Shown piece by piece: positions 1 to 64,000 of a stretch of 64,000 nt of DNA (position 1 is the first letter of the stretch; the number at the start of each line of letters is the position of its first letter). The position numbers and the translations under genes were made by a program. Origin of the DNA: Exiguobacterium sp. Leaf196. GTDB lineage: Bacteria; Bacillota; Bacilli; Exiguobacteriales; Exiguobacteriaceae. The notes under the pieces are model-generated. The model was not told where the DNA came from. It made no database searches and worked only from the letters and a program-made list of their open reading frames with translations. The stretch lies in contig NZ_LMPV01000001.1 of the NCBI RefSeq assembly GCF_001423965.1, forward strand, positions 137,908-201,907, written 5' to 3'.

Positions 1-1
1 T

Positions 2-1018
2 AAAGAAGACGTTTATTATAGTATTCGTAAAATGGAAGAGAGCGGCGAAACCTACTATCGTGTCTCTTACGTCTGGGATGCTTATCGACAAGAACTGATT
101 ACACAACTGTTTTCAAAAATCGGCTTCGTCGTCATCATCGGTAGTATCTTTACGTTATTCATTGCCTTCTGGTTGGCGCGTCGTCTAACACATCCGCTCG
201 TCGAAATCGAAAGAGCAGTCGGGAAAATCGCGGCTCAAAAGTGGGATACACCACTTCCGCTCGATCGTGGGGATGAAATCGGTCGACTGGCACGGTCCGT
301 CGATGCGATGCGGATGGATCTTGAAAAGCAGGATAAGGCACAAAAATCGTTGCTTCAAAATATTTCACATGATTTGAAGACGCCAATCATGGTCATTCGA
401 AGTTATGCTCAGTCCATTTCAGATGGGATCTATCCAGATGGTGATTTAACCGGCTCCGTATCGGTCATTGATGAGGAAGCGGAACGATTAGAGAAAAAAG
501 TGGCGGCTCTTCTTTACGTCACGAAGCTCGACTATTTCGAGCTCGATCGTTCTACGTGGGATAATGTCGATATCGATCGGATGATACACCTGCTGAAAAA
601 TCGTTTTTCTGGAACGAAGTCACTCGAATGGCATGTTAGTGGAGAAGCGGGAATCGTCCTTGGTGAAGGGGAACAATTACGAGTTGCACTCGAAAACGTC
701 ATGGACAACGCGATTCGTTATGCTGAAACACAAATTGACATCCGACTGTCTGGGACAGCGGATCAGGTTCATATCGAAATTGAAAATGATGGACCGCCAC
801 TTGATGACTCTTCGCCCTTGTTTCATCAATTTTCACGGGGCAAAGAAGGGAAGTTTGGGCTTGGTCTTTACATTGTCAAAAGGATCGTTGAGCGTCATGA
901 TGGTACGGTAGCAATTGAGAATCGCCCTGCGGGAAATGGAGTCGGGAAAGTTTGTGTGATTTTTAATTTCCCACGTCACTTTATTGAACAAGAGGAAAAA
1001 AAGCCAGAAGAATTTTAA
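2..1018 (+). CDS. cssS: Sensor histidine kinase, CssS-like (5' end outside window)
   Basis: The reading frame is open back to base 2, so the protein begins upstream and only its last 338 residues are visible. In order they show a membrane segment (about residues 35-60, FVVIIGSIFTLFIAFWLA), a HAMP linker (ending GDEIGRLARSVDAM), a HisKA domain with the phospho-acceptor in NISHDLKTP (His codon at 368-370), and an ATPase domain with N box ENVMDNAIRYAE and G boxes ending FGLGLYIVKRIV. The stretch from SLLQNISHDLKTP to LLYVTKLDYF closely resembles Bacillus subtilis CssS, the secretion-stress sensor that induces HtrA-type proteases. That makes CssS the best guess, but the sensor domain that would settle it lies outside the window. 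Its partner regulator would be expected just upstream. Confidence 0.8.
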   Translation, partial: KEDVYYSIRKMEESGETYYRVSYVWDAYRQELITQLFSKIGFVVIIGSIFTLFIAFWLARRLTHPLVEIERAVGKIAAQKWDTPLPLDRGDEIGRLARSVDAMRMDLEKQDKAQKSLLQNISHDLKTPIMVIRSYAQSISDGIYPDGDLTGSVSVIDEEAERLEKKVAALLYVTKLDYFELDRSTWDNVDIDRMIHLLKNRFSGTKSLEWHVSGEAGIVLGEGEQLRVALENVMDNAIRYAETQIDIRLSGTADQVHIEIENDGPPLDDSSPLFHQFSRGKEGKFGLGLYIVKRIVERHDGTVAIENRPAGNGVGKVCVIFNFPRHFIEQEEKKPEEF

Positions 1019-1020
1019 AA

Positions 1021-1047
1021 ACGGGATCCTAGGATCTCGTTTTTTTC
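1021..1047 (+). terminator. Intrinsic terminator after the sensor kinase
   Basis: A perfect nine-base inverted repeat (ACGGGATCC / GGATCTCGT with one G-T pair) begins three bases after the stop codon and runs straight into a T tract. It should end the kinase transcript before comK. Confidence 0.85.
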
Positions 1048-1128
1048 GTTAGGAAATAATCGGTATACTCATGCAGAGTAGAAGGAAGTTTGATATAACC
1101 AATATAATTCAGGAAGGGAGTGAAGGAG

Positions 1129-1602
1129 ATGTCATACCCAGTTACGGAAGAAACGTTAGCTTTGATTCCACGATATGGTCAATATGGTGAACCACAGACA
1201 CTTGTCATCAAGGAGCATTCGGAAAGTATTTTAGAGGGTCATCCGATTAAGTTGATTGAAGAATCCTGTTTATATTTTGGTTCATCGATGCGTGGACGGA
1301 TCGAAGCAGCGCGACATATTCTTGGTCCGAACCGAAAGACACCTGTTTTAGTAGATTGGCAGGCACAAACGATATTTTTTCCGACGACCGCAAAAGAAAA
1401 GGCGGAATGCATTTGGATCAATTTCAAGCAAATGAAGACTGTTCAAAAAAAGTCTGGAAAAGTACAGGTAGAGTTTCAGACAGGTCAATGTATTGATACG
1501 GACGCATCCGCATACAGCATCGAACGGCAACGAATCAAAACGTTGGAACTGGCGTATGAAATGCAACGGCGCTTCCAATTGCCGGAGTTTAAGAATCGAT
1601 GA
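1129..1602 (+). CDS. comK: Competence transcription factor ComK (short form)
   Basis: ComK is the master activator of DNA-uptake genes; it binds paired A/T-rich boxes. Residues 46-100 carry the family core: SCLYFGSSMRGR, then a RKTPVLVD segment and an IFFPT...ECIWINF segment, matching the B. subtilis pattern SCRFFGSSYAGR / PPIMVD / FLFPT...CGWISH. I chose the ATG at 1129 because AGGGAG sits eight bases before it; an in-frame GTG at 1120 lies too close to that site. The protein is 157 residues, against about 190 in B. subtilis. It stops shortly after the LAYEMQRRF segment, so the tail that in B. subtilis includes the MecA-binding FMLYPK motif is absent. It stands alone between terminator-flanked genes, far from its likely targets comEA/comEC in the same window. 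Confidence 0.85.
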   Translation: MSYPVTEETLALIPRYGQYGEPQTLVIKEHSESILEGHPIKLIEESCLYFGSSMRGRIEAARHILGPNRKTPVLVDWQAQTIFFPTTAKEKAECIWINFKQMKTVQKKSGKVQVEFQTGQCIDTDASAYSIERQRIKTLELAYEMQRRFQLPEFKNR

Positions 1603-1666
1603 AAAGTGGAAACACATAACAGGAATCTTACTTATGTAAGGAGAAAGAAGTAGAGAGAGAAATCAT

Positions 1667-1700
1667 AGGGAGGTGAAGCGGTAACTTTTACCGCGACACG
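1667..1700 (+). promoter_or_regulatory. Split ribosome binding site with intervening hairpin
   Basis: A strong Shine-Dalgarno sequence (AGGGAGGTGA, 1667-1676) lies 24 bases before the ATG at 1701, too far for normal initiation. The gap contains a perfect seven-base-pair hairpin, GCGGTAA-CTT-TTACCGC (1678-1694). If it folds, the remaining spacer is one plus six bases, an optimal seven. No alternative in-frame start exists between the stop at 1674 and 1701. Confidence 0.65.
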
Positions 1701-2108
1701 ATGAATGAATCATATGAATGGTTAAATCGCCGAAAATTGCAGCCTGGATTTGGTGCGACAGGTGGCAGACGCTTTATCAGTTCTCGCATCGTACGTCCGG
1801 AAAATACACCGGGTAAACGAATCAAAGGAATCAAACGCGCGCGACAACTAGTCGTCGATGATGCCGGAAATCGCCGTTGGGTCACGAAACGAATCGTTGT
1901 GACGGATGCTGCGAAGCATGTCACGATGAATCGTCGAACATCGATCGCCTTAAAAGAGACGAATGAATCGCGACTTGAACAAGTCAAACAAAAACTAGCA
2001 TCTAATAAAAAAGTCTTACTTCCAATCTTGGCGGCAACAGGAATCGCTGTCGCAGGTGGCGTTCTTGCCTATGTCCTTCGTAGGAAGAAAAAACAATCCG
2101 ATCAATAA
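1701..2108 (+). CDS. Small basic single-pass membrane protein, unknown function
   Basis: I do not recognise the family. The 135-residue product has a very basic N-terminal 95 residues (many R and K, e.g. RRKLQPGF and KRIKGIKRAR), then one hydrophobic segment at about 104-126 (VLLPILAATGIAVAGGVLAYVL) followed by RRKKK. Topology is therefore probably N-terminus and tail both near the cytoplasmic face, or the N-terminus outside; positive charges on both sides make this ambiguous. The C-terminal layout resembles LPXTG-less sorting tails, but no LPXTG motif is visible. The start is fixed by an in-frame stop at 1674 and by the unusual split ribosome binding site upstream. It is a single gene, ended by a strong terminator. 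Confidence 0.6.
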   Translation: MNESYEWLNRRKLQPGFGATGGRRFISSRIVRPENTPGKRIKGIKRARQLVVDDAGNRRWVTKRIVVTDAAKHVTMNRRTSIALKETNESRLEQVKQKLASNKKVLLPILAATGIAVAGGVLAYVLRRKKKQSDQ

Positions 2109-2148
2109 AAAAGAAGCCGTTCTCCAGTTGGGAGGACGGCTTCTTTTA
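2107..2148. terminator. Bidirectional terminator between convergent genes
   Basis: AAGAAGCCGT pairs with ACGGCTTCTT across an inner TCTCC/GGAGG helix. A-rich and T-rich flanks serve both the plus-strand gene ending at 2108 and the minus-strand gene ending at 2153. Confidence 0.85.
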
Positions 2149-2152
2149 TGTC

Positions 2153-2494
2153 TTAAAGGAATCGTTTCCGTAAAGAAGTCGAAAGTGCTTTGTCTGCGAT
2201 TTCTTCTAGTTCCGTCAAGTTCGTCGGATCAAAGCTATCATTGTAGAACCGACCTACAAAGTCGACACGGTCGTAATCGAGTTCCTTGAAAATCAAGTGT
2301 TTATGATCGTCATAAAAAACGACACGGTAGTAATCAGAACCGCGTTCAAGGGTGACGAGACCTTTGATATGGTCCAATTTTTTTTGTTCTTCGGTTTGTT
2401 CTTCTTCGAGTGTATCGTCCTCGTTCGTCGATGCTTCTGCTTGCTCAATCGCATTCTTTACGAGTTCCGGTCGTTGTTCTTGTTCTTCCGTCAT
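2153..2494 (-). CDS. Acidic hypothetical protein downstream of truncated hemoglobin
   Basis: This 113-residue protein has no membrane segment or signal. Residues 1-40 are strikingly acidic and Q/E-rich (MTEEQEQRPEL, then EEEQTEEQKKLD). Residues 40-90 look like a compact alpha/beta fold (GLVTLERGSDYYRVVFYDD). The ATG is preceded by TGGAGGCGA at good distance. It lies 60 bases downstream of the truncated-hemoglobin gene on the same strand with no terminator between, so the two are probably co-transcribed. I cannot assign a function. Confidence 0.55.
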   Translation of the reverse strand: MTEEQEQRPELVKNAIEQAEASTNEDDTLEEEQTEEQKKLDHIKGLVTLERGSDYYRVVFYDDHKHLIFKELDYDRVDFVGRFYNDSFDPTNLTELEEIADKALSTSLRKRFL

Positions 2495-2554
2495 GTTATA
2501 TCGCCTCCATTTATTATTTTACATGGAAATGGACAGATGAGAAAGAAAAATCCC

Positions 2555-2932
2555 TCAGTCCATCTGGTGTGCTTCGCAAACACGTAAGACATTCGTTGCG
2601 CCAATCCGTAATCGCTCGAGGAGTTGGAGTCGCGCTTCTTCATTTGGAATCGTATCAAGAGAAGCTATTTCCATCAGTTCCAACCAACGGATGGCATGCT
2701 CTTTTTGAATCGGCAATAGCCGGTGAATCATCGCTAAACTCGTCGGCGGTTGATTCGGATCGCGTGGACCTCCTGTCATTTGGGTCAAGAAGGCGAATTG
2801 TGCCTGTTCGACACGGTGTCGATCATCAGGGAATAACGGACGCAATAAGGAATCATGGTAGACTTGATGATAGAACGAATGAATCAAAGAGGTGAGTACT
2901 TGCTCGCCTCCAAGCATTTCATAGAGCGACAA
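2555..2932 (-). CDS. Truncated hemoglobin, group II (YjbI-like)
   Basis: This is a 125-residue globin of the short 2-on-2 type. The order matches B. subtilis YjbI: an N-terminal helix start MSLYEMLGGEQVL, the SFYHQVYHDSLLRPLFPDD segment, FAFLTQMTGGP (the glycine turn), and a proximal-histidine region IHRLLPIQKEHAIRWLELM (His near residue 71). Such proteins bind heme and O2 or NO and are linked to oxidative or nitrosative stress and, in Bacillus, to the ClpXP-adaptor region yjbH-yjbI. Here it stands with an acidic unknown protein instead, not with yjbH. Distal-side residues cannot be judged by eye. Confidence 0.8.
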   Translation of the reverse strand: MSLYEMLGGEQVLTSLIHSFYHQVYHDSLLRPLFPDDRHRVEQAQFAFLTQMTGGPRDPNQPPTSLAMIHRLLPIQKEHAIRWLELMEIASLDTIPNEEARLQLLERLRIGATNVLRVCEAHQMD

Positions 2933-2967
2933 AAATCATCACCTGCCTTACATTAGGATGTGTTCTG

Positions 2968-2976
2968 ATTATAGCA
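2968..2976 (-). promoter_or_regulatory. Extended -10 promoter element for truncated hemoglobin
   Basis: Read on the minus strand this is TGCTATAAT, a consensus extended -10, about 40 bases before the globin start. No convincing -35 is present, as is usual with extended -10 promoters. Confidence 0.5.
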
Positions 2977-3070
2977 AATCCATATCGAAAAGACATGCGT
3001 CGAAAACAGTACATTTGTTCTTATTTGTGCGATAATAATGATACATAAAAACGTAGAGGAGGTTTTCTTG

Positions 3071-6000
3071 ATGAACCATATGCACATTGGTCGTGCTGGT
3101 AGTGGGAAAACGACACAATTGATTGAGCGCGTCGTACAAGAACTCGAGCAACGACCACTAGGCGAGAAGATGTATTTCATCGTTCCGGATCAGATGTCAT
3201 TTGAAATGGAGCGTCGGATTGCGACAGATGAACGGATAGCAGGTCTTGTTCGTCTCGAAGTCATGAGTTTACGGCGCTTTGCGTTTCATATTTTACGCGA
3301 TTACGGAAATCAAGCAATTCCATTTCTCGATGAGACAGGAACACAATTATTACTCCGACAGGTCGTCGAGGAATCAGAAGACGAGTTAAAGATTTTTAAG
3401 CGTACGAAAAATATGCCAGGATTTTTCCAAGGACTTGATGAACTCATCGCGTCGTTTAAACGCTCATTGATCGAGCCAGATATGTTGCGTCAAGTGAGTG
3501 ATCGGTCTCTCGAACGGTCACCAAAATTGAACGACCTTGCGTTGATTTATGAGCGCTTTGCGGAACGAATCGTCGATAAGGCACTCCATGCGGATGATTA
3601 TTATACGACGTTACTTGAGTTGCTTCCGAAAGCGCGACTGGATCAAGCGACGATCATCGTCGACGGATTTTATGAGTTTTCGCTTCAGGAACAACAAGTA
3701 CTGCTTGCCTTGATGCAACAAGTGGCTGAAATGCATATTAGTTTTACAATGGACGCGGCGGATCCTTATGCAAAACAAACGTCTTTTGGTGTGTCCCAGC
3801 GTTGCTACATGCAGTTGATCGGGCAAATGCAGGAACAATCGATTCCGTACGAAGAAGTCTTGTATGAACAGCCAATCAAATTTCAATCAGAAGGGCTACG
3901 GCATTTAGAGCAGGCCTTGTTAAAGCCAGGTTATCCATCTGTCGATCATGACGTTGACGGCTTTCAGATGACAGCTGCAGTCAACCGGCAAGTCGAAGCA
4001 GAATCAGCCGTGCGGAAAGCGATTCAACTTGTTCGACAAAAAGGATATCGATTTCATGAAATGGCATTCGTCGTACGACATCTTGAACCGTATGCGGATC
4101 ACTTGGAACGAGCCTTCCACATGTATGATGTTCCGTATTTCTTGGATCAACGTGAGTCGATGATCCATCATCCGCTCGTTGACTTGATTCAATCTGCTTT
4201 AGACATCGTGACATCGGGTTATCGGGAAGAAACGGTCTTTCGTTTACTGAAGACGGAGCTCTTACCGATTCCAGCAGAAGATGCGCGTCTAGCGCTCGAT
4301 CGTTTCGAGACGTTCGTGCTCGAACGCGGCATCAAAGGGTCGATGTGGCAACAACCGTGGCAATTAAAGCGACGCTTAGCAGAGGAAGTTCGCTTAACGG
4401 AAGAGGAAATCGCGCAAGAAGAGGAATTGAATCATCTCCGTACGTTCGTCGTCGACTTGATTGAACCGTTACACCGTCGGTTAAAGCAGGCAAAGACGAT
4501 GAGCGCGTATACGAAAGGTCTTTATCAATTCCTCGAAGAACAAAAAATTGCAGAACATTTAATGGAATGGCGCAAGCAAGCATTAGAGCAAGATCAGTTA
4601 CTTGCTGCTCGGGAACATGATCAAGTGTATGAAGCGATTCTTCACCTATTCGAACAGCTAGAAGCTGCTGCGCCTGAGCATACTTTATCAACGGACTTGT
4701 TCGTCCAAATGGTCGAGACAGGACTTGAGAGTCTGCGTTTTGCACTTGTCCCCCCATCGCTTGATCAAGTCATTGCGACGGATTATGTGCGTGGACGATT
4801 GCAACGAGTGAAAGTCGTCTTTTTACTGGGAGCGAATGATGGTCTGATTCCGTTCGTCCAAGATCAATCGAAGTTACTGTCCGAAAATGATCATGACTTT
4901 TTACATGAACATGGTATTCCGGTCGGAAAAGCGTCCCTCGATGTGTTTGATGATGAACTATTTTATCTGTATCAAGGGATGATGGCTCCAAGTGAAGCAT
5001 TGTATGTCAGTTATGCGCTTGTCGATGAAGAAGGAAAGGCGTTGCAGCCGGCGGCAATCACGAAACAATTGAAGCGGCAACTGTTGCTTGATCGTCCGAT
5101 CAAAACACAGTTTGCGGAGGCTGGCGAACATGCACCGCAAGAACAACTCGATTTCGTGACGAGTCCCGATCGCGCGGCAGCAGCGACGGCGATTGAACTC
5201 CGCCGTTTGCAACGACGTTATCCGATTCAGCCAATTTGGTTTCAAGTATATAATTCACTTCTTGAAAACGGACAAGGACGCGAACGAATGGGTCTATTCT
5301 CAAGTGCCTTGTTCTATCAAAATCAAGCGGAAGCGTTACCGGAAGGGTTGGCGCATCGCTTATATGGCGAGTCTCTGCAAGCGAGCGTTTCGCGTTTTGA
5401 AACGTATAATGCTTGCTCGTATAAACATTTTGCTCGGTATGGACTTCGTTTACGCGAGCGAAAGCTCTATAAATTCGAAGCGCCGGACATCGGAAATCTG
5501 TTCCACGGCGCATTAAATGATCTGTCGCTCAGTATCAAAGCTTCCGGACGGCACTGGCGCGAGCTCGATAGTGAGACATGTGGAACACTTGCGAAGGAAG
5601 CTGTTGAAAAGGTGACACCAGAAATCCAGAATGCAATTTTGATGAGCTCAAGTCGATTTGGTTATATCAAGAAAAAGTTGACGGATGTCGTCGAACAGAC
5701 CGCTAAGATGCTCGTCGAGCAGGCGAAGCGAACGGATTTTGAACCAGATCTATTTGAAATCAGTTTTGGGAATGCGACGTTTCCACCATTACGCTTTACG
5801 CTACCAGACGGAACGGAAATTGAATTCACAGGACGCATTGACCGTATTGATCAGGCGATGATCGGTGACCAGTTATACGTCCGTATCATAGATTATAAGT
5901 CGAGTGCACGAGGACTAGATTTTGCGGAAATCTATTACGGACTCGCCATACAGATGTTGCTGTATTTGAAAACAGTCGTGGAACAGTCAGAGTTGCTGTA

Positions 6001-6502
6001 TCAACAGCAGGCAAAACCTGCTGGTGCGCTGTATTTCCATGTTAAAAATCCGATGCTACGAGGCGATTTATCTGCTGATGAAGCAGAACGTAATCGACTA
6101 TTACTCGAGTCCTATCAGATGCAAGGCGTCATTCTCGAGAATGATGAGGTACTGCGAGCGATGGATCATATTGCATACGATGAACGAAAAAAATCCCCAC
6201 TCGTCAAAGTGACCTTCACGAAAAATGGACTGCATAAATCACAGACGAAGGGTGTTGTACAAGAGGCAGATTTATCGGCACTGATGGATCATGCGTGGGA
6301 GGCATTAAAAGACAGCAGTCAAGATATCTATGATGGGGATATTGCAATCAATCCATTCGATTATCAGGAACGGACACCGTGTAGTTTCTGCGAATATCGT
6401 TCAGTCTGTCAATTCGATGAATCACTCGGAAATCAATATCGTCCATTAAAACCGATGTCTGAAAAAGAGGTACTGGAACGATTGAAGGAGGATGAAGAAT
6501 GA
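3071..6502 (+). CDS. addB: ATP-dependent helicase/nuclease subunit AddB
   Basis: AddB pairs with AddA in the helicase-nuclease that resects double-strand breaks and loads RecA in Firmicutes. The 1143-residue protein starts with a P loop (GRAGSGKT, residues 7-14). Near its end it has a RecB-type nuclease motif IIDYKSS (Asp near residue 941) and a cysteine cluster CSFCEYRSVC (C1104, C1107, C1113) that, with a fourth Cys around YNACSYKHF, would hold the 4Fe-4S cluster known from this family. I chose the ATG at 3071, eight bases after GAGGAGG; an ATG 33 bases earlier has no ribosome binding site. Its stop overlaps the addA start by four bases (ATGA), so the subunits are translationally coupled. 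Confidence 0.95.
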   Translation: MNHMHIGRAGSGKTTQLIERVVQELEQRPLGEKMYFIVPDQMSFEMERRIATDERIAGLVRLEVMSLRRFAFHILRDYGNQAIPFLDETGTQLLLRQVVEESEDELKIFKRTKNMPGFFQGLDELIASFKRSLIEPDMLRQVSDRSLERSPKLNDLALIYERFAERIVDKALHADDYYTTLLELLPKARLDQATIIVDGFYEFSLQEQQVLLALMQQVAEMHISFTMDAADPYAKQTSFGVSQRCYMQLIGQMQEQSIPYEEVLYEQPIKFQSEGLRHLEQALLKPGYPSVDHDVDGFQMTAAVNRQVEAESAVRKAIQLVRQKGYRFHEMAFVVRHLEPYADHLERAFHMYDVPYFLDQRESMIHHPLVDLIQSALDIVTSGYREETVFRLLKTELLPIPAEDARLALDRFETFVLERGIKGSMWQQPWQLKRRLAEEVRLTEEEIAQEEELNHLRTFVVDLIEPLHRRLKQAKTMSAYTKGLYQFLEEQKIAEHLMEWRKQALEQDQLLAAREHDQVYEAILHLFEQLEAAAPEHTLSTDLFVQMVETGLESLRFALVPPSLDQVIATDYVRGRLQRVKVVFLLGANDGLIPFVQDQSKLLSENDHDFLHEHGIPVGKASLDVFDDELFYLYQGMMAPSEALYVSYALVDEEGKALQPAAITKQLKRQLLLDRPIKTQFAEAGEHAPQEQLDFVTSPDRAAAATAIELRRLQRRYPIQPIWFQVYNSLLENGQGRERMGLFSSALFYQNQAEALPEGLAHRLYGESLQASVSRFETYNACSYKHFARYGLRLRERKLYKFEAPDIGNLFHGALNDLSLSIKASGRHWRELDSETCGTLAKEAVEKVTPEIQNAILMSSSRFGYIKKKLTDVVEQTAKMLVEQAKRTDFEPDLFEISFGNATFPPLRFTLPDGTEIEFTGRIDRIDQAMIGDQLYVRIIDYKSSARGLDFAEIYYGLAIQMLLYLKTVVEQSELLYQQQAKPAGALYFHVKNPMLRGDLSADEAERNRLLLESYQMQGVILENDEVLRAMDHIAYDERKKSPLVKVTFTKNGLHKSQTKGVVQEADLSALMDHAWEALKDSSQDIYDGDIAINPFDYQERTPCSFCEYRSVCQFDESLGNQYRPLKPMSEKEVLERLKEDEE

Positions 6503-9500
6503 GCGTGCGTTGGACGGAAGAACAACAACAAGCCATTTCAGCAAGGGGAGGACATATCTTAGTCTCAGCAGCTGCTGGATCAGGGAAAACAGCTGTCCTC
6601 GTCGAACGGCTGACGCAACGATTGATCGATCCCGAAGATGAGTTGTCGGCGGATCGGATTCTTGTTGCTACCTTTACGAATGCAGCAGCGCGTGAGATGA
6701 AAACGCGAGTCATTGAGGTCATGGATCAGCGTATCAAAGAGGCACCGGATGATCTGTATCTAAAAAAACAACGTCAATTAATGAACCGGGCACAAATTAC
6801 GACGATCCATTCATTCTGTCTATCGATTCTACGTGAGAATTATTATCGGATCGGTTTGGATCCGGCGTTTCGGATTGCTGACGAATCTGAACTGTTATTA
6901 CTGCAAGATGATGTCTTAGAAGCGGTCTTTGAGTCGTTCTATGCCTCTGAGGATCCAGGATTCTATGATTTGATCGATAGTTATACATCAGATCGGGACG
7001 ATCAAGCGATGCTTTCGCTGATTTCAAATCTCTACCGTTTTTCTCGATCCTTACCTGATCCGGAAGCGTTTTATGCGCATTTAATCAATCAGTACGATCA
7101 ACCAATCGATCCGGATGAGTCTCCGCTCATGCAACGATTGGTCGAACTGGAATGGGAGACGTTGTCGAATCTACTAGGACGTTATCGAGAACTTGCTTTT
7201 GAATTGGAACAGTCCGGGTATACGGAAATGGGACAGATGATGCGACAGGATATCGCTCCTTTTGGAGTACTTGAAACGTCAGTACGGCAATGGTCGATGG
7301 TTGCTCTTGCGTTTCAAGCAGTAGAATTCGGTCGTTGGAAAAGTCCGCGCGGAGATGAAGGCATCAAACCGTTCCAGACAGAGCGGACACGACTCGTTGC
7401 AGAATTCAAGAAAATGAAAGAACTGTTTGTTCAAAAAACAGGTGTCGATTACTTGGAGGATTTACGATCACAGCTCCGACATGTAGAAACGATTGTTACA
7501 CTCGTGCGTCAATTCGCAAATGATTATCTCGAAGCGAAACAACAACGTGGAATTGTTGATTTTTCGGATCTTGAACATTTTGCATTAGAGATCTTGACGG
7601 AAGAGGGACAACCGTCGGATGTGGCAAAACTTCTAAAAGAACGCTTCGTTGAGGTACTGGTCGACGAATACCAAGATACGAATGAAGTCCAGGAACGCAT
7701 CATTCAACTGGTTTCGAAAACGGACGAGGCAACAGGGAATCTATTCATGGTCGGTGATGTCAAACAGTCCATTTACAAATTTCGACATGCAGAACCAGGA
7801 TTGTTCCTGGAGAAATTCAAACGATTCCAGCAGACCGACGTCGGAACACGCATCGATTTAACAAAGAACTTCCGCAGTCGCCTCGAGGTGTTGGATGGAA
7901 CGAATCAAATCTTCCGCCAAGTCATGGATGAGACAGTCGGAGAAATTGATTACGATGAAGCGGCGCACCTTCGACTCGGTAATATAAGTTATTTAGAATC
8001 AGAGCAAGTCGACCCTGAATTACTCTTGATTGATCCGCTTGATAGTGAAAAAGAAGAAGTTGAAGCACGAGCGATTGCAACACGAATTCTAGAACTCGTC
8101 GACTCTAAACATCCACATCTGATTTACGATGCGAAATCGAACCGATTCCGGACATGCGAATACCGTGACATCGTCGTCTTGGCCCGTTCGCGCGGCAAGC
8201 GTGTTCAGGCACTCGTTGAAGTACTCGAACAGTATGAGATTCCGGTCTATGCAGATACGACGGGCGGATATTTCCAAGCGACGGAAATTCAAATCATGAT
8301 GGCGTTACTCAAGACAATCGATAATCCACTTCAAGATATCCCGTTCGCCAGTCTGTTACGATCGCCGATTTTCGGTGTGGCGGATCGTGATCTAGGGCGG
8401 ATTCGAGCAAAACAAAAAGAAGGAAGCTTTTATGAGGCGGCACTCGCGATGGCGACAGAGGAATCAGCACTTGGTATTCGAATAGACGAGATCATCCGTC
8501 AGATTCAAGCATGGCGAACCGAAGCACGTGGGAGTGCGCTTCCTGCCTTCATTCGATCATTGTTTGATCAGACTGGCTATTTTGAGTATGTCGGCTGTCT
8601 CGCTGGAGGCAGAAGTCGTCAAGCTAACTTAAATGCCTTATATGAGCGGGCAAAGCAATATGAGACGTCCGGTTATCGTGGGCTATATCGTTTTCTACGC
8701 CTGATCAATCGGTTGATCGAACGAGGAGAAGACTTCGCAGAAGCCCGTTCGCTTGGAGAAGACGAGGACGTCGTTCGAATCATGACGATCCACCAATCAA
8801 AAGGACTCGAGTTCCCCGTGACGATTGTCAGCCAATTGACGAAGCAATTCAACAAACAGGATCAAATGCAGGCCATTCAGTTGCATAAGACGTATGGCAT
8901 TGCTCTAGACGCCATTGATCCGATTCGTCGTTTGCGATCTGGAACGCTATTGAAGGAAGTCATCCGTCGGGAAATGGATCGCGAGATGAAGGCAGAAGAG
9001 ATGCGCGTCTTGTATGTTGCGATGACTCGAGCGAAGGAAAAATTGATTCTCGTCGGGACAGTCAAGGATTTAGAAGATCAAATGGTGGCCTGGCAGATGA
9101 CGCCACTCGACGAAGTCTTACTACCTGAAAATGACCGGCGCCAAGCGAAGAGTTATGCGGAATGGGTCGTTCCGGCAGTCTTACGCAGTAGTTTACTACG
9201 TCCGGATGAGACGAACTGGTCGATTCGCATGATGTCTTTAGAGGAGTTAGCACCGTATCAAGAAATCTCAACACTCGTGGAGCAACTCGAACACGTCCAA
9301 AAGCTTGAAAAAATTGATGTGCCCGTCAATACGCACGTCAAAGAAATCGTTGAATCGGCATTTTCGTATCAGTATCCGCATCTACTCGCGACAGAGACGG
9401 CAGCGAAACAGACCGTTACGGAACTGAAGCGCGCGGAACAGTTGGAACGCGCAGCATTTGAAACGACGTATCGCCAGACGACGTATTACCGAACGCCACA

Positions 9501-10050
9501 ATTCCTTGGACCTGTACTTAGTGGAGCGGAACGAGGAACGGTCCTACACCTAGCGATGCAATTATACAAACCGGATACAGCGATTTCAGAACAGATCGAT
9601 CAATGGGAAACGATGGAACGAATCACACCTATCGAAGCGACGACGATGCGGGAAGCAACACCACAGTTGCAAGAGTTCCTAGACTCCGAGATCGGACAAT
9701 TGTTCAGCAAACGACTACGGACAAACCACGTCTATCGAGAGTTACCGTTTACGTATAAAATCGGAGCATCACGTTTTCGGAAAGACTGGACGGGTCCAGT
9801 GGATGACGCAGTCATGCAGGGAATCGTCGACTGCTTGATTCAGGATGGGGAGTCATATATCTTACTCGACTATAAATCGGATCAAATCGTTACGACGGAA
9901 GTCGGACAGACACCTGCTGATGTGTTACGTGAACGGTATGCGACTCAATTGAATCTATACCAAGAAGCATTAGAAGCTATTCTTCATATTCGAATCTCGC
10001 GGAAAGTCATTTATGCTTTTGCTTTAGGAGAAACGATTGATTTAGTTTAA
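6499..10050 (+). CDS. addA: ATP-dependent helicase/nuclease subunit AddA
   Basis: This is the UvrD-like motor and second nuclease of AddAB. Visible motifs: Walker A SAAAGSGKTAVL (residues 23-34), TFTNAAAREMK (motif Ia), Walker B VDEYQDTNEVQE (near 388), VGDVKQSIYKFR (motif III), MTIHQSKGLEFP (motif V), LYVAMTRAKEKL (motif VI), and the C-terminal nuclease motif LLDYKSDQ (near 1124). At 1183 residues it is slightly shorter than the roughly 1230-residue B. subtilis protein. GC content and codon use match addB. Nothing points to damage, so the cell should be recombination-proficient, which fits the competence genes elsewhere in the window. Confidence 0.96.
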   Translation: MSVRWTEEQQQAISARGGHILVSAAAGSGKTAVLVERLTQRLIDPEDELSADRILVATFTNAAAREMKTRVIEVMDQRIKEAPDDLYLKKQRQLMNRAQITTIHSFCLSILRENYYRIGLDPAFRIADESELLLLQDDVLEAVFESFYASEDPGFYDLIDSYTSDRDDQAMLSLISNLYRFSRSLPDPEAFYAHLINQYDQPIDPDESPLMQRLVELEWETLSNLLGRYRELAFELEQSGYTEMGQMMRQDIAPFGVLETSVRQWSMVALAFQAVEFGRWKSPRGDEGIKPFQTERTRLVAEFKKMKELFVQKTGVDYLEDLRSQLRHVETIVTLVRQFANDYLEAKQQRGIVDFSDLEHFALEILTEEGQPSDVAKLLKERFVEVLVDEYQDTNEVQERIIQLVSKTDEATGNLFMVGDVKQSIYKFRHAEPGLFLEKFKRFQQTDVGTRIDLTKNFRSRLEVLDGTNQIFRQVMDETVGEIDYDEAAHLRLGNISYLESEQVDPELLLIDPLDSEKEEVEARAIATRILELVDSKHPHLIYDAKSNRFRTCEYRDIVVLARSRGKRVQALVEVLEQYEIPVYADTTGGYFQATEIQIMMALLKTIDNPLQDIPFASLLRSPIFGVADRDLGRIRAKQKEGSFYEAALAMATEESALGIRIDEIIRQIQAWRTEARGSALPAFIRSLFDQTGYFEYVGCLAGGRSRQANLNALYERAKQYETSGYRGLYRFLRLINRLIERGEDFAEARSLGEDEDVVRIMTIHQSKGLEFPVTIVSQLTKQFNKQDQMQAIQLHKTYGIALDAIDPIRRLRSGTLLKEVIRREMDREMKAEEMRVLYVAMTRAKEKLILVGTVKDLEDQMVAWQMTPLDEVLLPENDRRQAKSYAEWVVPAVLRSSLLRPDETNWSIRMMSLEELAPYQEISTLVEQLEHVQKLEKIDVPVNTHVKEIVESAFSYQYPHLLATETAAKQTVTELKRAEQLERAAFETTYRQTTYYRTPQFLGPVLSGAERGTVLHLAMQLYKPDTAISEQIDQWETMERITPIEATTMREATPQLQEFLDSEIGQLFSKRLRTNHVYRELPFTYKIGASRFRKDWTGPVDDAVMQGIVDCLIQDGESYILLDYKSDQIVTTEVGQTPADVLRERYATQLNLYQEALEAILHIRISRKVIYAFALGETIDLV

Positions 10051-10065
10051 TTTTACGACTGAGAC

Positions 10066-10110
10066 CTCTCTTGTCCTCCTACTTCAGGTAGAGGCGAGGG
10101 AGGTTTTAGT
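10066..10110 (+). terminator. Imperfect terminator after addA
   Basis: CCTCTCTTG...CCTCCTAC and GGTAGAGGCGAGGGAGG form an interrupted stem followed by a short TTTTAG run. It is weaker than the other terminators here. The rest of the 198-base gap (to 10248) is A/T-rich; TGTGTAAAAT near 10192 could be a -10, but I find no good -35. Confidence 0.5.
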
Positions 10111-10248
10111 ATAGTTCGAAAGAGGGATGAGGAATAAAGGAATAAAATCAAGGTATGGAGTGATTTCCGTTTCTTATTGTGAAAAAACTGTGTAAAATAA
10201 AGAAGATATGTCACTTTAATGATGGATAATTTTGGGAGGTTTTAATAG

Positions 10249-10626
10249 ATGGCACGTATTTTATTAGCAGAAGATGAAGATGTCTTACGTATGTTGGTAC
10301 TTGATACACTAGAAGATGAAGGATATACGATTGATGAAGCGACGGACGGAGACGAGGCATATCAAAAAATCATGAACACGGAATATGACCTCGTTCTGTT
10401 GGATTACATGATGCCTGGGATGACAGGAATCGAAGTCATCGAAAAAGTTCGACAACATCCAGATAAGCAACACTTGAAAATTATGATGTTGACCGCTAAA
10501 AGTCAACAATCTGATCGAGAGCGCGCGGAAGAAATCGGTGCAAACTACTTCTTTTCGAAACCCTTTAGTCCTCTTGAGTTGATTGATGTAGTAGGAGGAA
10601 TATTGAGTGATCACCAAGTGGATTAA
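10249..10626 (+). CDS. Single-domain response regulator (CheY-like)
   Basis: The 125 residues are one receiver domain and nothing more. The acidic pocket is LAEDED (residues 6-11), the phospho-acceptor is Asp52 in LVLLDYMMPGMTG, the switch Thr is in MMLTAKSQ, and the conserved Lys is in FFSKPFSP. There is no DNA-binding or enzymatic output domain, so it must act by protein-protein contact or as a phospho-relay. The downstream kinase gene starts inside its last codons (20-base overlap), so the two almost certainly work together. It is preceded by GGGAGG at normal spacing. Confidence 0.9.
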   Translation: MARILLAEDEDVLRMLVLDTLEDEGYTIDEATDGDEAYQKIMNTEYDLVLLDYMMPGMTGIEVIEKVRQHPDKQHLKIMMLTAKSQQSDRERAEEIGANYFFSKPFSPLELIDVVGGILSDHQVD

Positions 10627-13150
10627 TCGAAAAATCGGACGCCAACTTATGGCATCCTTTTATGTCGTATTAGCTACATTGATGATTTCATCATTGATCG
10701 TCTACAACTACACGGATACGAAATTGCAAGCGACACGGGCGAAATTAGAAGACATCCGAGATCGCAGTGCACGCGCAGGGGCTCTATGGGAAGAATGGCA
10801 GGATGTTCAATTCAACATGCGTGGCTATGCCTTGATGGGAAATGAAGAATTGTATACCCAAGTCATGGCTCAACAAGATAAGATTGCTCAGCAAACGGAT
10901 TGGTTCGAAAAAAATGCAATCTACGATCAAGGAAAGGCATTCGCCCAGTCCTCGAGAGAACTATATCAATACTATTTCGATGCAATCTTGCCGCTTGTTC
11001 AATCCTATGTCAAAGCGAAAGAGTCAGGAGATATTACAGAATCCTTCTTGAAAGGAACGACGCTAGCTGAATTGCCACTCGGTCAAAAGTTGTTAACTGA
11101 AGGAAAGATTCAGTTAGATAGTCAAGGAAACATCGATGTATTATCAGAGATTAATAAAAGTGAACTGGCACTCGGCGGTTATCGTGAATTTTTGGAAGAT
11201 TGGGCACAACGGACAAGTGATCAATTGGAGCAGGAAATCCGAACGACGCAACTGATTTGGTTAGCGAATATCGTCGTTTTGATCGCTGTTTTGATCTTCT
11301 TCATCTATCCATTCATTCGTCGCATCACGATTGAATTATTGTCTCTCGTGAAGAACAGTCAACGGCTTGCGAATGGTGAAGATGTTTCAAGCGTCAAAGT
11401 ACCGAATCGTAAAGATGAGATTGGTATTTTAGCACTATCGTTTAATCAGATGGCAAGTTCGATTTCTGAGAATAAACAGCATCTATTGGCAAAAAATGAA
11501 GAGTTGCAAGCCCAGCAGGAAGAATTACAAGCGCAGCAAGAAGAATTGCAAGCACAACAACAGGAACTTGAAGAAGCATTGGAACTGACGATGCGCAATG
11601 AACAACACCTTCAGTACCGGAATGATCTGACAGAGACGCTCGCGGCACGTGAATCGTTGACCGCTTATCCGGAAATCATCGAGAAGCTCGTCACGATCAC
11701 GGATTCTGAAATTGGTGCATTAGTATTCGTCGATGAGGAAGAGAGTTATTCCGTCGTCACCTATGGTATGACGGATGAACTGGCAGAGCAGTTACTTCAA
11801 AACGATGCGTCACTGTTAAAACGAGCAGAATCACTCAAGACACCAGTTCACTCCTCTAAACAAGTCGTGAGCAATCATCCGTTACCGTACCCGTACTATA
11901 TGTATGAAACGGCTGTGCCGATTCTCGATCCAACCGCAGATGATATCATCGCGTATATCTATCTGGTCCGTTACCGCGATCAGTTTACGAATGAACAGAT
12001 GCGGGATGTCATGTCCTTCTCTCGTCAATTGTCGTTATCCCTTCTCCGGATGCGTTTGTTTGACGAGATGACGAGAGAAAAAACGAAAACGGAACGGATT
12101 CTCGATTCAATTCGTGAAGCGGTCATCTATCTTGAGCCAGGGAAAGAAGAGGTTTTCGTCAATCGACCACTGTACGATCTATTCCCGGAACTGCGATATG
12201 GTGTCCAGGCGGAACAAGAAACACTTCAAACATGCTTAGAAGTCATTCAATCCGTCGTCGATGAACCGGAAAACTTCAGTCGATATGTTGATTCAGTTCT
12301 TCGTGGAGAATTACCGACAGATAGTCTACAGTTCTCGATTAGAAACGAAACGGTATTCATTCAATTTTATGTCGAGGTGATTCACATTCATCAGGTGCAT
12401 AAAGGAACGATGCTTGTCATGCGGGATGTGACGAAAGAAACCGAAATGGATCGTTTGAAATCAGAACTCGTTTCGACTGTATCTCATGAACTTCGAACAC
12501 CGCTTTCTTCGATTTATGGTTTTACAGAGCTCATGCTCAATCGAGATATTGAAGAATCGCGCCAAGATCGATACTTACGGACGATCCATTCCGAAACAGA
12601 ACGTCTTGCGAATCTCGTCAACGATTTCTTAGACGTCCAGCGCATGGAGTCAGGTACACAATCGTACAAAAAGACATCTGTGAACATTCATGCGATTGCT
12701 GAAGAAACGACACACTTTTATGCGGCTTCGACACAAGCCCACCGGATTACGTTCCGTCACGAAGGAAATCAGTTGCCTGTCATTGAAGCAGATGAAGAAA
12801 AAATCAGACAGTTACTCAATAATTTATTGAATAATGCGGTGAAATACTCACCATCTGGTGGTGCGATTGATGTCGTACTCACGACATCACGTGATCAAGT
12901 CATTCTTCAAGTTCGGGATGAGGGAATCGGGATTCCGAAACAATCACTCAGTCGTCTATTCGAAAAGTTTTACCGCGTCGATAACTCGGATAGTCGGAAA
13001 ATCGGTGGTACGGGCCTTGGTCTAGCCATCTGTAAAGAAATCGTCACCGGTCATGGGGGAGAAATTCATGTGGAATCGGTCGTAAGAGAAGGGAGTCTTT
13101 TCACTGTCAAATTCCCACTCGTTCAGTCCACACATGTGACAATCTCCTGA
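10607..13150 (+). CDS. Membrane histidine kinase with HAMP, coiled coil, GAF and PAS
   Basis: The 847-residue protein starts at GTG 10607, placed eight bases or so after TAGGAGGAA. Order: membrane segment (about 15-36), an extracellular helical sensor of about 175 residues resembling CHASE3, second membrane segment (about 218-240, LANIVVLIAVLIFFIYPFI), HAMP, a coiled coil built on repeated EELQAQQ heptads (about 298-330), a GAF-like region (about 350-480), a PAS-like region (about 500-600), HisKA with His627 in VSHELRTPLSS, and HATPase with NLLNNAVKYS, DEGIGIP and GGTGLGLAI. Input is unknown. The partner is the overlapping receiver protein, which has no output domain, so the kinase probably feeds a larger relay or a target outside this locus. 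Confidence 0.9.
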   Translation: MITKWINRKIGRQLMASFYVVLATLMISSLIVYNYTDTKLQATRAKLEDIRDRSARAGALWEEWQDVQFNMRGYALMGNEELYTQVMAQQDKIAQQTDWFEKNAIYDQGKAFAQSSRELYQYYFDAILPLVQSYVKAKESGDITESFLKGTTLAELPLGQKLLTEGKIQLDSQGNIDVLSEINKSELALGGYREFLEDWAQRTSDQLEQEIRTTQLIWLANIVVLIAVLIFFIYPFIRRITIELLSLVKNSQRLANGEDVSSVKVPNRKDEIGILALSFNQMASSISENKQHLLAKNEELQAQQEELQAQQEELQAQQQELEEALELTMRNEQHLQYRNDLTETLAARESLTAYPEIIEKLVTITDSEIGALVFVDEEESYSVVTYGMTDELAEQLLQNDASLLKRAESLKTPVHSSKQVVSNHPLPYPYYMYETAVPILDPTADDIIAYIYLVRYRDQFTNEQMRDVMSFSRQLSLSLLRMRLFDEMTREKTKTERILDSIREAVIYLEPGKEEVFVNRPLYDLFPELRYGVQAEQETLQTCLEVIQSVVDEPENFSRYVDSVLRGELPTDSLQFSIRNETVFIQFYVEVIHIHQVHKGTMLVMRDVTKETEMDRLKSELVSTVSHELRTPLSSIYGFTELMLNRDIEESRQDRYLRTIHSETERLANLVNDFLDVQRMESGTQSYKKTSVNIHAIAEETTHFYAASTQAHRITFRHEGNQLPVIEADEEKIRQLLNNLLNNAVKYSPSGGAIDVVLTTSRDQVILQVRDEGIGIPKQSLSRLFEKFYRVDNSDSRKIGGTGLGLAICKEIVTGHGGEIHVESVVREGSLFTVKFPLVQSTHVTIS
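11498..11560 (+). repeat. Three tandem 21-base units coding EELQAQQ heptads
   Basis: Each 21-base unit encodes Glu-Glu-Leu-Gln-Ala-Gln-Gln, exactly one coiled-coil heptad. The units differ mainly at third codon positions, so the amino-acid repeat is conserved while the DNA has drifted. A fourth, diverged heptad follows. Confidence 0.85.
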
Positions 13151-13234
13151 ATAAACCATATAGCAACAAAATAACACTAGGTGTTCGTACGGAAATCAGA
13201 TACGATGAAATAGGAAAAGAAAGGAGGAAATGAA

Positions 13235-13615
13235 ATGCCAATCACAGCATTCGTTCACACACACGTCTTACTTTGGGTACTTTTATTGGTTACGTTCTTC
13301 GTCGCGTTTTCGATGTACAAGAACAATAAGAAAGCCGCAAAAGGCATTCATATGGCGTTCCGTCTTCTGCTTTTATTGACGTTCGCGACAGGTCTTTACC
13401 TGTACATTAAAATCATGGGGGTGTCTGAAAATCCAGATCCACTCTACCATGCGAAGATCACAGCAGGTCTTTTGACGCTCATCTTCGGAGAATTGACACT
13501 CGTTCGTGTCAAAAAAGGAAAAGCCTATTCCGGTTTCGTCATCGGATTCATCGTGCTTGTCCTTGTGACAGTATTCCTTGGCTATTCGCTTCCATACGGT
13601 ATGAAGTTTTTCTGA
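13235..13615 (+). CDS. yisL: UPF0344 (YisL-like) membrane protein
   Basis: This is a four-helix membrane protein of 126 residues. Helices are seen at about 8-27, 41-60, 70-90 and 100-120. The B. subtilis YisL signature is present: a His-rich start (FVHTHVLLW), an IHMAFRLLLLLTFATG helix, and a final VLVTVFLGYSLPYG. The family's function is not known. The start has AAAGGAGG at normal spacing. It is monocistronic, between the kinase and a strong terminator. Confidence 0.85.
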   Translation: MPITAFVHTHVLLWVLLLVTFFVAFSMYKNNKKAAKGIHMAFRLLLLLTFATGLYLYIKIMGVSENPDPLYHAKITAGLLTLIFGELTLVRVKKGKAYSGFVIGFIVLVLVTVFLGYSLPYGMKFF

Positions 13616-13629
13616 TTTTATGCGAAATC

Positions 13630-13671
13630 AAAGAGTCCTTTTCGACCTTTTGGGTCGAAAGGACTCTTTTT
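13630..13671 (+). terminator. Strong intrinsic terminator after yisL
   Basis: A stem of about 17 pairs (AAAGAGTCC and TTTCGACC against GGTCGAAA and GGACTCTTT) with a small loop is followed by a T tract. Confidence 0.9.
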
Positions 13672-13754
13672 GTCGTGTCTGCTAGTAATTTTTGTTTACA
13701 AGTGGTTGTTATTTGGGAAAAGGGATGTATTACACAGTAGAGAGGGGAACGCTT

Positions 13755-14753
13755 GTGGCACAGTTGAAGGAATGGACGAAGGTCTTCCGGGCACGGAAAT
13801 GGATGAAACGCGCAGAACCGGTGTTACCACTCTGGCATGGATACATCGGTTATAAATATGGGTTATTCGATGCTCTTCAATCGGGAGCGACGCAGGCGGA
13901 AGCGCAACTACGGATGCGACGTCCGCTGACACAGGAAGCGTTATCCCGCTGGTTTGAGGTTGGCGTAGCTGTCGGTCATTTAAAGAAAAAAGATTTACGT
14001 TATACGGCGACGCGTCATGTATTGCCAGAACTTTCTCAATCAGACGATCGTAGTATCGGTTTTATGTTATCTGAGATGATGGAGCTACATTTACCCGCCT
14101 TGTTCTCTTATCCACAATTCCTAGAAGAGGGGCAACAGAAAGTCTTTAATGGAGAAGAACATGGCGACATCGTTGCCGAAACGTCGGCACTTGTCGAGAC
14201 CGTTGCTTTCCCGGCTGTACGTCATATCATTCGAAGTCGCAATCTGACATCACTGCTCGATATCGGCTGTGCCTATGGCGGTTATCTTCGCAAAATTCAT
14301 GAAGCGTTACCTGAATTGCGGCTCGCTGGAATCGATATTGAAGAGTCGGTCATCGCCGAAGCGAGACGACGAGATACGAGTGGAGAGATTGACTTCGTCG
14401 TCGGAGACATCAAAACGTTTGACGTAAAAGAAACGTATGATGGTGTCATGATGAATAATATTTTGTATTACTTCCCACAACCGGAACGTCTTGCTTTACT
14501 AAAAGGGGTACGCCGTTTCGTCAAAGATGATGGAACAGTCATTCTCGTCACTCCACTTCGTGACAGTTCACATGGTGCACCGTTCTCAGCAGCATTCAAT
14601 GCCTTTATGACACTGCATGAGAATTTGTATCCATTACCAAGCCAGGAAGAATTGAAAGAAGATTTATCGAAAGCTGGGTTTGGAAATATTTCGATCACAC
14701 CATTCTTAAAAGAAGGTGCTTGGTATATCGTGACTGCAAACGCCACTTCCTAA
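13755..14753 (+). CDS. SAM-dependent methyltransferase next to the carotenoid cluster
   Basis: The 332-residue protein has a helical, winged-helix-like N-terminal half (to about 150) and a class I methyltransferase domain with the SAM-binding loop LLDIGCAYGGYLRKI, an acidic residue in GIDIEESVI, and the VGDIKTF and MMNNILYYF post-motifs. This two-part layout is typical of small-molecule O- or C-methyltransferases. I chose GTG 13755, seven bases after AGAGGGG; an upstream TTG (13692) and ATG (13725) lack ribosome sites. It lies just before the carotenoid operon on the same strand but has its own terminator. Methylated carotenoid acids are known in related Planococcus, so a tailoring role is possible; that is inference only. 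Confidence 0.75.
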   Translation: MAQLKEWTKVFRARKWMKRAEPVLPLWHGYIGYKYGLFDALQSGATQAEAQLRMRRPLTQEALSRWFEVGVAVGHLKKKDLRYTATRHVLPELSQSDDRSIGFMLSEMMELHLPALFSYPQFLEEGQQKVFNGEEHGDIVAETSALVETVAFPAVRHIIRSRNLTSLLDIGCAYGGYLRKIHEALPELRLAGIDIEESVIAEARRRDTSGEIDFVVGDIKTFDVKETYDGVMMNNILYYFPQPERLALLKGVRRFVKDDGTVILVTPLRDSSHGAPFSAAFNAFMTLHENLYPLPSQEELKEDLSKAGFGNISITPFLKEGAWYIVTANATS

Positions 14754-14772
14754 GCGAAGTCTGGCGTTTTTA
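14738..14772 (+). terminator. Terminator overlapping the methyltransferase stop codon
   Basis: ACGCCA-CTTC pairs with GAAG-TCTGGCGT around the stop codon, followed by TTTTT. It separates the methyltransferase from the crt promoter. Confidence 0.8.
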
Positions 14773-14793
14773 CAGTTGGAAGACAGTTCAAAT

Positions 14794-14823
14794 TTGTCGC
14801 TCTTACTATGTGCTTAGTATAAT
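14794..14823 (+). promoter_or_regulatory. Sigma-A type promoter of the plus-strand carotenoid operon
   Basis: TTGTCG (14794-14799), an 18-base spacer and a perfect TATAAT (14818-14823), 37 bases before the first crt start. It resembles a housekeeping promoter, not the sigma-B promoter that drives staphylococcal crt genes. Confidence 0.65.
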
Positions 14824-14859
14824 AGTTGAAACGATGAGAGATAAAAAGGAGAGATTTGG

Positions 14860-16350
14860 GTGAAGCGACGCGTAGCAGTGATAGGAGCAGGACCAGGGGG
14901 ACTTGCATGTGCCTTGTTATTAGCAGGAAAAGGAGTAGACGTCACCGTTTATGAAAAACAACCGCAAGTCGGTGGACGAACTTCTGCCGTCAAGCTAGGT
15001 GAATACACATTTGATCGAGGACCGACTTTTCTTAATATGCCGCATATTTTAGAAAACGTCTTTCACGAAGCCGGTCTACGGTTAGAAGATTATTTAGATC
15101 TAAAGGCACTTGATCCGATGTATACACTCTATTTCAAAGGTGGAACAGAACAGTTCACGATGACGACGGATCGGGACCGGATGAAAGAGACGATCGAGCG
15201 CCACTTTCCGGGAAATGGGGAAGGGTACGATCGATTCATGGCAGAGCAAGCGTTAAAGCTCGGTAAGTTGATGCCGATTCTACAGACACGTCATGACCGA
15301 TTAACGGACTACTTGTCACCGCGTGTCTTAACAGCACTTCCGCGTCTCTCACTCGGGCGATCACTTTATGATGTCTTGTCCGACTATTTCACGAGCGAAG
15401 AACTGAAGTATGCCTTTACGTTCCAAGCGAAGTACTTAGGGATGTCGGCTTGGGAATGCCCAGGAGGTTTCTCCATCTTGTCTTACATGGAACATGCATA
15501 CGGTGTCCATCATCCGATTGGTGGGATGCATCAGGTGCCACTTGCGATGCAACGTGCCATCGAAGAACTCGGTGGAACGGTTCAGTTAGGTACAGGCATC
15601 AAGCAATTGATCTTAAACGGCAAAGTCGTCGAAGGGGTCATCCTTGAGTCAGGTCAGCATGAGTTATTTGATGAAGTCATCGTCGGTGCTGATTTCGCAC
15701 ATGCGATGAATCACCTTGTACCGGAAGGAGTACTGAAAAAATGGTCCCGACCAAAAATTGATCGCAAAAAATTCTCGTGTTCGACGTTTATGTTGTATCT
15801 TGGCGTCAATCGGACATTCGATGCGCCACATCACACGATTTATTTTGCGGAAGACTACGAGAAAAACGTTCGCGAGATGACGCAGACTTTAGAATTATCC
15901 GATGATTTTTCATTTTATGTTCAAAATCCATCCGTTCTTGATCCGACACTAGCACCTGAAGGAAAGTCCGCCATGTATGTGTTAGTTCCGGTTCCGAACA
16001 ACTACTCGGAACTCGATTGGTCGATCGAAGGACCAAAATTACGTCGACGTGTTCTGGATACGCTTGAAACGCGTTCACCGTATCAAGGGATTGAAGCGGC
16101 AATCGAAGTCGAAGAGATGTTCACGCCGGACGATTGGGAAGCGATGGGGATCCATCAAGGAGCGACGTTTAACCTTGGGCATCAGTTGACACAGATGATG
16201 TATTTCCGACCGCATAACCAGTTTGAAGAGCTGGATCACTTGTATCTTGTCGGGGGAGGCACACACCCAGGGAGCGGCTTACCAACAATCTTCGAATCCG
16301 CGCGTATTACGGCAGAACTCGTGCTCAAAAAAGAAGGGGTGCGGACATGA
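14860..16350 (+). CDS. crtN: Carotenoid desaturase, CrtN/CrtI family (first paralog)
   Basis: This 496-residue flavoprotein introduces double bonds into the C30 (or C40) backbone. The N-terminal dinucleotide fold is complete (VIGAGPGGLACALLL, then VYEKQPQVGGRTS). The middle carries FDRGPTFLNMP, the CrtN-type substrate region, and GIHQGATF near the end precedes the family signature LVGGGTHPGSGLPTIFESA. The GTG start has AAGGAG eight bases upstream. It is first in a tight operon: its stop overlaps the next gene by four bases. It resembles staphylococcal CrtN more than CrtP (FSCSTFMLYLG, LAPEGKSAMYVLVPVP). Which of the two paralogs is the true desaturase cannot be told by eye. Confidence 0.85.
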   Translation: MKRRVAVIGAGPGGLACALLLAGKGVDVTVYEKQPQVGGRTSAVKLGEYTFDRGPTFLNMPHILENVFHEAGLRLEDYLDLKALDPMYTLYFKGGTEQFTMTTDRDRMKETIERHFPGNGEGYDRFMAEQALKLGKLMPILQTRHDRLTDYLSPRVLTALPRLSLGRSLYDVLSDYFTSEELKYAFTFQAKYLGMSAWECPGGFSILSYMEHAYGVHHPIGGMHQVPLAMQRAIEELGGTVQLGTGIKQLILNGKVVEGVILESGQHELFDEVIVGADFAHAMNHLVPEGVLKKWSRPKIDRKKFSCSTFMLYLGVNRTFDAPHHTIYFAEDYEKNVREMTQTLELSDDFSFYVQNPSVLDPTLAPEGKSAMYVLVPVPNNYSELDWSIEGPKLRRRVLDTLETRSPYQGIEAAIEVEEMFTPDDWEAMGIHQGATFNLGHQLTQMMYFRPHNQFEELDHLYLVGGGTHPGSGLPTIFESARITAELVLKKEGVRT

Positions 16351-17828
16351 AAATAGGATTCGTAGGAGCAGGAGTCGGAACACTGCATGCAGCACTTTTG
16401 CTGACAGCAAGACATCCGGGAGTCGAGATTACGATTTTTGAAAAAGAAGCGCATGTCGGTGGTCGATTACGATCCGTCGATTTTGAATCCGGTGGACGCA
16501 TCGATGAAGGTCCGACAATCGTCCTGATGCCAGGTAAGTTGAAAGAGCAGTTGGCAGAAGCAGGCGTGACGGGAGTAAAACTCGAACGGGTGGATCCATT
16601 GTATGACCTTCACTTCGACGACGGGACCGTCGTTACGAAAGTATCTGATGTCGTGGACCAAGCCATTGCGATCGAACGCCAATTCGGCGAAGGTCGTGGA
16701 TTTTATGAATTCATGCATCAAAAAGAAAAGGATTATAAGACGAGTGTATCGAAATTTTTAGAACGTGGTTATCGTCGGAAAACGGAGCTGTTGCACCCAG
16801 AAATGATGCGTCCATTATTACAGATGCACGCTTTAGAGACAGCGCATGATCATTTGAAGCGATACTTCAAGAGTAAATATTTGCGCATGGCATACAGTTT
16901 CCCAACATTTTATATCGGAGGAAATCCGTATACGACACCATCCATCTATGGTTTGATTCCATACCGGGAACAAGCAGAAGGTGTCTGGTATGTAAAAGGC
17001 GGTTATTTCTCACTTGCTGAACGCATGTATGACACATTAGTCGAACGAGGTGTCCGGTTCGTCTTCGAGGCACCCGTTGAACGAGTCGTCGTTGACCAGG
17101 GACAGGCGAAGGAAATCGTCTTACAAGGTGGAACACATGAAGCATTCGATCAAATCGTACTAAATGGAGAGTTTCCATTAATGGAACGTCTTGTGGAAGG
17201 TAAACAACCTAAAACATATACTCCTTCAGGCGGGACGCTATTGCTGTATTTCAAGATGAAAGGGAAAGTTGACTTACCGGTGCATCGATTTTTGATGCCG
17301 AATGACTTGGAACCACTCATGACAAACATCTTTAAAAAAGGACGATTACCTGAACATCCGGCAGTCTATCTGTTCCATCCGAGTCAGATTGATCGTAGTT
17401 TAACAGGAACGGACGATAGCGTCGTCTATTCATTAATTCCTTCTCCCCGTGGCTATGGTGTGAAAGATTATGAAAAAGTAGACTTCGTCGAGACCGTACT
17501 CGAAAAAATCGAGCATCATCATCCCGGATTTCGGGAAAAGATACAAGAAATGAAGATTCGTACACCGAATGATGCACAGGCATTTGGACTATACGAAGGT
17601 GGCAGTTTTGGAATTGCTCCGACGATTCGTCAATCAGCTGCCTTAAAAACACAGGCAAAACCATATCCAGATATCGATCGACTATATGCCGTCGGTGCAT
17701 CGGTGCATCCGTGTGGAGGAGTACCAGTCGTCATGATGGGCGCAACGATACTCGTAAACCGAATGGAACAAGAGATGGGGTGGAAACATGAATTCAGTGA
17801 CGATCCAGAACGCGTATATCAAATGTGA
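16347..17828 (+). CDS. Carotenoid desaturase, CrtN-like (second paralog)
   Basis: This is a second 493-residue member of the phytoene/dehydrosqualene desaturase family, co-translated with the first (ATGA overlap). Family marks: IFEKEAHVGGRL, EGPTIVLMP, DPLYDLHFDDG, FPTFYIGGNPYTTPSIYGLIPY, VKGGYFSLAERM and the C-terminal VGASVHPCGGVPVVMMG. The N-terminal nucleotide motif is odd: GAGVGT where GxGxxG is expected, with Thr in the last glycine position. The C-terminal signature has Cys-Gly-Gly where Pro/Gly-Gly is usual. It may desaturate further, act on a different end of the chain, or form a heteromer with the first. Its last 41 bases overlap crtM in another frame. Confidence 0.82.
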   Translation: MKIGFVGAGVGTLHAALLLTARHPGVEITIFEKEAHVGGRLRSVDFESGGRIDEGPTIVLMPGKLKEQLAEAGVTGVKLERVDPLYDLHFDDGTVVTKVSDVVDQAIAIERQFGEGRGFYEFMHQKEKDYKTSVSKFLERGYRRKTELLHPEMMRPLLQMHALETAHDHLKRYFKSKYLRMAYSFPTFYIGGNPYTTPSIYGLIPYREQAEGVWYVKGGYFSLAERMYDTLVERGVRFVFEAPVERVVVDQGQAKEIVLQGGTHEAFDQIVLNGEFPLMERLVEGKQPKTYTPSGGTLLLYFKMKGKVDLPVHRFLMPNDLEPLMTNIFKKGRLPEHPAVYLFHPSQIDRSLTGTDDSVVYSLIPSPRGYGVKDYEKVDFVETVLEKIEHHHPGFREKIQEMKIRTPNDAQAFGLYEGGSFGIAPTIRQSAALKTQAKPYPDIDRLYAVGASVHPCGGVPVVMMGATILVNRMEQEMGWKHEFSDDPERVYQM

Positions 17829-18621
17829 GGAAGTCATTCAGTCCGGATCTAAAACGTTCTATAAAGCCTTTTCACTCTTACCAAAAGCAGATCGACAAGC
17901 TGTTTATGCGATTTATACATTTTGCCGGTTCCTTGACGATACCGTCGATGAGTCGGATACGCCGAAAGAGAGTTTACTAGCTTTCTTGAATGAATTCAAA
18001 CGATTCCGCAATGGTGAAGTACTAAATAAACCGTTATGGATTGCGTTAGCAGATGTATTTGAACGTTACGAAATGGATGAGACACCCTTTCTCGAACTTG
18101 CGGAAGGTATGCGTTGGGACATCGAGAAAAATCGTTATCAGACGCTTGAGGAGACAGAGCAATACAGCTACTACGTAGCGAGTACTGTCGGTTTGATGTT
18201 GTTGCCCATCCTTGCACCGCAACAGCCTGATCTCCGTAAATCTGCTATTGATCTTGGAATCGCGATGCAACTAACGAATATATTGCGAGACGTCGGAGAA
18301 GATGCAAAACGCGGCCGCATCTACTTGCCCCATTCATGGATGGAGACATACGGTGTCACAGCGGAGTCATTACTCGCTGGTCGCCCTTCAGGAGACTTCA
18401 TTGGTCTTTGGGAAGAGGTTGCACTTCGAGCAGAGCATCTGTATGATGCGGCGATTCCATCGTTTGATCGGTATCCGCGGGAGAGCAGACGCGCTTTAAA
18501 GGCAGCTGCCTTCTTATATCGTGGTATCCTCGATGCGGCACGGGATAATCATTACGACGTCTTTACGAAGCGGGCGTACGTCAGCCGTTGGCAAAAGATG
18601 AAGTTGCTCGCAACGATTTAA
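17788..18621 (+). CDS. crtM: Dehydrosqualene/phytoene synthase CrtM
   Basis: CrtM joins two prenyl diphosphates head to head, the committed step of carotenoid synthesis; with farnesyl diphosphate it gives C30 dehydrosqualene. The 277-residue protein has both aspartate-rich motifs: FCRFLDDTVDES (first) and TNILRDVGEDAKRGRIYLP (second). An SRTFY-type start is seen as SKTFYKAFSLLP. The ATG lies inside the preceding gene and follows GATGGGGTGG, so its translation is coupled. It ends the operon, 4 bases before a very long bidirectional terminator. Chain length (C30 versus C40) is inferred from the CrtN/CrtP company it keeps. Confidence 0.9.
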   Translation: MNSVTIQNAYIKCEEVIQSGSKTFYKAFSLLPKADRQAVYAIYTFCRFLDDTVDESDTPKESLLAFLNEFKRFRNGEVLNKPLWIALADVFERYEMDETPFLELAEGMRWDIEKNRYQTLEETEQYSYYVASTVGLMLLPILAPQQPDLRKSAIDLGIAMQLTNILRDVGEDAKRGRIYLPHSWMETYGVTAESLLAGRPSGDFIGLWEEVALRAEHLYDAAIPSFDRYPRESRRALKAAAFLYRGILDAARDNHYDVFTKRAYVSRWQKMKLLATI

Positions 18622-18625
18622 TATA

Positions 18626-18677
18626 AGACCATAGAAAAAAGACCTTGGCGGGGACCAAGGTCTTTTTTCTATGGTCT
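18626..18677. terminator. 23-bp bidirectional terminator with TCCCCG/CGGGGA loop
   Basis: A perfect 23-base inverted repeat (18626-18648 against 18655-18677) closes a six-base loop, CGGGGA on plus and TCCCCG on minus. Internal A6/T6 runs make it a terminator in both directions: for crtM on plus and for the proposed minus-strand RNA. Confidence 0.92.
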
Positions 18678-18980
18678 GAGACCGGGGAGTCTCAGATTAC
18701 TTCTACACCAGAGCGAACATCTGGACTACGAGATAGGTCTGTTTCGACCACGGGGATGGTCTTTTCTTTATCGAGCTATCTGTGGACCATTCGGATGAGA
18801 CGATCTAAGGGGGAACGTCGTAAGTCATGCGAATGGACACACGATGAGTCACGTGATGAAATGGGTGGGTCCCATTTGATTTCGCTGGTTAGAAAAAGTA
18901 AGTTCTTCAACGCTCTTGACTCGGGGAAGTCACCTTGCGCTTGATTGAGGATGTGGGGTCAATCACTACCTCTTGAACTC
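18632..18980 (-). ncRNA. Candidate structured regulatory RNA with repeated C-rich hairpin loops
   Basis: The 420-base gap between crtM and crtP has no credible protein but is dense in perfect hairpins. In minus-strand order: 18965-18942 (7 bp, loop CCCCACATCC); 18932-18917 (5 bp, loop TCCCCG); 18877-18859 (7 bp, loop ACCCA); 18841-18781 (TGTG + CCATTCG outer helix, inner GACG/CGTC with loop TTCCCCCTTAGAT); 18781-18731 (AGATAG/CTATCT enclosing GACCA-TCCCCG-TGGTC at 18761-18746); 18724-18708 (5 bp, loop TGTTCGC); 18696-18675 (8 bp, loop TCCCCG); and the terminator, loop TCCCCG. Stem sequences differ while the loop is constant, which argues for selection on the loop. C-rich loops of this kind in staphylococcal RNAIII/Rsa RNAs and Listeria LhrC pair with ribosome binding sites. 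Ends are inferred from the promoter-like site and terminator. The opposite orientation (GGGGA loops) is less likely because it lacks a 3' terminator. Confidence 0.6.
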
Positions 18981-18986
18981 GAAGTA

Positions 18987-19015
18987 ATCGTATCAAATCT
19001 TAGTTGTCCGTACAA
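18987..19015 (-). promoter_or_regulatory. Promoter-like site for the candidate RNA
   Basis: On the minus strand: TTGTAC (19015-19010), exactly 17 bases, TACGAT (18992-18987). Each box matches the consensus only partly (3/6 and 4/6). The predicted start near 18980 falls just before the first hairpin. The -35 region also forms a near-palindrome TTGTACGGACAA that could be an operator. Confidence 0.4.
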
Positions 19016-19042
19016 GTGATTGATATGCAATTCACATAACGT

Positions 19043-20515
19043 TCACAGGGTAGCGGCGACAGCAGAGACGATTCGTTCACTTGCTAGTTTTCCTGAAAGC
19101 GTCACCATTGGACTACCACCACCAGGATGCGTTGATCCACCAGCAAAAAACAAATTGTGAACATTCTTTGAACGGTTGCTCGGACGGAGGAAAGACGACC
19201 GGATGCCATTGGATGACAAGCCATACAACGAGCCGTGATAAGCAAAGAAGGTTTGTTCGATATCCTGTGGTGTGACCCGTTGTTCGTAGACGACATCTGA
19301 TGAAATATCAATTCCAAACGACTGCAACCGTTGATTGATCAGTTGATCATACGTATCAAAATCAATCGCATGTCCAGTATCTGTCGCAGGCGCGTTGACG
19401 AGTACAAACAGATTGTCACCCGCTTGTCCCATTTCTGGGGCTGTGACGGAAGAATTGGAGATATAGATCGTCGGTTCCTCCGCATAACGTTTTTCATCAA
19501 AAAGTGCTTTGAACTCTGCTTCGTAATCTGAAGAGAAGAAGACGTTATGATGAGCCAGTCCTTCGATTCGCCGTGAGAGACCGATGCAACGGACATAGGC
19601 AGAAATGGACGGTTCGACTTGAGCAGGCGTCGGATTTTTAAAATCAGGTCGTGCGGTTTCTGAGATCAGACGTGGATATTGTGTCAACAAATCACCGTTC
19701 ATGACGACGAAGTCGACGGGTAGATACTCTAAATGATTCAATTCGATTTCCGTTGCTTGTCCGTCGACGACTTCGATCTGGGTCACCTCATCTCCAAGCC
19801 GGAAGACGACACCGAGTTCTTTTGCACGTCGAGCGAATCCTTCTGCGATTGCTGTATTGCCGCCATTCGTGAAGTAGACGCCGTCATTTAGTTCTAAATG
19901 AGCGATTAAACTGAAGGTAGCAGGTGTTTGATACGGACTGCTCCCGATATATGTCGCATAACGATCAAGTGCCTGAATTAACTCTTTATCCTTAAAGTAG
20001 TGTTTATGCAGTCCATGGAGACTTTGAAAGGGATGCACTTTTAGCATGTCACGCCAAAGGGAAGGGCGGACATATGAATCGATATTTGTGAAAAATTGTC
20101 GTTTGGCGATCGTATGCAACTTCGCGACTTCCTCTTGGTAACCGGTAATATCGTTTTTCGCCAACTGACCGTTCGTGAAACGATCTACTTCTGTTCGCAT
20201 CGCTTCTCGCCCAGACGAAAAGGTTAACGTGCGTCCGTCTGAAAAGTGATTGATCGTATGGCGCTCGAGTTTCGTAAATGTAAAGTATTCATCGGGATCT
20301 GCTCCGGACTCGAGAATGACAGACTGAAAGACTTCCGGCATTGTGATCGTATTCGGTCCGAAGTCGAAGCGATGTCCTTCTGTGACGATCGGCATCATCT
20401 TGCCGCCAATATGTGCATTACGCTCGACGACAGTGACACGAAACCCTTTTGCCGCTAATGAAATGGCGGCGCTGAGTCCACCAAGACCGGCTCCGATGAC
20501 AGCTATATGTTTCAT
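19043..20515 (-). CDS. crtP: Carotenoid oxygenase/desaturase, CrtP-like
   Basis: This is the third CrtN/CrtI-family flavoprotein of the locus (490 residues). It has an intact VIGAGLGGLSAAISLA motif, RFDFGPNTITMP, a YATYIGSSPYQTPATFSLIAHLE segment and the C-terminal GGSTHPGGGSPMVTLSGK. These segments resemble staphylococcal CrtP (YVGSSSYDAPAVLSML, GGSVNPGGGMPMVTLSGQ), which oxidises the terminal methyl of diaponeurosporene toward the carboxylic acid. It is last in a minus-strand operon behind the glycosyltransferase (15-base gap, AAGGAGG before its ATG). Function is inferred from resemblance; a desaturase role is not excluded. Confidence 0.8.
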   Translation of the reverse strand: MKHIAVIGAGLGGLSAAISLAAKGFRVTVVERNAHIGGKMMPIVTEGHRFDFGPNTITMPEVFQSVILESGADPDEYFTFTKLERHTINHFSDGRTLTFSSGREAMRTEVDRFTNGQLAKNDITGYQEEVAKLHTIAKRQFFTNIDSYVRPSLWRDMLKVHPFQSLHGLHKHYFKDKELIQALDRYATYIGSSPYQTPATFSLIAHLELNDGVYFTNGGNTAIAEGFARRAKELGVVFRLGDEVTQIEVVDGQATEIELNHLEYLPVDFVVMNGDLLTQYPRLISETARPDFKNPTPAQVEPSISAYVRCIGLSRRIEGLAHHNVFFSSDYEAEFKALFDEKRYAEEPTIYISNSSVTAPEMGQAGDNLFVLVNAPATDTGHAIDFDTYDQLINQRLQSFGIDISSDVVYEQRVTPQDIEQTFFAYHGSLYGLSSNGIRSSFLRPSNRSKNVHNLFFAGGSTHPGGGSPMVTLSGKLASERIVSAVAATL

Positions 20516-20530
20516 ACTATTGATTCCTCC

Positions 20531-21607
20531 TTATGAATAGGTTCGACCCTTCCATGTGATTTCCCGTTTCCTAAAGCTTCGAATCATCGCACTGGCTAGC
20601 AAGATGACATAAAGGAGTACCGCCAGTGGATGAAGCCACCAAACATGTCGGATTTGTGCCGCACGATCGATCCGGAATCTTGCTAAGTAAAGAAGAATCA
20701 GTGCGCCACCCATCTGCCAGGATGGGTGAAGGATGAGATAAGGTAGGACACTTGCTTGAATCAAGTAAAAGAGTAGAAAGTATGATCCGACGACGTAGGA
20801 ATCGTTCATCCCACGAAAGACATTCTTTAGAAAACCTTGCCAGACCTCTTCATTCGTGGCGTACATGTCGCAAGAAACAACTGGGGCGACTTCGACAAGT
20901 GTCGTTGTCCATCCATGTCGTTTAAATGTACGACAAAGCTCTAGGTCGTCTACAAGAGCCGTTCGAATGCTGTCATGTCCACCGACTTGTTCGTAAGCAT
21001 GTCGTTCGACGAGGACGACCATTCCGTTCGCAGCGGCAAAAGCCGGATGTTTCACCTTGCGAAACGGAATCGGAAGATGCTGTGCGATAAGAACATGTTG
21101 TATCGGAATCAAACACTTCCCGAGAAACGTCGGTACAGGAAATGACGGAAAACCAGAAAGGAAAACGGCTCGTTCTGTTCGTAACGTTCCGTATAAGCGA
21201 CAAATTGCATCAGGTGTCAGTGTCACATCAGCATCGAGAAATAATAGATAGTCCTCTGTCGTTCGTCTCGCGAGTTGATGACACGCATGGACCTTTCCTG
21301 CCCAGCCTACTGGTAAGGGAAGACCATCAATCACCGTAAAACGATTGTCTTGACCAATCCGATCGAGCAATAACTCACGCGTCCGATCGGTCGAACGATC
21401 TTCATATAAGTAGACGTGCATACCTGATGTCAAAGCGGGTTCCAGTGCGTCTAATAATTTTCGTACATTGCGCTCCTCGTTACGTAACGGGATGCAGATT
21501 GCTAGACTATCTGGTTGAACGGCATCCGTTAATCGAGGTAAAAAAGCTAAATTGACCCATGTGTAGAGACAGACAGCTAGAGCGAGGAAAAAAAAGAACC
21601 AACTCAT
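20531..21607 (-). CDS. Family 2 glycosyltransferase, CrtQ-like
   Basis: The 358-residue protein begins with a membrane helix (2-20), then a GT-A domain: AICIPLRNEERNVRKLL, LYEDRSTDRT, the metal-binding LFLDADVTLTPDAI, and the acceptor-side TALVDDLELCRTFKRHGW. Three hydrophobic segments follow near the C-terminus (about 265-340). This resembles staphylococcal CrtQ, which puts glucose on the carotenoid carboxylate. It overlaps the acyltransferase gene upstream by four bases and is followed by the CrtP-like gene, matching the oxidise-glycosylate-acylate order of staphyloxanthin-type pathways. The sugar cannot be deduced. Confidence 0.8.
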   Translation of the reverse strand: MSWFFFFLALAVCLYTWVNLAFLPRLTDAVQPDSLAICIPLRNEERNVRKLLDALEPALTSGMHVYLYEDRSTDRTRELLLDRIGQDNRFTVIDGLPLPVGWAGKVHACHQLARRTTEDYLLFLDADVTLTPDAICRLYGTLRTERAVFLSGFPSFPVPTFLGKCLIPIQHVLIAQHLPIPFRKVKHPAFAAANGMVVLVERHAYEQVGGHDSIRTALVDDLELCRTFKRHGWTTTLVEVAPVVSCDMYATNEEVWQGFLKNVFRGMNDSYVVGSYFLLFYLIQASVLPYLILHPSWQMGGALILLYLARFRIDRAAQIRHVWWLHPLAVLLYVILLASAMIRSFRKREITWKGRTYS

Positions 21608-22305
21608 GACCGAAGTGCCCGTAACCAGCGCTCCGTTCGCGCAGGGAGTGGTTCCCTTCGTTTTGAGATACAGCGATACAAATCAACACGCTCTGCCATC
21701 GCATCTGCTCGTATGTCGTCATATAGTGCTGTTAGCTCTACTGTCAGACGTTTTACTTGGACACTGGATCGTTCGTCAGACAATGGATAAAAGCGACGCG
21801 TCCTTACATAGACATCCGGTTGCTGTTCATGTCCGTACGAATAGTAGAAGGCGACGAGAGACACGGTATCCGCATGACGCATTAATTGCGTTGCTCCACT
21901 TGCTAAGTGCATCGGTCGTTCTTCTTGATGCCGTTCCTCACCTTGAGGAAACATCCAGACGCTGCTACCGTTTTGGAGTCGTGCTTTTGCATATTGAAGG
22001 CTTTTTTTGATATCAGAGAACGATGTCCGGTCGACAGAGAAAGCTCCGAGACGGGAGAAGAATGGAAAACGGGCGAGTCCTGCCTGGTCAATCATGACAT
22101 ACGGATCATGACGGAAACAGGTTTGATCTAAATGAAAGAGAATCATGCCATCCCACCAAGAACTATGCGTAGCAAGCATGAGTCCTGGGACGGGTAGATC
22201 GTCTGCTCGATATAAGACACGATGGAAATGACGTCGGATCAAAGCATGATCAACATACGCATGAAATACGGATTCAGCTAATTTGCTTTTGTTTGCTTCT
22301 TTCAA
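21604..22305 (-). CDS. PlsC-type acyltransferase of the carotenoid operon
   Basis: Lysophosphatidic-acid-acyltransferase fold, 233 residues. The catalytic HX4D motif is in LATHSSWWDGM and the substrate-binding motif appears as MFPQGEER, with Gln where PlsC normally has Glu (FPEG). There is no long membrane anchor. The TTG start follows GAGGGG by seven bases. It sits between a CruF-like gene and a glycosyltransferase, so it probably puts a fatty acid on the glycosylated carotenoid, a job done by the unrelated-looking CrtO in staphylococci. A housekeeping phospholipid role is the alternative. It overlaps both neighbours. Confidence 0.75.
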   Translation of the reverse strand: MKEANKSKLAESVFHAYVDHALIRRHFHRVLYRADDLPVPGLMLATHSSWWDGMILFHLDQTCFRHDPYVMIDQAGLARFPFFSRLGAFSVDRTSFSDIKKSLQYAKARLQNGSSVWMFPQGEERHQEERPMHLASGATQLMRHADTVSLVAFYYSYGHEQQPDVYVRTRRFYPLSDERSSVQVKRLTVELTALYDDIRADAMAERVDLYRCISKRREPLPARTERWLRALRS

Positions 22306-23029
22306 CGATAACCCCTCGTTTCACAATGAAATAGACGATGAACGCACTTAAGCTGACCAAAGTGACGCCATAGAGACCAGCAACTCCTGCTGTTACACCG
22401 AATAAAGTGTGCAACATCAAAAAGAGATACTGATTGTTTTGTTCGAGTGCGGCATCCGTCGCTTTGACTTGATAGCGATTGATGAAAAAGGAAAAGACGA
22501 GCGCCGTTCCATACCACCCGAAGAAATTCTGTGTCGGAATATCGTAATACCAGCCACCGTCTTGCCAAAGCCAATACGATTTCACGTTAGCAGCAACAGG
22601 ATCGATCGCTAAATCGAGCCAAACGGCAAACAATGGAACGAGAATCAGTGTACTATAGCGAAATGAGAACAAACGGGAGAAAGCGAGACTCGCACCCATG
22701 ACCGACAACCATGCAGCCCCAATCGTAATCGGCACACCTAATAACTGGACACCGAAATCCGACTCGTAACGATATGTTCCGAACGGCCAACCGGTATGGA
22801 CCCCAATCGACTCAATGATGATCGAACCAAAAAAGATGAAGGGGATGACAAGACGTCCCTTCGGTAAGACATGCCAAAAATAGAGAGCTGCGTATAAGCC
22901 GGAAGCGAATAAAAAGACGGCATTGGCCCACTCGAGCCAAGGGGGAAGTAACGAAAAACCGACTAAGATCAAGCCAATGGCGAACCAAATCGAAAAGAAA
23001 ATCCAAAGACGTTTATGAAACTGCTCCAT
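22274..23029 (-). CDS. Carotenoid biosynthesis protein, CruF/DUF422 family
   Basis: The 251-residue protein is almost entirely membrane-embedded, with about seven hydrophobic segments. Characteristic stretches are SIIIESIGVHTGWPFGTYRY, PLFAVWLDLAIDPVAANVKSYWLWQDGGWYYDIPTQNFFGWYG. The conserved E, H, D and W residues of these segments are the signature of CruF-type carotenoid 1',2'-hydratases and relatives. I chose the ATG whose CAT is at 23027-23029, ten bases after GGAGG; an ATG three codons earlier is too close to that site. It is first in the minus-strand carotenoid operon. In a C30 pathway the exact reaction is uncertain: hydration or an end-group step are both possible. Confidence 0.75.
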   Translation of the reverse strand: MEQFHKRLWIFFSIWFAIGLILVGFSLLPPWLEWANAVFLFASGLYAALYFWHVLPKGRLVIPFIFFGSIIIESIGVHTGWPFGTYRYESDFGVQLLGVPITIGAAWLSVMGASLAFSRLFSFRYSTLILVPLFAVWLDLAIDPVAANVKSYWLWQDGGWYYDIPTQNFFGWYGTALVFSFFINRYQVKATDAALEQNNQYLFLMLHTLFGVTAGVAGLYGVTLVSLSAFIVYFIVKRGVIVERSKQKQIS

Positions 23030-23114
23030 GCGTGACATTCCTCCATTTCCAAAATAGCTTCTGTCATAAGTATACCCATATATCTTGAAAACGAGCGAGG
23101 GAGAAGCGGTCTTA

Positions 23115-23158
23115 TAAAAAAAGTGGTCCGGCTTCTCGCAAGAGAAACCGAACCACTT
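23115..23158 (-). terminator. Terminator after pssA
   Basis: On the minus strand a 17-base stem (two G-T pairs) with a TTGC loop is followed by a run of seven T. It insulates the carotenoid operon from pssA. Confidence 0.9.
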
Positions 23159-23165
23159 CCTATCA

Positions 23166-23873
23166 TCATCCGTTTGAATGTTGTTTTTGCTTCTTCTTTT
23201 TGATAAATGAGAAAAGGAGAAACGCGATATACAACGGAACAGCAACGAACCAAAACGTCGACCACTCATTGCTACGCGCAATCATGACATACGTCACGTA
23301 CAGCAACGTAAAGGTGATGACGAACGTATGGCGCGGAACGGGAATGTCTTTAAAGCTTGGAATCTTGACACGACTGACCATCAAGAAGGCAAGACCTGTA
23401 AAGACGAGTGGGACCATCAAGTCGTTCATTCGTCCGCTAAACAACGTGACGACAGCCAAAATACCACCTGCCGCTGTAATCGGTACACCTGAAAAATAAG
23501 CAGATGCCACATTCGTTGCCGATAAATTAAACCGGGCAAGACGGAATGCGCCGAACAACGGGAACAGAGCAGAGATTAGTAAACCAACTTCTCCGAATTC
23601 ATAGAAATACGTATAGTAGGCCATCATTGCAGGTGCGACACCGAATGTCACGATATCTGCTAATGAGTCCAGTTCTTTTCCGAAGTCGCCTGCTACACCA
23701 AGCATCCGAGCAAGACGTCCGTCCAGACTATCAAGCATCATCGCGATGACGATTAGTAAGGTGGCATTTTGAAAATCACCTTTTGCTGCCATGACGATAG
23801 CTAAAAAACCACAATACAGATTTCCGAACGTAAATAGGTTGGGTATTGAATTACGAACACGATCTTTCCACAA
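23166..23873 (-). CDS. pssA: CDP-diacylglycerol-serine O-phosphatidyltransferase
   Basis: PssA makes phosphatidylserine, the precursor of phosphatidylethanolamine. The CDP-alcohol transferase signature is complete: DSLDGRLARMLGVAGDFGKELDSLAD. About seven hydrophobic segments follow. Length from the TTG at 23873 is 235 residues; this start is seven bases after AGGAGG and gives the usual beginning (WKDRVRNSIPNLFTFGNLYCGF). An ATG 13 codons earlier has no ribosome site. The partner decarboxylase psd lies 20 kb away in this window, not beside pssA as in B. subtilis. Confidence 0.9.
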   Translation of the reverse strand: MWKDRVRNSIPNLFTFGNLYCGFLAIVMAAKGDFQNATLLIVIAMMLDSLDGRLARMLGVAGDFGKELDSLADIVTFGVAPAMMAYYTYFYEFGEVGLLISALFPLFGAFRLARFNLSATNVASAYFSGVPITAAGGILAVVTLFSGRMNDLMVPLVFTGLAFLMVSRVKIPSFKDIPVPRHTFVITFTLLYVTYVMIARSNEWSTFWFVAVPLYIAFLLFSFIKKKKQKQHSNG

Positions 23874-23933
23874 AATGATTCCTCCTGCCACTTCATCGAT
23901 ACTACTCATCATACCATAATTAGGAGATGGAAT

Positions 23934-24401
23934 TCAGCCGTTCGTAAAGAGAATCCCCTGAGTGAAAGATAAAAAATCATGAGGATTCAATCGAACTTGA
24001 TGTCCACGTTTTCCAGCGGATATGATGATGAATGGTTCATGGATAGCACGATCCGATAAAAGAACCGGAAAATTCTTCTTAGCACCGATGGCAGAGACAC
24101 CACCTCGAATATAGCCAGTCAGGAATTCTAACTCCTTCATCGGAACAAGCGCGACTTTTTTCGAATGCAATGCTTTAGCCGCTGCCTTTAGAGAGAGTTC
24201 TTCTTCCCCCGAAATGACGACGAAGACATATTTATTTTCGACCATTTTCAAAACAAGGGTTTTAAAAATGGTCGAAAGGGGGTAATTAATCTTTCTAGCG
24301 GCGGCTTCAGCAGATAAATCATCAAGATCAACAGGATAAGTGAGGGATTCGAAGTCAATCTTAGACTGCTTCAGAAGCCTCTCGACGTTCGTTTTGCTCA
24401 T
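23934..24401 (-). CDS. ybaK: YbaK/EbsC-type aminoacyl-tRNA deacylase
   Basis: This 155-residue protein hydrolyses mischarged tRNA, typically Cys-tRNA(Pro). Family marks are IFKTLVLK (with the conserved catalytic Lys), YVFVVISGEEELSLK, the glycine-rich GYIRGGVSAIGAKK and the C-terminal IIISAGKRGHQVRLNP. The ATG is inside the upstream exporter gene (41-base overlap) with AAGGAG just before it, so the two are co-transcribed. Confidence 0.88.
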   Translation of the reverse strand: MSKTNVERLLKQSKIDFESLTYPVDLDDLSAEAAARKINYPLSTIFKTLVLKMVENKYVFVVISGEEELSLKAAAKALHSKKVALVPMKELEFLTGYIRGGVSAIGAKKNFPVLLSDRAIHEPFIIISAGKRGHQVRLNPHDFLSFTQGILFTNG

Positions 24402-25743
24402 GTGTTTCTCCTTTGACGAGTGAGTATTGAACCCATTTCCGTCCGTGCCAACGTTTCATGGCGAAAATGCCACGGAACCATTCGTCAGCAGAGAAGGCAA
24501 TCCAGATTCCAAGTAAACCGAGACCGAAACCAAGACCAAGTGTATAACTGAGGACGACCGCGATTCCCCACATCGATAGAATACCGATGGCGACAGGGAA
24601 ACGAACATCTCCTGCCGATTTAAGAGTTCCCATCAGTACGATGTTCATTGCGCGACCTGGTTCAAGAATGACACTTGCCCAGAGTAGTGGGATACCGATT
24701 GCAATGATTTCAGGACTCGATGTGAATGCTGATAGAATCGATGAACCGAATGAAGCAAGAGCGACAGCTGAGATGAAGCTTGCGAAAACAGCGATCTTCA
24801 ATGTTTTCACAGCACGTCCGTATGCTTGTTCAAATTGTTGAGCACCAACTTGGCGTGCGACGAGTAATTGAGTTCCTTGAGCGATGGCAAGCGTAAATAG
24901 GAAACAAAGCATCGTGATGTTTGATACATAAACACGAGCAGACAACGCTGCTTCACCAATCGTTGCGATGAATCCTGTGATGATGAGTTGTGAGAATTGA
25001 TACGAGATCCCTTCACCAGCAGATGGGATTCCGATGTTCATGATTCGTTTCACATCCTCACGATTGAAATGAATCAAGTCTTTTACTGTAAAACGTAAAG
25101 AAAGTTTGCGGTAAACGACAAAGAACAACACAAGGACAGCGATTGTCCGGGCGATGACGATCGACCAAGCGACACCAGCAACACCGAGAACGGGAATGCC
25201 GAAGAGTCCAAGAACAGCGATGACGTTACCAAAAGCACTAACGAAATTCATGAGTAGCGTGACGTACATAGCATTTTTAGTGAATCCATGGCTCCGAAGA
25301 ATCGCACCCAGTGTCAGTGAGATGGCTTCTAAGAAAAGGAACAAACCAACGATCTTAATGAACGTTTCGCCATAAACGAGGGTCTCTCCTTCTAATGAGA
25401 AAAATCCAAGAAGTTGTCTTCCGAACAAGACGACGGTCAGAGAAACGATGAGACCGGTATACAAGTTAATTGCAAAAGCGGATCGAGCAGTTTGGCGAGC
25501 ATTTTGTGTCTTTCTTGCACCAAGATACTGACCAATGATGATCGTTGCACCGACCGATGTGATATTGAATAAAATGATGAAGATATTCAAAATTTGATTG
25601 GATACGCCGACTGCCGCAGCAGCGCTATCCGAGTAATAACTTAAAATCAACGTTGCAATGATTCCGAGACTCATATGCAGTGCGATTTCAATGAATAATG
25701 GCCACGTAATGTGGAATAAGCTTGGTTGCTTGACTGTTTTCAT
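24361..25743 (-). CDS. MATE family exporter
   Basis: A 12-helix multidrug and toxin exporter of 460 residues. The two MATE halves are visible: LFIEIALHMSLGIIATLILSYYSDSAAAAVGVSNQIL at the start of the first and a second beginning near MNIGIPSAGEGISYQFSQL. The substrate cannot be inferred. I chose the ATG with CAT at 25741-25743, preceded by AAAGGGG; a longer start 23 codons upstream lacks a site. It overlaps ybaK downstream. An inverted repeat (ATGAAAG ... CTTTCAT, 25820-25845) lies in the leader and could bind a regulator. Confidence 0.85.
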   Translation of the reverse strand: MKTVKQPSLFHITWPLFIEIALHMSLGIIATLILSYYSDSAAAAVGVSNQILNIFIILFNITSVGATIIIGQYLGARKTQNARQTARSAFAINLYTGLIVSLTVVLFGRQLLGFFSLEGETLVYGETFIKIVGLFLFLEAISLTLGAILRSHGFTKNAMYVTLLMNFVSAFGNVIAVLGLFGIPVLGVAGVAWSIVIARTIAVLVLFFVVYRKLSLRFTVKDLIHFNREDVKRIMNIGIPSAGEGISYQFSQLIITGFIATIGEAALSARVYVSNITMLCFLFTLAIAQGTQLLVARQVGAQQFEQAYGRAVKTLKIAVFASFISAVALASFGSSILSAFTSSPEIIAIGIPLLWASVILEPGRAMNIVLMGTLKSAGDVRFPVAIGILSMWGIAVVLSYTLGLGFGLGLLGIWIAFSADEWFRGIFAMKRWHGRKWVQYSLVKGETHEQNERREASEAV

Positions 25744-25896
25744 AAAATAAATCCCCTTTGTTTCATAAAACGAATAGTGTTTCTTTATCTTTTTGAAACT
25801 ATACGCCTTCAATTTTCATAATGAAAGTGGGTTTTTTGTCTTTCATCGAAAAAATAGAGATTTAAAAGGATTTTCATAAAATATCACGAATACATC

Positions 25897-25914
25897 ATAA
25901 TGAACAATCATTCA
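25897..25914. promoter_or_regulatory. FadR-like operator before the enoyl-CoA hydratase
   Basis: ATAATGAACAATCATTCA matches the B. subtilis FadR (YsiA) consensus TGAATGAMTANTCATTCA at 14 of 17 defined positions, with a perfect right half TCATTCA. It lies 23 bases before the start codon, between promoter and gene. Confidence 0.55.
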
Positions 25915-25937
25915 TTTTTAAAAGGTAGGGGAATCCG

Positions 25938-26711
25938 ATGAAACGAGAACTGAATTATGTCGTCAAGGATCAGATTGCGACGTTAACGCTCGCTCGACCG
26001 AAACAATTGAATGCATTAACCTCGAATTTATTAGAAGAACTCGCAGACGCTTTAGAAGAAGCAAATCAAGATGAAGAAGTACGAGTCATCGTCTTGACTG
26101 GTGAAGGACGCGGTTTTTGCGCAGGACAAGACTTAAAAACTGTCTCTCCTGAGCTCGACCATGGTGAATATCTAAAGCAGTATTACCATCCTGTCGTTCG
26201 GGCAATCGCTAAATCGAAAAAACCGACGATTGCTGCCATCAATGGTGTAGCGGCAGGTGCCGGTTTATCATTGACGCTTGCCTGCGATTTCCGGCTCGTC
26301 CACGCGGAAGCGAAATTGTCGCTCGGATTCATCAATATCGGTCTTGTCCCGGATGCAGGGGCTCCGTATTTCTTACCTCGGCTAATCGGTGCAGCAAAAG
26401 CAACGGAGCTTGCGTTACTCGGTGATACGATATCAGCAGACGAAGCCGTTTCGCTCAATCTTGCGACACGAAGCATCGAATCAGAGAAATTTGGAGAAGA
26501 GGTCACAGCTTTTGCTCGTCAGCTAGCGAATCGTCCGACGAAAGTGATCGGGTACATTAAGCAGCTGCAAGCAGCGAGTTATGAAAATAATTTGGAGGAA
26601 ATGCTCGCTCAAGAAATCATCTACCAGTCACGTGCTGGAAAAACAGAAGATCACCGTCACGCGGTTGAGTCCTTCATCGAAAAAAAACGCCCTGTTTTTG
26701 TCGGACGATGA
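25938..26711 (+). CDS. Enoyl-CoA hydratase/isomerase (PaaG-like)
   Basis: A 257-residue crotonase-fold enzyme. Oxyanion-hole segments are GRGFCAGQDLKT and INGVAAGAGLSLTLACDFRL. Where classical hydratases carry two catalytic glutamates, this has GFINIGLVPDAGAPYFLPR: the first is missing and an Asp stands at the second, the arrangement of PaaG-type isomerases. It could act as a double-bond isomerase in phenylacetate or fatty-acid breakdown more readily than as a standard hydratase. AGGTAGGGGA precedes the ATG. It is a lone gene under a FadR-like operator, so fatty-acid-linked control is the better guess. Confidence 0.85.
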   Translation: MKRELNYVVKDQIATLTLARPKQLNALTSNLLEELADALEEANQDEEVRVIVLTGEGRGFCAGQDLKTVSPELDHGEYLKQYYHPVVRAIAKSKKPTIAAINGVAAGAGLSLTLACDFRLVHAEAKLSLGFINIGLVPDAGAPYFLPRLIGAAKATELALLGDTISADEAVSLNLATRSIESEKFGEEVTAFARQLANRPTKVIGYIKQLQAASYENNLEEMLAQEIIYQSRAGKTEDHRHAVESFIEKKRPVFVGR

Positions 26712-26731
26712 ATCGAGGTTATCTATAGAAG

Positions 26732-26768
26732 AAAGACGTCGGAGACGCACGATGCGCCGACGTCTTTT
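26732..26768. terminator. Bidirectional terminator
   Basis: AAAGACGTCGG pairs with CCGACGTCTTT around a 14-base loop with an inner GCG-like helix, followed by T6 on plus and A-rich on the other side. It serves both convergent genes. Confidence 0.88.
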
Positions 26769-27920
26769 TTATTTCAATTTCTTTTTGATTTTTCGTGCGG
26801 TCGCATGGGTGCGATTCGTTAATCCCGTAGAGATACGGAATAGTAGAATTCCGAGAAAAGCAGAAACAAAGATGTATATCCCAGTCAATGTCACGAAAGC
26901 GCCACTAGCGAGCGTTATGAAGAGAATCGAAAATTCACCGCGTGGACCAAGACAGAAGCCAGATTCGATTGCATGATAATTCGATAGACCAAAAGACCTT
27001 CCGCCGAAGTAGCCGACTAAAAATTTCGAGACGACTCCCCAAATAACAAGTGCAACAAAAAACAGATCAATCGGTAATCCATCAGTCAATTCAAATGACA
27101 TTCCGAATGTGATAAAGAACAGGGGCAACAATAAGTCTTGGAACGGCGTGACCAATCGTTTAAGATAGCGCGTCTCATCCAGTTCAGTTAATAGAATGCC
27201 GATGATGAAGGCACCGAGTACTTCTGACAATCCGAACAAGATGCCGATTCCGGAAAATAATAAGATCAAGCCGATGATTCCGATGCCGGCATCAGGATGA
27301 CGATAGAGTGAATCGACGAGTCGTTTCCGTCTTCTTATGAACAACGTCATGATGACTAAAGCGATGAAAAAGAAAGCGAAGCCGAGAAAGATGATGCTGA
27401 TTTTGGCAACCGAGAACGTCTCAGTCCCTAAAACGAACGGGGCCGTCGTCAGTAGGATCGGTGCCATCAAATCTTCGAAGACGAGTAAGGACAGCACGAA
27501 GCGATTCACGTCCTGATGTTTGTCCGGTTCGCGGTCGAGCAATCGAGCAGAAATCGAAGAGCTTGTCGCATACAAGACACAACCGATCAAAAACGATTCG
27601 GCGATGGAAAAACCGAACGATAAGGTCAACAGAATCGTACCACCAAAGGAGAGAATGATATCAATGATACCTGCTTTCCAAATCGAACGGAGCTGAATCA
27701 GCAAGTCCGCTACTGAAAATTTTAGACCGAGTAAAAAGAATAAGACGATGATGCCCGCTTCCCCTCCAAGTTTCAGCTCCTCTGGAGGATCGTAGTAGAA
27801 TCCAAGGATGATACCAATCAAGATGAAAGCTAAAATACTTGGAACATGGAATCGCTCACTCAAATAACTGATCGTAAATAAGCCGATAAGGATGAGACCG
27901 GCATAAAAGAAAATTTCCAT
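26769..27920 (-). CDS. CPA2-family cation/proton antiporter
   Basis: A 383-residue membrane protein with about 12 helices. The Na+/H+ exchanger marks are SYLSERFHVPSILAFILIGIILG, IVLFFLLGLKFSV, and the core YATSSSISARLL and LLVFEDLMAPILL segments (acidic pair Glu-Asp of the discontinuous helices). It has only a short basic C-terminal tail and no TrkA-type nucleotide-binding domain, so it is shorter than KefB/KefC. Substrate may be Na+ or K+. It stands alone. Its ribosome binding site can be sequestered (see the adjacent regulatory feature). Confidence 0.85.
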   Translation of the reverse strand: MEIFFYAGLILIGLFTISYLSERFHVPSILAFILIGIILGFYYDPPEELKLGGEAGIIVLFFLLGLKFSVADLLIQLRSIWKAGIIDIILSFGGTILLTLSFGFSIAESFLIGCVLYATSSSISARLLDREPDKHQDVNRFVLSLLVFEDLMAPILLTTAPFVLGTETFSVAKISIIFLGFAFFFIALVIMTLFIRRRKRLVDSLYRHPDAGIGIIGLILLFSGIGILFGLSEVLGAFIIGILLTELDETRYLKRLVTPFQDLLLPLFFITFGMSFELTDGLPIDLFFVALVIWGVVSKFLVGYFGGRSFGLSNYHAIESGFCLGPRGEFSILFITLASGAFVTLTGIYIFVSAFLGILLFRISTGLTNRTHATARKIKKKLK

Positions 27921-27934
27921 GGAGGATGCCCTCC
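27921..27934 (-). promoter_or_regulatory. Hairpin that hides the antiporter Shine-Dalgarno
   Basis: In the antiporter mRNA the sequence directly before the AUG is GGAGG-GCAU-CCUCC. The ribosome site GGAGG can pair completely with CCUCC across a four-base loop, leaving the start codon right at the base of the stem. Confidence 0.6.
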
Positions 27935-28002
27935 TTTCTGTACCCTATACCCTAATCCATGAGTATTGATTAACGTGTTTCTATGAAATAGAAGGTAAAG
28001 AC

Positions 28003-28057
28003 AGAAAAATGCCTGTACATGCGCTTCTATAGTAGAAGACAGATGTACAGACATTTT
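28003..28057 (-). terminator. Terminator after neopullulanase
   Basis: On the minus strand AAAATG-T-CTGTACAT pairs with ATGTACAG-G-CATTTT around a long loop with an inner CTTCTACTATAGAAG helix; a T5 run follows. Confidence 0.75.
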
Positions 28058-28063
28058 CATTCT

Positions 28064-29851
28064 TTATAACACTTGAATGATGGTTCCCGAATACGCAGGG
28101 AGTGAGACATCGAGTGTCTGCTGGTGCGTGTTCGTCAATAAATCAAGTCCTCGACCAGCTTGTGGAGCGGTCAGCGAAACAGGAACATCTGAATTGTTGA
28201 AGTAGATATAATACAATCCTTCCGAGCTCATGCGACGCATGATGATCGTATTCGTCTCATCATTCGCATGAACGAAAGAAATGTGACCTTGGTTCGCAAG
28301 CGTCTTATGCTGCTTTCGAAGCTGTAACAAGTGTCGCGTATAGGCGAATAACTCCTGATCCTGCTCCTCTGGATCCCATGGCATGCATTTCCGACAGCCT
28401 GGATCTTGATCGCCATCGAGACCGATTTCATCACCATAATAGATGACGGGACTACCCGAGAACGTCAACATCGATAACAAGAGAAGACGAAGCTTTTGTT
28501 TGTTATTGCCAGCACGCGTCAACGCACGTGGTGTATCGTGTGAACCGATTAAATTAAAGGTCACTTCATTGACATTCATCGTGTTTGAGAACAATACATG
28601 CGACATATCGTTCGCATACGAAGTTGCTTTAGTCTTATCTAAAGCAAAGAAATTCAAAGCGGCATTCGTAAATGGATAGTTCATGACGGCGTCAAACTGG
28701 TCACCGAGCAACCATTCCTGTGAGTCATGCCAAATTTCACCAAGGATATACGTGTCAGGGTTGACTTCCTTGACGACTTGACGGAAATCACGCCAAAATG
28801 CGTGATCGACCTCGTTGGCGACGTCGAGTCGCCAGCCATCGATTCCGAATTCCTCGACCCAATAGCGGGCGACATGGAGTAAGTATGACTTTACTTCATC
28901 GTTCTCGGTATTGAATTTCGGCATCTCAGGTACGAAAGCAAATGTATCGTAGTTCGGTAGCGGTTCGGTCACGAGTGGGAAATCGCGCAAGTGGAACCAT
29001 TCCTTATATGTCGAATGACTACCATGTTCACGGATATCAGCAAAGGCTTTATGGTGGAAGCCAGCGTGATTAAAGACGGCATCTAGCATGATGCGAATAC
29101 CATGTGCATGTAACAAATCAACCATTTCCTTGAATTTTTCTTTAGTGCCGAACTGTGGATCAATTTCTAAGTAATCAATCGTATCGTATTTATGATTCGA
29201 TTTCGCCAAGAAGATCGGACAGAAGTAAATGCCAGTAATACCGAGCTCAACAAGGTAGTCGATATGATCGATGACACCCTGGAAATCTCCACCGAAGAGA
29301 TTCGTCGTCGTTGGTGCCGTGCTGTTCCATGGAAGTGTACCAGCCGGATCGTTCGTCGTATCGCCATTTGCGAAGCGGTCTGGGAAGATTTGATACCAAA
29401 CCGTATCCTGGACCCAATCTGGTGCAGTAAATACGTCGACTGCATTAAGGAAAGGAACGCAGAAATAATATCCAGTGTCATCAAGTGGTTTTTCGTCGAA
29501 CCATCCACGCTCTGTAAAGATTTGGCTTGTCGCACCGTCATGGAGACGGAAACCATATCGTAGACGACGGAAGGGTGGAACGACATCAATGAACCAATAA
29601 TCATATAGTTCATCAGAGCCACTACGCTTCATCGGCGTTTCGAATGTATTCCAGTAGTTTGATTTCGAGGGATCGAAGTTCCAGTCGGCGGCATCTGGGT
29701 TTTCAGTATGCCAATCATACGGATCGCCCCAAATCAAATCGACGCGATCAACGTCATTTTTTTTTGTTTGTAAACGGATGTGGATTGTTCGCTCGTCATA
29801 CTTATAGACGAAGGGAGACATCGCACGGTGAAACACAGCTTCTTTGAACAT
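28064..29851 (-). CDS. Neopullulanase/cyclomaltodextrinase (GH13, intracellular)
   Basis: Cleaves cyclodextrins, pullulan or maltodextrins in the cytoplasm. The N-terminal 120 residues resemble the CBM34 domain typical of this subfamily (RLQTKKNDVDRVDLIWGDPYDW). The GH13 barrel has all four regions: DAVFNH, GWRLDVANE (nucleophile Asp), ILGEIWHD (acid Glu) and LIGSHD. There is no signal peptide, so it acts on imported maltodextrins. The ATG with CAT at 29849-29851 follows AAGGAG by eight bases; length is 595 residues. It is transcribed away from the maltodextrin transporter and shares a 450-base control region with it. Confidence 0.92.
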   Translation of the reverse strand: MFKEAVFHRAMSPFVYKYDERTIHIRLQTKKNDVDRVDLIWGDPYDWHTENPDAADWNFDPSKSNYWNTFETPMKRSGSDELYDYWFIDVVPPFRRLRYGFRLHDGATSQIFTERGWFDEKPLDDTGYYFCVPFLNAVDVFTAPDWVQDTVWYQIFPDRFANGDTTNDPAGTLPWNSTAPTTTNLFGGDFQGVIDHIDYLVELGITGIYFCPIFLAKSNHKYDTIDYLEIDPQFGTKEKFKEMVDLLHAHGIRIMLDAVFNHAGFHHKAFADIREHGSHSTYKEWFHLRDFPLVTEPLPNYDTFAFVPEMPKFNTENDEVKSYLLHVARYWVEEFGIDGWRLDVANEVDHAFWRDFRQVVKEVNPDTYILGEIWHDSQEWLLGDQFDAVMNYPFTNAALNFFALDKTKATSYANDMSHVLFSNTMNVNEVTFNLIGSHDTPRALTRAGNNKQKLRLLLLSMLTFSGSPVIYYGDEIGLDGDQDPGCRKCMPWDPEEQDQELFAYTRHLLQLRKQHKTLANQGHISFVHANDETNTIIMRRMSSEGLYYIYFNNSDVPVSLTAPQAGRGLDLLTNTHQQTLDVSLPAYSGTIIQVL

Positions 29852-29867
29852 GGCAGTCACTCCTTAA

Positions 29868-29881
29868 CGCAATCGCTTGCA
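29868..29881. promoter_or_regulatory. MalR-type operator in the neopullulanase leader
   Basis: CGCAATCGCTTGCA, close to the palindrome TGCAANCGNTTGCA repeated across this regulon. It lies just upstream of the neopullulanase ribosome site, so a bound repressor would block elongation. The minus-strand TATAAT nearby (about 29890-29895) is the likely -10. Confidence 0.55.
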
Positions 29882-29911
29882 TCGTATTGATTATATCTTC
29901 GACCTAAGAAT

Positions 29912-29928
29912 AGTAAAGCGCTTTCTTA
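29912..29928. promoter_or_regulatory. cre-like site near the neopullulanase promoter
   Basis: TAAAGCGCTTTCTTA carries the AAAGCGCTTT core of CcpA sites. It overlaps a minus-strand TTGACT / TATTCT promoter-like pair. Confidence 0.5.
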
Positions 29929-29980
29929 AAGTCAATTGCAATCCCATGAAATCAAGGATTCCTGATAAAAGTCGAGAGTA

Positions 29981-30000
29981 TGATGCAATCGTTTGCATCA
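29981..30000. promoter_or_regulatory. Long palindromic MalR-type operator
   Basis: TGATGCAATCGTTTGCATCA: eight-base half-sites TGATGCAA/TTGCATCA around TCGT, with CG at the dyad as LacI-family operators have. It is midway between the divergent neopullulanase and transporter genes. Confidence 0.7.
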
Positions 30001-30019
30001 TGTTGTGCAAACGATAAAA

Positions 30020-30034
30020 ATGAAAACGTTTTCT
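30020..30034. promoter_or_regulatory. CcpA cre site (perfect match)
   Basis: ATGAAAACGTTTTCT fits the catabolite-response consensus WTGNAANCGNWNNCW at every position. It lies between the divergent promoters. The stretch 30035-30128 is A/T-rich and holds nothing else I can name. Confidence 0.65.
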
Positions 30035-30128
30035 TTTTGTTTGCTTATCCAACCTAGCATTTGATTCAAATAATGAAATCAGAAATAAAAAGTTTTTGAA
30101 ATGTAAGAAAATAATTGATTAAAAGGTC

Positions 30129-30156
30129 TTGTCAAAAGGATTTTAGATTGTATAAT
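30129..30156 (+). promoter_or_regulatory. Promoter of the maltodextrin transport operon
   Basis: TTGTCA, a 16-base spacer and a perfect TATAAT, 145 bases before the binding-protein start. The long leader contains several operator-like sites. Confidence 0.75.
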
Positions 30157-30171
30157 AAAAATGTAAAGGTG

Positions 30172-30186
30172 ATGCAAACGTTTTCA
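30172..30186. promoter_or_regulatory. CcpA cre site downstream of the mdxE promoter
   Basis: ATGCAAACGTTTTCA matches the cre consensus at every defined position and lies about 10 bases past the expected start of transcription, suited to road-block repression. A weaker cre-like half (AAAACGCTTACA, 30188-30199) follows; the same AAACGCTTACA recurs in the maltose phosphorylase leader (36661-36671). Confidence 0.65.
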
Positions 30187-30196
30187 TAAAACGCTT

Positions 30197-30212
30197 ACAA
30201 CCATTTGGTTGT
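30197..30212. promoter_or_regulatory. Palindrome ACAACCATTTGGTTGT in the mdxE leader
   Basis: Seven-base half-sites ACAACCA/TGGTTGT with a two-base centre; the half-site ATGGTTGT recurs at 30225-30232. It fits neither MalR nor cre and may bind another regulator. Its short loop makes an RNA hairpin unlikely. Confidence 0.4.
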
Positions 30213-30239
30213 TATCATGGGAAAATGGTTGTGCCTTTA

Positions 30240-30254
30240 TGCAAACGCTGTGCA
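30240..30254. promoter_or_regulatory. MalR/cre-like site in the mdxE leader
   Basis: TGCAAACGCTGTGCA has the TGCAAACG half-site of the regulon and an imperfect TGCA on the other side. Confidence 0.45.
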
Positions 30255-30300
30255 TTAAAACGTATCATTCATAAGTTAACTTGGGGAGGAAATTTCAATC

Positions 30301-31563
30301 ATGGAAATGAAAAAATTCGTAGCAGGTCTTTCTGTATCTGTCATGGCAATGGGTGCACTTGCAGCATGTGGCGGTGGATCAGATTCTGATTCTTCATCTT
30401 CAGAATCAGGCAGTAAAAAACCATCTAAAATCGTCGTCTGGGAAGATACAGACAAAGCTGAAACGACAAAAGCGGCAGCTAAAGCGTTCGAAGAAAAAGA
30501 AGGCGTGAAAGTCGAAGTCAAAGAAGTCAAAATGACGGATCAGCAAAAGAAAGTAGCACTTGATGGACCAGCAGGTAAAGGACCAGACATCATGCTTCTT
30601 CCTCACGATCAAATTGGTACAGTCGTTGACCAAGGGTTGATTGCTGAACTTAAAGACGGAGAAAAAGCACTTGAGCCGTTCCTCGATACTGCAAAATCAG
30701 CAGTAACGTTTGACGGGAAAGTCTACGGATATCCGAAAGCCATTGAAACACCAATCCTCCTTTTCAATAAAGATGAACTAAAAGAAGCACCAACTTCGAT
30801 GGATGACTTATACAAACTGTCTACTGAAAAGAAAAAAGATGGTAAGTACGGATTCCTTGCTCTGTGGGACAACTTCTACTTCGCATACGGTCCAATCGGT
30901 GGATACGGCGGTTATGTCTTCAAAGACAATGGTGGCAAATTGGATCCAGCAGATATCGGCTTGAACAATAAAGGTGCCGTCGAAGGAATGGATTACATCG
31001 GTAAATGGTATAAAGAGGGTCTCTTCCCGAAAGGTCTCATCGGTGGTGGCGGTGGTCAAGCCATGGACCAACTCTTCGGTGATAAAAAAGCCGCAGCTGT
31101 CATGAACGGACCATGGGCTGTTGCAAGTTATAAGGAAAAAGGTATCAACCTTGGAGCTTCGGAACTTCCAAAACTTCCAAACGGTGAACCGATCAAAACT
31201 TTCGTTGGTGTAAAAACATACGCAATTTCAGCATACTCAGAAAATGCTGAGTGGGCTGAAAAGTTCTTGGCTTCTCTCACTGGTAAAGATAACGCGAAAG
31301 CAATGTTCGAGAAATACAACGAGATCCCACCAGTCACTGAACTTCAAGAAGATGCAACAATCAAGGACAATGAAGTCGCAGCAGCAGTCTTCGCGCAAGC
31401 GAAAAACGGTGTACCTATGCCGAACATCGCTGAAATGGGTCAAGTTTGGGAGCCGATGGCAGCAGCACTTCAACTTGTTGCAACGAACAAACAAGACGCA
31501 CAAAAATCAGCAGATGATGCTGTCAAACAAATCAAGCAACAAATCGAAGCAAACAATCAATAA
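30301..31563 (+). CDS. mdxE: Maltodextrin ABC transporter, lipoprotein binding protein
   Basis: A 420-residue type 1 solute-binding protein. The signal peptide ends in a lipobox, GALAACGGG (Cys23), followed by a Ser/Asp-rich linker, so it is tethered to the outer face of the membrane. The MalE-type body starts KIVVWEDTDKAETTKAAAKAFEEKEG. GGGGAGGA precedes the ATG by ten bases. Lysine-rich, highly optimised codons suggest strong expression. It is followed by two permeases; specificity for maltodextrin is inferred from the amylases, maltose phosphorylase and regulator around it. Confidence 0.92.
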   Translation: MEMKKFVAGLSVSVMAMGALAACGGGSDSDSSSSESGSKKPSKIVVWEDTDKAETTKAAAKAFEEKEGVKVEVKEVKMTDQQKKVALDGPAGKGPDIMLLPHDQIGTVVDQGLIAELKDGEKALEPFLDTAKSAVTFDGKVYGYPKAIETPILLFNKDELKEAPTSMDDLYKLSTEKKKDGKYGFLALWDNFYFAYGPIGGYGGYVFKDNGGKLDPADIGLNNKGAVEGMDYIGKWYKEGLFPKGLIGGGGGQAMDQLFGDKKAAAVMNGPWAVASYKEKGINLGASELPKLPNGEPIKTFVGVKTYAISAYSENAEWAEKFLASLTGKDNAKAMFEKYNEIPPVTELQEDATIKDNEVAAAVFAQAKNGVPMPNIAEMGQVWEPMAAALQLVATNKQDAQKSADDAVKQIKQQIEANNQ

Positions 31564-31602
31564 GCGTAAGTGGAACGCATGAATCCATGACAAAGAGATA
31601 AA

Positions 31603-31630
31603 GAGAGGGGGATCTTGGATTCCCCCTCAT
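31603..31630 (+). other. Intercistronic hairpin between mdxE and mdxF
   Basis: GAGGGGGA pairs with TCCCCCTC, an eight-base G/C-rich stem with no following T run. Such hairpins usually protect the upstream message from 3' decay, giving more binding protein than permease. Confidence 0.6.
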
Positions 31631-31689
31631 CTTTATGGTTGGAAGAGAAGCCTGAGGTCAGACATGACCTTTGGAAAGGAGAACGGACG

Positions 31690-33045
31690 ATGGCTGCGAT
31701 TGCAACACCACACCCGACGAATCCAACGCCTGAAAAAAAGACGAACCACCGCAAGATTGCGGCGCTGATGTCGATCATTCCAGGAGTAGGACAACTATAC
31801 AATAAACAATTCCTTAAAGGCGCGACATTTTTTATTGTCGTACTTTCATATTTCCTCGTTAACTTTGAACTGTTCTTCAAAGGAGCCGGAAATGGTCCTG
31901 GCGATCGCGGAGCGATCTGGGGCTTGATTACACTCGGTGAGGTACCAGGCGTAAGGGGGGATCACTCGATCTTTCTAATGGTCGAGGGCATCATTGCCTT
32001 GATTTTACTTGTCTTTGGTATCGCCATTTACGTCTGGAACTTTATCGATGCGTATCGAATCGGTAAGTTACGTGACATGAACCTCGAAGTACCTTCCTTG
32101 AAGATGCAACTACGGAACTTCCGCGATAACGGGTTCCCGTACGCGATGTTGATTCCTTCACTAGTACTTTTAGTGTTCACGGTCGTCTTACCGTTGATCT
32201 TTACATTCTTGATTGCGTTTACGAACTACAAATTCAACAACTCACCACCAGCGAAGCTGGTCGACTGGATCGGCATCCAAAACTTCCTGAACATTTTCAC
32301 CGTCGATATTTTCCGTGATACGTTCGTGAGCGTTCTTGGTTGGACGCTTGTCTGGACCGTCGCTTCGACGACAGGGGTCATCGCAATTGGAATCGGCCTT
32401 GCAGTCTTGCTGAATCAAAAAGGACTCAAAGGAAAACGTTTCTTCCGTTCGATCTTGATTCTTTCATGGGCAGTACCAGCGTTCATCACGATTTTGATCT
32501 TCCGCTCGATGTTCAATGAAACTTTCGGTGTCTTCAATACGACATTGTTACCAGCGATCGGTCTTGAGAATGGTCTCGACTGGATGACGGATCCGACGTA
32601 TACGAAGCTTGCCTTGATTGGTATTCAGTGGTGGTTAGGATTCCCATACATCATGACGCTGACGACAGGAATCTTACAGTCGATTCCTGAAGATCTTTAT
32701 GAAGCGGCGACGATTGACGGAGCAACAGCAGGCGAGAAATTCCGCCTAATCACGTTACCGATGATTCTATTTGCAACGGCACCAATCTTAATCACGCAGT
32801 ATACGTTCAACTTCAATAACTTCAATATCATTTATCTCTTCAACAATGGTGGACCGGCAGTACCGGGACAATCAGCAGGTGGAACGGATATCTTGATTTC
32901 ATGGATTTACAAATTATCGCTCGGCTCAAATCCGCAATACGGATTCGCAGCAGCCATCACGCTTGTGTTGTCGTTCTTCATCATGACGATTGCCGTCATT
33001 CAGTTCAAGCGTTCAAAATCATTCAAAGATGAGGATATGATCTAA
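31690..33045 (+). CDS. mdxF: Maltodextrin ABC transporter permease (MalF type)
   Basis: A 451-residue inner-membrane subunit. An N-terminal extension of about 120 residues carries two or three extra helices (LMSIIPGVGQLYNKQFLKGATFFIVVLSYF). The transport domain follows, with the EAA loop EDLYEAATIDGATAGEKFRLITLP that contacts the ATPase. I chose ATG 31690, eight bases after AAAGGAG; an in-frame TTG 25 codons earlier falls on the intercistronic hairpin. Confidence 0.92.
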   Translation: MAAIATPHPTNPTPEKKTNHRKIAALMSIIPGVGQLYNKQFLKGATFFIVVLSYFLVNFELFFKGAGNGPGDRGAIWGLITLGEVPGVRGDHSIFLMVEGIIALILLVFGIAIYVWNFIDAYRIGKLRDMNLEVPSLKMQLRNFRDNGFPYAMLIPSLVLLVFTVVLPLIFTFLIAFTNYKFNNSPPAKLVDWIGIQNFLNIFTVDIFRDTFVSVLGWTLVWTVASTTGVIAIGIGLAVLLNQKGLKGKRFFRSILILSWAVPAFITILIFRSMFNETFGVFNTTLLPAIGLENGLDWMTDPTYTKLALIGIQWWLGFPYIMTLTTGILQSIPEDLYEAATIDGATAGEKFRLITLPMILFATAPILITQYTFNFNNFNIIYLFNNGGPAVPGQSAGGTDILISWIYKLSLGSNPQYGFAAAITLVLSFFIMTIAVIQFKRSKSFKDEDMI

Positions 33046-33046
33046 T

Positions 33047-33880
33047 ATGAGAAAACAAAACCGAATTAATATGGCGTTGTCATATCTCATTTTGACGATC
33101 GCCTCCATCATTATCGTCTATCCACTTCTTTGGGTCGTGGGTACCTCACTGAACCCAGGGAAAAGCATTACATCGGATATTTTCCCAAGTAATCCGACAT
33201 TAATTCACTATTTCGATTTGTTTGATCCAGCAAAAACGGATTACGGCATGTGGTACTTGAATACGATTAAGATCGCCGTCATCACGATGGTGGTATCCGT
33301 CGCTTTGATTACGTTAACAGGATATATTTTTTCACGTTATCGCTTTGTCGGTCGGAAAAATTCACTAATCCTATTCCTCGTGTTGCAGATGGTACCGCAA
33401 TTCGTTGCAATCATTGCGATTTATGTCCTGCTTAATATGTTAGAATTATTTGATACGCATCTGGCGCTTATCTTACTCTATTCAGGTGGCGCGATTCCAA
33501 TGAATACGTATCTTGCCAAAGGATATTTTGATACGATTCCAAAAGAACTTGATGAGGCGGCACGGATGGATGGTGCCGGTCACTTACGAATCTTCTGGCA
33601 AATCATCTTACCGCTCGCAAAGCCGATGGTCGCCGTCATCGCGTTGTTCAACTTCATGGCTCCATTTAACGATTTCATCTTAGCATCGCTTGTGCTGCGT
33701 TCTCCTGAGAAACAGACGCTTGCGGTCGGGTTGTATAACATGGTGTCAGAGCAGTTCGACAACAACTTTACGTTATTCGCGGCAGGTGCCGTATTATCAG
33801 CAGTTCCAATCGTTCTTCTTTTCTTCGCATTCCAGCGTTTCTTCGTTTCTGGTTTGACAGCTGGTGGAACGAAAGGATAA
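33047..33880 (+). CDS. mdxG: Maltodextrin ABC transporter permease (MalG type)
   Basis: A 277-residue permease with six helices and the EAA loop KELDEAARMDGAGHLRIFWQIILP. It starts two bases after mdxF ends. No ATPase gene follows, so the importer probably borrows a shared MsmX-type ATPase encoded elsewhere, as MdxEFG does in B. subtilis. Confidence 0.92.
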   Translation: MRKQNRINMALSYLILTIASIIIVYPLLWVVGTSLNPGKSITSDIFPSNPTLIHYFDLFDPAKTDYGMWYLNTIKIAVITMVVSVALITLTGYIFSRYRFVGRKNSLILFLVLQMVPQFVAIIAIYVLLNMLELFDTHLALILLYSGGAIPMNTYLAKGYFDTIPKELDEAARMDGAGHLRIFWQIILPLAKPMVAVIALFNFMAPFNDFILASLVLRSPEKQTLAVGLYNMVSEQFDNNFTLFAAGAVLSAVPIVLLFFAFQRFFVSGLTAGGTKG

Positions 33881-33902
33881 TCATAAGGGGGAAATCAGCG
33901 GC

Positions 33903-35426
33903 ATGAGACGAGGCATAATGCTTCTCCTCTTGCCGCTTCTCTTGTCTATCGGACTTCAACCGATGATCGGGGAAGCAGCAAGTTGGGAAAAAGAACGGAT
34001 GTATTTCATCATGGTTGATCGGTTCGAGAACGGAGACCCGAGTAATGACCGAGAGGCGGATCCTGAGAATCCAAAAGCCTTCCAAGGTGGAGATTTAGCA
34101 GGGGTGACGAAACGTCTTGATTACATCAAGAAAAAAGGCTTCACATCAATTTGGTTAACACCAATCTTTAAGAACCGCCCAAATGGGTATCATGGATACT
34201 GGACGGATGATTATTACGAGATTGATCCGCATTTTGGAACAAAAGAAGAGTTCAAGCGTCTCGTCAAGGAAGCGCATGACCGAGATATTAAGGTCGTTCT
34301 CGATCTTGTCGTCAATCACTTAGGACCGAATCACCCAATGGTCAAAGAAAAACCGGACTGGTTCCATAAAAATCAACCCATCATGAACTGGAATAACCCA
34401 TCTGAAGTCGAAAATAATTGGTTATTTGATTTACCAGACTTCAATACGGAAAATCCTGAAGTTGTGAATTACTTAATTGATGTTGCGAACTACTGGGTCG
34501 ATGAAACGGGTATAGACGGTTATCGACTGGATACGGTTCGCCATGTGCCAGCCGCATTTTGGAAAACATTCATTCCTGCAGTAAAGGAAAAGCATCCAAA
34601 CTTATTCTTACTGGCTGAAGTATTTGACGGAAATCCGCGAAAAATTGCCTCCTATTCAAAATTAGGCTTTGATTCCGTCACGAATTTCCCGTTTTATTAT
34701 GGGGTTAAGGACCAGTTTGCCCGCAAAAATGGTTCAGCGGAAGAACTCGATTCAGTTTATAATCGAGATACTACGTTTAATCCGAATGCTAAAGGACTTG
34801 CAACTTTCATTGACAATCATGATGTCAAACGTTTCATCACGGAAGCGAAGATTAGTGGCGCAAAAGAAGAGGAGCGTCAACTTCGATTAGCGCTGTTTGC
34901 ACTCTATGCTGCTCCAGGTATGCCAATCGTCTACCAAGGAACAGAGGTAGCGATGCCAGGCGGTGAGGATCCCGGAAACCGGATGATGATGACATTTGAT
35001 CAAAACAAGAAGATGCAACAGTACGTAAAAACGTTGAATGAGATGCGCGAGGACTACCCAGCGTTTGCCACAGGGAAGCAACGCTTGATCGCAAAAACGG
35101 ATCATATGGCGGTCTACTCACGGGAAACCAAACAACAACAAGTCGTTTATGCGATTAATCTTGGGGAGAAAAAAACGAGCTTACGTGTATCTGCGAAGGA
35201 AATCGGTAATGATCAGCGTTTGAGAGGCCTTTTATTCTCAGACTTGGTGCGTCAAGATGGTGACGCGTATGAAATCACGCTCGATGCAAGTAGCGCAAAT
35301 AGCTACGTCATCGAAAAATCACAAGTCAATTGGTGGTCGATCGTCGCAATCGGTGCAATCGCTCCAATTTTAGCGCTCATACTTCTTCTCGTTCACCGTA
35401 AACGGATGCAACGTCAAACGAAATAA
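33903..35426 (+). CDS. Extracellular alpha-amylase with C-terminal membrane anchor
   Basis: A 507-residue GH13 enzyme. It has a signal peptide (RRGIMLLLLPLLLSIGLQPMIGEAAS) and the four GH13 regions: DLVVNH, GYRLDTVRH (nucleophile Asp), LLAEVFDG (acid Glu) and FIDNHD. After a beta-sandwich domain the protein ends in a hydrophobic helix (WSIVAIGAIAPILALILLLV) and RKRMQRQTK. That combination should hold it on the outer membrane face next to the importer, feeding it products directly. ATG 33903 follows AAGGGGGA by ten bases. It is co-transcribed with the permeases. Confidence 0.9.
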   Translation: MRRGIMLLLLPLLLSIGLQPMIGEAASWEKERMYFIMVDRFENGDPSNDREADPENPKAFQGGDLAGVTKRLDYIKKKGFTSIWLTPIFKNRPNGYHGYWTDDYYEIDPHFGTKEEFKRLVKEAHDRDIKVVLDLVVNHLGPNHPMVKEKPDWFHKNQPIMNWNNPSEVENNWLFDLPDFNTENPEVVNYLIDVANYWVDETGIDGYRLDTVRHVPAAFWKTFIPAVKEKHPNLFLLAEVFDGNPRKIASYSKLGFDSVTNFPFYYGVKDQFARKNGSAEELDSVYNRDTTFNPNAKGLATFIDNHDVKRFITEAKISGAKEEERQLRLALFALYAAPGMPIVYQGTEVAMPGGEDPGNRMMMTFDQNKKMQQYVKTLNEMREDYPAFATGKQRLIAKTDHMAVYSRETKQQQVVYAINLGEKKTSLRVSAKEIGNDQRLRGLLFSDLVRQDGDAYEITLDASSANSYVIEKSQVNWWSIVAIGAIAPILALILLLVHRKRMQRQTK

Positions 35427-35451
35427 AATACTTAAGTAGGGGAAATGTGAG

Positions 35452-36492
35452 GTGAAGGGGATGCAGGTAACAATCAAGGATGTAGCACGGGAGGCAAATG
35501 TCGCACCCTCGACGGTGTCACGCGTCATCGCGAACAGTTCGCGTATCAGTCAAAAGACGAAAGAACGGGTACGACAGGCGATGGATGAACTCGGATACTA
35601 TCCGAACGTTCATGCGCGCAGTCTAGCGAATCGGACGACACAAGCGATTGGTCTCGTCATGCCGAGTGCCGCAACAAAAACGCTTCAAAATCCATTCTTT
35701 TCGGAAGTCATTCGAGGGATTAGTACAAAAGCGCATCAAAATGGATATTCGCTTTATATGACGACAGGTGTCTCGGAAGAAGAGGTTTACGAAGGTGTCG
35801 TCTCGATGGTTCAGGGTCGCCGCGTCGATGGTGTCGTCGTTCTTTATTCCCGAACGGATGATAAAGTCGTTCAATTTTTGCAAGACTCGAAGTTCCCGTT
35901 CGTCGTCGTCGGGAAACCATTCAGTGATTCGTCGCACGTCACGTATGTCGATACGGATAATTATCTGGCAGGTCGAGAGGTAACGAAGTATTTACATCAA
36001 CTCGGACACGAGTGCATCGCATTCGTAGGTGGCGCACAGGACTTAGCCGTGACGCAAGAGCGTGTCGGCGGATACAAGACGGCTCTCATGGAAGAGGGCA
36101 TTCCAATTCAAGAGTCTTATATTGTCAGCGCACCATTTATGACGACAGGAGGGGCTGAAGCAGTCAAACGACTAATGTCACTTGAACACCCACCGACCGC
36201 TGTCGTTGTCAGTGACGACATGATGGCACTTGGTGTCATGAGTACGCTCAATGAGATGGGCATCAGTGTACCAGATCAAATGGCTGTCGTCAGTTTCAAT
36301 AACTTGTTCATCGCAGAATTCTCAAGTCCACCGTTGACTTCTGTCGAAATCAATATCTTTGGACTTGGCTTTGAAGCAACGAATTGCTTGATTGAACAAA
36401 TCAATGAAGATGCGACGCCTTATGGGAAACGCGTCATTGTCCCACACTATCTTGTCGTCCGTCAGTCTTGTGGCGGAAAATCCGAAGCATGA
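35452..36492 (+). CDS. malR: LacI-family maltose regulator (MalR-like)
   Basis: A 346-residue repressor. The helix-turn-helix is canonical, TIKDVAREANVAPSTVSRVIANSSRIS, with the hinge helix ARSLANRTT; the sugar-binding domain follows (IGLVMPSA...NPFFSEVIRGIS). It closes the operon for maltodextrin uptake and breakdown. LacI proteins recognise palindromes with a central CG, so the repeated TGCAANCGNTTGCA sites in this region are its likely operators. GTG 35452 (after AGGGGA) and ATG 35461 (after GAGGTGA) are both plausible starts, three codons apart. Confidence 0.88.
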   Translation: MKGMQVTIKDVAREANVAPSTVSRVIANSSRISQKTKERVRQAMDELGYYPNVHARSLANRTTQAIGLVMPSAATKTLQNPFFSEVIRGISTKAHQNGYSLYMTTGVSEEEVYEGVVSMVQGRRVDGVVVLYSRTDDKVVQFLQDSKFPFVVVGKPFSDSSHVTYVDTDNYLAGREVTKYLHQLGHECIAFVGGAQDLAVTQERVGGYKTALMEEGIPIQESYIVSAPFMTTGGAEAVKRLMSLEHPPTAVVVSDDMMALGVMSTLNEMGISVPDQMAVVSFNNLFIAEFSSPPLTSVEINIFGLGFEATNCLIEQINEDATPYGKRVIVPHYLVVRQSCGGKSEA

Positions 36493-36496
36493 AACG

Positions 36497-36541
36497 AAAG
36501 TCTATGTTTAAACCGACGGGTTTAATCATAGACTTTTTTTG
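36497..36541 (+). terminator. Terminator after malR
   Basis: AAAGTCTATG-TTTAAACC pairs with GGTTTAA-T-CATAGACTTT, followed by T7. Confidence 0.92.
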
Positions 36542-36602
36542 ATGCAAGAGACATCTATTCCTAGTAAAAGGAAGCGGTTGCAGAAAAAGAAATTTATTTT
36601 CG

Positions 36603-36616
36603 TGCAAACGATTGCA
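36603..36616. promoter_or_regulatory. MalR-type operator overlapping the mapA -35
   Basis: TGCAAACGATTGCA, with five-base half-sites TGCAA/TTGCA and a central CG. Its right end contains the TTGCAT used as -35, so repressor and polymerase should exclude each other. Confidence 0.7.
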
Positions 36617-36639
36617 TTGAAGCTTTTTATGTGTACAAT
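36612..36639 (+). promoter_or_regulatory. Promoter of maltose phosphorylase
   Basis: TTGCAT, a 16-base spacer and TACAAT, preceded by TGTG (extended -10 character). Confidence 0.6.
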
Positions 36640-36717
36640 AAAGAATGTAGAGTACAGATGAAACGCTTACATGATCAGGCTAGCTGACATGTTTAGCATA
36701 AAAGGAGCGACTTGACG

Positions 36718-39018
36718 ATGAAACGACTTTTTGAGGTCAATGAGTGGAAAATTACAGAGCTTGGTTTTCATCCAGAAGATAATCGACTAGCAGAATCGAT
36801 GACATCGATCGGAAACGGTCATATGGGAATGCGCGGTACATTTGAAGAAGAGTACACAGGTGACACACATCAAGGCATGTATGTCGCAGGTGTTTATTAT
36901 CCAGATAAGACACGTGTTGGTTGGTGGAAAAATGGTTATCCGGAATACTTCGCGAAAGTACTCAATGCTGTCAATATCATGGGCTTAAAAGTATCCGTTA
37001 ATGGAAAAGCAGTTGATTTGAACACGTGGGAAGTCGTCGATTTCAAACGTGAACTCGATATGCAACACGGTGTGTTGTCACGGACGATGCTGTTGAAACA
37101 TGGGGAAGAGGAAATAAAAGTTGAATCCAAACGTTTCTTCTCGATTGTCGATAAAGAAATCGCAGCCTTGCAATATACGGTAACACCTGTCAATTTCGAA
37201 GCAGAGATCATCATTGAATCGTATCTCGATGCGGATGTTGAGAATGAAGACTCAAACTATGATGAGAAGTTCTGGCTTCCCGTTGAACACGGAATCGAAG
37301 AGCGTTTTGGTTACGTCACGTCGAAGACGAAAAAGCTTGATTGGCATGTGACAGCAGCTATGATCACGGATGTCGAAGGCGCACGTTGTGAAGTCGTTGA
37401 CGGCAATACGCAGTATGTCGCGAATCGTTTTACGAAACAAGCAGTAGTCGGAGAAGGTGTCACTGTCGAGAAATTCGTTGCGCTCGTAACGAATCGTGAC
37501 TATGACATCGACGCATTACTGGAACAAGCGATGAAACGGGTTCATACCGCTTTCGAATCCGGATTTGATACATTACTTGCGACACATGAAGCAGCGTGGT
37601 TGCATCACTGGGAAGAAGCAGACGTGAAGATTGAAGGAGATGTCGAAGCACAACAAGGGATTCGATTTAATATCTTCCATATGTTCCAGACATACACAGG
37701 CGAAGATTCACGCCTTAACATTGGACCGAAAGGATTCACGGGCGAAAAGTATGGCGGTGCGACGTATTGGGATACAGAAGCGTACTGCTTGAACTTCTAC
37801 CTCGCGACGTCGAAGCCGGAAGTGGCTTGGAACCTACTCAAATATCGGCATAATCAATTACCGCAAGCAAAAGAAAACGCGGATAAGAATGTCGGGATGA
37901 AGGGTGCGCTTTATCCAATGGTGACGATGAATGGAGAAGAGTGCCACAACGAGTGGGAAATTACGCATGAGGAGATTCACAGGAACGGCGCGATCGCGCA
38001 TGCGATTTATAATTACACGAACTACACGGGTGACACGTCGTATCTCGGACAATACGGATTTGAAGTGTTAGTCGAGATTGCTCGTTATTGGGCAAGCCGT
38101 GTCAATTATGTGGTGCATAAGGATGTCTACATGATTCTTGGGGTGACGGGACCAAATGAATACGAGAACAACGTGAACAACAACTGGTATACGAATCTGA
38201 TCGCAGCATGGTGTCTCGAATATACACAGACCGTTCACCGTCATCTAGCACAAGAAGAACCAGAACGTTTGCAAGAACTCATGCATCAATTAGCGTTGAC
38301 GGATGAGGAACTGGCGAAGTGGGCAGATATCGACGCGAAGATGTATTATTCAAAAGATGAAGCAGCTCCTGGTATCTTCATGCAACAGGATGGCTTCATG
38401 GATAAGGAACAAATTTTGGTCGCTGAACTCGATCCAAAACATCTTCCGCTGAACCAGAATTGGTCTTGGGACCGGATCCTTCGCTCTGTATTCATTAAAC
38501 AGGCAGATGTCCTGCAAGGTCTCTACTTCTTGACGGATCGCTTCAGTCTAGAAGAGAAGAAAGCGAACTTCGATTTCTATGAACCACGTACGGTTCACGA
38601 ATCATCATTATCTCCATGTATCTACTCGATCATTGCAGCGGAAGTCGGCTATGAGGAAAAGGCAGTTGAATTGTACCAACGTTCGGCACGACTTGATCTC
38701 GATAACTACAACAATGATACAGAAGACGGATTACACATCACGTCGATGGTTGGATCTTGGATGTCGATCGTCCATGGATTCGCCGGATTACGGGTAGCGA
38801 ACGATACGTTGTCCTTTAAGCCGATGTTGCCAAAAGGCTGGACGAGCTATGCGTTCCGGATGCAGTGGCGCGGTCATCATATCCATGTCCATGTTCAGCC
38901 AAACGCCGTCGAAATCACTCAGACGGAAGGCGAAGCATTCAGCTTAAACGTTCATGGAACGACTGTAGAAGTTCCGGCAGGAGGAAATATTACGGTGCCT
39001 GCTTCGATGACAGTATAA
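36718..39018 (+). CDS. mapA: Maltose phosphorylase (GH65)
   Basis: Splits maltose with phosphate into glucose and beta-glucose 1-phosphate. The 766-residue protein has the GH65 barrel: catalytic Glu481 in GVTGPNEYENNVNNNWYTN, the preceding WDTEAYCLNFYL, the KQADVLQGLYFL segment and a phosphate-site region ESSLSPCIYSIIAAEVG. ATG 36718 follows AAAGGAG by ten bases. It has its own MalR-controlled promoter. No beta-phosphoglucomutase follows, although many bacteria place one here. Confidence 0.9.
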   Translation: MKRLFEVNEWKITELGFHPEDNRLAESMTSIGNGHMGMRGTFEEEYTGDTHQGMYVAGVYYPDKTRVGWWKNGYPEYFAKVLNAVNIMGLKVSVNGKAVDLNTWEVVDFKRELDMQHGVLSRTMLLKHGEEEIKVESKRFFSIVDKEIAALQYTVTPVNFEAEIIIESYLDADVENEDSNYDEKFWLPVEHGIEERFGYVTSKTKKLDWHVTAAMITDVEGARCEVVDGNTQYVANRFTKQAVVGEGVTVEKFVALVTNRDYDIDALLEQAMKRVHTAFESGFDTLLATHEAAWLHHWEEADVKIEGDVEAQQGIRFNIFHMFQTYTGEDSRLNIGPKGFTGEKYGGATYWDTEAYCLNFYLATSKPEVAWNLLKYRHNQLPQAKENADKNVGMKGALYPMVTMNGEECHNEWEITHEEIHRNGAIAHAIYNYTNYTGDTSYLGQYGFEVLVEIARYWASRVNYVVHKDVYMILGVTGPNEYENNVNNNWYTNLIAAWCLEYTQTVHRHLAQEEPERLQELMHQLALTDEELAKWADIDAKMYYSKDEAAPGIFMQQDGFMDKEQILVAELDPKHLPLNQNWSWDRILRSVFIKQADVLQGLYFLTDRFSLEEKKANFDFYEPRTVHESSLSPCIYSIIAAEVGYEEKAVELYQRSARLDLDNYNNDTEDGLHITSMVGSWMSIVHGFAGLRVANDTLSFKPMLPKGWTSYAFRMQWRGHHIHVHVQPNAVEITQTEGEAFSLNVHGTTVEVPAGGNITVPASMTV

Positions 39019-39029
39019 ATACGATGAAA

Positions 39030-39061
39030 AAGAACTGATGCCAAGTCGGTTCTTTTTTTGT
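39030..39061 (+). terminator. Terminator after maltose phosphorylase
   Basis: AAAGAACTGA pairs with TCGGTTCTTT (one G-T pair) and a T7 run follows. Confidence 0.85.
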
Positions 39062-39206
39062 GTAACACGAATTAGAGGACACCTTTGTCACAAATGAAAA
39101 CGCCATCATGAAAAAGAACATCAATCTTTGGAAATCTTGACTATCCGACGACATTTGAATGTGCTAAAGTGTTTCAAGATAGTTATGAATGAGAGGAGAA
39201 CGGCAT

Positions 39207-40058
39207 GTGACAGCAGTAGTAAAGGAAAGTATGTTAAAAGTGATCGTGGCTACGATCGGAGGATTCGTCATTGCCGTTGCCATGAACTGGTTTTTGATTC
39301 CAAGTGGTGTTTATTCGACTGGATTTACAGGACTTGCCCAAATCTTGACGCAAGTCCTTCAAAATACAGCGTTTGCGTTTGGTGAAAACGTTTGGTTCTT
39401 AGCGCTGAACTTACCTTTGATCGTGCTTGCATGGATCATGTTAGGTCGGAGTTTTACAATCGTCACGTTGATTTCGGTTCTGGCAACGACAATTTTTATT
39501 GGTCTTATTCCTCAATATGCTGTCATACCAGGTGATCAGACACTGAATGCAGTGTTTGGAGGGGTCTTGCTTGCGATTGGTACCGGTATCACGATTAAAT
39601 TCGGTGCTTCAACGGGTGGGTTTGATATCGTCGCCCTCATCTTTGCCCGTTTCTCCGATCGCAGTGTCGGCTTATATCTGTTCGTCTTGAACTTTTTGAT
39701 CGCATTATTGGCAGGTGCGTTGTTCGGCTGGTCGACTGCCTTATATACGATCGTCTTCATCTACGTGACTTCTAAGGTCGTCGATGAGATTCATACAAGT
39801 AACCAACGCTTGACGATTTTTATTGTCACGAATCATGCGGATGACATCACGACGGCTCTGCATCAGCACATCATTCGTGGAATCACGCAGATTCCTTCGA
39901 TCGGTACGTATTCACGAGCTGAGAAAGCGACGTTGATGATGGTCATTGAGCGTCACGAATTGCGGGATATCGAACGGATTTGTCGGGAAGCGGACGAGAC
40001 AGTATTCATCAACGTCGTCGCGACGGACTCGGTCGTTGGATACTTCCGAAAAGGATAA
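39207..40058 (+). CDS. YitT-family membrane protein (DUF2179 at C-terminus)
   Basis: A 283-residue protein with about five N-terminal helices. Family marks are the start AVAMNWFLIPSGVYSTGFTGLAQIL and GASTGGFDIVALI; a cytoplasmic alpha/beta DUF2179 domain (TIFIVTNHADDITTALHQHIIRGITQI...) completes it. Function is unknown; several B. subtilis paralogs exist. I chose GTG 39207, nine bases after AGAGGAG; an ATG at 39189 overlaps that site. Confidence 0.85.
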   Translation: MTAVVKESMLKVIVATIGGFVIAVAMNWFLIPSGVYSTGFTGLAQILTQVLQNTAFAFGENVWFLALNLPLIVLAWIMLGRSFTIVTLISVLATTIFIGLIPQYAVIPGDQTLNAVFGGVLLAIGTGITIKFGASTGGFDIVALIFARFSDRSVGLYLFVLNFLIALLAGALFGWSTALYTIVFIYVTSKVVDEIHTSNQRLTIFIVTNHADDITTALHQHIIRGITQIPSIGTYSRAEKATLMMVIERHELRDIERICREADETVFINVVATDSVVGYFRKG

Positions 40059-40061
40059 TGA

Positions 40062-40100
40062 AAAAGGCACTTGCTCTGCGATATGCAGCAAGTGCCTTTT
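40062..40100. terminator. Bidirectional terminator
   Basis: AAAAGGCACTTGCT pairs with AGCAAGTGCCTTTT, between two convergent genes. Confidence 0.9.
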
Positions 40101-40109
40101 CGTATCTCT

Positions 40110-40919
40110 TCATGCGAGTCCTAAGACATGTTTTAAATAGTACGCGATACCATCGTCCTCGTTTCGCTTCGTCGTGCCATTTGCCAGGTGTTTTAAGGCA
40201 GGGATGGCGTTTCCCATTGCAACACCATGACCAGCATACTCGATCATTTCCAAATCATTTTCCTCATCACCAAACGCGACGATCTGTCGGGAATCAATCC
40301 CGAGATGATGCGCGATGTGAGCAAGACCGATCGCCTTACTTGTACCTTTTCGCATCACTTCGACCATGAATTCAGGTTTTACCCATTGACGATTAAGTAC
40401 TGTCTCAGCATGGACACCGGATAGTTCGGAACGAATCTCATCGACATGTTCTCCTTTAGCATGAATCAAAAGTGACGTTGGTTCGTGAAGAAGTACTTTT
40501 CGTAAATCTCCTGTTGTGACAGACAAGGCATGATCGGTATAAAATTCGTAGATACCGACTGGATCATATTGAAAATAGACATGATCCGTGACTTCACAAA
40601 CGATATTTTGTGTCTTTGTTTCAGCGACGGATTCCAAAATATGTTGGACGGTCTTGAGTGGAATTGGATGGTGCTGGACTTCAAAATGAACATTCTGCGG
40701 GTGATGGACGAGACCACCGTTAAAATTAACGATCGGTGTCGTTAATCCAAGCTGTTCGTAATATTTTCGAGCGTGACGGAACGGTCGTCCTGTCGCAATG
40801 ACGACTTCGTGACCGTTTGCACGTGCACGTTGAAGCGCAGCGATGTTCGCCACACTGATCGTTTTATCATCCTTTAAAAGGGTGCCGTCGAGATCGACAG
40901 CAATTAAGTGACGAGTCAT
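40110..40919 (-). CDS. Cof-type HAD phosphatase
   Basis: A 269-residue haloacid-dehalogenase-fold hydrolase. Motif I is AVDLDGTLLKDD, motif II VVIATGRPFRH, and motif IV VAFGDEENDLEMIEYAGHGVAMGNA; a large C2-type cap lies between. This Cof/YwpJ-YkrA class usually dephosphorylates sugar phosphates or flavin precursors. The class II cap excludes it being beta-phosphoglucomutase. GGAGG precedes its ATG at good distance. Confidence 0.88.
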   Translation of the reverse strand: MTRHLIAVDLDGTLLKDDKTISVANIAALQRARANGHEVVIATGRPFRHARKYYEQLGLTTPIVNFNGGLVHHPQNVHFEVQHHPIPLKTVQHILESVAETKTQNIVCEVTDHVYFQYDPVGIYEFYTDHALSVTTGDLRKVLLHEPTSLLIHAKGEHVDEIRSELSGVHAETVLNRQWVKPEFMVEVMRKGTSKAIGLAHIAHHLGIDSRQIVAFGDEENDLEMIEYAGHGVAMGNAIPALKHLANGTTKRNEDDGIAYYLKHVLGLA

Positions 40920-41058
40920 GATGAAATCCTCCGCTTTCTTTTCGTTAGTTCTACTGTAGCATACGAAGTGACAGTCGCCTGTATGAATTGATGAAGTTTT
41001 TCAAGGAAAAGAAAGCGTTTGAAAAAAACGGAGAAAGGCTGTTGCTTAGATTAAAAAA

Positions 41059-41067
41059 TGGTATACT
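41059..41067 (+). promoter_or_regulatory. Extended -10 promoter of the DUF2929 gene
   Basis: TGGTATACT, 50 bases before the start; the -35 position (CTGTTG) is poor. The rest of 40920-41117 shows no other feature I can support. Confidence 0.4.
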
Positions 41068-41117
41068 ACAAATCGTAGGACAACACTATAGTACGTTATG
41101 GAAACGGAGGGGAAATC

Positions 41118-41312
41118 ATGCGTTTTCTCGTTACATTCTTTTGGTCATTCTTACTCGTGAACACAGCCGTGTTCATCGTATCAGCGGTTGATGCAGTATC
41201 GTATAGCTTTGGATTCGCGACAGCGATGTCTGTCGTCACTTCACTTGTCGTCTTCGCACTCGATGCCGTCAATGAAGATTTAGGTCTTGGTCAAGGGACT
41301 AAGGCAGAATAA
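41118..41312 (+). CDS. yjzD: Small YjzD-like (DUF2929) membrane protein
   Basis: A 64-residue protein with two hydrophobic helices (about 2-24 and 28-50). It resembles B. subtilis YjzD (MRYIVTFIWTFLLSH against MRFLVTFFWSFLLVN). Function is not established. GGAGGGGAAA precedes the ATG and a strong terminator follows. Confidence 0.8.
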   Translation: MRFLVTFFWSFLLVNTAVFIVSAVDAVSYSFGFATAMSVVTSLVVFALDAVNEDLGLGQGTKAE

Positions 41313-41314
41313 GG

Positions 41315-41355
41315 AAAAGCGAGATATCGTCACTTGGACGATAGGCTCGCTTTTT
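41315..41355 (+). terminator. Terminator after yjzD
   Basis: AAAGCGAG-ATATCGTC pairs with GACGATAG-CTCGCTTT, followed by T5. Confidence 0.88.
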
Positions 41356-41375
41356 GTCTTAAGGAGGAATGAGCG

Positions 41376-42509
41376 ATGATCGTTATCGAACAGGTCATGT
41401 GGCAACAGATGCCGCAAAATATCTACATAGCAGGAAATCAGATCATCGGAATCGGTTCCTATACCATAGATGAAGCACTGATTACACACCGGATTGATGG
41501 TCGCGGCAAACGGCTAGTTCCTGGTTTCATCGATGGACACTTACATCCAATTGGTGGAGGAGGGGAAGGCGGATTTGCGACACGAACGGCTCCGTTGACT
41601 GTTCGTGACATATTCGAAGGCGGTGTCACGACAGTCGTCGGATTGCTCGGAACAGATGGCTGGACACGAACCGGAATTGATCTACTGGCACACATACGAG
41701 GATATGCCGCATCCGGTATTCGTCCCTTTCTCTTGAGCGGAAGTTACATGGTGCCACCCGTCTTCCTGACACATTCGACAGGGCATGATATCGTCCTCAT
41801 CAATGAAGTGATTGGCATCGGAGAGATTGCCATCAATGATCACCGATCGACACAGCCGACTGCCCATGAACTCGCGCGGTTAGCATCAGAGGCTCGAATC
41901 GCCGGCATGGTCAAAGGCGTGTCGGGAACGATGAACGTCCACATCGGAGACGGGAAACAAGGGCTTGATTTATTACATGAAGTGATTGAAACGACTGATA
42001 TTCCAATAGGGCAATTTCTCCCGACGCATATCAATCGGAGTGAACGGATTTTTGAGGCGGGACTCGCTTGGGCGAAACAGGGCGGACGAATCGATTTCAC
42101 GACGTGTACGACAGAAAGCTTCGTTGATGAAGGAGAGATTCCGGCAGGGCAGGCTGTTGCCCGTGCTCTAGCAGCGGGAATCCCACCCGAGCAGATCACG
42201 ATGTCGAGCGACGCTGGTGCAAGTCTTCCGGCGTTTAATGATGCAGGTCGATTAGTGCGAATCGATACAGGAAAACCATCTTCCTTGATGCAAGCCGTGC
42301 GCGATGCAGTAGAGCATGGTGTTGCTTTTGATCAGGCAATCTCGACGATCACGCGACATGTCGCGGATGCATATGGCGTTTCGGGTGGGCAGGTAGCGAC
42401 CGGAGAACGTGCTGATCTGTTACTGATTGATGACGCTTTGCAAATCGATACGATTCTTGCGAATGGTCATGCTATAATGATTCAGAAAAAATGGCTTATA
42501 CCAGAATGA
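41376..42509 (+). CDS. iadA: Beta-aspartyl (isoaspartyl) dipeptidase
   Basis: An amidohydrolase that removes N-terminal isoaspartate from dipeptides. Metal ligands are in PGFIDGHLHPIGGGGEGG, the bridging carboxylated Lys is probably in GMVKGVSG, further His are in PTHINRS, and the catalytic Asp is in MSSDAGASLP. At 377 residues it matches the E. coli enzyme. AAGGAGG precedes the ATG. The thioredoxin-like gene starts 13 bases after it, so they may be co-transcribed. Confidence 0.9.
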   Translation: MIVIEQVMWQQMPQNIYIAGNQIIGIGSYTIDEALITHRIDGRGKRLVPGFIDGHLHPIGGGGEGGFATRTAPLTVRDIFEGGVTTVVGLLGTDGWTRTGIDLLAHIRGYAASGIRPFLLSGSYMVPPVFLTHSTGHDIVLINEVIGIGEIAINDHRSTQPTAHELARLASEARIAGMVKGVSGTMNVHIGDGKQGLDLLHEVIETTDIPIGQFLPTHINRSERIFEAGLAWAKQGGRIDFTTCTTESFVDEGEIPAGQAVARALAAGIPPEQITMSSDAGASLPAFNDAGRLVRIDTGKPSSLMQAVRDAVEHGVAFDQAISTITRHVADAYGVSGGQVATGERADLLLIDDALQIDTILANGHAIMIQKKWLIPE

Positions 42510-42522
42510 CGGAGGGATAGAC

Positions 42523-43011
42523 GTGTCAAAGAAGTCGAAACGAAAAAACACGAAAAAACCGCAATCCAAAGCGAACTGGATTACAGCGGGAGTCATTGCC
42601 TTGATCGTATTGGTTGGGGGATTACTGCTCGTCTTCACGGATCGTGATGATTCCGCATCGAAGAATGGCAATCTAACAGCTACACAAGTCTCGGATAAAG
42701 TAAAATCCGGTGACGAATTCTATACGTATTTCTATCAAACGGGATGCGTGCACTGCGAAAAAGTAAAACCATATCTTGTTCCGCTTGGTGAAAAACAAGA
42801 CATTCCGTTCGAACAAATCGATCTTGCTTTCGAACAGTCAGCTTGGGACACGTTTGGCATCGAGGGTACACCGACGGTCGTTCATTTTAAGGACGGTAAG
42901 GAAGTCGGACGGGTAGCTGGTGAACAAACAGAAGACAGCTACAAAGAGTTCTTTGCTGGAAAAGAAGTAAAGGATTCAAAAGAAGAATCATCCGGTGATC
43001 TCAATGATTAA
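42523..43011 (+). CDS. Membrane-anchored thioredoxin-like protein
   Basis: A 162-residue protein with a very basic N-terminal tail (KKSKRKNTKKPQSK), one membrane helix (about 19-40), and an extracytoplasmic thioredoxin fold. The active site is QTGCVHCEKVK (CxxC) and the cis-proline is in EGTPTVVHF. The C-terminus is acidic. It should reduce or oxidise disulfides outside the cell, or act as a redox chaperone. GTG 42523 follows GGAGGG by six bases. It overlaps psd by eight bases. Confidence 0.85.
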   Translation: MSKKSKRKNTKKPQSKANWITAGVIALIVLVGGLLLVFTDRDDSASKNGNLTATQVSDKVKSGDEFYTYFYQTGCVHCEKVKPYLVPLGEKQDIPFEQIDLAFEQSAWDTFGIEGTPTVVHFKDGKEVGRVAGEQTEDSYKEFFAGKEVKDSKEESSGDLND

Positions 43012-43783
43012 AAAATGGTTCTACTCTCGCGTGTTCGAGTTAAATGGACACCCGCTTGTTGCCAAACAGCTGAAACGGTTTGCGATGAGCCGGGTCAGTC
43101 GTCCGTTCATCGGTCCGTTCGTTCGGGCATATGATTTGAATATGGCAGAAGCGACTCGGAATTTAGAAGCGTATTCGAGTTTACATGACGTTTTCATTCG
43201 TCATGTCAAACCGGAAATGCGACCAATTGATCAATCAGAAGGCGCATTCGTCAGTCCGTGTGACGGTATGTTGTCTGTCGTTGACGACTTGACGGCTGAT
43301 AGCCGCTTTACCGTCAAAGGACAATCGTATACGGTATCAGAGTTACTCGGTTCCCATTACGAGGCGCAACAATATGTCGGGGGACGTGTGATGATCTTTT
43401 ACTTGAGTCCGCAAAACTACCACCGTGTCCATGTACCGATGGACGGAACGATCCGGACCAGTTATACGCTCGGTCGGGATTCGGCACCGGTGAATGAGAT
43501 CGGTCTCACACATGCGCTTCGTCCATTGACACGGAACTATCGTCGCGTGACACGTATCGTCCAAGGAAAACATGCACTTGAACATGTCATGGTCGGTGCA
43601 CTCAACGTCAACTCAATCGTTCGGACAAACGAAGCAAAGGAACTTCGTCGAGGAGATGAGTTCGGATACTTTTCTTTCGGTTCAACGGTCGTCCTGATCT
43701 GTCCGAAAGATGCATTGACATTAGATACACAAGCGATTGGACCAGTTTTAATGGGGCAACGCCTCGGACAATGGCATTCATGA
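43004..43783 (+). CDS. psd: Phosphatidylserine decarboxylase proenzyme
   Basis: Converts phosphatidylserine to phosphatidylethanolamine. The 259-residue precursor contains the self-cleavage site FSFGSTVVL (Ser227 becomes the pyruvoyl group) and the usual SPCDGMLSVV, YLSPQNYHRVHVPMDG and VGALNVNSI segments. ATG 43004 lies in the tail of the thioredoxin gene with only GGTG as ribosome site, so coupling is likely. With pssA at 23.2-23.9 kb the window contains the whole route to phosphatidylethanolamine. Confidence 0.93.
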   Translation: MIKKWFYSRVFELNGHPLVAKQLKRFAMSRVSRPFIGPFVRAYDLNMAEATRNLEAYSSLHDVFIRHVKPEMRPIDQSEGAFVSPCDGMLSVVDDLTADSRFTVKGQSYTVSELLGSHYEAQQYVGGRVMIFYLSPQNYHRVHVPMDGTIRTSYTLGRDSAPVNEIGLTHALRPLTRNYRRVTRIVQGKHALEHVMVGALNVNSIVRTNEAKELRRGDEFGYFSFGSTVVLICPKDALTLDTQAIGPVLMGQRLGQWHS

Positions 43784-43787
43784 GAGC

Positions 43788-43810
43788 GAGGCGCCCGTTC
43801 GGGGCGTCTC
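43788..43810 (+). terminator. GC-rich hairpin after psd, no T run
   Basis: GAGGCGCCC pairs with GGGCGTCTC around GTTCG. The lack of a T run makes it a weak terminator or a read-through hairpin before the permease gene. Confidence 0.45.
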
Positions 43811-43833
43811 CTTACGTTTAGGAGGAATGAATC

Positions 43834-45183
43834 ATGCCGGCAATGGCATTAGCAGAAATCGGAAGTACACAGGTCCAGACATATATCGCACTTATCATTT
43901 TTTTAGTGACCTATGGCTTTATCATCAGTGAAAAAGTAAGCCGGGCGATCGTCGCTCTACTCGGAGCGCTCGCAATGGTCATCGTCGGCATTGTGGATCT
44001 CGAGACTGCATTATTTGAATACATCGAGTGGGGAACAATCGTCTTATTAATTGGGATGATGATTCTCGTTACGATTGCCAATCAATCTGGATTGTTTGAA
44101 TATATTGCGATTCGTGCGGCGAAGACAACAAAAGGCGACCCAATCAAAGTGTTGATTCTATTATCCGCATTGACGGCACTTGGATCTGCCTTTTTGGATA
44201 ACGTCACGACAGTCTTATTGATTGTCCCGATCACTTTCTCGATTACAAAGATACTTAAAATCGCGCCGTTTCCGTTTTTGCTCGCCGAAGTATTATTTGC
44301 GAACATCGGTGGGACGGCGACCTTGATTGGCGATCCACCGAACATCATGATCGGTGCCGCGAATCCACACTTAACGTTCAATGCCTTTTTGCTGAATCTT
44401 GCACCAATCATCCTGATCATTACGGTCGTGACGATCGGCATTCTGTACTTCGTCTTCCGGAAGCAACTGCACGTCGAGGCAGAAGATCGACAAAAATTGA
44501 TGGAAATCGATGAAAAGAGTTATATTGTCAGTCGAAAACTCGTCACGCGGAGTAGTGTCGTACTCGTTAGTACGATTGCACTCTTCGTATTGCATCCGAT
44601 GCTTGATCGAATCGGACTCCATCTCGAAGCACCAGCGATCGCAATTCTTGGAGCGACCGTCCTGATGTTGCTGACGATTGAAAACGATCATCAGCTAGAA
44701 GGAATCTTTGCACGTGTTGAATGGACGACGATTTTTTTCTTCGCCGGACTCTTTGTACTTGTTGGTGGAATTCAGGAAGCAGGTATCATTCGATATCTTG
44801 CGGAGAAGACGATTGATTTGACAGGCGGTGACATTCAGACGACAGCAACTGCTGTTCTTTGGTTGTCCGGTATCGCGAGTGCGACGATTGACAACATTCC
44901 GTTTGTCGCGACAATGATCCCGCTCATCAATGATGTAGCTGCTGGGATCGGACTTACACCAGCAGATGCGAAAGTGGATGTTTTATGGTGGTCCCTTGCA
45001 CTCGGTGCATGTCTCGGTGGTAACGGGACATTGATCGGTGCATCGGCAAACGTCATTGTCGCGGGTCTTGCGACACGACAAGGTGAAAAATTCACCTATA
45101 TGCGCTTTTTGATTTACGGAGCACCGATCACGATTGTGACGTTGATCCTATCCCAACTCTATTTGTGGATTCGGTATTATTAA
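43834..45183 (+). CDS. ArsB/NhaD-type ion permease
   Basis: A 449-residue membrane protein with about 11 helices of the ion-transporter superfamily. Diagnostic paired segments are SAFLDNVTTVLLIVPITF with IGGTATLIGDPPNIMIGAA, and in the second half SATIDNIPFVATMIPLI with GGNGTLIGASANVIVAG. The substrate could be arsenite, Na+ or a dicarboxylate; no ars genes are nearby. GGAGGAA precedes the ATG. Confidence 0.85.
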   Translation: MPAMALAEIGSTQVQTYIALIIFLVTYGFIISEKVSRAIVALLGALAMVIVGIVDLETALFEYIEWGTIVLLIGMMILVTIANQSGLFEYIAIRAAKTTKGDPIKVLILLSALTALGSAFLDNVTTVLLIVPITFSITKILKIAPFPFLLAEVLFANIGGTATLIGDPPNIMIGAANPHLTFNAFLLNLAPIILIITVVTIGILYFVFRKQLHVEAEDRQKLMEIDEKSYIVSRKLVTRSSVVLVSTIALFVLHPMLDRIGLHLEAPAIAILGATVLMLLTIENDHQLEGIFARVEWTTIFFFAGLFVLVGGIQEAGIIRYLAEKTIDLTGGDIQTTATAVLWLSGIASATIDNIPFVATMIPLINDVAAGIGLTPADAKVDVLWWSLALGACLGGNGTLIGASANVIVAGLATRQGEKFTYMRFLIYGAPITIVTLILSQLYLWIRYY

Positions 45184-45215
45184 GAAAACGGGAGGTTCGC
45201 CTTCCGTTTTCTTTT
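45184..45215 (+). terminator. Terminator after the permease
   Basis: GAAAACGGGAGG-TTCG-CCTTCCGTTTTC, followed by TTTT; one G-T pair. Confidence 0.88.
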
Positions 45216-45240
45216 GTGCGTCGCTCTTGCTACCTGATTG

Positions 45241-45249
45241 TGCTATAAT
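45241..45249 (+). promoter_or_regulatory. Extended -10 promoter of the yqeG operon
   Basis: TGCTATAAT, 71 bases before the yqeG start; -35 position reads GTCGCT at 18 bases. Confidence 0.5.
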
Positions 45250-45319
45250 CGAACGATAAGAGCATAACTGTTTCTTAAACTTAACTATAGAGCTAGACCA
45301 TTATCTGGAGGTTTTATTC

Positions 45320-45904
45320 TTGTTCAAACGACTTTATCCGAAACATTTCGTGGCTTCGATCTACGATATCGACCTTGAAATGCTCAAACGAAACGGTGTC
45401 AAAGCTATTTTGACCGATCTTGATAATACGCTCGTCGCATGGAATATCGCAGATGCTCCAGACGAATTGGTTGCTTGGCTGGATATGGTGAATAATCAAT
45501 ATGGTTTTGACGTCATCATCGTATCGAACAATAACGGAGACCGCGTTAAGAAGTTCGCGGATCCACTCGGATTGCATTATATTGCGCCTGCTCGAAAACC
45601 GCTTCCTATCGGGTTTAAACGGGCATTGACGGAATTCGGCTATCACGCGAAAGAAGTCGTCTTTTTAGGGGACCAACTCTTTACGGATGTACTCGGTGCA
45701 AACTCCGTTGGAATCGAAGTCATCCACGTTCAACCCGTCGTTAAGACGGACGGTGTCGTCACGAAATTCAATCGCCTGATGGAACGTGTCATTTTCCACC
45801 GGATGAAACGCAAAGGAATCTATAAATTGACACAACGCGTCAAGGAAGATCCTTCTGCACTGAAACATCCGATCGAAACACTTCGTCAGGATAAGCAACA
45901 ATAA
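45320..45904 (+). CDS. yqeG: YqeG-type HAD (IIIA) phosphatase
   Basis: A 194-residue HAD-fold phosphatase. The catalytic motif is ILTDLDNTLVAWN, the second VIIVSNNNGDRV and the last VVFLGDQLFTDVLGAN. TTG 45320 follows TGGAGG at good distance. It heads an operon with the exact gene order known from B. subtilis (yqeG-yqeH-aroE-yhbY-nadD-yqeK-rsfS-yqeM). Its substrate is not known. Confidence 0.9.
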   Translation: MFKRLYPKHFVASIYDIDLEMLKRNGVKAILTDLDNTLVAWNIADAPDELVAWLDMVNNQYGFDVIIVSNNNGDRVKKFADPLGLHYIAPARKPLPIGFKRALTEFGYHAKEVVFLGDQLFTDVLGANSVGIEVIHVQPVVKTDGVVTKFNRLMERVIFHRMKRKGIYKLTQRVKEDPSALKHPIETLRQDKQQ

Positions 45905-46047
45905 CCCTGTCAGATCGGTAGATGAAAGGGAAGGCAGTAGTCGCAACATGTACGGCGAGAGGTCGGAAGTTACGCTCTTGGAGTAGCGAGCAGGGCGCTA
46001 CGGTGAAAAGAGAAGGGAAATCATTCCCGCATGCGGCTCAACATAAT
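45905..46047 (+). other. Unusual 143-base gap before yqeH
   Basis: In relatives yqeG and yqeH are nearly contiguous; here 143 bases intervene. Hairpins GTAGCG-AGCAGGG-CGCTAC (about 45981-45999) and GGGAA-ATCA-TTCCC (about 46016-46029) are visible. The yqeH frame stays open back to ATG 45922, but the translated sequence has no resemblance to the family. Confidence 0.4.
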
Positions 46048-47157
46048 ATGATCGAAGAAATCCACTGCGCTGGTTGTGGTGTCGCCATTCAAACGGAAGA
46101 CACAAAAGCACCAGGATACGCACCTAAATCTGCACTTGATCGTGAAATGGTCATTTGCCAACGTTGTTTTAAATTAAAGCACTACAATCAAATTCAAGAT
46201 GTATCTTTATCGGACGATGATTTCGTTAAAATCTTAGACGGAATCGGTCAAAAAGATGCACTTGTCGTTAAAATCGTTGATATCTTCGATTTTAATGGGA
46301 GCTGGTTACCGGGATTACATCGGTTCGTCGGAAAAAATGATGTCTTACTCGTCGGGAACAAAGCCGATTTATTACCGAAGTCATTAAATCCGAACCGTCT
46401 CATGAACTGGATGCGTCAAGCATCGAAAGAACTTGGATTACGTCCAGTTGACGTTCATCTGATCAGTGCGAAAAAAGGTCACGGGGTCGATGAACTCGCT
46501 GAGAAAATCGATTATTATCGAAAAGGACGCGACGTCTATGTCGTTGGTTGTACAAATGTCGGGAAATCGACCCTGATCAACCAAGTCATCAAACGTTTCG
46601 GTGAAGAGGATGAGGCCGTCATCACGGTCAGTCACTTCCCAGGAACGACACTAGATTTAATCGACATCCCACTTGACGATAACTGTAACCTGTATGATAC
46701 ACCGGGGATCATTAATCATCACCAAATGGCTCACTACGTTGATGCGAAGGACTTGAAGCTGATCACACCGAAAAAAGAGATCAAGCCGCAAGTCTTCCAA
46801 ATCCATCCGCAACAGACGCTCTTCTTTGGAGGTCTTGCGCGATTGGACTATATGGAAGGGAACAAGCGTTCATTCGTCATCTATATGTCGAACGAATTGA
46901 AAGTTCACCGGACGAAGCTTGAAAAAGCAGACGATTTATATGCGAACCATAACGGTGAGCTGTTGTCTCCGCCGAACGAAAAGACGCGTGAGATGCTGCC
47001 TCCGCTCGTCCGTCATGAATTCAGTCTCCGCGACAACATGAAGACGGATATCGTCTTCAGTGGACTCGGGTGGGTTGCGGTTCATGGAAAAGGTGGACGT
47101 GTCGCTGCGTATGCCCCGAAAGGTGTCGCTGTATCTTTACGTGAGGCGCTCGTCTGA
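46048..47157 (+). CDS. yqeH: Ribosome-assembly GTPase YqeH
   Basis: A circularly permuted GTPase required for 30S assembly. The zinc finger is CAGCGV...CQRCF (CxxC-x30-CxxC). The G motifs come in permuted order: NKAD (G4) and SAKKG (G5) first, then GCTNVGKSTL (G1), and DTPGI (G3). The C-terminal domain is conserved (FGGLARLDYMEG, VFSGLGWVAVH, AYAPKGV). I start it at ATG 46048 because the B. subtilis protein begins right before the zinc finger. No Shine-Dalgarno precedes that ATG; GTG 46003 and ATG 45922 are in-frame alternatives with weak sites. Confidence 0.92.
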   Translation: MIEEIHCAGCGVAIQTEDTKAPGYAPKSALDREMVICQRCFKLKHYNQIQDVSLSDDDFVKILDGIGQKDALVVKIVDIFDFNGSWLPGLHRFVGKNDVLLVGNKADLLPKSLNPNRLMNWMRQASKELGLRPVDVHLISAKKGHGVDELAEKIDYYRKGRDVYVVGCTNVGKSTLINQVIKRFGEEDEAVITVSHFPGTTLDLIDIPLDDNCNLYDTPGIINHHQMAHYVDAKDLKLITPKKEIKPQVFQIHPQQTLFFGGLARLDYMEGNKRSFVIYMSNELKVHRTKLEKADDLYANHNGELLSPPNEKTREMLPPLVRHEFSLRDNMKTDIVFSGLGWVAVHGKGGRVAAYAPKGVAVSLREALV

Positions 47158-47945
47158 TGCGCTTTGCCGTCATCGGTCATCCGATTGCCCATTCACTTTC
47201 ACCTGAGCTGCATACAGCTTGGCTGGAAGCGGCTGGGCTTTTCGGCTGTTATGACCTTATCGATGTAACGGAGCATGAATTGCCACGAATTATTACAAAA
47301 TTACGTATGCATCAGCTGGATGGAATCAATGTGACGATTCCCCATAAGACAGCAATCATTCCGTACCTGGATCGGCTGGAGCCGGCAGCTCAAAAAGCGG
47401 GCGCCGTCAACACGGTATACTGGAAGAATGGGCAGTTGATTGGTGCGAATACAGATGGAATCGGATTCGTCCGTGCGTTGACAGAACGTCGTCCGTCATT
47501 TCAAAAGACACTTGTCCTTGGTGCGGGCGGTGCAGCACGAGGAATCATTGCTGCGCTACCGGGAGATGTGACGCTCACGAACCGCACAGAAGAACGCTCT
47601 AGGGCGGTTGCCGATGAATTCGGAACACACGTTTTGCCATGGCACGAAACATTTGATTTAACGAGTTACGACGTCATCATCAATACGACCTCTGTCGGGA
47701 TGGCGCCACATGTCGAAGCACGTCCGATTGAATTGACAGAGACGAACGCTTTGATTTGTGATATTATTTATCGACCGACGCCGACCCGTCTATTGCGTGA
47801 AGCGACTGAAAAAGGTCTCGACACACTCGACGGCGTCCCGATGTTCGTCTTACAAGCGGCTGAAGCATTTGAACGTTTCACCGGACAAGCACCTGATCTC
47901 GCACTTGGCGAGCAGGTGATACGAAAGCAATTGGAGGAATTTTAA
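47157..47945 (+). CDS. aroE: Shikimate dehydrogenase
   Basis: Reduces 3-dehydroshikimate with NADPH. The shikimate site is IAHSLSPELH and the catalytic Lys is in NVTIPHKTAIIPYLD; the nucleotide loop is VLGAGGAARGI and the NADP discriminator TLTNRTEER. Length is 262 residues. Its start overlaps the yqeH stop by one base. Confidence 0.94.
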   Translation: MRFAVIGHPIAHSLSPELHTAWLEAAGLFGCYDLIDVTEHELPRIITKLRMHQLDGINVTIPHKTAIIPYLDRLEPAAQKAGAVNTVYWKNGQLIGANTDGIGFVRALTERRPSFQKTLVLGAGGAARGIIAALPGDVTLTNRTEERSRAVADEFGTHVLPWHETFDLTSYDVIINTTSVGMAPHVEARPIELTETNALICDIIYRPTPTRLLREATEKGLDTLDGVPMFVLQAAEAFERFTGQAPDLALGEQVIRKQLEEF

Positions 47946-47947
47946 TC

Positions 47948-48241
47948 ATGTTAACAGGTAAACAAAAACGTTTTTTACGCGCGACAGCTCACGATTTAAA
48001 CCCGATTTTCCAAGTCGGTAAAAATGGAGTCGGTGAAGCGATGTGCGCTGATTTGATGGATGCGCTCGAAAAGCGGGAACTCTTGAAAGTACAAGTACTA
48101 CAAAATTGTGCGGACGCACCAAAGGATGTCGCACAAGAACTCGTCGCAGGAACGAATGCTGAACTCGTTCAAGTCATCGGAAAAGTCATCGTTCTCTATA
48201 AAGAATCAAAAGAGAACAAGACGCTCGAATTGCCACGATGA
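47948..48241 (+). CDS. yhbY: CRS1/YhbY RNA-binding protein
   Basis: A 97-residue KH-like protein (YqeI) associated with ribosome precursors. Signature: LTGKQKRFLRATAHDLNPIFQVGKNGV and the conserved ELVQVIGKVIVLYKES. GGAGG precedes the ATG. Its last four bases overlap nadD. Confidence 0.92.
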   Translation: MLTGKQKRFLRATAHDLNPIFQVGKNGVGEAMCADLMDALEKRELLKVQVLQNCADAPKDVAQELVAGTNAELVQVIGKVIVLYKESKENKTLELPR

Positions 48242-48807
48242 AAATCGGACTGATGGGCGGAACGTTCGACCCTCCGCATATCGGTCATCTCCTGATTGCC
48301 GAACAAGCGCAGGAACAACTCGAACTTGATGCGGTCTGGTTTTTACCAGCGAATGTACCACCGCATAAACAACGTACTGTCACAGACGCAACTAAGCGTC
48401 TCCGTCTTGTAGAAGAAGCAATTGCATTGAACCCTGCCTTCTCTGTCTCTGCGATTGAATTTGAGCGAAAAGAACCTTCCTATACGTATGATACGATTCG
48501 TGCACTCAAGCACCGATACCCGGAGCATGAGTTTCTGTTTCTAATCGGCGCAGATTCACTCGTTAGTCTCGATACGTGGTATCAAGCTGAACGGTTATAC
48601 GAGGAAGTCGTCTTTGGTGCCGTCGCTCGACCGGGAAGTCGGTATTTGATTCCGCGTGGTGCCCGTGTGAAAGCGGTCGATATGCCATTGCTAGAAATTT
48701 CTTCGACGGATATCCGGCAACGGGTCGCGCGCGGACGGAGCATTCGCTACCTTGTACCGGAAGCCGTTCGACAACGGATTGAGGAGTGGAATCTATATGC
48801 GCCTTGA
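48238..48807 (+). CDS. nadD: Nicotinate-nucleotide adenylyltransferase
   Basis: Adenylates nicotinate mononucleotide in NAD synthesis. The nucleotidyltransferase motif is GGTFDPPHIGHLLIAEQA and the second motif LEISSTDIRQRVARG; both are intact. 189 residues. It overlaps yqeK by 11 bases. Confidence 0.94.
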   Translation: MKIGLMGGTFDPPHIGHLLIAEQAQEQLELDAVWFLPANVPPHKQRTVTDATKRLRLVEEAIALNPAFSVSAIEFERKEPSYTYDTIRALKHRYPEHEFLFLIGADSLVSLDTWYQAERLYEEVVFGAVARPGSRYLIPRGARVKAVDMPLLEISSTDIRQRVARGRSIRYLVPEAVRQRIEEWNLYAP

Positions 48808-49372
48808 AGAAGCACGTCAAATCATTGAAAACACATTACCTGAGCGACGCTATGTGCATACGTTAGGTGTCGTCGAGACGGCACGACACTTGGCTCTTAA
48901 ATATGGTGTTGACGAAGAAGAAGCAACACTTGCTGCCATGCTCCATGATTATGCAAAATACCGCGATACGAATGAGATGCGTTCGATTGCCGTTGAATTG
49001 AATCAACGGATCTTACTCGACTATGATGACGAACTACTTCATGCGCCAGTGGGTGCGGAGCTTGTGCGTCGAGAACTTGGTCTTGATTCAGACGTGATTT
49101 ATCAGGCCATCGCGAATCATACAACAGGGGCACCTGGTATGCCGTTACTTGATCAAATCATCTTCGTCGCGGATGCGATTGAGCCGAATCGTAGTTATTC
49201 GGGTGTCGAAGTGCTTCGTGAAGTAGCCGAGCAGGATTTGACGGACGCCGTCATCGCAACACTCAGTCAGACGATTCATTTTTTATGTACGAAACAAGCT
49301 ATCATCTTTCCGCGAACGATTGAGACCTATAATGCCTTCGTCGCGGCCAAACGAAAGGGGACCGTCCTATGA
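48797..49372 (+). CDS. yqeK: HD-domain hydrolase YqeK
   Basis: A 191-residue HD-superfamily protein; family members cleave diadenosine tetraphosphate. Metal ligands are in RRYVHTLGVV, the HD doublet AAMLHDYAKYR, IANHTTG and VADAIEPNR. ATG 48797 follows GAGGAG; an upstream in-frame start lies inside nadD without a site. Confidence 0.9.
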   Translation: MRLEEARQIIENTLPERRYVHTLGVVETARHLALKYGVDEEEATLAAMLHDYAKYRDTNEMRSIAVELNQRILLDYDDELLHAPVGAELVRRELGLDSDVIYQAIANHTTGAPGMPLLDQIIFVADAIEPNRSYSGVEVLREVAEQDLTDAVIATLSQTIHFLCTKQAIIFPRTIETYNAFVAAKRKGTVL

Positions 49373-49716
49373 CAGTCGAACAAGAATTACAATTAATCGT
49401 AAATGCCATCGACGATAAACGTGCTGAAGATATCGTCGTCCTGAATATGTCGAGCATCTCACCAGTTGCCGACTATTTCGTCATCTGTGAAGGGAATTCA
49501 GAAAAACAAGTACAGGCGATCGCGCGTGAACTCAAAGAAGTCGCGCACGAACATAACCTGCCGATCAAACGCCTCGAAGGATTCGATGCGGCACGTTGGG
49601 TGTTGGCGGATCTTGAAAACGTCGTCGTTCATGTCTTCCACCGTGACGATCGTGATTACTATAACCTCGAAAAACTATGGGCAGATGCTCCAAAGGTTGA
49701 AGTCGAGGTCAACTAA
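49369..49716 (+). CDS. rsfS: Ribosome silencing factor RsfS
   Basis: A 115-residue protein that binds L14 and keeps subunits apart in starvation. Signature: DIVVLNMSSISPVADYFVICEG and the C-terminal WVLADLENVVVHVFHRDDRDYYNLEKLW. It overlaps yqeK by four bases (ATGA). Confidence 0.94.
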   Translation: MTVEQELQLIVNAIDDKRAEDIVVLNMSSISPVADYFVICEGNSEKQVQAIARELKEVAHEHNLPIKRLEGFDAARWVLADLENVVVHVFHRDDRDYYNLEKLWADAPKVEVEVN

Positions 49717-50444
49717 TGGCATACGAACAGTTCGCCTACATCTATGATGAATTGATGCAAGACGTCCCGTACGATCAATGGGTTGACTGGGTCAAAGCAT
49801 ACGTTCCGATTGGAAGTACGATTGCTGATATCGGATGTGGAACGGGTACGGCGACGCTTGCATTAGCAGCCCACTATGAGATGCTCGGGATCGATTTATC
49901 TGAAGAGATGCTCGAAGTCGCGCAGGAAAAAGCGATGGAAGAAGGATTGACTATTCAATTCTGGGCGCAAGACATGCGCGAAATCGAATTGCCGACACCT
50001 GTCGATGCCGTGACGATCCTATGCGACTCCTTGAATTATCTCCAGACGGAAGAGGATGTCAAACAGACATTTACACATGTAGCAGCGATTCTAAAGGAGG
50101 GTGGACGTCTTTTGTTTGATACACACTCCCCTTACAAGATGGAGACGCTGTTCAATGGGAAGACGTATGCGACACATGCGGAACAAAGCTCGTATATCTG
50201 GTTCGCGGATCCTGGTGAAGCGCCGCTTTCTGTCGTCCATGAACTGACATTCTTCATCGAGGAGGAGGATGGTCGCTATGAGCGTGTCGATGAAACGCAT
50301 CATCAGCGGACGTATCCTCCGGCACAATACGTAACATGGTTACGCGAAGCCGGATTCCGGGTTCTCGCGGTCACAGGCGATTTTGGACCGGACGCTCCTT
50401 CTGAGACAGTCGAGCGGATCTTCTTCGTTGCCGAAAAAATGTAA
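49716..50444 (+). CDS. yqeM: Class I methyltransferase YqeM
   Basis: A 242-residue SAM-dependent methyltransferase. The SAM loop is IADIGCGTGTATLALA, the acidic strand LGIDLSEEML, and the post-motif AVTILCDSLNYL. Substrate is not known. Last gene of the yqeG operon, sharing one base with rsfS and followed by a strong terminator. Confidence 0.88.
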   Translation: MAYEQFAYIYDELMQDVPYDQWVDWVKAYVPIGSTIADIGCGTGTATLALAAHYEMLGIDLSEEMLEVAQEKAMEEGLTIQFWAQDMREIELPTPVDAVTILCDSLNYLQTEEDVKQTFTHVAAILKEGGRLLFDTHSPYKMETLFNGKTYATHAEQSSYIWFADPGEAPLSVVHELTFFIEEEDGRYERVDETHHQRTYPPAQYVTWLREAGFRVLAVTGDFGPDAPSETVERIFFVAEKM

Positions 50445-50455
50445 AAGTGATTTCA

Positions 50456-50509
50456 TCCGTCTTCTTTTAGCGATACACGTTCGTGTTGCTTGAAGGAGAC
50501 GGATTTTTT
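50456..50509 (+). terminator. Terminator of the yqeG operon
   Basis: ATCCGTCTTCTT pairs with AAGGAGACGGAT around an inner CACG-TTCGTG helix, followed by T7. The next 165 bases (to comEA) are free of genes; I see no AAAA-N5-TTTT ComK box there. Confidence 0.88.
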
Positions 50510-50673
50510 TGTTCGTGAAACAGATGCTAATTCAAAGTAACGGTATGGATGGTAGGACTTTCATCCGACGAAACACCGCAGGATCGTGCTGTAAAGAATG
50601 GTTAGTGCGTATTCCTTCGTTTCCTGAAGTCTGTAGTGACCTGTTAGAGTCGTGGGAAAAGGAGGGATTCGTC

Positions 50674-51282
50674 TTGACCGTTCCACGTTTGCAACAGATA
50701 GCAGGTCTCGTCGTCGTCCTGCTGCTCATCATTTTATTATTCGTACCATTACCCTCTTGTTCAAATGAAGCGATGGTCGATCAACCGTCCTTAACGGATA
50801 AACAACAAGAGGCAAAAGCAGAGCCAGCAGAAAAGGATACCTCGATTCGTGACAAACTCATCATGGTCGACGTAAAAGGAGCAGTAGAAGCGCCTGGACC
50901 TTATCAATTCCATTTGGGTGATCGAGTGAAGGATGCAATCGAAAAAGCAAAGACGACTGCGAAAGCTGACATTCGACAAATGAATCTCGCGGCACGTCTC
51001 ATTGATGGACAGGAAGTCATCGTGCCGGTAAAAAAGACGAAAGATCAGTCGAAACCAACGAAACGCTCAAAAGCAGAGATACCGAAAGGATTGATTGACC
51101 TCAATGCGGCAACGGCGGAACAGTTGATGGAGGTTCCGGGAATTGGTCCCGCCAAAGCAGAAGCGATCTTAGCCTATCGTGAGGAGAAGGGGGGATTTGC
51201 GACATATGAATCACTCGGAGATGTGAAGGGCTTTGGGGAAAAGACGTTAGAATCGCTTAAATCCTACCTGATCGTCTACTGA
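50674..51282 (+). CDS. comEA: Competence DNA receptor ComEA
   Basis: ComEA is the membrane-bound double-stranded-DNA receptor of the uptake machine. The 202-residue protein has one N-terminal membrane helix (about 8-27), an SLBB-type domain (IMVDVKGAVEAPGPYQF...QEVIVPV), a basic linker and two helix-hairpin-helix motifs (IDLNAATAEQLMEVPGIGPAKAEAIL and VKGFGEKTLESL). TTG 50674 follows AGGAGG by seven bases. The frame continues upstream to 50509, but without a site and reading into the terminator. comEC follows with a one-base overlap; comER and comEB are absent. Confidence 0.92.
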   Translation: MTVPRLQQIAGLVVVLLLIILLFVPLPSCSNEAMVDQPSLTDKQQEAKAEPAEKDTSIRDKLIMVDVKGAVEAPGPYQFHLGDRVKDAIEKAKTTAKADIRQMNLAARLIDGQEVIVPVKKTKDQSKPTKRSKAEIPKGLIDLNAATAEQLMEVPGIGPAKAEAILAYREEKGGFATYESLGDVKGFGEKTLESLKSYLIVY

Positions 51283-53444
51283 TGCCACTTCATGTGCTGT
51301 TCGTCCTCTTACTCATCGTTGCCATCAAAGAATCGATTTGGTGGTTAGTGCTCCTCATGCTCTTCGCTGTCTTGAAATCATGGTCTTTTTCAATCGGTCG
51401 TCTCTTTTTTCTGTTCATTCTGAGTTGCCTATTCATCGGAATGGGTCATCTGTCACCTGAACCGCATGACGTCTCGTCTGTTGACATCTTGTCAGGGAAG
51501 CGTAATGGGGATCGAATTCGTTATGAGGCAGAGAGTAACGGTCAATCGGTTCTATTGACGGCAACGATTACGGAAGAAGAAACAGGATACGAACGAATCG
51601 GGCACTCCTGTCGCGTAAATACGGAACCGCTCGATGTCCGCCAACAATCGAATGCGGGAGGGTTTGATGAACAGCAATTCATGCATACACATCGTTACGC
51701 TGGAAAGTGGGAAGTCCGTTCATTTGATTCCTGTCATCGGACACCTGGGTATGCGGCAGAAGGAAGACGGGTACGTGAAGTATGGCTAAAGCGGATCGAA
51801 GAATTGTTACCACAAAAGCAAGCATTCTACGTCGAAGCGCTTGTGTTTGGTGAGGATCGACTAATGGATCAAGTGACGCTCGAACGGTTTAAGAAATTCG
51901 GCTTATTACATGCAATCGTCATCTCAGGATCACATATCGCTTTTTTAGTATTTAGTCTGCTGTATGTCTTACGAAAAATCAGAATGACAAAAGAAAAACG
52001 ACTCGATATCGTTCTTATCTTACTGCCGATTTACGGATGGTTGACGGAGTGGAGCCCTCCAGTCACACGAGCTGTTCTTGTCGCGATCATTCTGTTGCTC
52101 GGTCGTCGTTTCCACAAACCGTTAGATCCGGTGGAGGTCATTGCAGGGGTAGCGGCTTTTCAATTGGCGATTCAACCGACTGTCATTTACGATATCGGAT
52201 TTCAATTGACGGTCGGACTGACGCTGTTTCTTGTGCTGTCGAGACGACTAATGGGTTCGGTTCGTCGTCCTTGGAACTGGCTGCTGATCAGTGCTTGGGC
52301 ACAGTTTGGAACACTCCTCTTTTTGCAGGGTATTGAACAGACGACTGTTTCAATTTGGTCGCCATTGTTAAACCTATTGATTGGTAGCTGGATTGAATGG
52401 GTGATTCTGCCGGGATCGTTCATTCTCGCGACACTTCCGTTCTTACCGATTCGTTCAACGTTTCAGATCGCGCATCAGTATGCGATTCAATGGATGGATC
52501 AAGTGTTACGACTGGCGGAGGATTTACCGTTGGCGATGGTTGCCGTTCCGGCATTTTCTCCGATCGTCTTGACGATCGTCGTTGTCGGAATGGGAATCGC
52601 TTGGTTCATTGCTGAGCGGAGATGGTGGGGGCATGTTCTCCCGTTGATCCTTTTACTTGCGGCATGGGGCTACACCGAGTGGCGCGCACCTGAGCAAGTC
52701 ACGTTTTTAGATGTTGGGCAAGGCGATAGTATCGTGCTTGAGAAAGCAGGAGAGACATTCGTCGTGGATACCGGTGGCGTTTATCAACAAACGACGCATC
52801 CACTGCTTCGTCCGTTTGATCCAGGTAGTCATATCGTCGCTCCCTTTTTATTCACACGAGGAGAAGCCGAAATTGACGGTCTGATCGTGACACATGCTGA
52901 TCACGATCACGTCGGTGGACTTCTAGGTGTACTGCGCCAAGTTCGCGTGAAAACCATTTATTTAGGTGCATATGACAACATGGATGAGAAGCGAAATGAT
53001 TTGATTCGTTCTATCGAAGCCACTGGAACGCGTGTTGAGTTCGTTCAAAAGGGGCAAACGATTCGTCCTTGGTTACAGGTACTTGCACCAACTGGACGAA
53101 AAGAAGAAGAAAACGATCGGTCTATCATATTACTCGCACAGATTGCCAAGCAACGTGTTTTACTGACGGGCGACGCTGGACTAGCAATCGAAGACGAGTT
53201 AAAGATTGGTCCGATCGATATTCTAAAAGCAGGTCATCATGGTTCGAACACGTCGACCGGTGAAGAACTCTTACGAAAGACGAATCCGAAGATTGTCATC
53301 TTGTCAGTCGGACGAAAAAATCGATACGGGCATCCACATCCGGACGTCCTCGAACGAATCGGGACAGATCGGATCGTCTTTCGAACGGATGAGGACGGGA
53401 GTGTAACTTGTTCTTCAGCGGGCTGTGAACCTATGATAAAATAA
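51282..53444 (+). CDS. comEC: Competence DNA channel ComEC/Rec2
   Basis: ComEC carries single-stranded DNA across the membrane. The 720-residue protein has two N-terminal helices, an OB-like extracellular domain, the Competence core (ALVFGEDRLMDQVTLERFKKFGLLHAIVISGSHIAFL and WSPPVTRAVLVAIILLLGR), more helices, and a C-terminal metallo-beta-lactamase domain with VTHADHDHVGG and LLTGDAGLAIEDEL. The domain probably degrades the non-transported strand. Confidence 0.94.
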   Translation: MPLHVLFVLLLIVAIKESIWWLVLLMLFAVLKSWSFSIGRLFFLFILSCLFIGMGHLSPEPHDVSSVDILSGKRNGDRIRYEAESNGQSVLLTATITEEETGYERIGHSCRVNTEPLDVRQQSNAGGFDEQQFMHTHRYAGKWEVRSFDSCHRTPGYAAEGRRVREVWLKRIEELLPQKQAFYVEALVFGEDRLMDQVTLERFKKFGLLHAIVISGSHIAFLVFSLLYVLRKIRMTKEKRLDIVLILLPIYGWLTEWSPPVTRAVLVAIILLLGRRFHKPLDPVEVIAGVAAFQLAIQPTVIYDIGFQLTVGLTLFLVLSRRLMGSVRRPWNWLLISAWAQFGTLLFLQGIEQTTVSIWSPLLNLLIGSWIEWVILPGSFILATLPFLPIRSTFQIAHQYAIQWMDQVLRLAEDLPLAMVAVPAFSPIVLTIVVVGMGIAWFIAERRWWGHVLPLILLLAAWGYTEWRAPEQVTFLDVGQGDSIVLEKAGETFVVDTGGVYQQTTHPLLRPFDPGSHIVAPFLFTRGEAEIDGLIVTHADHDHVGGLLGVLRQVRVKTIYLGAYDNMDEKRNDLIRSIEATGTRVEFVQKGQTIRPWLQVLAPTGRKEEENDRSIILLAQIAKQRVLLTGDAGLAIEDELKIGPIDILKAGHHGSNTSTGEELLRKTNPKIVILSVGRKNRYGHPHPDVLERIGTDRIVFRTDEDGSVTCSSAGCEPMIK

Positions 53445-53446
53445 AA

Positions 53447-53475
53447 AAACAGCAACCCCCCAAGGTTGCTGTTTT
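53447..53475. terminator. Bidirectional terminator
   Basis: AAAACAGCAACC pairs with GGTTGCTGTTTT, with A- and T-rich flanks, between comEC and the convergent yqzM. Confidence 0.92.
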
Positions 53476-53480
53476 ACTGA

Positions 53481-53642
53481 TTATAGACTTAAGAACTTAA
53501 TTGCGACACCGATGATGAACAAGACTGCGAAGAAGCCGAATGATGCACCAAAACCAACGGCAGAGTCGAGCGCATCGTTGCGTTTTGATTGAATATCGTT
53601 CTCGAACGCGTTTTCACTTGGTGGGCGTACTGAATGTGCCAT
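53481..53642 (-). CDS. yqzM: Small membrane protein YqzM
   Basis: A 53-residue protein: a polar start (MAHSVRPPSENAFEN), then DIQSKRNDALDSAVGF and a hydrophobic helix GFFAVLFIIGVAIKF. B. subtilis YqzM reads VQSKRNDAVDSGVGF ... GFFAVLFIIATVIKF at the same place, on the minus strand between comEC and holA, so both sequence and position agree. AAGGGGGAA precedes the ATG. Function is unknown. Confidence 0.9.
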   Translation of the reverse strand: MAHSVRPPSENAFENDIQSKRNDALDSAVGFGASFGFFAVLFIIGVAIKFLSL

Positions 53643-53739
53643 GCTGCATTCCCCCTTAATAGATTCCGCTTCTAGTATAGCGGAATAAAAGAGGATTATC
53701 TATGATGAAGTTAAGAACAAACTGTGAAATGTGGTGGGA

Positions 53740-54744
53740 ATGATGAAAACTCCTTGGCTCGTCAACGGAAAATTAGCGAATTTATACTTATTATATGGAA
53801 CGGAACGACATCTGTTAGAAGAATGGGAACGTGAAATCGTGAAAGCGGCTCTTCCGGACGGAGAACGCTTTGATTATATGAAAATCGATTTGAACGACCA
53901 ACCGCTTGATGCGGTGCTTGATGAAGCAGAGACGGTGCCATTCTTGAGTGACTACCGTGTCGTCGTTGCAAAACCTGCAACGTTTCTGACAGGAGCAAAA
54001 GATAAAAAACAACATAACCTCGAACGGTTAGCAGATTATATCCTACAACCGGCAGACTATGCGGTCGTTGTCTTGATTGTCGAAGCAGAAAAGCTCGATG
54101 AACGAAAAACCGTCGTTAAACGATTGAAGGAGCGCGCGACGGTGCTGGAGGCGAAAAAACCGACGACCGAAGAGCTGTTCCGCTTCGTCCTGGATGCCGT
54201 CAATGACAAAGGGTACCGGATGGAACGTCCGGCGATCGAGCGGCTTATTTTCCTGACTGCTGAGATGTGGGGGACATTAGCGCACGAACTGGAGAAGTTG
54301 ATGTTGTTCGCAGGAGATCGACCGACGATCGAAATCGAGGATGTCGATTTGTTGGTTCCGCGGACATTAGAGGACAACGTTTTTCAATTAACGGACTACT
54401 TGATGAAGCGTCAACTCGAACCAGCAATCCGTTTGATTCGTGACCTTGAAAAACAGGGACAGGAAGTGTTGGCCCTTCTTGGGCTGATGGCACGGCAATA
54501 TCGGATGATGCTGTTATCGAAACGATTAGCAGAACAAGGATACGGAGAACGACAAATCGCATCGAAAGTCGGAGCCCATCCCTATGCGATCAAATTGGCA
54601 TTACAATCTGCGAAGAGGTTTACCTTTGCGCAGCTCGAGCAAGCACTCATCGCCATCACGACGACGGATGAAGGCATGAAGACGGGGCGCGGTGATAAGA
54701 AGATTCTATTCGATGCGTTGATCGTTCGCTTAGCGACACTATAG
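53740..54744 (+). CDS. holA: DNA polymerase III delta subunit
   Basis: The delta subunit opens the sliding clamp in the clamp loader. The 334-residue protein begins NLYLLYGTERHLLEEWEREI, typical of bacterial delta (YqeN), and keeps the LYGxE start, the SDYRVVVAKPATFL strand and C-terminal collar residues. ATG 53740 or 53743 are equally possible; GGTGGGA is the only nearby ribosome site. A promoter is probably between yqzM and holA but I cannot name it. Confidence 0.9.
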   Translation: MMKTPWLVNGKLANLYLLYGTERHLLEEWEREIVKAALPDGERFDYMKIDLNDQPLDAVLDEAETVPFLSDYRVVVAKPATFLTGAKDKKQHNLERLADYILQPADYAVVVLIVEAEKLDERKTVVKRLKERATVLEAKKPTTEELFRFVLDAVNDKGYRMERPAIERLIFLTAEMWGTLAHELEKLMLFAGDRPTIEIEDVDLLVPRTLEDNVFQLTDYLMKRQLEPAIRLIRDLEKQGQEVLALLGLMARQYRMMLLSKRLAEQGYGERQIASKVGAHPYAIKLALQSAKRFTFAQLEQALIAITTTDEGMKTGRGDKKILFDALIVRLATL

Positions 54745-54756
54745 AGGAGGAGAATG

Positions 54757-55200
54757 ATGATGGAAGTCCAGCTCATAACAGCAGAAGAAGTCATCCCATT
54801 ACGGCATGAAGTGTTGCGTCCGCATCAACCACGTGAAGCGTGTGTTTATCCAGACGATGCGCGTGCCTCGACGTTTCATCTCGGCGGGATAAAAGCACAA
54901 CAAATTGTCGCGATCGGTAGTTTCTCGGAACAATCACATGAACAAGCGCCAGGAGCGACGTACCAACTTCGTGGCATGGCGTCGAGTGAACAAGTGCGTG
55001 GTGAAGGATATGGTCGGGCGCTGATCGAAGAAGCCCGTCGTCTCTTGAAAGAACGACAAGTGACAGCTTGGTGGTGTAACGCCCGCGTTACGGCCCTTCC
55101 TTTTTATGAGCGTCTTGGACTAGAACGTGTTGGAGAACCGTTCCTCATTGAAGGAATTGGTCTTCACTATGTCATGATCGACCGTCTAGACGACAACTAA
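54757..55200 (+). CDS. GNAT-family N-acetyltransferase
   Basis: A 147-residue acetyltransferase. The CoA-binding motif A is YQLRGMASSEQVRGEGYGRALIEEA (R/Q-x-x-G-x-G/A form), and motif B is WWCNARVTALPFYERLGLERVGE. Substrate unknown. Three consecutive ATGs (54754, 54757, 54760) follow GAGGAGG; the second gives six-base spacing. It starts 12 bases after holA and probably shares its transcript. Confidence 0.85.
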   Translation: MMEVQLITAEEVIPLRHEVLRPHQPREACVYPDDARASTFHLGGIKAQQIVAIGSFSEQSHEQAPGATYQLRGMASSEQVRGEGYGRALIEEARRLLKERQVTAWWCNARVTALPFYERLGLERVGEPFLIEGIGLHYVMIDRLDDN

Positions 55201-55206
55201 GACAAC

Positions 55207-55255
55207 AAATGGCGGACGAAGGAATCGTTTCACACGAGTCCTTCGTCCGCCATTT
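55207..55255. repeat. 21-bp inverted repeat without T run
   Basis: A perfect 17-base stem (55207-55223 / 55239-55255) continues, after one A-G mismatch, into TCGT-TTCAC-ACGA. Neither side has a T run, unlike nearly every other terminator in this window. Confidence 0.8.
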
Positions 55256-55264
55256 CACATCATA

Positions 55265-55301
55265 TAAAAAAATCGCCACTGGAGATACCTCCTAGTGGCG
55301 A
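55265..55301 (-). terminator. Terminator of rpsT
   Basis: On the minus strand TCGCCACT pairs with AGTGGCGA over an inner GGAG/CTCC helix and is followed by T7. Confidence 0.9.
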
Positions 55302-55327
55302 CCCATCACCGTATTCTTCGGAAAGAA

Positions 55328-55588
55328 TTAAAGTGCGTTTACGAGTTTAGCGAGACGTGATTTGTCACGACCAGCTTTGTTGCTGTGGATGAGACCTTTA
55401 GCAGCAGCTTTGTCGATTTTTTTAGAAGCTGTAGCGAAAGCAAGGACCGCTTGGTCTTTGTTACCTTCAGCTGCGAAAGTTTCGACTGCTTTAATCGCTG
55501 AACGCATTGCCGATTTACGTTGTACGTTAGCGACGCGGCGTTTTTCAGCTGTTTTAACGCGTTTGATTGCTGATTTAATGTTAGCCAT
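55328..55588 (-). CDS. rpsT: 30S ribosomal protein S20
   Basis: An 86-residue, lysine-rich three-helix protein starting [18 protein letters not shown], with the S20 features [12 protein letters not shown] and the C-terminal [19 protein letters not shown]. The ATG (CAT at 55586-55588) follows GGAGGTGA by six bases. It is divergent from lepA; in sporulating Bacillus gpr and spoIIP lie between these two genes, and here nothing does. Confidence 0.96.
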
Positions 55589-55768
55589 GGATGATTCACC
55601 TCCAATAAAACTCATTCGAGATTTATATTCGCATATCTGCAGTTATCGTTCAACAGAACAAACACAATTGTAGCAAACGTTTTTCTTAAAAGCAATACGA
55701 CGTCTAGGGAATCTTCACATTTTGTTTTTCGGGTAAAACAAAACGAGATAGTACAGTGAAGCGCTTTT

Positions 55769-55777
55769 TGGTATAAT
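55769..55777 (+). promoter_or_regulatory. Extended -10 promoter of lepA
   Basis: TGGTATAAT, 44 bases before the lepA ATG, without a clear -35. Confidence 0.55.
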
Positions 55778-55820
55778 GAACCGTATGTACGTTTGAAAAT
55801 AAGGTAAGGTGACTCTAAAC

Positions 55821-57644
55821 ATGACGAATGAAGACCGTTTAAAGCGGCAGAAGAGTATTCGTAACTTCTCGATCATTGCCCATATCGATCACGGGAAGTC
55901 GACACTCGCTGACCGGATTTTAGAAAAAACTGGCGCGCTGACATCGCGCGAAATGAAAGACCAGACACTTGATGCCATGGAGCTCGAACGTGAGCGTGGC
56001 ATCACGATTAAACTGAATGCTGTTCAATTGAAGTATACAGCAAAAGACGGGGAAGATTACATTCTTCACCTCATCGATACACCGGGACACGTCGACTTCA
56101 CATATGAAGTCTCGCGTTCACTTGCAGCTTGTGAAGGAGCTGTCCTCGTCGTTGATGCGGCACAAGGCATCGAAGCGCAGACGCTTGCGAATGTTTACTT
56201 AGCACTCGACAACGATCTCGAAATCCTTCCGATCATCAACAAAATCGATTTGCCTTCTGCAGACGTCGAACGCGTCCGTCAAGAAATCGAAGATGTCATC
56301 GGACTTGATGCGTCTGAAGCCGTTCCGACATCCGCGAAAGCCGGAATCGGAATCGAAGAAATTCTCGAACAGATCGTCGAGAAAGTACCAGCTCCGACGG
56401 GTGATCCCTCTGCACCGCTTGAAGCATTGATCTTCGACTCGTACTATGATGCGTATCGTGGTGTCGTTGCCTCGATTCGAGTCGTCAACGGAACAGTTAA
56501 GGTTGGCGATAAAATCCGAATGATGTCGACAGGTAAGGATTTTGAAGTCCTTGAACTTGCTGTCGCAACACCAAAACCATTACGTCAGCAAGAATTGACA
56601 GTTGGTGATGTTGGAACGTTGTCGGCCTCGATCAAAACGGTCGGCGATGTACGTGTCGGGGATACGATTACGCTCGCGAAACAGCCGGCTGCTGAAGCAC
56701 TACCAGGATACCGAAAAATGAATCCGATGGTGTACTGCGGACTCTATCCGATCGATGCTGCGAAATACAATGATTTACGAGAAGCACTTGAAAAACTGCA
56801 ACTCAGTGACGCGGCGCTCGAATTCGAACCAGAGACTTCACAAGCACTCGGATTCGGATTCCGTTGTGGATTCCTCGGGATGCTCCACATGGAAATCATT
56901 CAGGAGCGGATCGAACGTGAGTTCAACATCGATATGATCACGACGGCACCGTCCGTTATCTATCACGTGACGACGACAGCGGGTGAAGTCTTGCATGTTG
57001 ATAACCCATCGAAGATGCCGGATCAGCAAAAAGTTGAATTCATTGAAGAGCCGTTCGTTAAGGCTGCTGTCATGACACCGAATGATTACGTTGGTGCAAT
57101 CATGGAGTTGTGTCAGAAGAAACGCGGAACATTCGTCGATATGCAATACATCGATACGACACGTGTCAAAATCACCTATGAATTGCCGTTATCTGAGATC
57201 GTCTACGATTTCTTTGATCAGTTGAAATCGAGTACAAAAGGATATGCGTCACTTGATTATGAATTGATCGGCTATCAACAGTCGCGTCTCGTCAAGATGG
57301 ATATCCTTCTTAATAACGAAAACGTCGATGCGCTCAGCTTCATCGTTCACCGTGACTTTGCGTACGAACGTGGAAAGGTCATCGTTGATAAGCTGAAGGA
57401 ATTGATTCCGCGGATGCAGTTCGAAGTGCCGATTCAGGCAGCAGTCGGAACAAAGATTGTCGCGCGTTCGACGATTAAAGCATTACGGAAGAACGTTCTC
57501 GCGAAATGTTACGGGGGAGACATCTCTCGGAAACGGAAGTTGCTCGAGAAGCAAAAAGAAGGTAAGAAACGCATGAAGATGGTAGGCTCAGTAGAGGTAC
57601 CGCAAGAAGCCTTCATGTCCGTTCTATCTATGGACGAAGATTAA
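55821..57644 (+). CDS. lepA: Elongation factor 4 (LepA)
   Basis: A translational GTPase that helps ribosomes assembled or stalled under stress. The G motifs are [24 protein letters not shown] and TSAKAGIG; the LepA-specific C-terminal domain includes [46 protein letters not shown]. 607 residues. ATG 55821 follows AAGGTGA by about ten bases. Confidence 0.97.
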
Positions 57645-57650
57645 ACAGGT

Positions 57651-57676
57651 GGGGGGCGCTTGCGTCCCCTTTTTGG
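57651..57676 (+). terminator. Terminator after lepA
   Basis: A GGGG(G)CGC-TTG-CGTCCCC hairpin followed by T5. Confidence 0.8.
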
Positions 57677-57702
57677 TTTTTATAGAGAAAGGATGAGGCG
57701 AA

Positions 57703-58848
57703 ATGGGAATACGCGCCGCATATGTCCACATCCCTTTTTGTGAACATATTTGTTACTACTGTGATTTCAATAAAGTCTTTTTAAAGAATCAGCCCGTCGA
57801 TGAATACCTCGATGCGCTTGAACGCGAAATCGAACTGACGCTGAAACAATACCCGACGGATCATCTCGAGACGATCTTCATTGGTGGTGGCACACCAACT
57901 GCTTTGAATGAACCACAGATGCAACGTTTAATGGAAATCATTCAAAAGCATTTGTTGCCACTAACAGGTGACGATTTAGAGTATACGGTCGAGTCGAATC
58001 CGGACGGTGTATCGGAAGAGAAACTTGATATCATGAAGACAGGTGGTGTCAATCGTGTCAGTTTCGGTGTCCAATCGTTTGACGATGGTTTGCTCGAACG
58101 CATCGGTCGAACGCACCGGGAAGCGAAAGTCGCGCAGACGCTCGATGCAGCAGCGAAACGATTTAATAACATCTCCGTCGACTTGATGTTCGGATTACCG
58201 AATCAGACGCTCGATCAGGTCCGCTACGACGTTACACGGGCGCTACAATTACCGATTACGCATATTTCATCCTATTCATTGATTTTAGAACCACACACGG
58301 TTTTTGCGATTCAAGAGCGAAAAGGAAAACTACCGCTACCGACGCAAGATCTCGAGGCAGAGATGTATCAAGTGATGATCGAAACGATTGAAGCAGGTGG
58401 TTATGCACAGTATGAGATCTCGAACTTCGCAGAAGTTGGAAAAGAGAGTCGTCATAATCGCGTCTACTGGGAAAACGATGAGTACTACGGATTTGGTGCA
58501 GGCTCACATAGCTATATCAATCAGACGCGTCGTGCGAACATCGCACCGATTCCGCACTATATCAAGGCGGAAGGGTTACCGGTTCGAAAAGAGACGCCGT
58601 TGACGAACGTTGAGCGGATGGAAGAAGAGATGTTCCTCGGTCTTCGAATGAAGGACGGCGTATCGCTCGAGCGTTTCCAGGAGAAGTATGGAGTAGCGTT
58701 TAAAGATGTATTTGGTGAAGTCATGAAACGGTTGTTGCCAAACGGTCTCGTCGAGCAGACGGAGACACATATCCGTTTGACGCCAGCCGGAATTCCGCTA
58801 GCGAACGAAGTCTTTGCAGAGTTCATTGGTGAAGCGCAAGTACAATGA
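57703..58848 (+). CDS. hemW: Radical SAM heme chaperone HemW
   Basis: HemW (formerly called HemN-like) binds heme and a 4Fe-4S cluster. The cluster motif is CEHICYYCDF (CxxxCxxC); IFIGGGTPTAL and VNRVSFGVQSFDDGLLERIGRTH follow. It lacks the extra N-terminal segment of true coproporphyrinogen dehydrogenase HemN, and has the HemW C-terminal domain. 381 residues. AAAGGATGAGG precedes its ATG. Confidence 0.93.
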   Translation: MGIRAAYVHIPFCEHICYYCDFNKVFLKNQPVDEYLDALEREIELTLKQYPTDHLETIFIGGGTPTALNEPQMQRLMEIIQKHLLPLTGDDLEYTVESNPDGVSEEKLDIMKTGGVNRVSFGVQSFDDGLLERIGRTHREAKVAQTLDAAAKRFNNISVDLMFGLPNQTLDQVRYDVTRALQLPITHISSYSLILEPHTVFAIQERKGKLPLPTQDLEAEMYQVMIETIEAGGYAQYEISNFAEVGKESRHNRVYWENDEYYGFGAGSHSYINQTRRANIAPIPHYIKAEGLPVRKETPLTNVERMEEEMFLGLRMKDGVSLERFQEKYGVAFKDVFGEVMKRLLPNGLVEQTETHIRLTPAGIPLANEVFAEFIGEAQVQ

Positions 58849-58873
58849 CATAAGAGTAGCTGAAATCAATGAA

Positions 58874-58925
58874 AATGAGAGAAGCGGTGTTTCCCAAATG
58901 TGGAACACCGCTTCTCTCATTTTTT
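58874..58925. terminator. Strong bidirectional terminator
   Basis: An 18-base perfect stem, AATGAGAGAAGCGGTGTT against AACACCGCTTCTCTCATT, with a T6 run on plus and TTTTC on minus. Confidence 0.9.
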
Positions 58926-59012
58926 CGACTTCCTTAAAAAATACGCAGTCGTTCCGATGACCGCGATGAACAGCCAGACAAAGACTCCCGCCATTGCCAA
59001 TAATTCAATCAT
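58917..59012 (-). CDS. Candidate 31-residue membrane microprotein
   Basis: On the minus strand ATG (CAT at 59010-59012) opens MIELLAMAGVFVWLFIAVIG, then TTAYFLRKSKK: one strong hydrophobic helix and a basic tail. GGAAAGG lies nine bases before this ATG; a further ATG three codons upstream is too close to it. The stop codon lies in the base of the shared terminator. The gene order (between convergent hemW and divergent hrcA) is not one I know. A real but short protein is likely, though chance cannot be excluded. Confidence 0.55.
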   Translation of the reverse strand: MIELLAMAGVFVWLFIAVIGTTAYFLRKSKK

Positions 59013-59086
59013 CCGATTCATCCTTTCCGTTCTTTGTTTCACTGTATCGCAGAATGGGAAACTGTTCAAAGGGTCACGCAATTCGG

Positions 59087-59115
59087 TTGACATCGGGCGG
59101 ACAATTCCTTATAGT
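59087..59115 (+). promoter_or_regulatory. Sigma-A promoter of the hrcA operon
   Basis: A perfect TTGACA, a 17-base spacer and TATAGT. The CIRCE element lies just past the expected start of transcription. Confidence 0.85.
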
Positions 59116-59126
59116 AAAAGATGTAA

Positions 59127-59153
59127 TTAGCACTCGTTAAAAGTGAGTGCTAA
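59127..59153. promoter_or_regulatory. CIRCE operator (HrcA binding site)
   Basis: TTAGCACTC, nine bases, GAGTGCTAA: a perfect match to the CIRCE consensus. HrcA bound here represses the operon until heat shock titrates GroEL. Confidence 0.97.
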
Positions 59154-59174
59154 CAAAATAAGGTGGTGAAGAAG

Positions 59175-60209
59175 GTGCTGACGGATCGTCAATTGTTGAT
59201 TTTACGTGCAATCGTCGATGATTATATCAAGACTGCTCAACCCGTCGGCTCACGGACGCTCTCAAAACGAGACGACGTGACGTTCAGTTCCGCGACCATT
59301 CGTAACGAGATGGCGGACCTCGAAGAGATGGGTCTGATTGAAAAGCCACACACTTCCGCAGGACGGATTCCTTCCGAACTCGGATATCGTTTTTATGTCG
59401 ACCATCTGATTCGTCCGGAAAACATCACACCAAAAGAAGCACAGGCATTGAAGTCACTCTTTGCCCATTCCGTGAATGAGAATGATCGGTTGATTCGGCA
59501 CACAGCAGACCTGTTGAGTGATTTAACCCATTACACGACACTTGTACTTGGACCGAAAGAAGACGGACAACGACTGCATCATCTAGAATTGATTCCTCTT
59601 GCCGAGGGTCGTGTCGTCATCGTTCTCGTCACAGAGACGGGACATGTTGAACACAAGACATTGCAATTGAATCAAGCGTTGTCCCAGGAAGCAGCGAGCC
59701 GACTGATGGAACGTCTGAACCAGACGTTGCGCGGTACGCCGCTCTCAGCCTTACGCAGTCGTCTGCTTGAGGAAATCCGTCGCTTCCGTTCAGAGCATTC
59801 TGAGCAGACGGTATTGCTCTCGAAAGCACTTGATCTCGTCTTGACGGATCAAGAGGAGCGACCGTTCATTTATTTGGGCGGGAAAGCCAACATGTTCGAT
59901 CAGCCTGAATTTCAGGACGTCGCAAAACTACGACCTGTTCTCGAACTGATCGAACAGCAAGAAGCTGTTCTCGATTTCCTACGACCGAATCTCGATAATC
60001 AAATCTTGATTACGATCGGGAGTGAGAACAATATGGATGCATTAAAAGATTGTAGCGTCATCCGGGCCCATTATTCGGTCGACGGTGTCTCAATTGGGAC
60101 ACTCGCATTGATCGGACCGAAACGGATGGATTACAACCGGGGAATCAACTCGATCATCCATCTACTTCAAGCATTCCAAACCGAATTGCATAAGAACAAT
60201 TTGGATTGA
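59175..60209 (+). CDS. hrcA: Heat-inducible repressor HrcA
   Basis: Represses the class I heat-shock genes by binding CIRCE. The winged helix is [30 protein letters not shown] and [36 protein letters not shown]; the GAF-like dimerisation domain follows. 344 residues from GTG 59175, eight bases after AAGGTGG; GTGs at 59163 and 59166 overlap that site. Confidence 0.95.
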
Positions 60210-60233
60210 ATATAGAAAGGGGCTCGATTCAGA

Positions 60234-60791
60234 GTGGAAGAAAAAGAACAGAATCAAAACCTCCAACAAGAAGAAAACGTGACAGAGCCGACTGAAACCG
60301 TCGAAGTCACAGAAGAAGAAGTCATCCAAGCGGATCTCGTCGAAGACGAGAAGCCGGACTTCGAAGCACAACTCGCAGAAGCAAAAGCTTCAGAATTACG
60401 CCTCCGTGCGGATTTTGAGAACTTCAAGCGTCGTAACCGTGTCGAAGCAGAGAACCGCGCGAAGTATTCTTCACAAGCGATCGTCGAAAAGCTGTTGCCA
60501 CTCGTCGATAACTTGGACCGGGCGCTCCAAATCGAGACGGAAAACGAGGAGACGAAATCTGTCTTGACGGGTGTCGAGATGGTAAAACGTCAACTCGTCG
60601 AAACGCTTCAAAATGAAGGCGTCGTCGAGATTCCAGCTGTCGGTGAAGCGTTCGATCCGAACTTACACCAAGCGGTCGTTCAAGAAGCGAGCGAAGAACA
60701 CGAGTCAGGTGTCGTCATCGCTGAATTCCAAAAAGGGTACAAATTGCACGATCGTGTGATTCGTCCGAGTATGGTTAAAGTAGCTGAGTAA
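60234..60791 (+). CDS. grpE: Nucleotide exchange factor GrpE
   Basis: Releases ADP from DnaK. A very acidic N-terminal coil (about 1-45), a long dimer helix, and the conserved LRADFENFKRR and NEGVVEIPAVGEAFDPNLHQAV with VIAEFQKGYKLHDRVIRPSMVKV. 185 residues. GTG start after GAAAGGGG. Confidence 0.96.
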   Translation: MEEKEQNQNLQQEENVTEPTETVEVTEEEVIQADLVEDEKPDFEAQLAEAKASELRLRADFENFKRRNRVEAENRAKYSSQAIVEKLLPLVDNLDRALQIETENEETKSVLTGVEMVKRQLVETLQNEGVVEIPAVGEAFDPNLHQAVVQEASEEHESGVVIAEFQKGYKLHDRVIRPSMVKVAE

Positions 60792-60836
60792 TCAGCCTGT
60801 ACTTCATTATTCCAATCATTGAAAGCGAGGAAATAG

Positions 60837-62666
<1,830 letters not shown>

Positions 62667-62696
62667 TTCATCCGACCGATTTTTCGGGCGCTAGAG

Positions 62697-62726
62697 AGAG
62701 CCAAAGCGTATCCGCGCTTTGGCTCT
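62697..62726 (+). other. Intercistronic hairpin between dnaK and dnaJ
   Basis: AGAGCCAAAGCG pairs perfectly with CGCTTTGGCTCT over a six-base loop, followed only by TTCC. It is probably a partial terminator or a 3' stabiliser that keeps dnaK message above dnaJ. Confidence 0.6.
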
Positions 62727-62798
62727 TTCCATGTCGCACGAAGTTCGGTAAAATCAAACAGTATGAAATGAATCGGAATAGAGAGAGGAAGACTGCAC

Positions 62799-63905
62799 GT
62801 GGAAAAACGCGATTATTATGAAGTACTAGGCGTCGCGCGCGATGCCTCATCAGCGGAAATCAAACGCGCCTACCGAAAGCTTGCCCGGACGTACCACCCG
62901 GACGTCAACAAGGAAGCCGATGCGGATGCAAAATTCAAGGAATTATCGGAAGCGTATGAAGTGTTGTCCGATGACAATAAACGAGCACGTTATGACCAAT
63001 TTGGTCATCAAGATCCATCACAAGGTGGCGGTGGATTCAGTGGAGCTGAAGGATTTGGCGACATCTTCGACATGTTCTTCGGTGGCGGACGTCGTCAAGA
63101 TCCAAATGCCCCACGTAAAGGACAGGACTTACAATACGTTGAGGAAATCGACTTCATGGAATCGGTCACAGGCGTCGAGAAGACGATCACGATCCCAGTC
63201 GAAGAAGATTGCGGTACATGTCATGGTTCGGGTGCTAAACCAGGAACACATCCAGAAACATGTAAACGATGCGGTGGTTCGGGGCACATCAACGTCGAAC
63301 AAAACACGATGTTCGGTCGTGTCGTCAACCAAACAACGTGTTCGACATGTCATGGTCGTGGACAAATCGTCAAGGAGCCATGTGAAACGTGTCGTGGAGC
63401 TGGTCGTGTCCGTAAAAACAAAGATGTCCGTGTCAAAATTCCAGCAGGGATCGACAATGGGCAACAAATTCGTTTAGCAGGCAAAGGGGAAGCCGGTGTC
63501 AACGGTGGACCAGCAGGTGACTTGTATGTCGTCGTCCGTGTCGCAGCACACGAACTGTTCGAACGCGTCGACGATCATATCGTCATGGATATGCCACTTA
63601 CATTTGCGCAAGCAACACTTGGAGATGAGATCGAAGTGCCGACCGTTCATGGCAAGGTCAGTCTGAAGATTCCAGCGGGCACACAGACAGGATCACGTTT
63701 CCGTCTCCGCGGAAAAGGGATGCCGAACGTCCGGTCCGGTCATCATGGTGATCAATACGTCAACGTCGTCGTCATCACACCGAAGAATCTGACGGAACGT
63801 CAAAAAGAACTATTACGGGAATTCAATGAAATCAGCGATGAAAAAGGTGTCGAAGAGCAACACGAAGGTGTCTTCAGCCGGATCAAGACATTCTTTACAG
63901 GGTGA
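62799..63905 (+). CDS. dnaJ: Co-chaperone DnaJ (Hsp40)
   Basis: Stimulates DnaK ATPase. The J domain has [15 protein letters not shown] (HPD), then a Gly/Phe-rich linker ([15 protein letters not shown]) and four zinc repeats [24 protein letters not shown] and CETCRGAG. 368 residues. GTG start after AGAGGAAG. Confidence 0.97.
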
Positions 63906-63930
63906 TCACTACAGAGGAGCGTGACAAGAA

Positions 63931-64000
63931 ATGAAATGGTCAGAGATCTGTGTCCATACGACACAAGAAGCCATCGAAGCAGTTTCAAACATCTTACATG
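63931..64000 (+). CDS. prmA: Ribosomal protein L11 methyltransferase PrmA (start only)
   Basis: The last 70 bases open a frame whose 23 residues, MKWSEICVHTTQEAIEAV..., match the start of Bacillus PrmA (MKWSEISIHTTEEAVEAV). Position right after dnaJ also fits. The catalytic part lies outside the window. Confidence 0.88.
   Translation, partial: MKWSEICVHTTQEAIEAVSNILH

Follow-up and report, generated by a model that had tools for sequence, protein, structure and literature searches.

A candidate small RNA with six to seven C-run loops, conserved throughout the Exiguobacterium family and probably directed at Shine-Dalgarno sites

Several bacterial small RNAs (sRNAs) are reported to meet their mRNAs at the ribosome-binding site by way of C-rich stretches. 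The UCCC motifs of LhrC, RNAIII, RsaE and FsrA pair with Shine-Dalgarno (SD) sequences (PMC4132741), and pairing with ribosome sites has been described for the C-rich regions of sRNAs including RsaE/RoxS, FsrA and IsrR (PMC4409812, PMC8216469, PMC9410917). One mRNA, sucCD, is a target of both RoxS and RsaE (PMC4409812). Here we describe an array of hairpins with C-run loops in a 64,000-nucleotide stretch of the genome of Exiguobacterium sp. Leaf196 (hereafter, the window), which a first, sequence-only reading had taken to be a minus-strand regulatory RNA acting on SD sites through many loops. We consider it likely that the array is a single-copy, trans-acting C-rich-loop sRNA that is conserved throughout the Exiguobacterium family and pairs with SD sites. 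In our best reading it is probably a new family among the known C-rich-loop sRNAs (RoxS/RsaE, FsrA, LhrC and IsrR), unusual for its six to seven C-loops. No description of it was found in the open-licence literature; a study of Exiguobacterium genomics (PMC10837837) gives a count of predicted sRNAs, among which a bare prediction of this RNA is possible. Such an RNA would give a little-studied lineage of the Bacillales an sRNA that is present family-wide and matches no Rfam family.

The array lies within the 421 bases that separate a squalene/phytoene-synthase gene (17788-18621, plus strand) from a phytoene-desaturase-family gene (19043-20515, minus strand; NCBIfam TIGR02734), the stop codon of which occupies 19045-19043. 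The only ORF of at least 60 aa in this gap (99 aa, plus strand) has no Pfam match. A small ORF in the 5′ domain of the array (GTG at about 18966) was considered as a conserved coding gene and rejected, as it contains single-base indels in two genomes (G015 and G006) and is missing in the sister genus. The features of the locus are as follows, in the order in which they would be read on the minus strand:

19032-19047, minus strand: upstream element TG-TGAACGTTATGTGA, with two TGTGAA repeats 11 bp apart in the window's genus
18987-19015, minus strand: promoter, with -35 TTGTAC, a 17-nt spacer and an extended -10 TG-A-TACGAT (TG one base before the hexamer)
18626-18980, minus strand: predicted sRNA of about 345-355 nt, starting at about 18980 and ending within or after the T-run 18640-18635, on the basis of promoter, terminator and conservation
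18900-18980, minus strand: 5′ domain closed by helix P1, in which GAGUUC (18980-18975) pairs with GAACUU (18905-18900)
18942-18965, minus strand: hairpin H1, loop CCCCACATCC, the loop being present in 19 of 19 genomes of the genus
18917-18932, minus strand: hairpin H2, hexaloop TCCCCG on a 5-bp stem (GACT/AGTC versus GGCT/AGCC)
18859-18877, minus strand: hairpin H3, loop ACCCA (CCCCA in G006, TTTCCCCA in the sister genus)
18787-18836, minus strand: hairpin H4, a long hairpin with loop TTCCCCCTTAGAT, within which TTCCCCCTTAG is identical in 38 of 38 genomes
18746-18761, minus strand: hairpin H5, hexaloop TCCCCG on a 5-bp stem, with 11 distinct five-pair stems among the relatives
18675-18696, minus strand: hairpin H6, hexaloop TCCCCG on an 8-bp stem, with 8 distinct five-pair stems among the relatives
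18626-18677, minus strand: hairpin H7, the terminator hairpin, hexaloop TCCCCG on a 23-bp stem, with T-run 18640-18635

Both inspection by reading and a script confirmed that the hexaloop TCCCCG caps four perfect and mutually unrelated minus-strand stems of 5, 5, 8 and 23 bp, and the loops that had been named for H1, H3 and H4 are likewise present on that strand. The claim that the hexaloop is constant holds within the window's genus, where H2, H6 and H7 carry it in 19 of 19 genomes and H5 in 18 of 19 (TCCCCCG in G006), but fails in the sister genus, where the bases flanking the C-run differ in every hexaloop except that of H2: there the loops are TTCCCCA in H5 (TTCCCTA, with three C's, in one genome), TTCCCCG in H6 and TCCCCCG in H7. 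The C-run itself is kept in the sister-genus loops from H3 on although the flanking bases change, and the exact loop of H2 is identical in 38 of 38 genomes. H3 has just three C's in 18 of the 19 genomes of the window's genus. In an alignment of the 38 sequences, no C-loop is found at the place of H1 in the sister genus; the C-run hairpins number seven per array in the window's genus and six in the sister genus, the terminator loop among them. The stem of H1 is shorter in G015 and G006, and RNAalifold favours a GAGG/CCUC pairing instead. What stays invariant in the same alignment is the two arms of P1, the loop of H2, UUCCCCCUUAG in H4 and the other C-runs from H3 on, while the spacers between hairpins vary freely.

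How widely is the array distributed? A DNA search found the region in all 19 genomes of the window's genus; nine copies, including the window's own, are 98-100% identical, nine are 75-78% identical and that of G006 is alignable in parts only. In the sister genus the same search gave no array and one weak match in each of 2 of 19 genomes. These two matches were rejected as copies, because each falls within a long ORF (of 372 or 439 aa) and is not surrounded by an array. The DNA search is blind to the sister-genus copies because the copies of the two genera are too diverged; when located by way of the desaturase gene, the array was found immediately after the stop codon of that gene in all 19 genomes of the sister genus. 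For the family, made up of these two genera, this means an array behind a gene of the carotenoid-desaturase family in 38 of 38 genomes. Model R1, a covariance model built on the 5′ domain, detects one copy in each of the 38 and, at E 0.01 with stricter filters, none in the other 360 of the 398 genomes searched in the class. An exact scan with the H4 block of a collection of species genomes, from which the window's genome or near records may be absent, returned nine stretches, all titled Exiguobacterium. The C-run loops, which the sequence-only reading expected to find in related strains, are present in the arrays of all 38 relatives examined. The Rfam search that it had proposed gave no family at gathering score in the whole window (4227 families), and a scan of the loci of three relatives gave no match up to E 1. 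Under relaxed thresholds the top-scoring families, FsrA among them, reach chance level only.

Compensatory changes in the stems had also been expected, and this expectation was borne out in part: by shuffling, covariation is significant only for H5 and H6. In these shuffles, which ignore kinship although related genomes are non-independent samples, the pairing of H5 (98% of cells paired) was equalled in 0 of 2000 and that of H6 (97.5% paired, with changes on both sides at five of five positions) in 2 of 2000, the corresponding numbers being 93 of 2000 for H3 and 166 of 2000 for H7, while H2 (428 of 2000) and H4 (1022 of 2000) have too little stem variation. The arms of P1 are invariant in 38 of 38 genomes, so that this helix gives covariation nothing to test. 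The stems of H3 include AAATGGG, CAAG, TAAG and CGAG, each with a matching partner. The inner stem of H4 is GACG/CGTC in the window's genus versus GATG/CATC in the sister genus, and its outer arms differ between the clades, their pairing being judged by eye. The inner stem of H7 is CTTGG, CTCG or TTTTGG among the relatives, with the C-run of the loop retained. RNAalifold on the 19 genus sequences reports 14 pairs changed on both sides. As far as sequence can tell, the core of the first reading, namely a minus-strand, multi-site C-rich-loop RNA acting against SD sites, is supported by loops in 38 relatives, compensating stems and the lack of an Rfam family.

The promoter-like TTGTAC-17-TACGAT that had been placed ahead of the array was found at 19015-18987 on the minus strand. 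A consensus promoter scan does not list it; both hexamers are invariant in 19 of 19 genus genomes, and the same place in the sister genus holds TTGTCG and a TGATAAT/TGATAAC -10 region. The conserved unit reaches beyond 19015, to about 19047. Its upstream element is TGAACGTTATGTGA in 18 of 19 genus genomes (with one base different in G007) and TGAACATTTTGTGA in 19 of 19 sister-genus genomes, and its first TGA doubles as the desaturase stop codon, so that element and gene are locked together. A scan of both strands of an 844-kb sample from four genomes gave the motif GAAC[AG][AT]T[AT]TGTGA three times, each time at an array.

A near-identical element was found elsewhere. Searching the 38 genomes with the RoxS/RsaE model (RF01820) gave nothing over the cut-off and 15 sub-threshold places in 14 genomes, all away from the array, a Bacillus subtilis control being positive. 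In 13 of the 19 sister-genus genomes (L209-L218 and L220-L222, with about 700 bases around each model match), these places hold sRNAs below the Rfam cut-off which we take to be RoxS-like by the 5′ signature of B. subtilis RoxS, and which occupy a locus of their own, separate from the array. All 13 display GTCCCCGC in a loop and TCCCCG in the terminator loop, and 7 of 13 an extra TTCCCC, the loop type of the array. In G006 (L219), there is a weak RsaE-like candidate (39 bits against a cut-off of 79) with C-runs and with TTTTGTGACA upstream, without the layout of the element. As for RoxS in the window's genus, the RsaE model, which is not fitted to these genomes, matches nothing at E 0.1 in 18 of the 19, and the stretches that were sampled likewise show no such RNA. 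The sister-genus RoxS-like RNAs are preceded in 13 of 13 cases by a 14-nt element with one or two differences from that of the array (TGAACATTATGTGA in 11 genomes and TGAACAATATGTGA in 2), at 22 bases from TTGT as against 21 at the array (38 of 38). The near identity of the two elements suggests that one regulator is common to the array RNA and the RoxS-like RNAs. Repeats of TGTGAA one helical turn apart suit OmpR-type regulators, and the element presumably resembles a ResD site. By analogy with Bacillus, where roxS is reported to depend on ResD and to have a conserved site near -65 (PMC4409812), the array promoter might be controlled jointly with RoxS, the shared element being under ResDE-type redox control; a ResD consensus was not found in a literature search. 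If the shared element is a ResD site, the array would be a second sRNA arm of the RoxS redox circuit. Two other candidates for the regulator were rejected: a half-site alone resembles the Rex operator TTGTGAAW4TTCACAA (PMC2883068), and no Fur box, as expected for control like that of FsrA or IsrR, was seen on inspection of the promoter by eye.

Which mRNAs would such loops reach? The complement of the H4 loop at SD distance (CTAAGGGGGAA-N2-8-ATG) occurs at nine places in five genomes, compared with four for a reversed control. Two of the nine are the RNA gene itself and seven are ribosome sites, six of these seven lying before catabolic or electron-transfer enzymes (some named by our reading). 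The seven belong to sucC (in two sister-genus genomes), a 2-oxoacid dehydrogenase E2 gene (in two), a leucine-dehydrogenase-like gene, the gene for the ETF alpha subunit and a PTS transporter gene. Complementarity to the SDs spans 9-11 nt; the G-runs of the targets are short and also make good SDs, so that such matches, and conservation of a second G-run, are expected anyway. The E2 gene, which we take to be bkdB, was rejected as a family-wide target: the exact site is present in 16 of 19 genus genomes, but all 11 genes fetched from the sister genus have a site of the AGGAGG type (four still with GGGG).

All 30 sucC orthologs that were fetched have a leader with two G-runs (AAAGGGGACTAAGGGGGAA in 19 of 19 from the sister genus and AAAGGGGTTAAGGGGGAT in 11 of 11 from the window's genus), a count that omits 8 of the 38 genomes, two of which, G006 and G014, show the double run in a separate pattern scan. 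The second G-run is the SD, and the first is unnecessary for an SD. Two separate G4 runs between -45 and -1 were found in 3 of 427 sampled genes, the gene sets behind these target statistics being roughly predicted by a simple ORF script. A stricter double-run pattern in eight genomes gave 27 rows (25 places) compared with 8 for the reversed control; it includes sucC in 8 of 8 genomes and, as judged by eye, every other gene except an oxidoreductase in one genome each. This pyridine-nucleotide oxidoreductase (Pfam Pyr_redox_2; NADH-dehydrogenase-like by our reading), whose leader has the double G-run AGGGGAACTAAGGGGGATTTTA in 3 of 4 genomes of the window's genus (L201, L195 and L197), is the second-best double-site candidate. 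In the window's genome (G000), 8 of 237 sampled genes outscore sucC with the loops. Ribosome sites with GGGGA inside the window had been put forward as local targets, but 36 of the 238 roughly predicted genes of the genome have GGGGA in the 25 nt upstream. At that rate a few such sites are to be expected in the window, so that the local list is no evidence. Three successive genes in the same genome (L098:4175-8079), glycine-cleavage-like as named by eye, all have AGGGGGA ribosome sites. On these data the probable targets are ribosome sites with G-runs in front of catabolic genes, sucC foremost; in the sister genus, the sucC sites could instead be those of the RoxS-like RNA.

In the mechanism that we propose, the C-run loops would start base-pairing with G-run SD regions, and this pairing would block ribosome binding and perhaps change mRNA stability too. 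The invariant H4 loop, UUCCCCCUUAG, would be the main recognition loop and the hexaloops would make generic G4 contacts, and having more than one loop would let a single RNA hold on to a leader that contains two G-runs (sucC), or bind several mRNAs. The regulon might be central catabolism, comprising succinyl-CoA synthetase, a branched-chain-type oxoacid dehydrogenase and the pyridine-nucleotide oxidoreductase. A fuller version, which we offer tentatively and hold to be possible but doubtful, is a multivalent anti-SD array with six to seven independent C-loop heads, two of which would occupy the tandem G-runs of sucC, working beside RoxS under a shared redox-responsive element as a high-valency second arm that controls NADH-producing catabolism. 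With six to seven loops per molecule and a predicted main target with two tandem sites, the array would be a natural test of why C-rich sRNAs hold redundant loops.

The reading depends on the strand. A functional RNA on the plus strand would display CGGGGA loops, which could sequester either CsrA, a protein that recognizes GGA in loops, or a C-rich sRNA of the RoxS kind. The genome does encode CsrA (89.3 bits), the GGGG loops complement the C-regions of the sister-genus RoxS-like RNAs, and the G-rich sponge RosA has been described as a precedent (PMC8216469). Raw fold energy is also lower on the plus strand, both in the window (-132.3 versus -125.7 on the minus strand) and in four of seven representatives. 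Compared with its shuffles, however, the window region folds better on the minus strand (z -7.2) than on the plus strand (z -4.7), and the z of the minus strand is the stronger in 7 of 7 representatives. The minus-strand pairs over the distinct stem-loops comprise 317 Watson-Crick, 20 G-U, 3 A-C and 7 other pairs; this excess of G-U over A-C favours the minus strand, as neither a DNA palindrome nor a plus-strand RNA would give it. In addition, the last hairpin of the sister genus is followed by a T-run on the minus (RNA) strand only, making a one-sided terminator, and the conserved promoter-like block reads minus. With the minus strand favoured as the functional one, and its transcription predicted, a plus-strand sponge appears very improbable.

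A minus-strand RNA could still act otherwise than by pairing with mRNA, its repeated C-loops titrating an RNA-binding protein as CsrB does CsrA. One short loop repeated on unrelated stems is indeed the architecture of a titrating RNA, and there are more C-loops than one antisense site needs; but the invariant 11-nt loop of H4 matches the SDs of catabolic genes, and no regulator that binds C-runs is known to us. The C-loop sRNAs of related bacteria that have been tested are reported to bind mRNA (PMC4132741, PMC4409812). We regard titration of a protein as unlikely. Another reading deprives the array of any role in trans, regarding it either as a structured 3′ UTR belonging to the desaturase operon or as a convergent-terminator region. 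The terminator scan finds no terminator in the 60-odd bases from the desaturase stop codon to the array, so that read-through is possible. This reading seems to us quite improbable in view of the conserved promoter and upstream element that the array has of its own, and of loops that are constant over two genera; the conservation far exceeds that of a terminator, while the spacers between hairpins change freely. The reading that we prefer remains a minus-strand sRNA pairing with SD sites.

Like the C-rich-loop anti-SD class, the array has C-runs in unpaired loops, the terminator loop included, and complementarity to ribosome sites. RoxS/RsaE likewise directs C-rich regions against SDs and has sucCD as a target (PMC4409812), but the array has no match to its model, RF01820, at any listed score. 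LhrC of Listeria is reported to have redundant UCCC motifs, one in the terminator loop, each able to bind a target (PMC4132741); it has three motifs per RNA and five RNA copies, whereas the array has six to seven loops in a single copy of about 350 nt. The 6C/B11 RNA of Mycobacterium, in which either of two C-run loops represses the G-run leader of one target (PMC10470900), resembles the array in its loops, but it belongs to another phylum and the array has no Rfam match to 6C. FsrA of Bacillus (RF02273) aims C-rich regions at central-metabolism mRNAs (PMC8216469), as we propose for the array, on which its model scores at chance level (18.6 bits against a gathering score of 80, E 0.21). IsrR of Staphylococcus, compared by Rfam scan alone, is under iron/Fur regulation, as the array does not appear to be. 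Sponges of the CsrB/RsmZ type share with the array many hairpins with one short repeated loop, but theirs are GGA loops, whereas the favoured strand of the array displays C-runs and GGA falls on its plus strand. The array RNA differs from the known C-rich-loop sRNAs in size, valency, locus and single copy, and, by analogy, it probably works like them.
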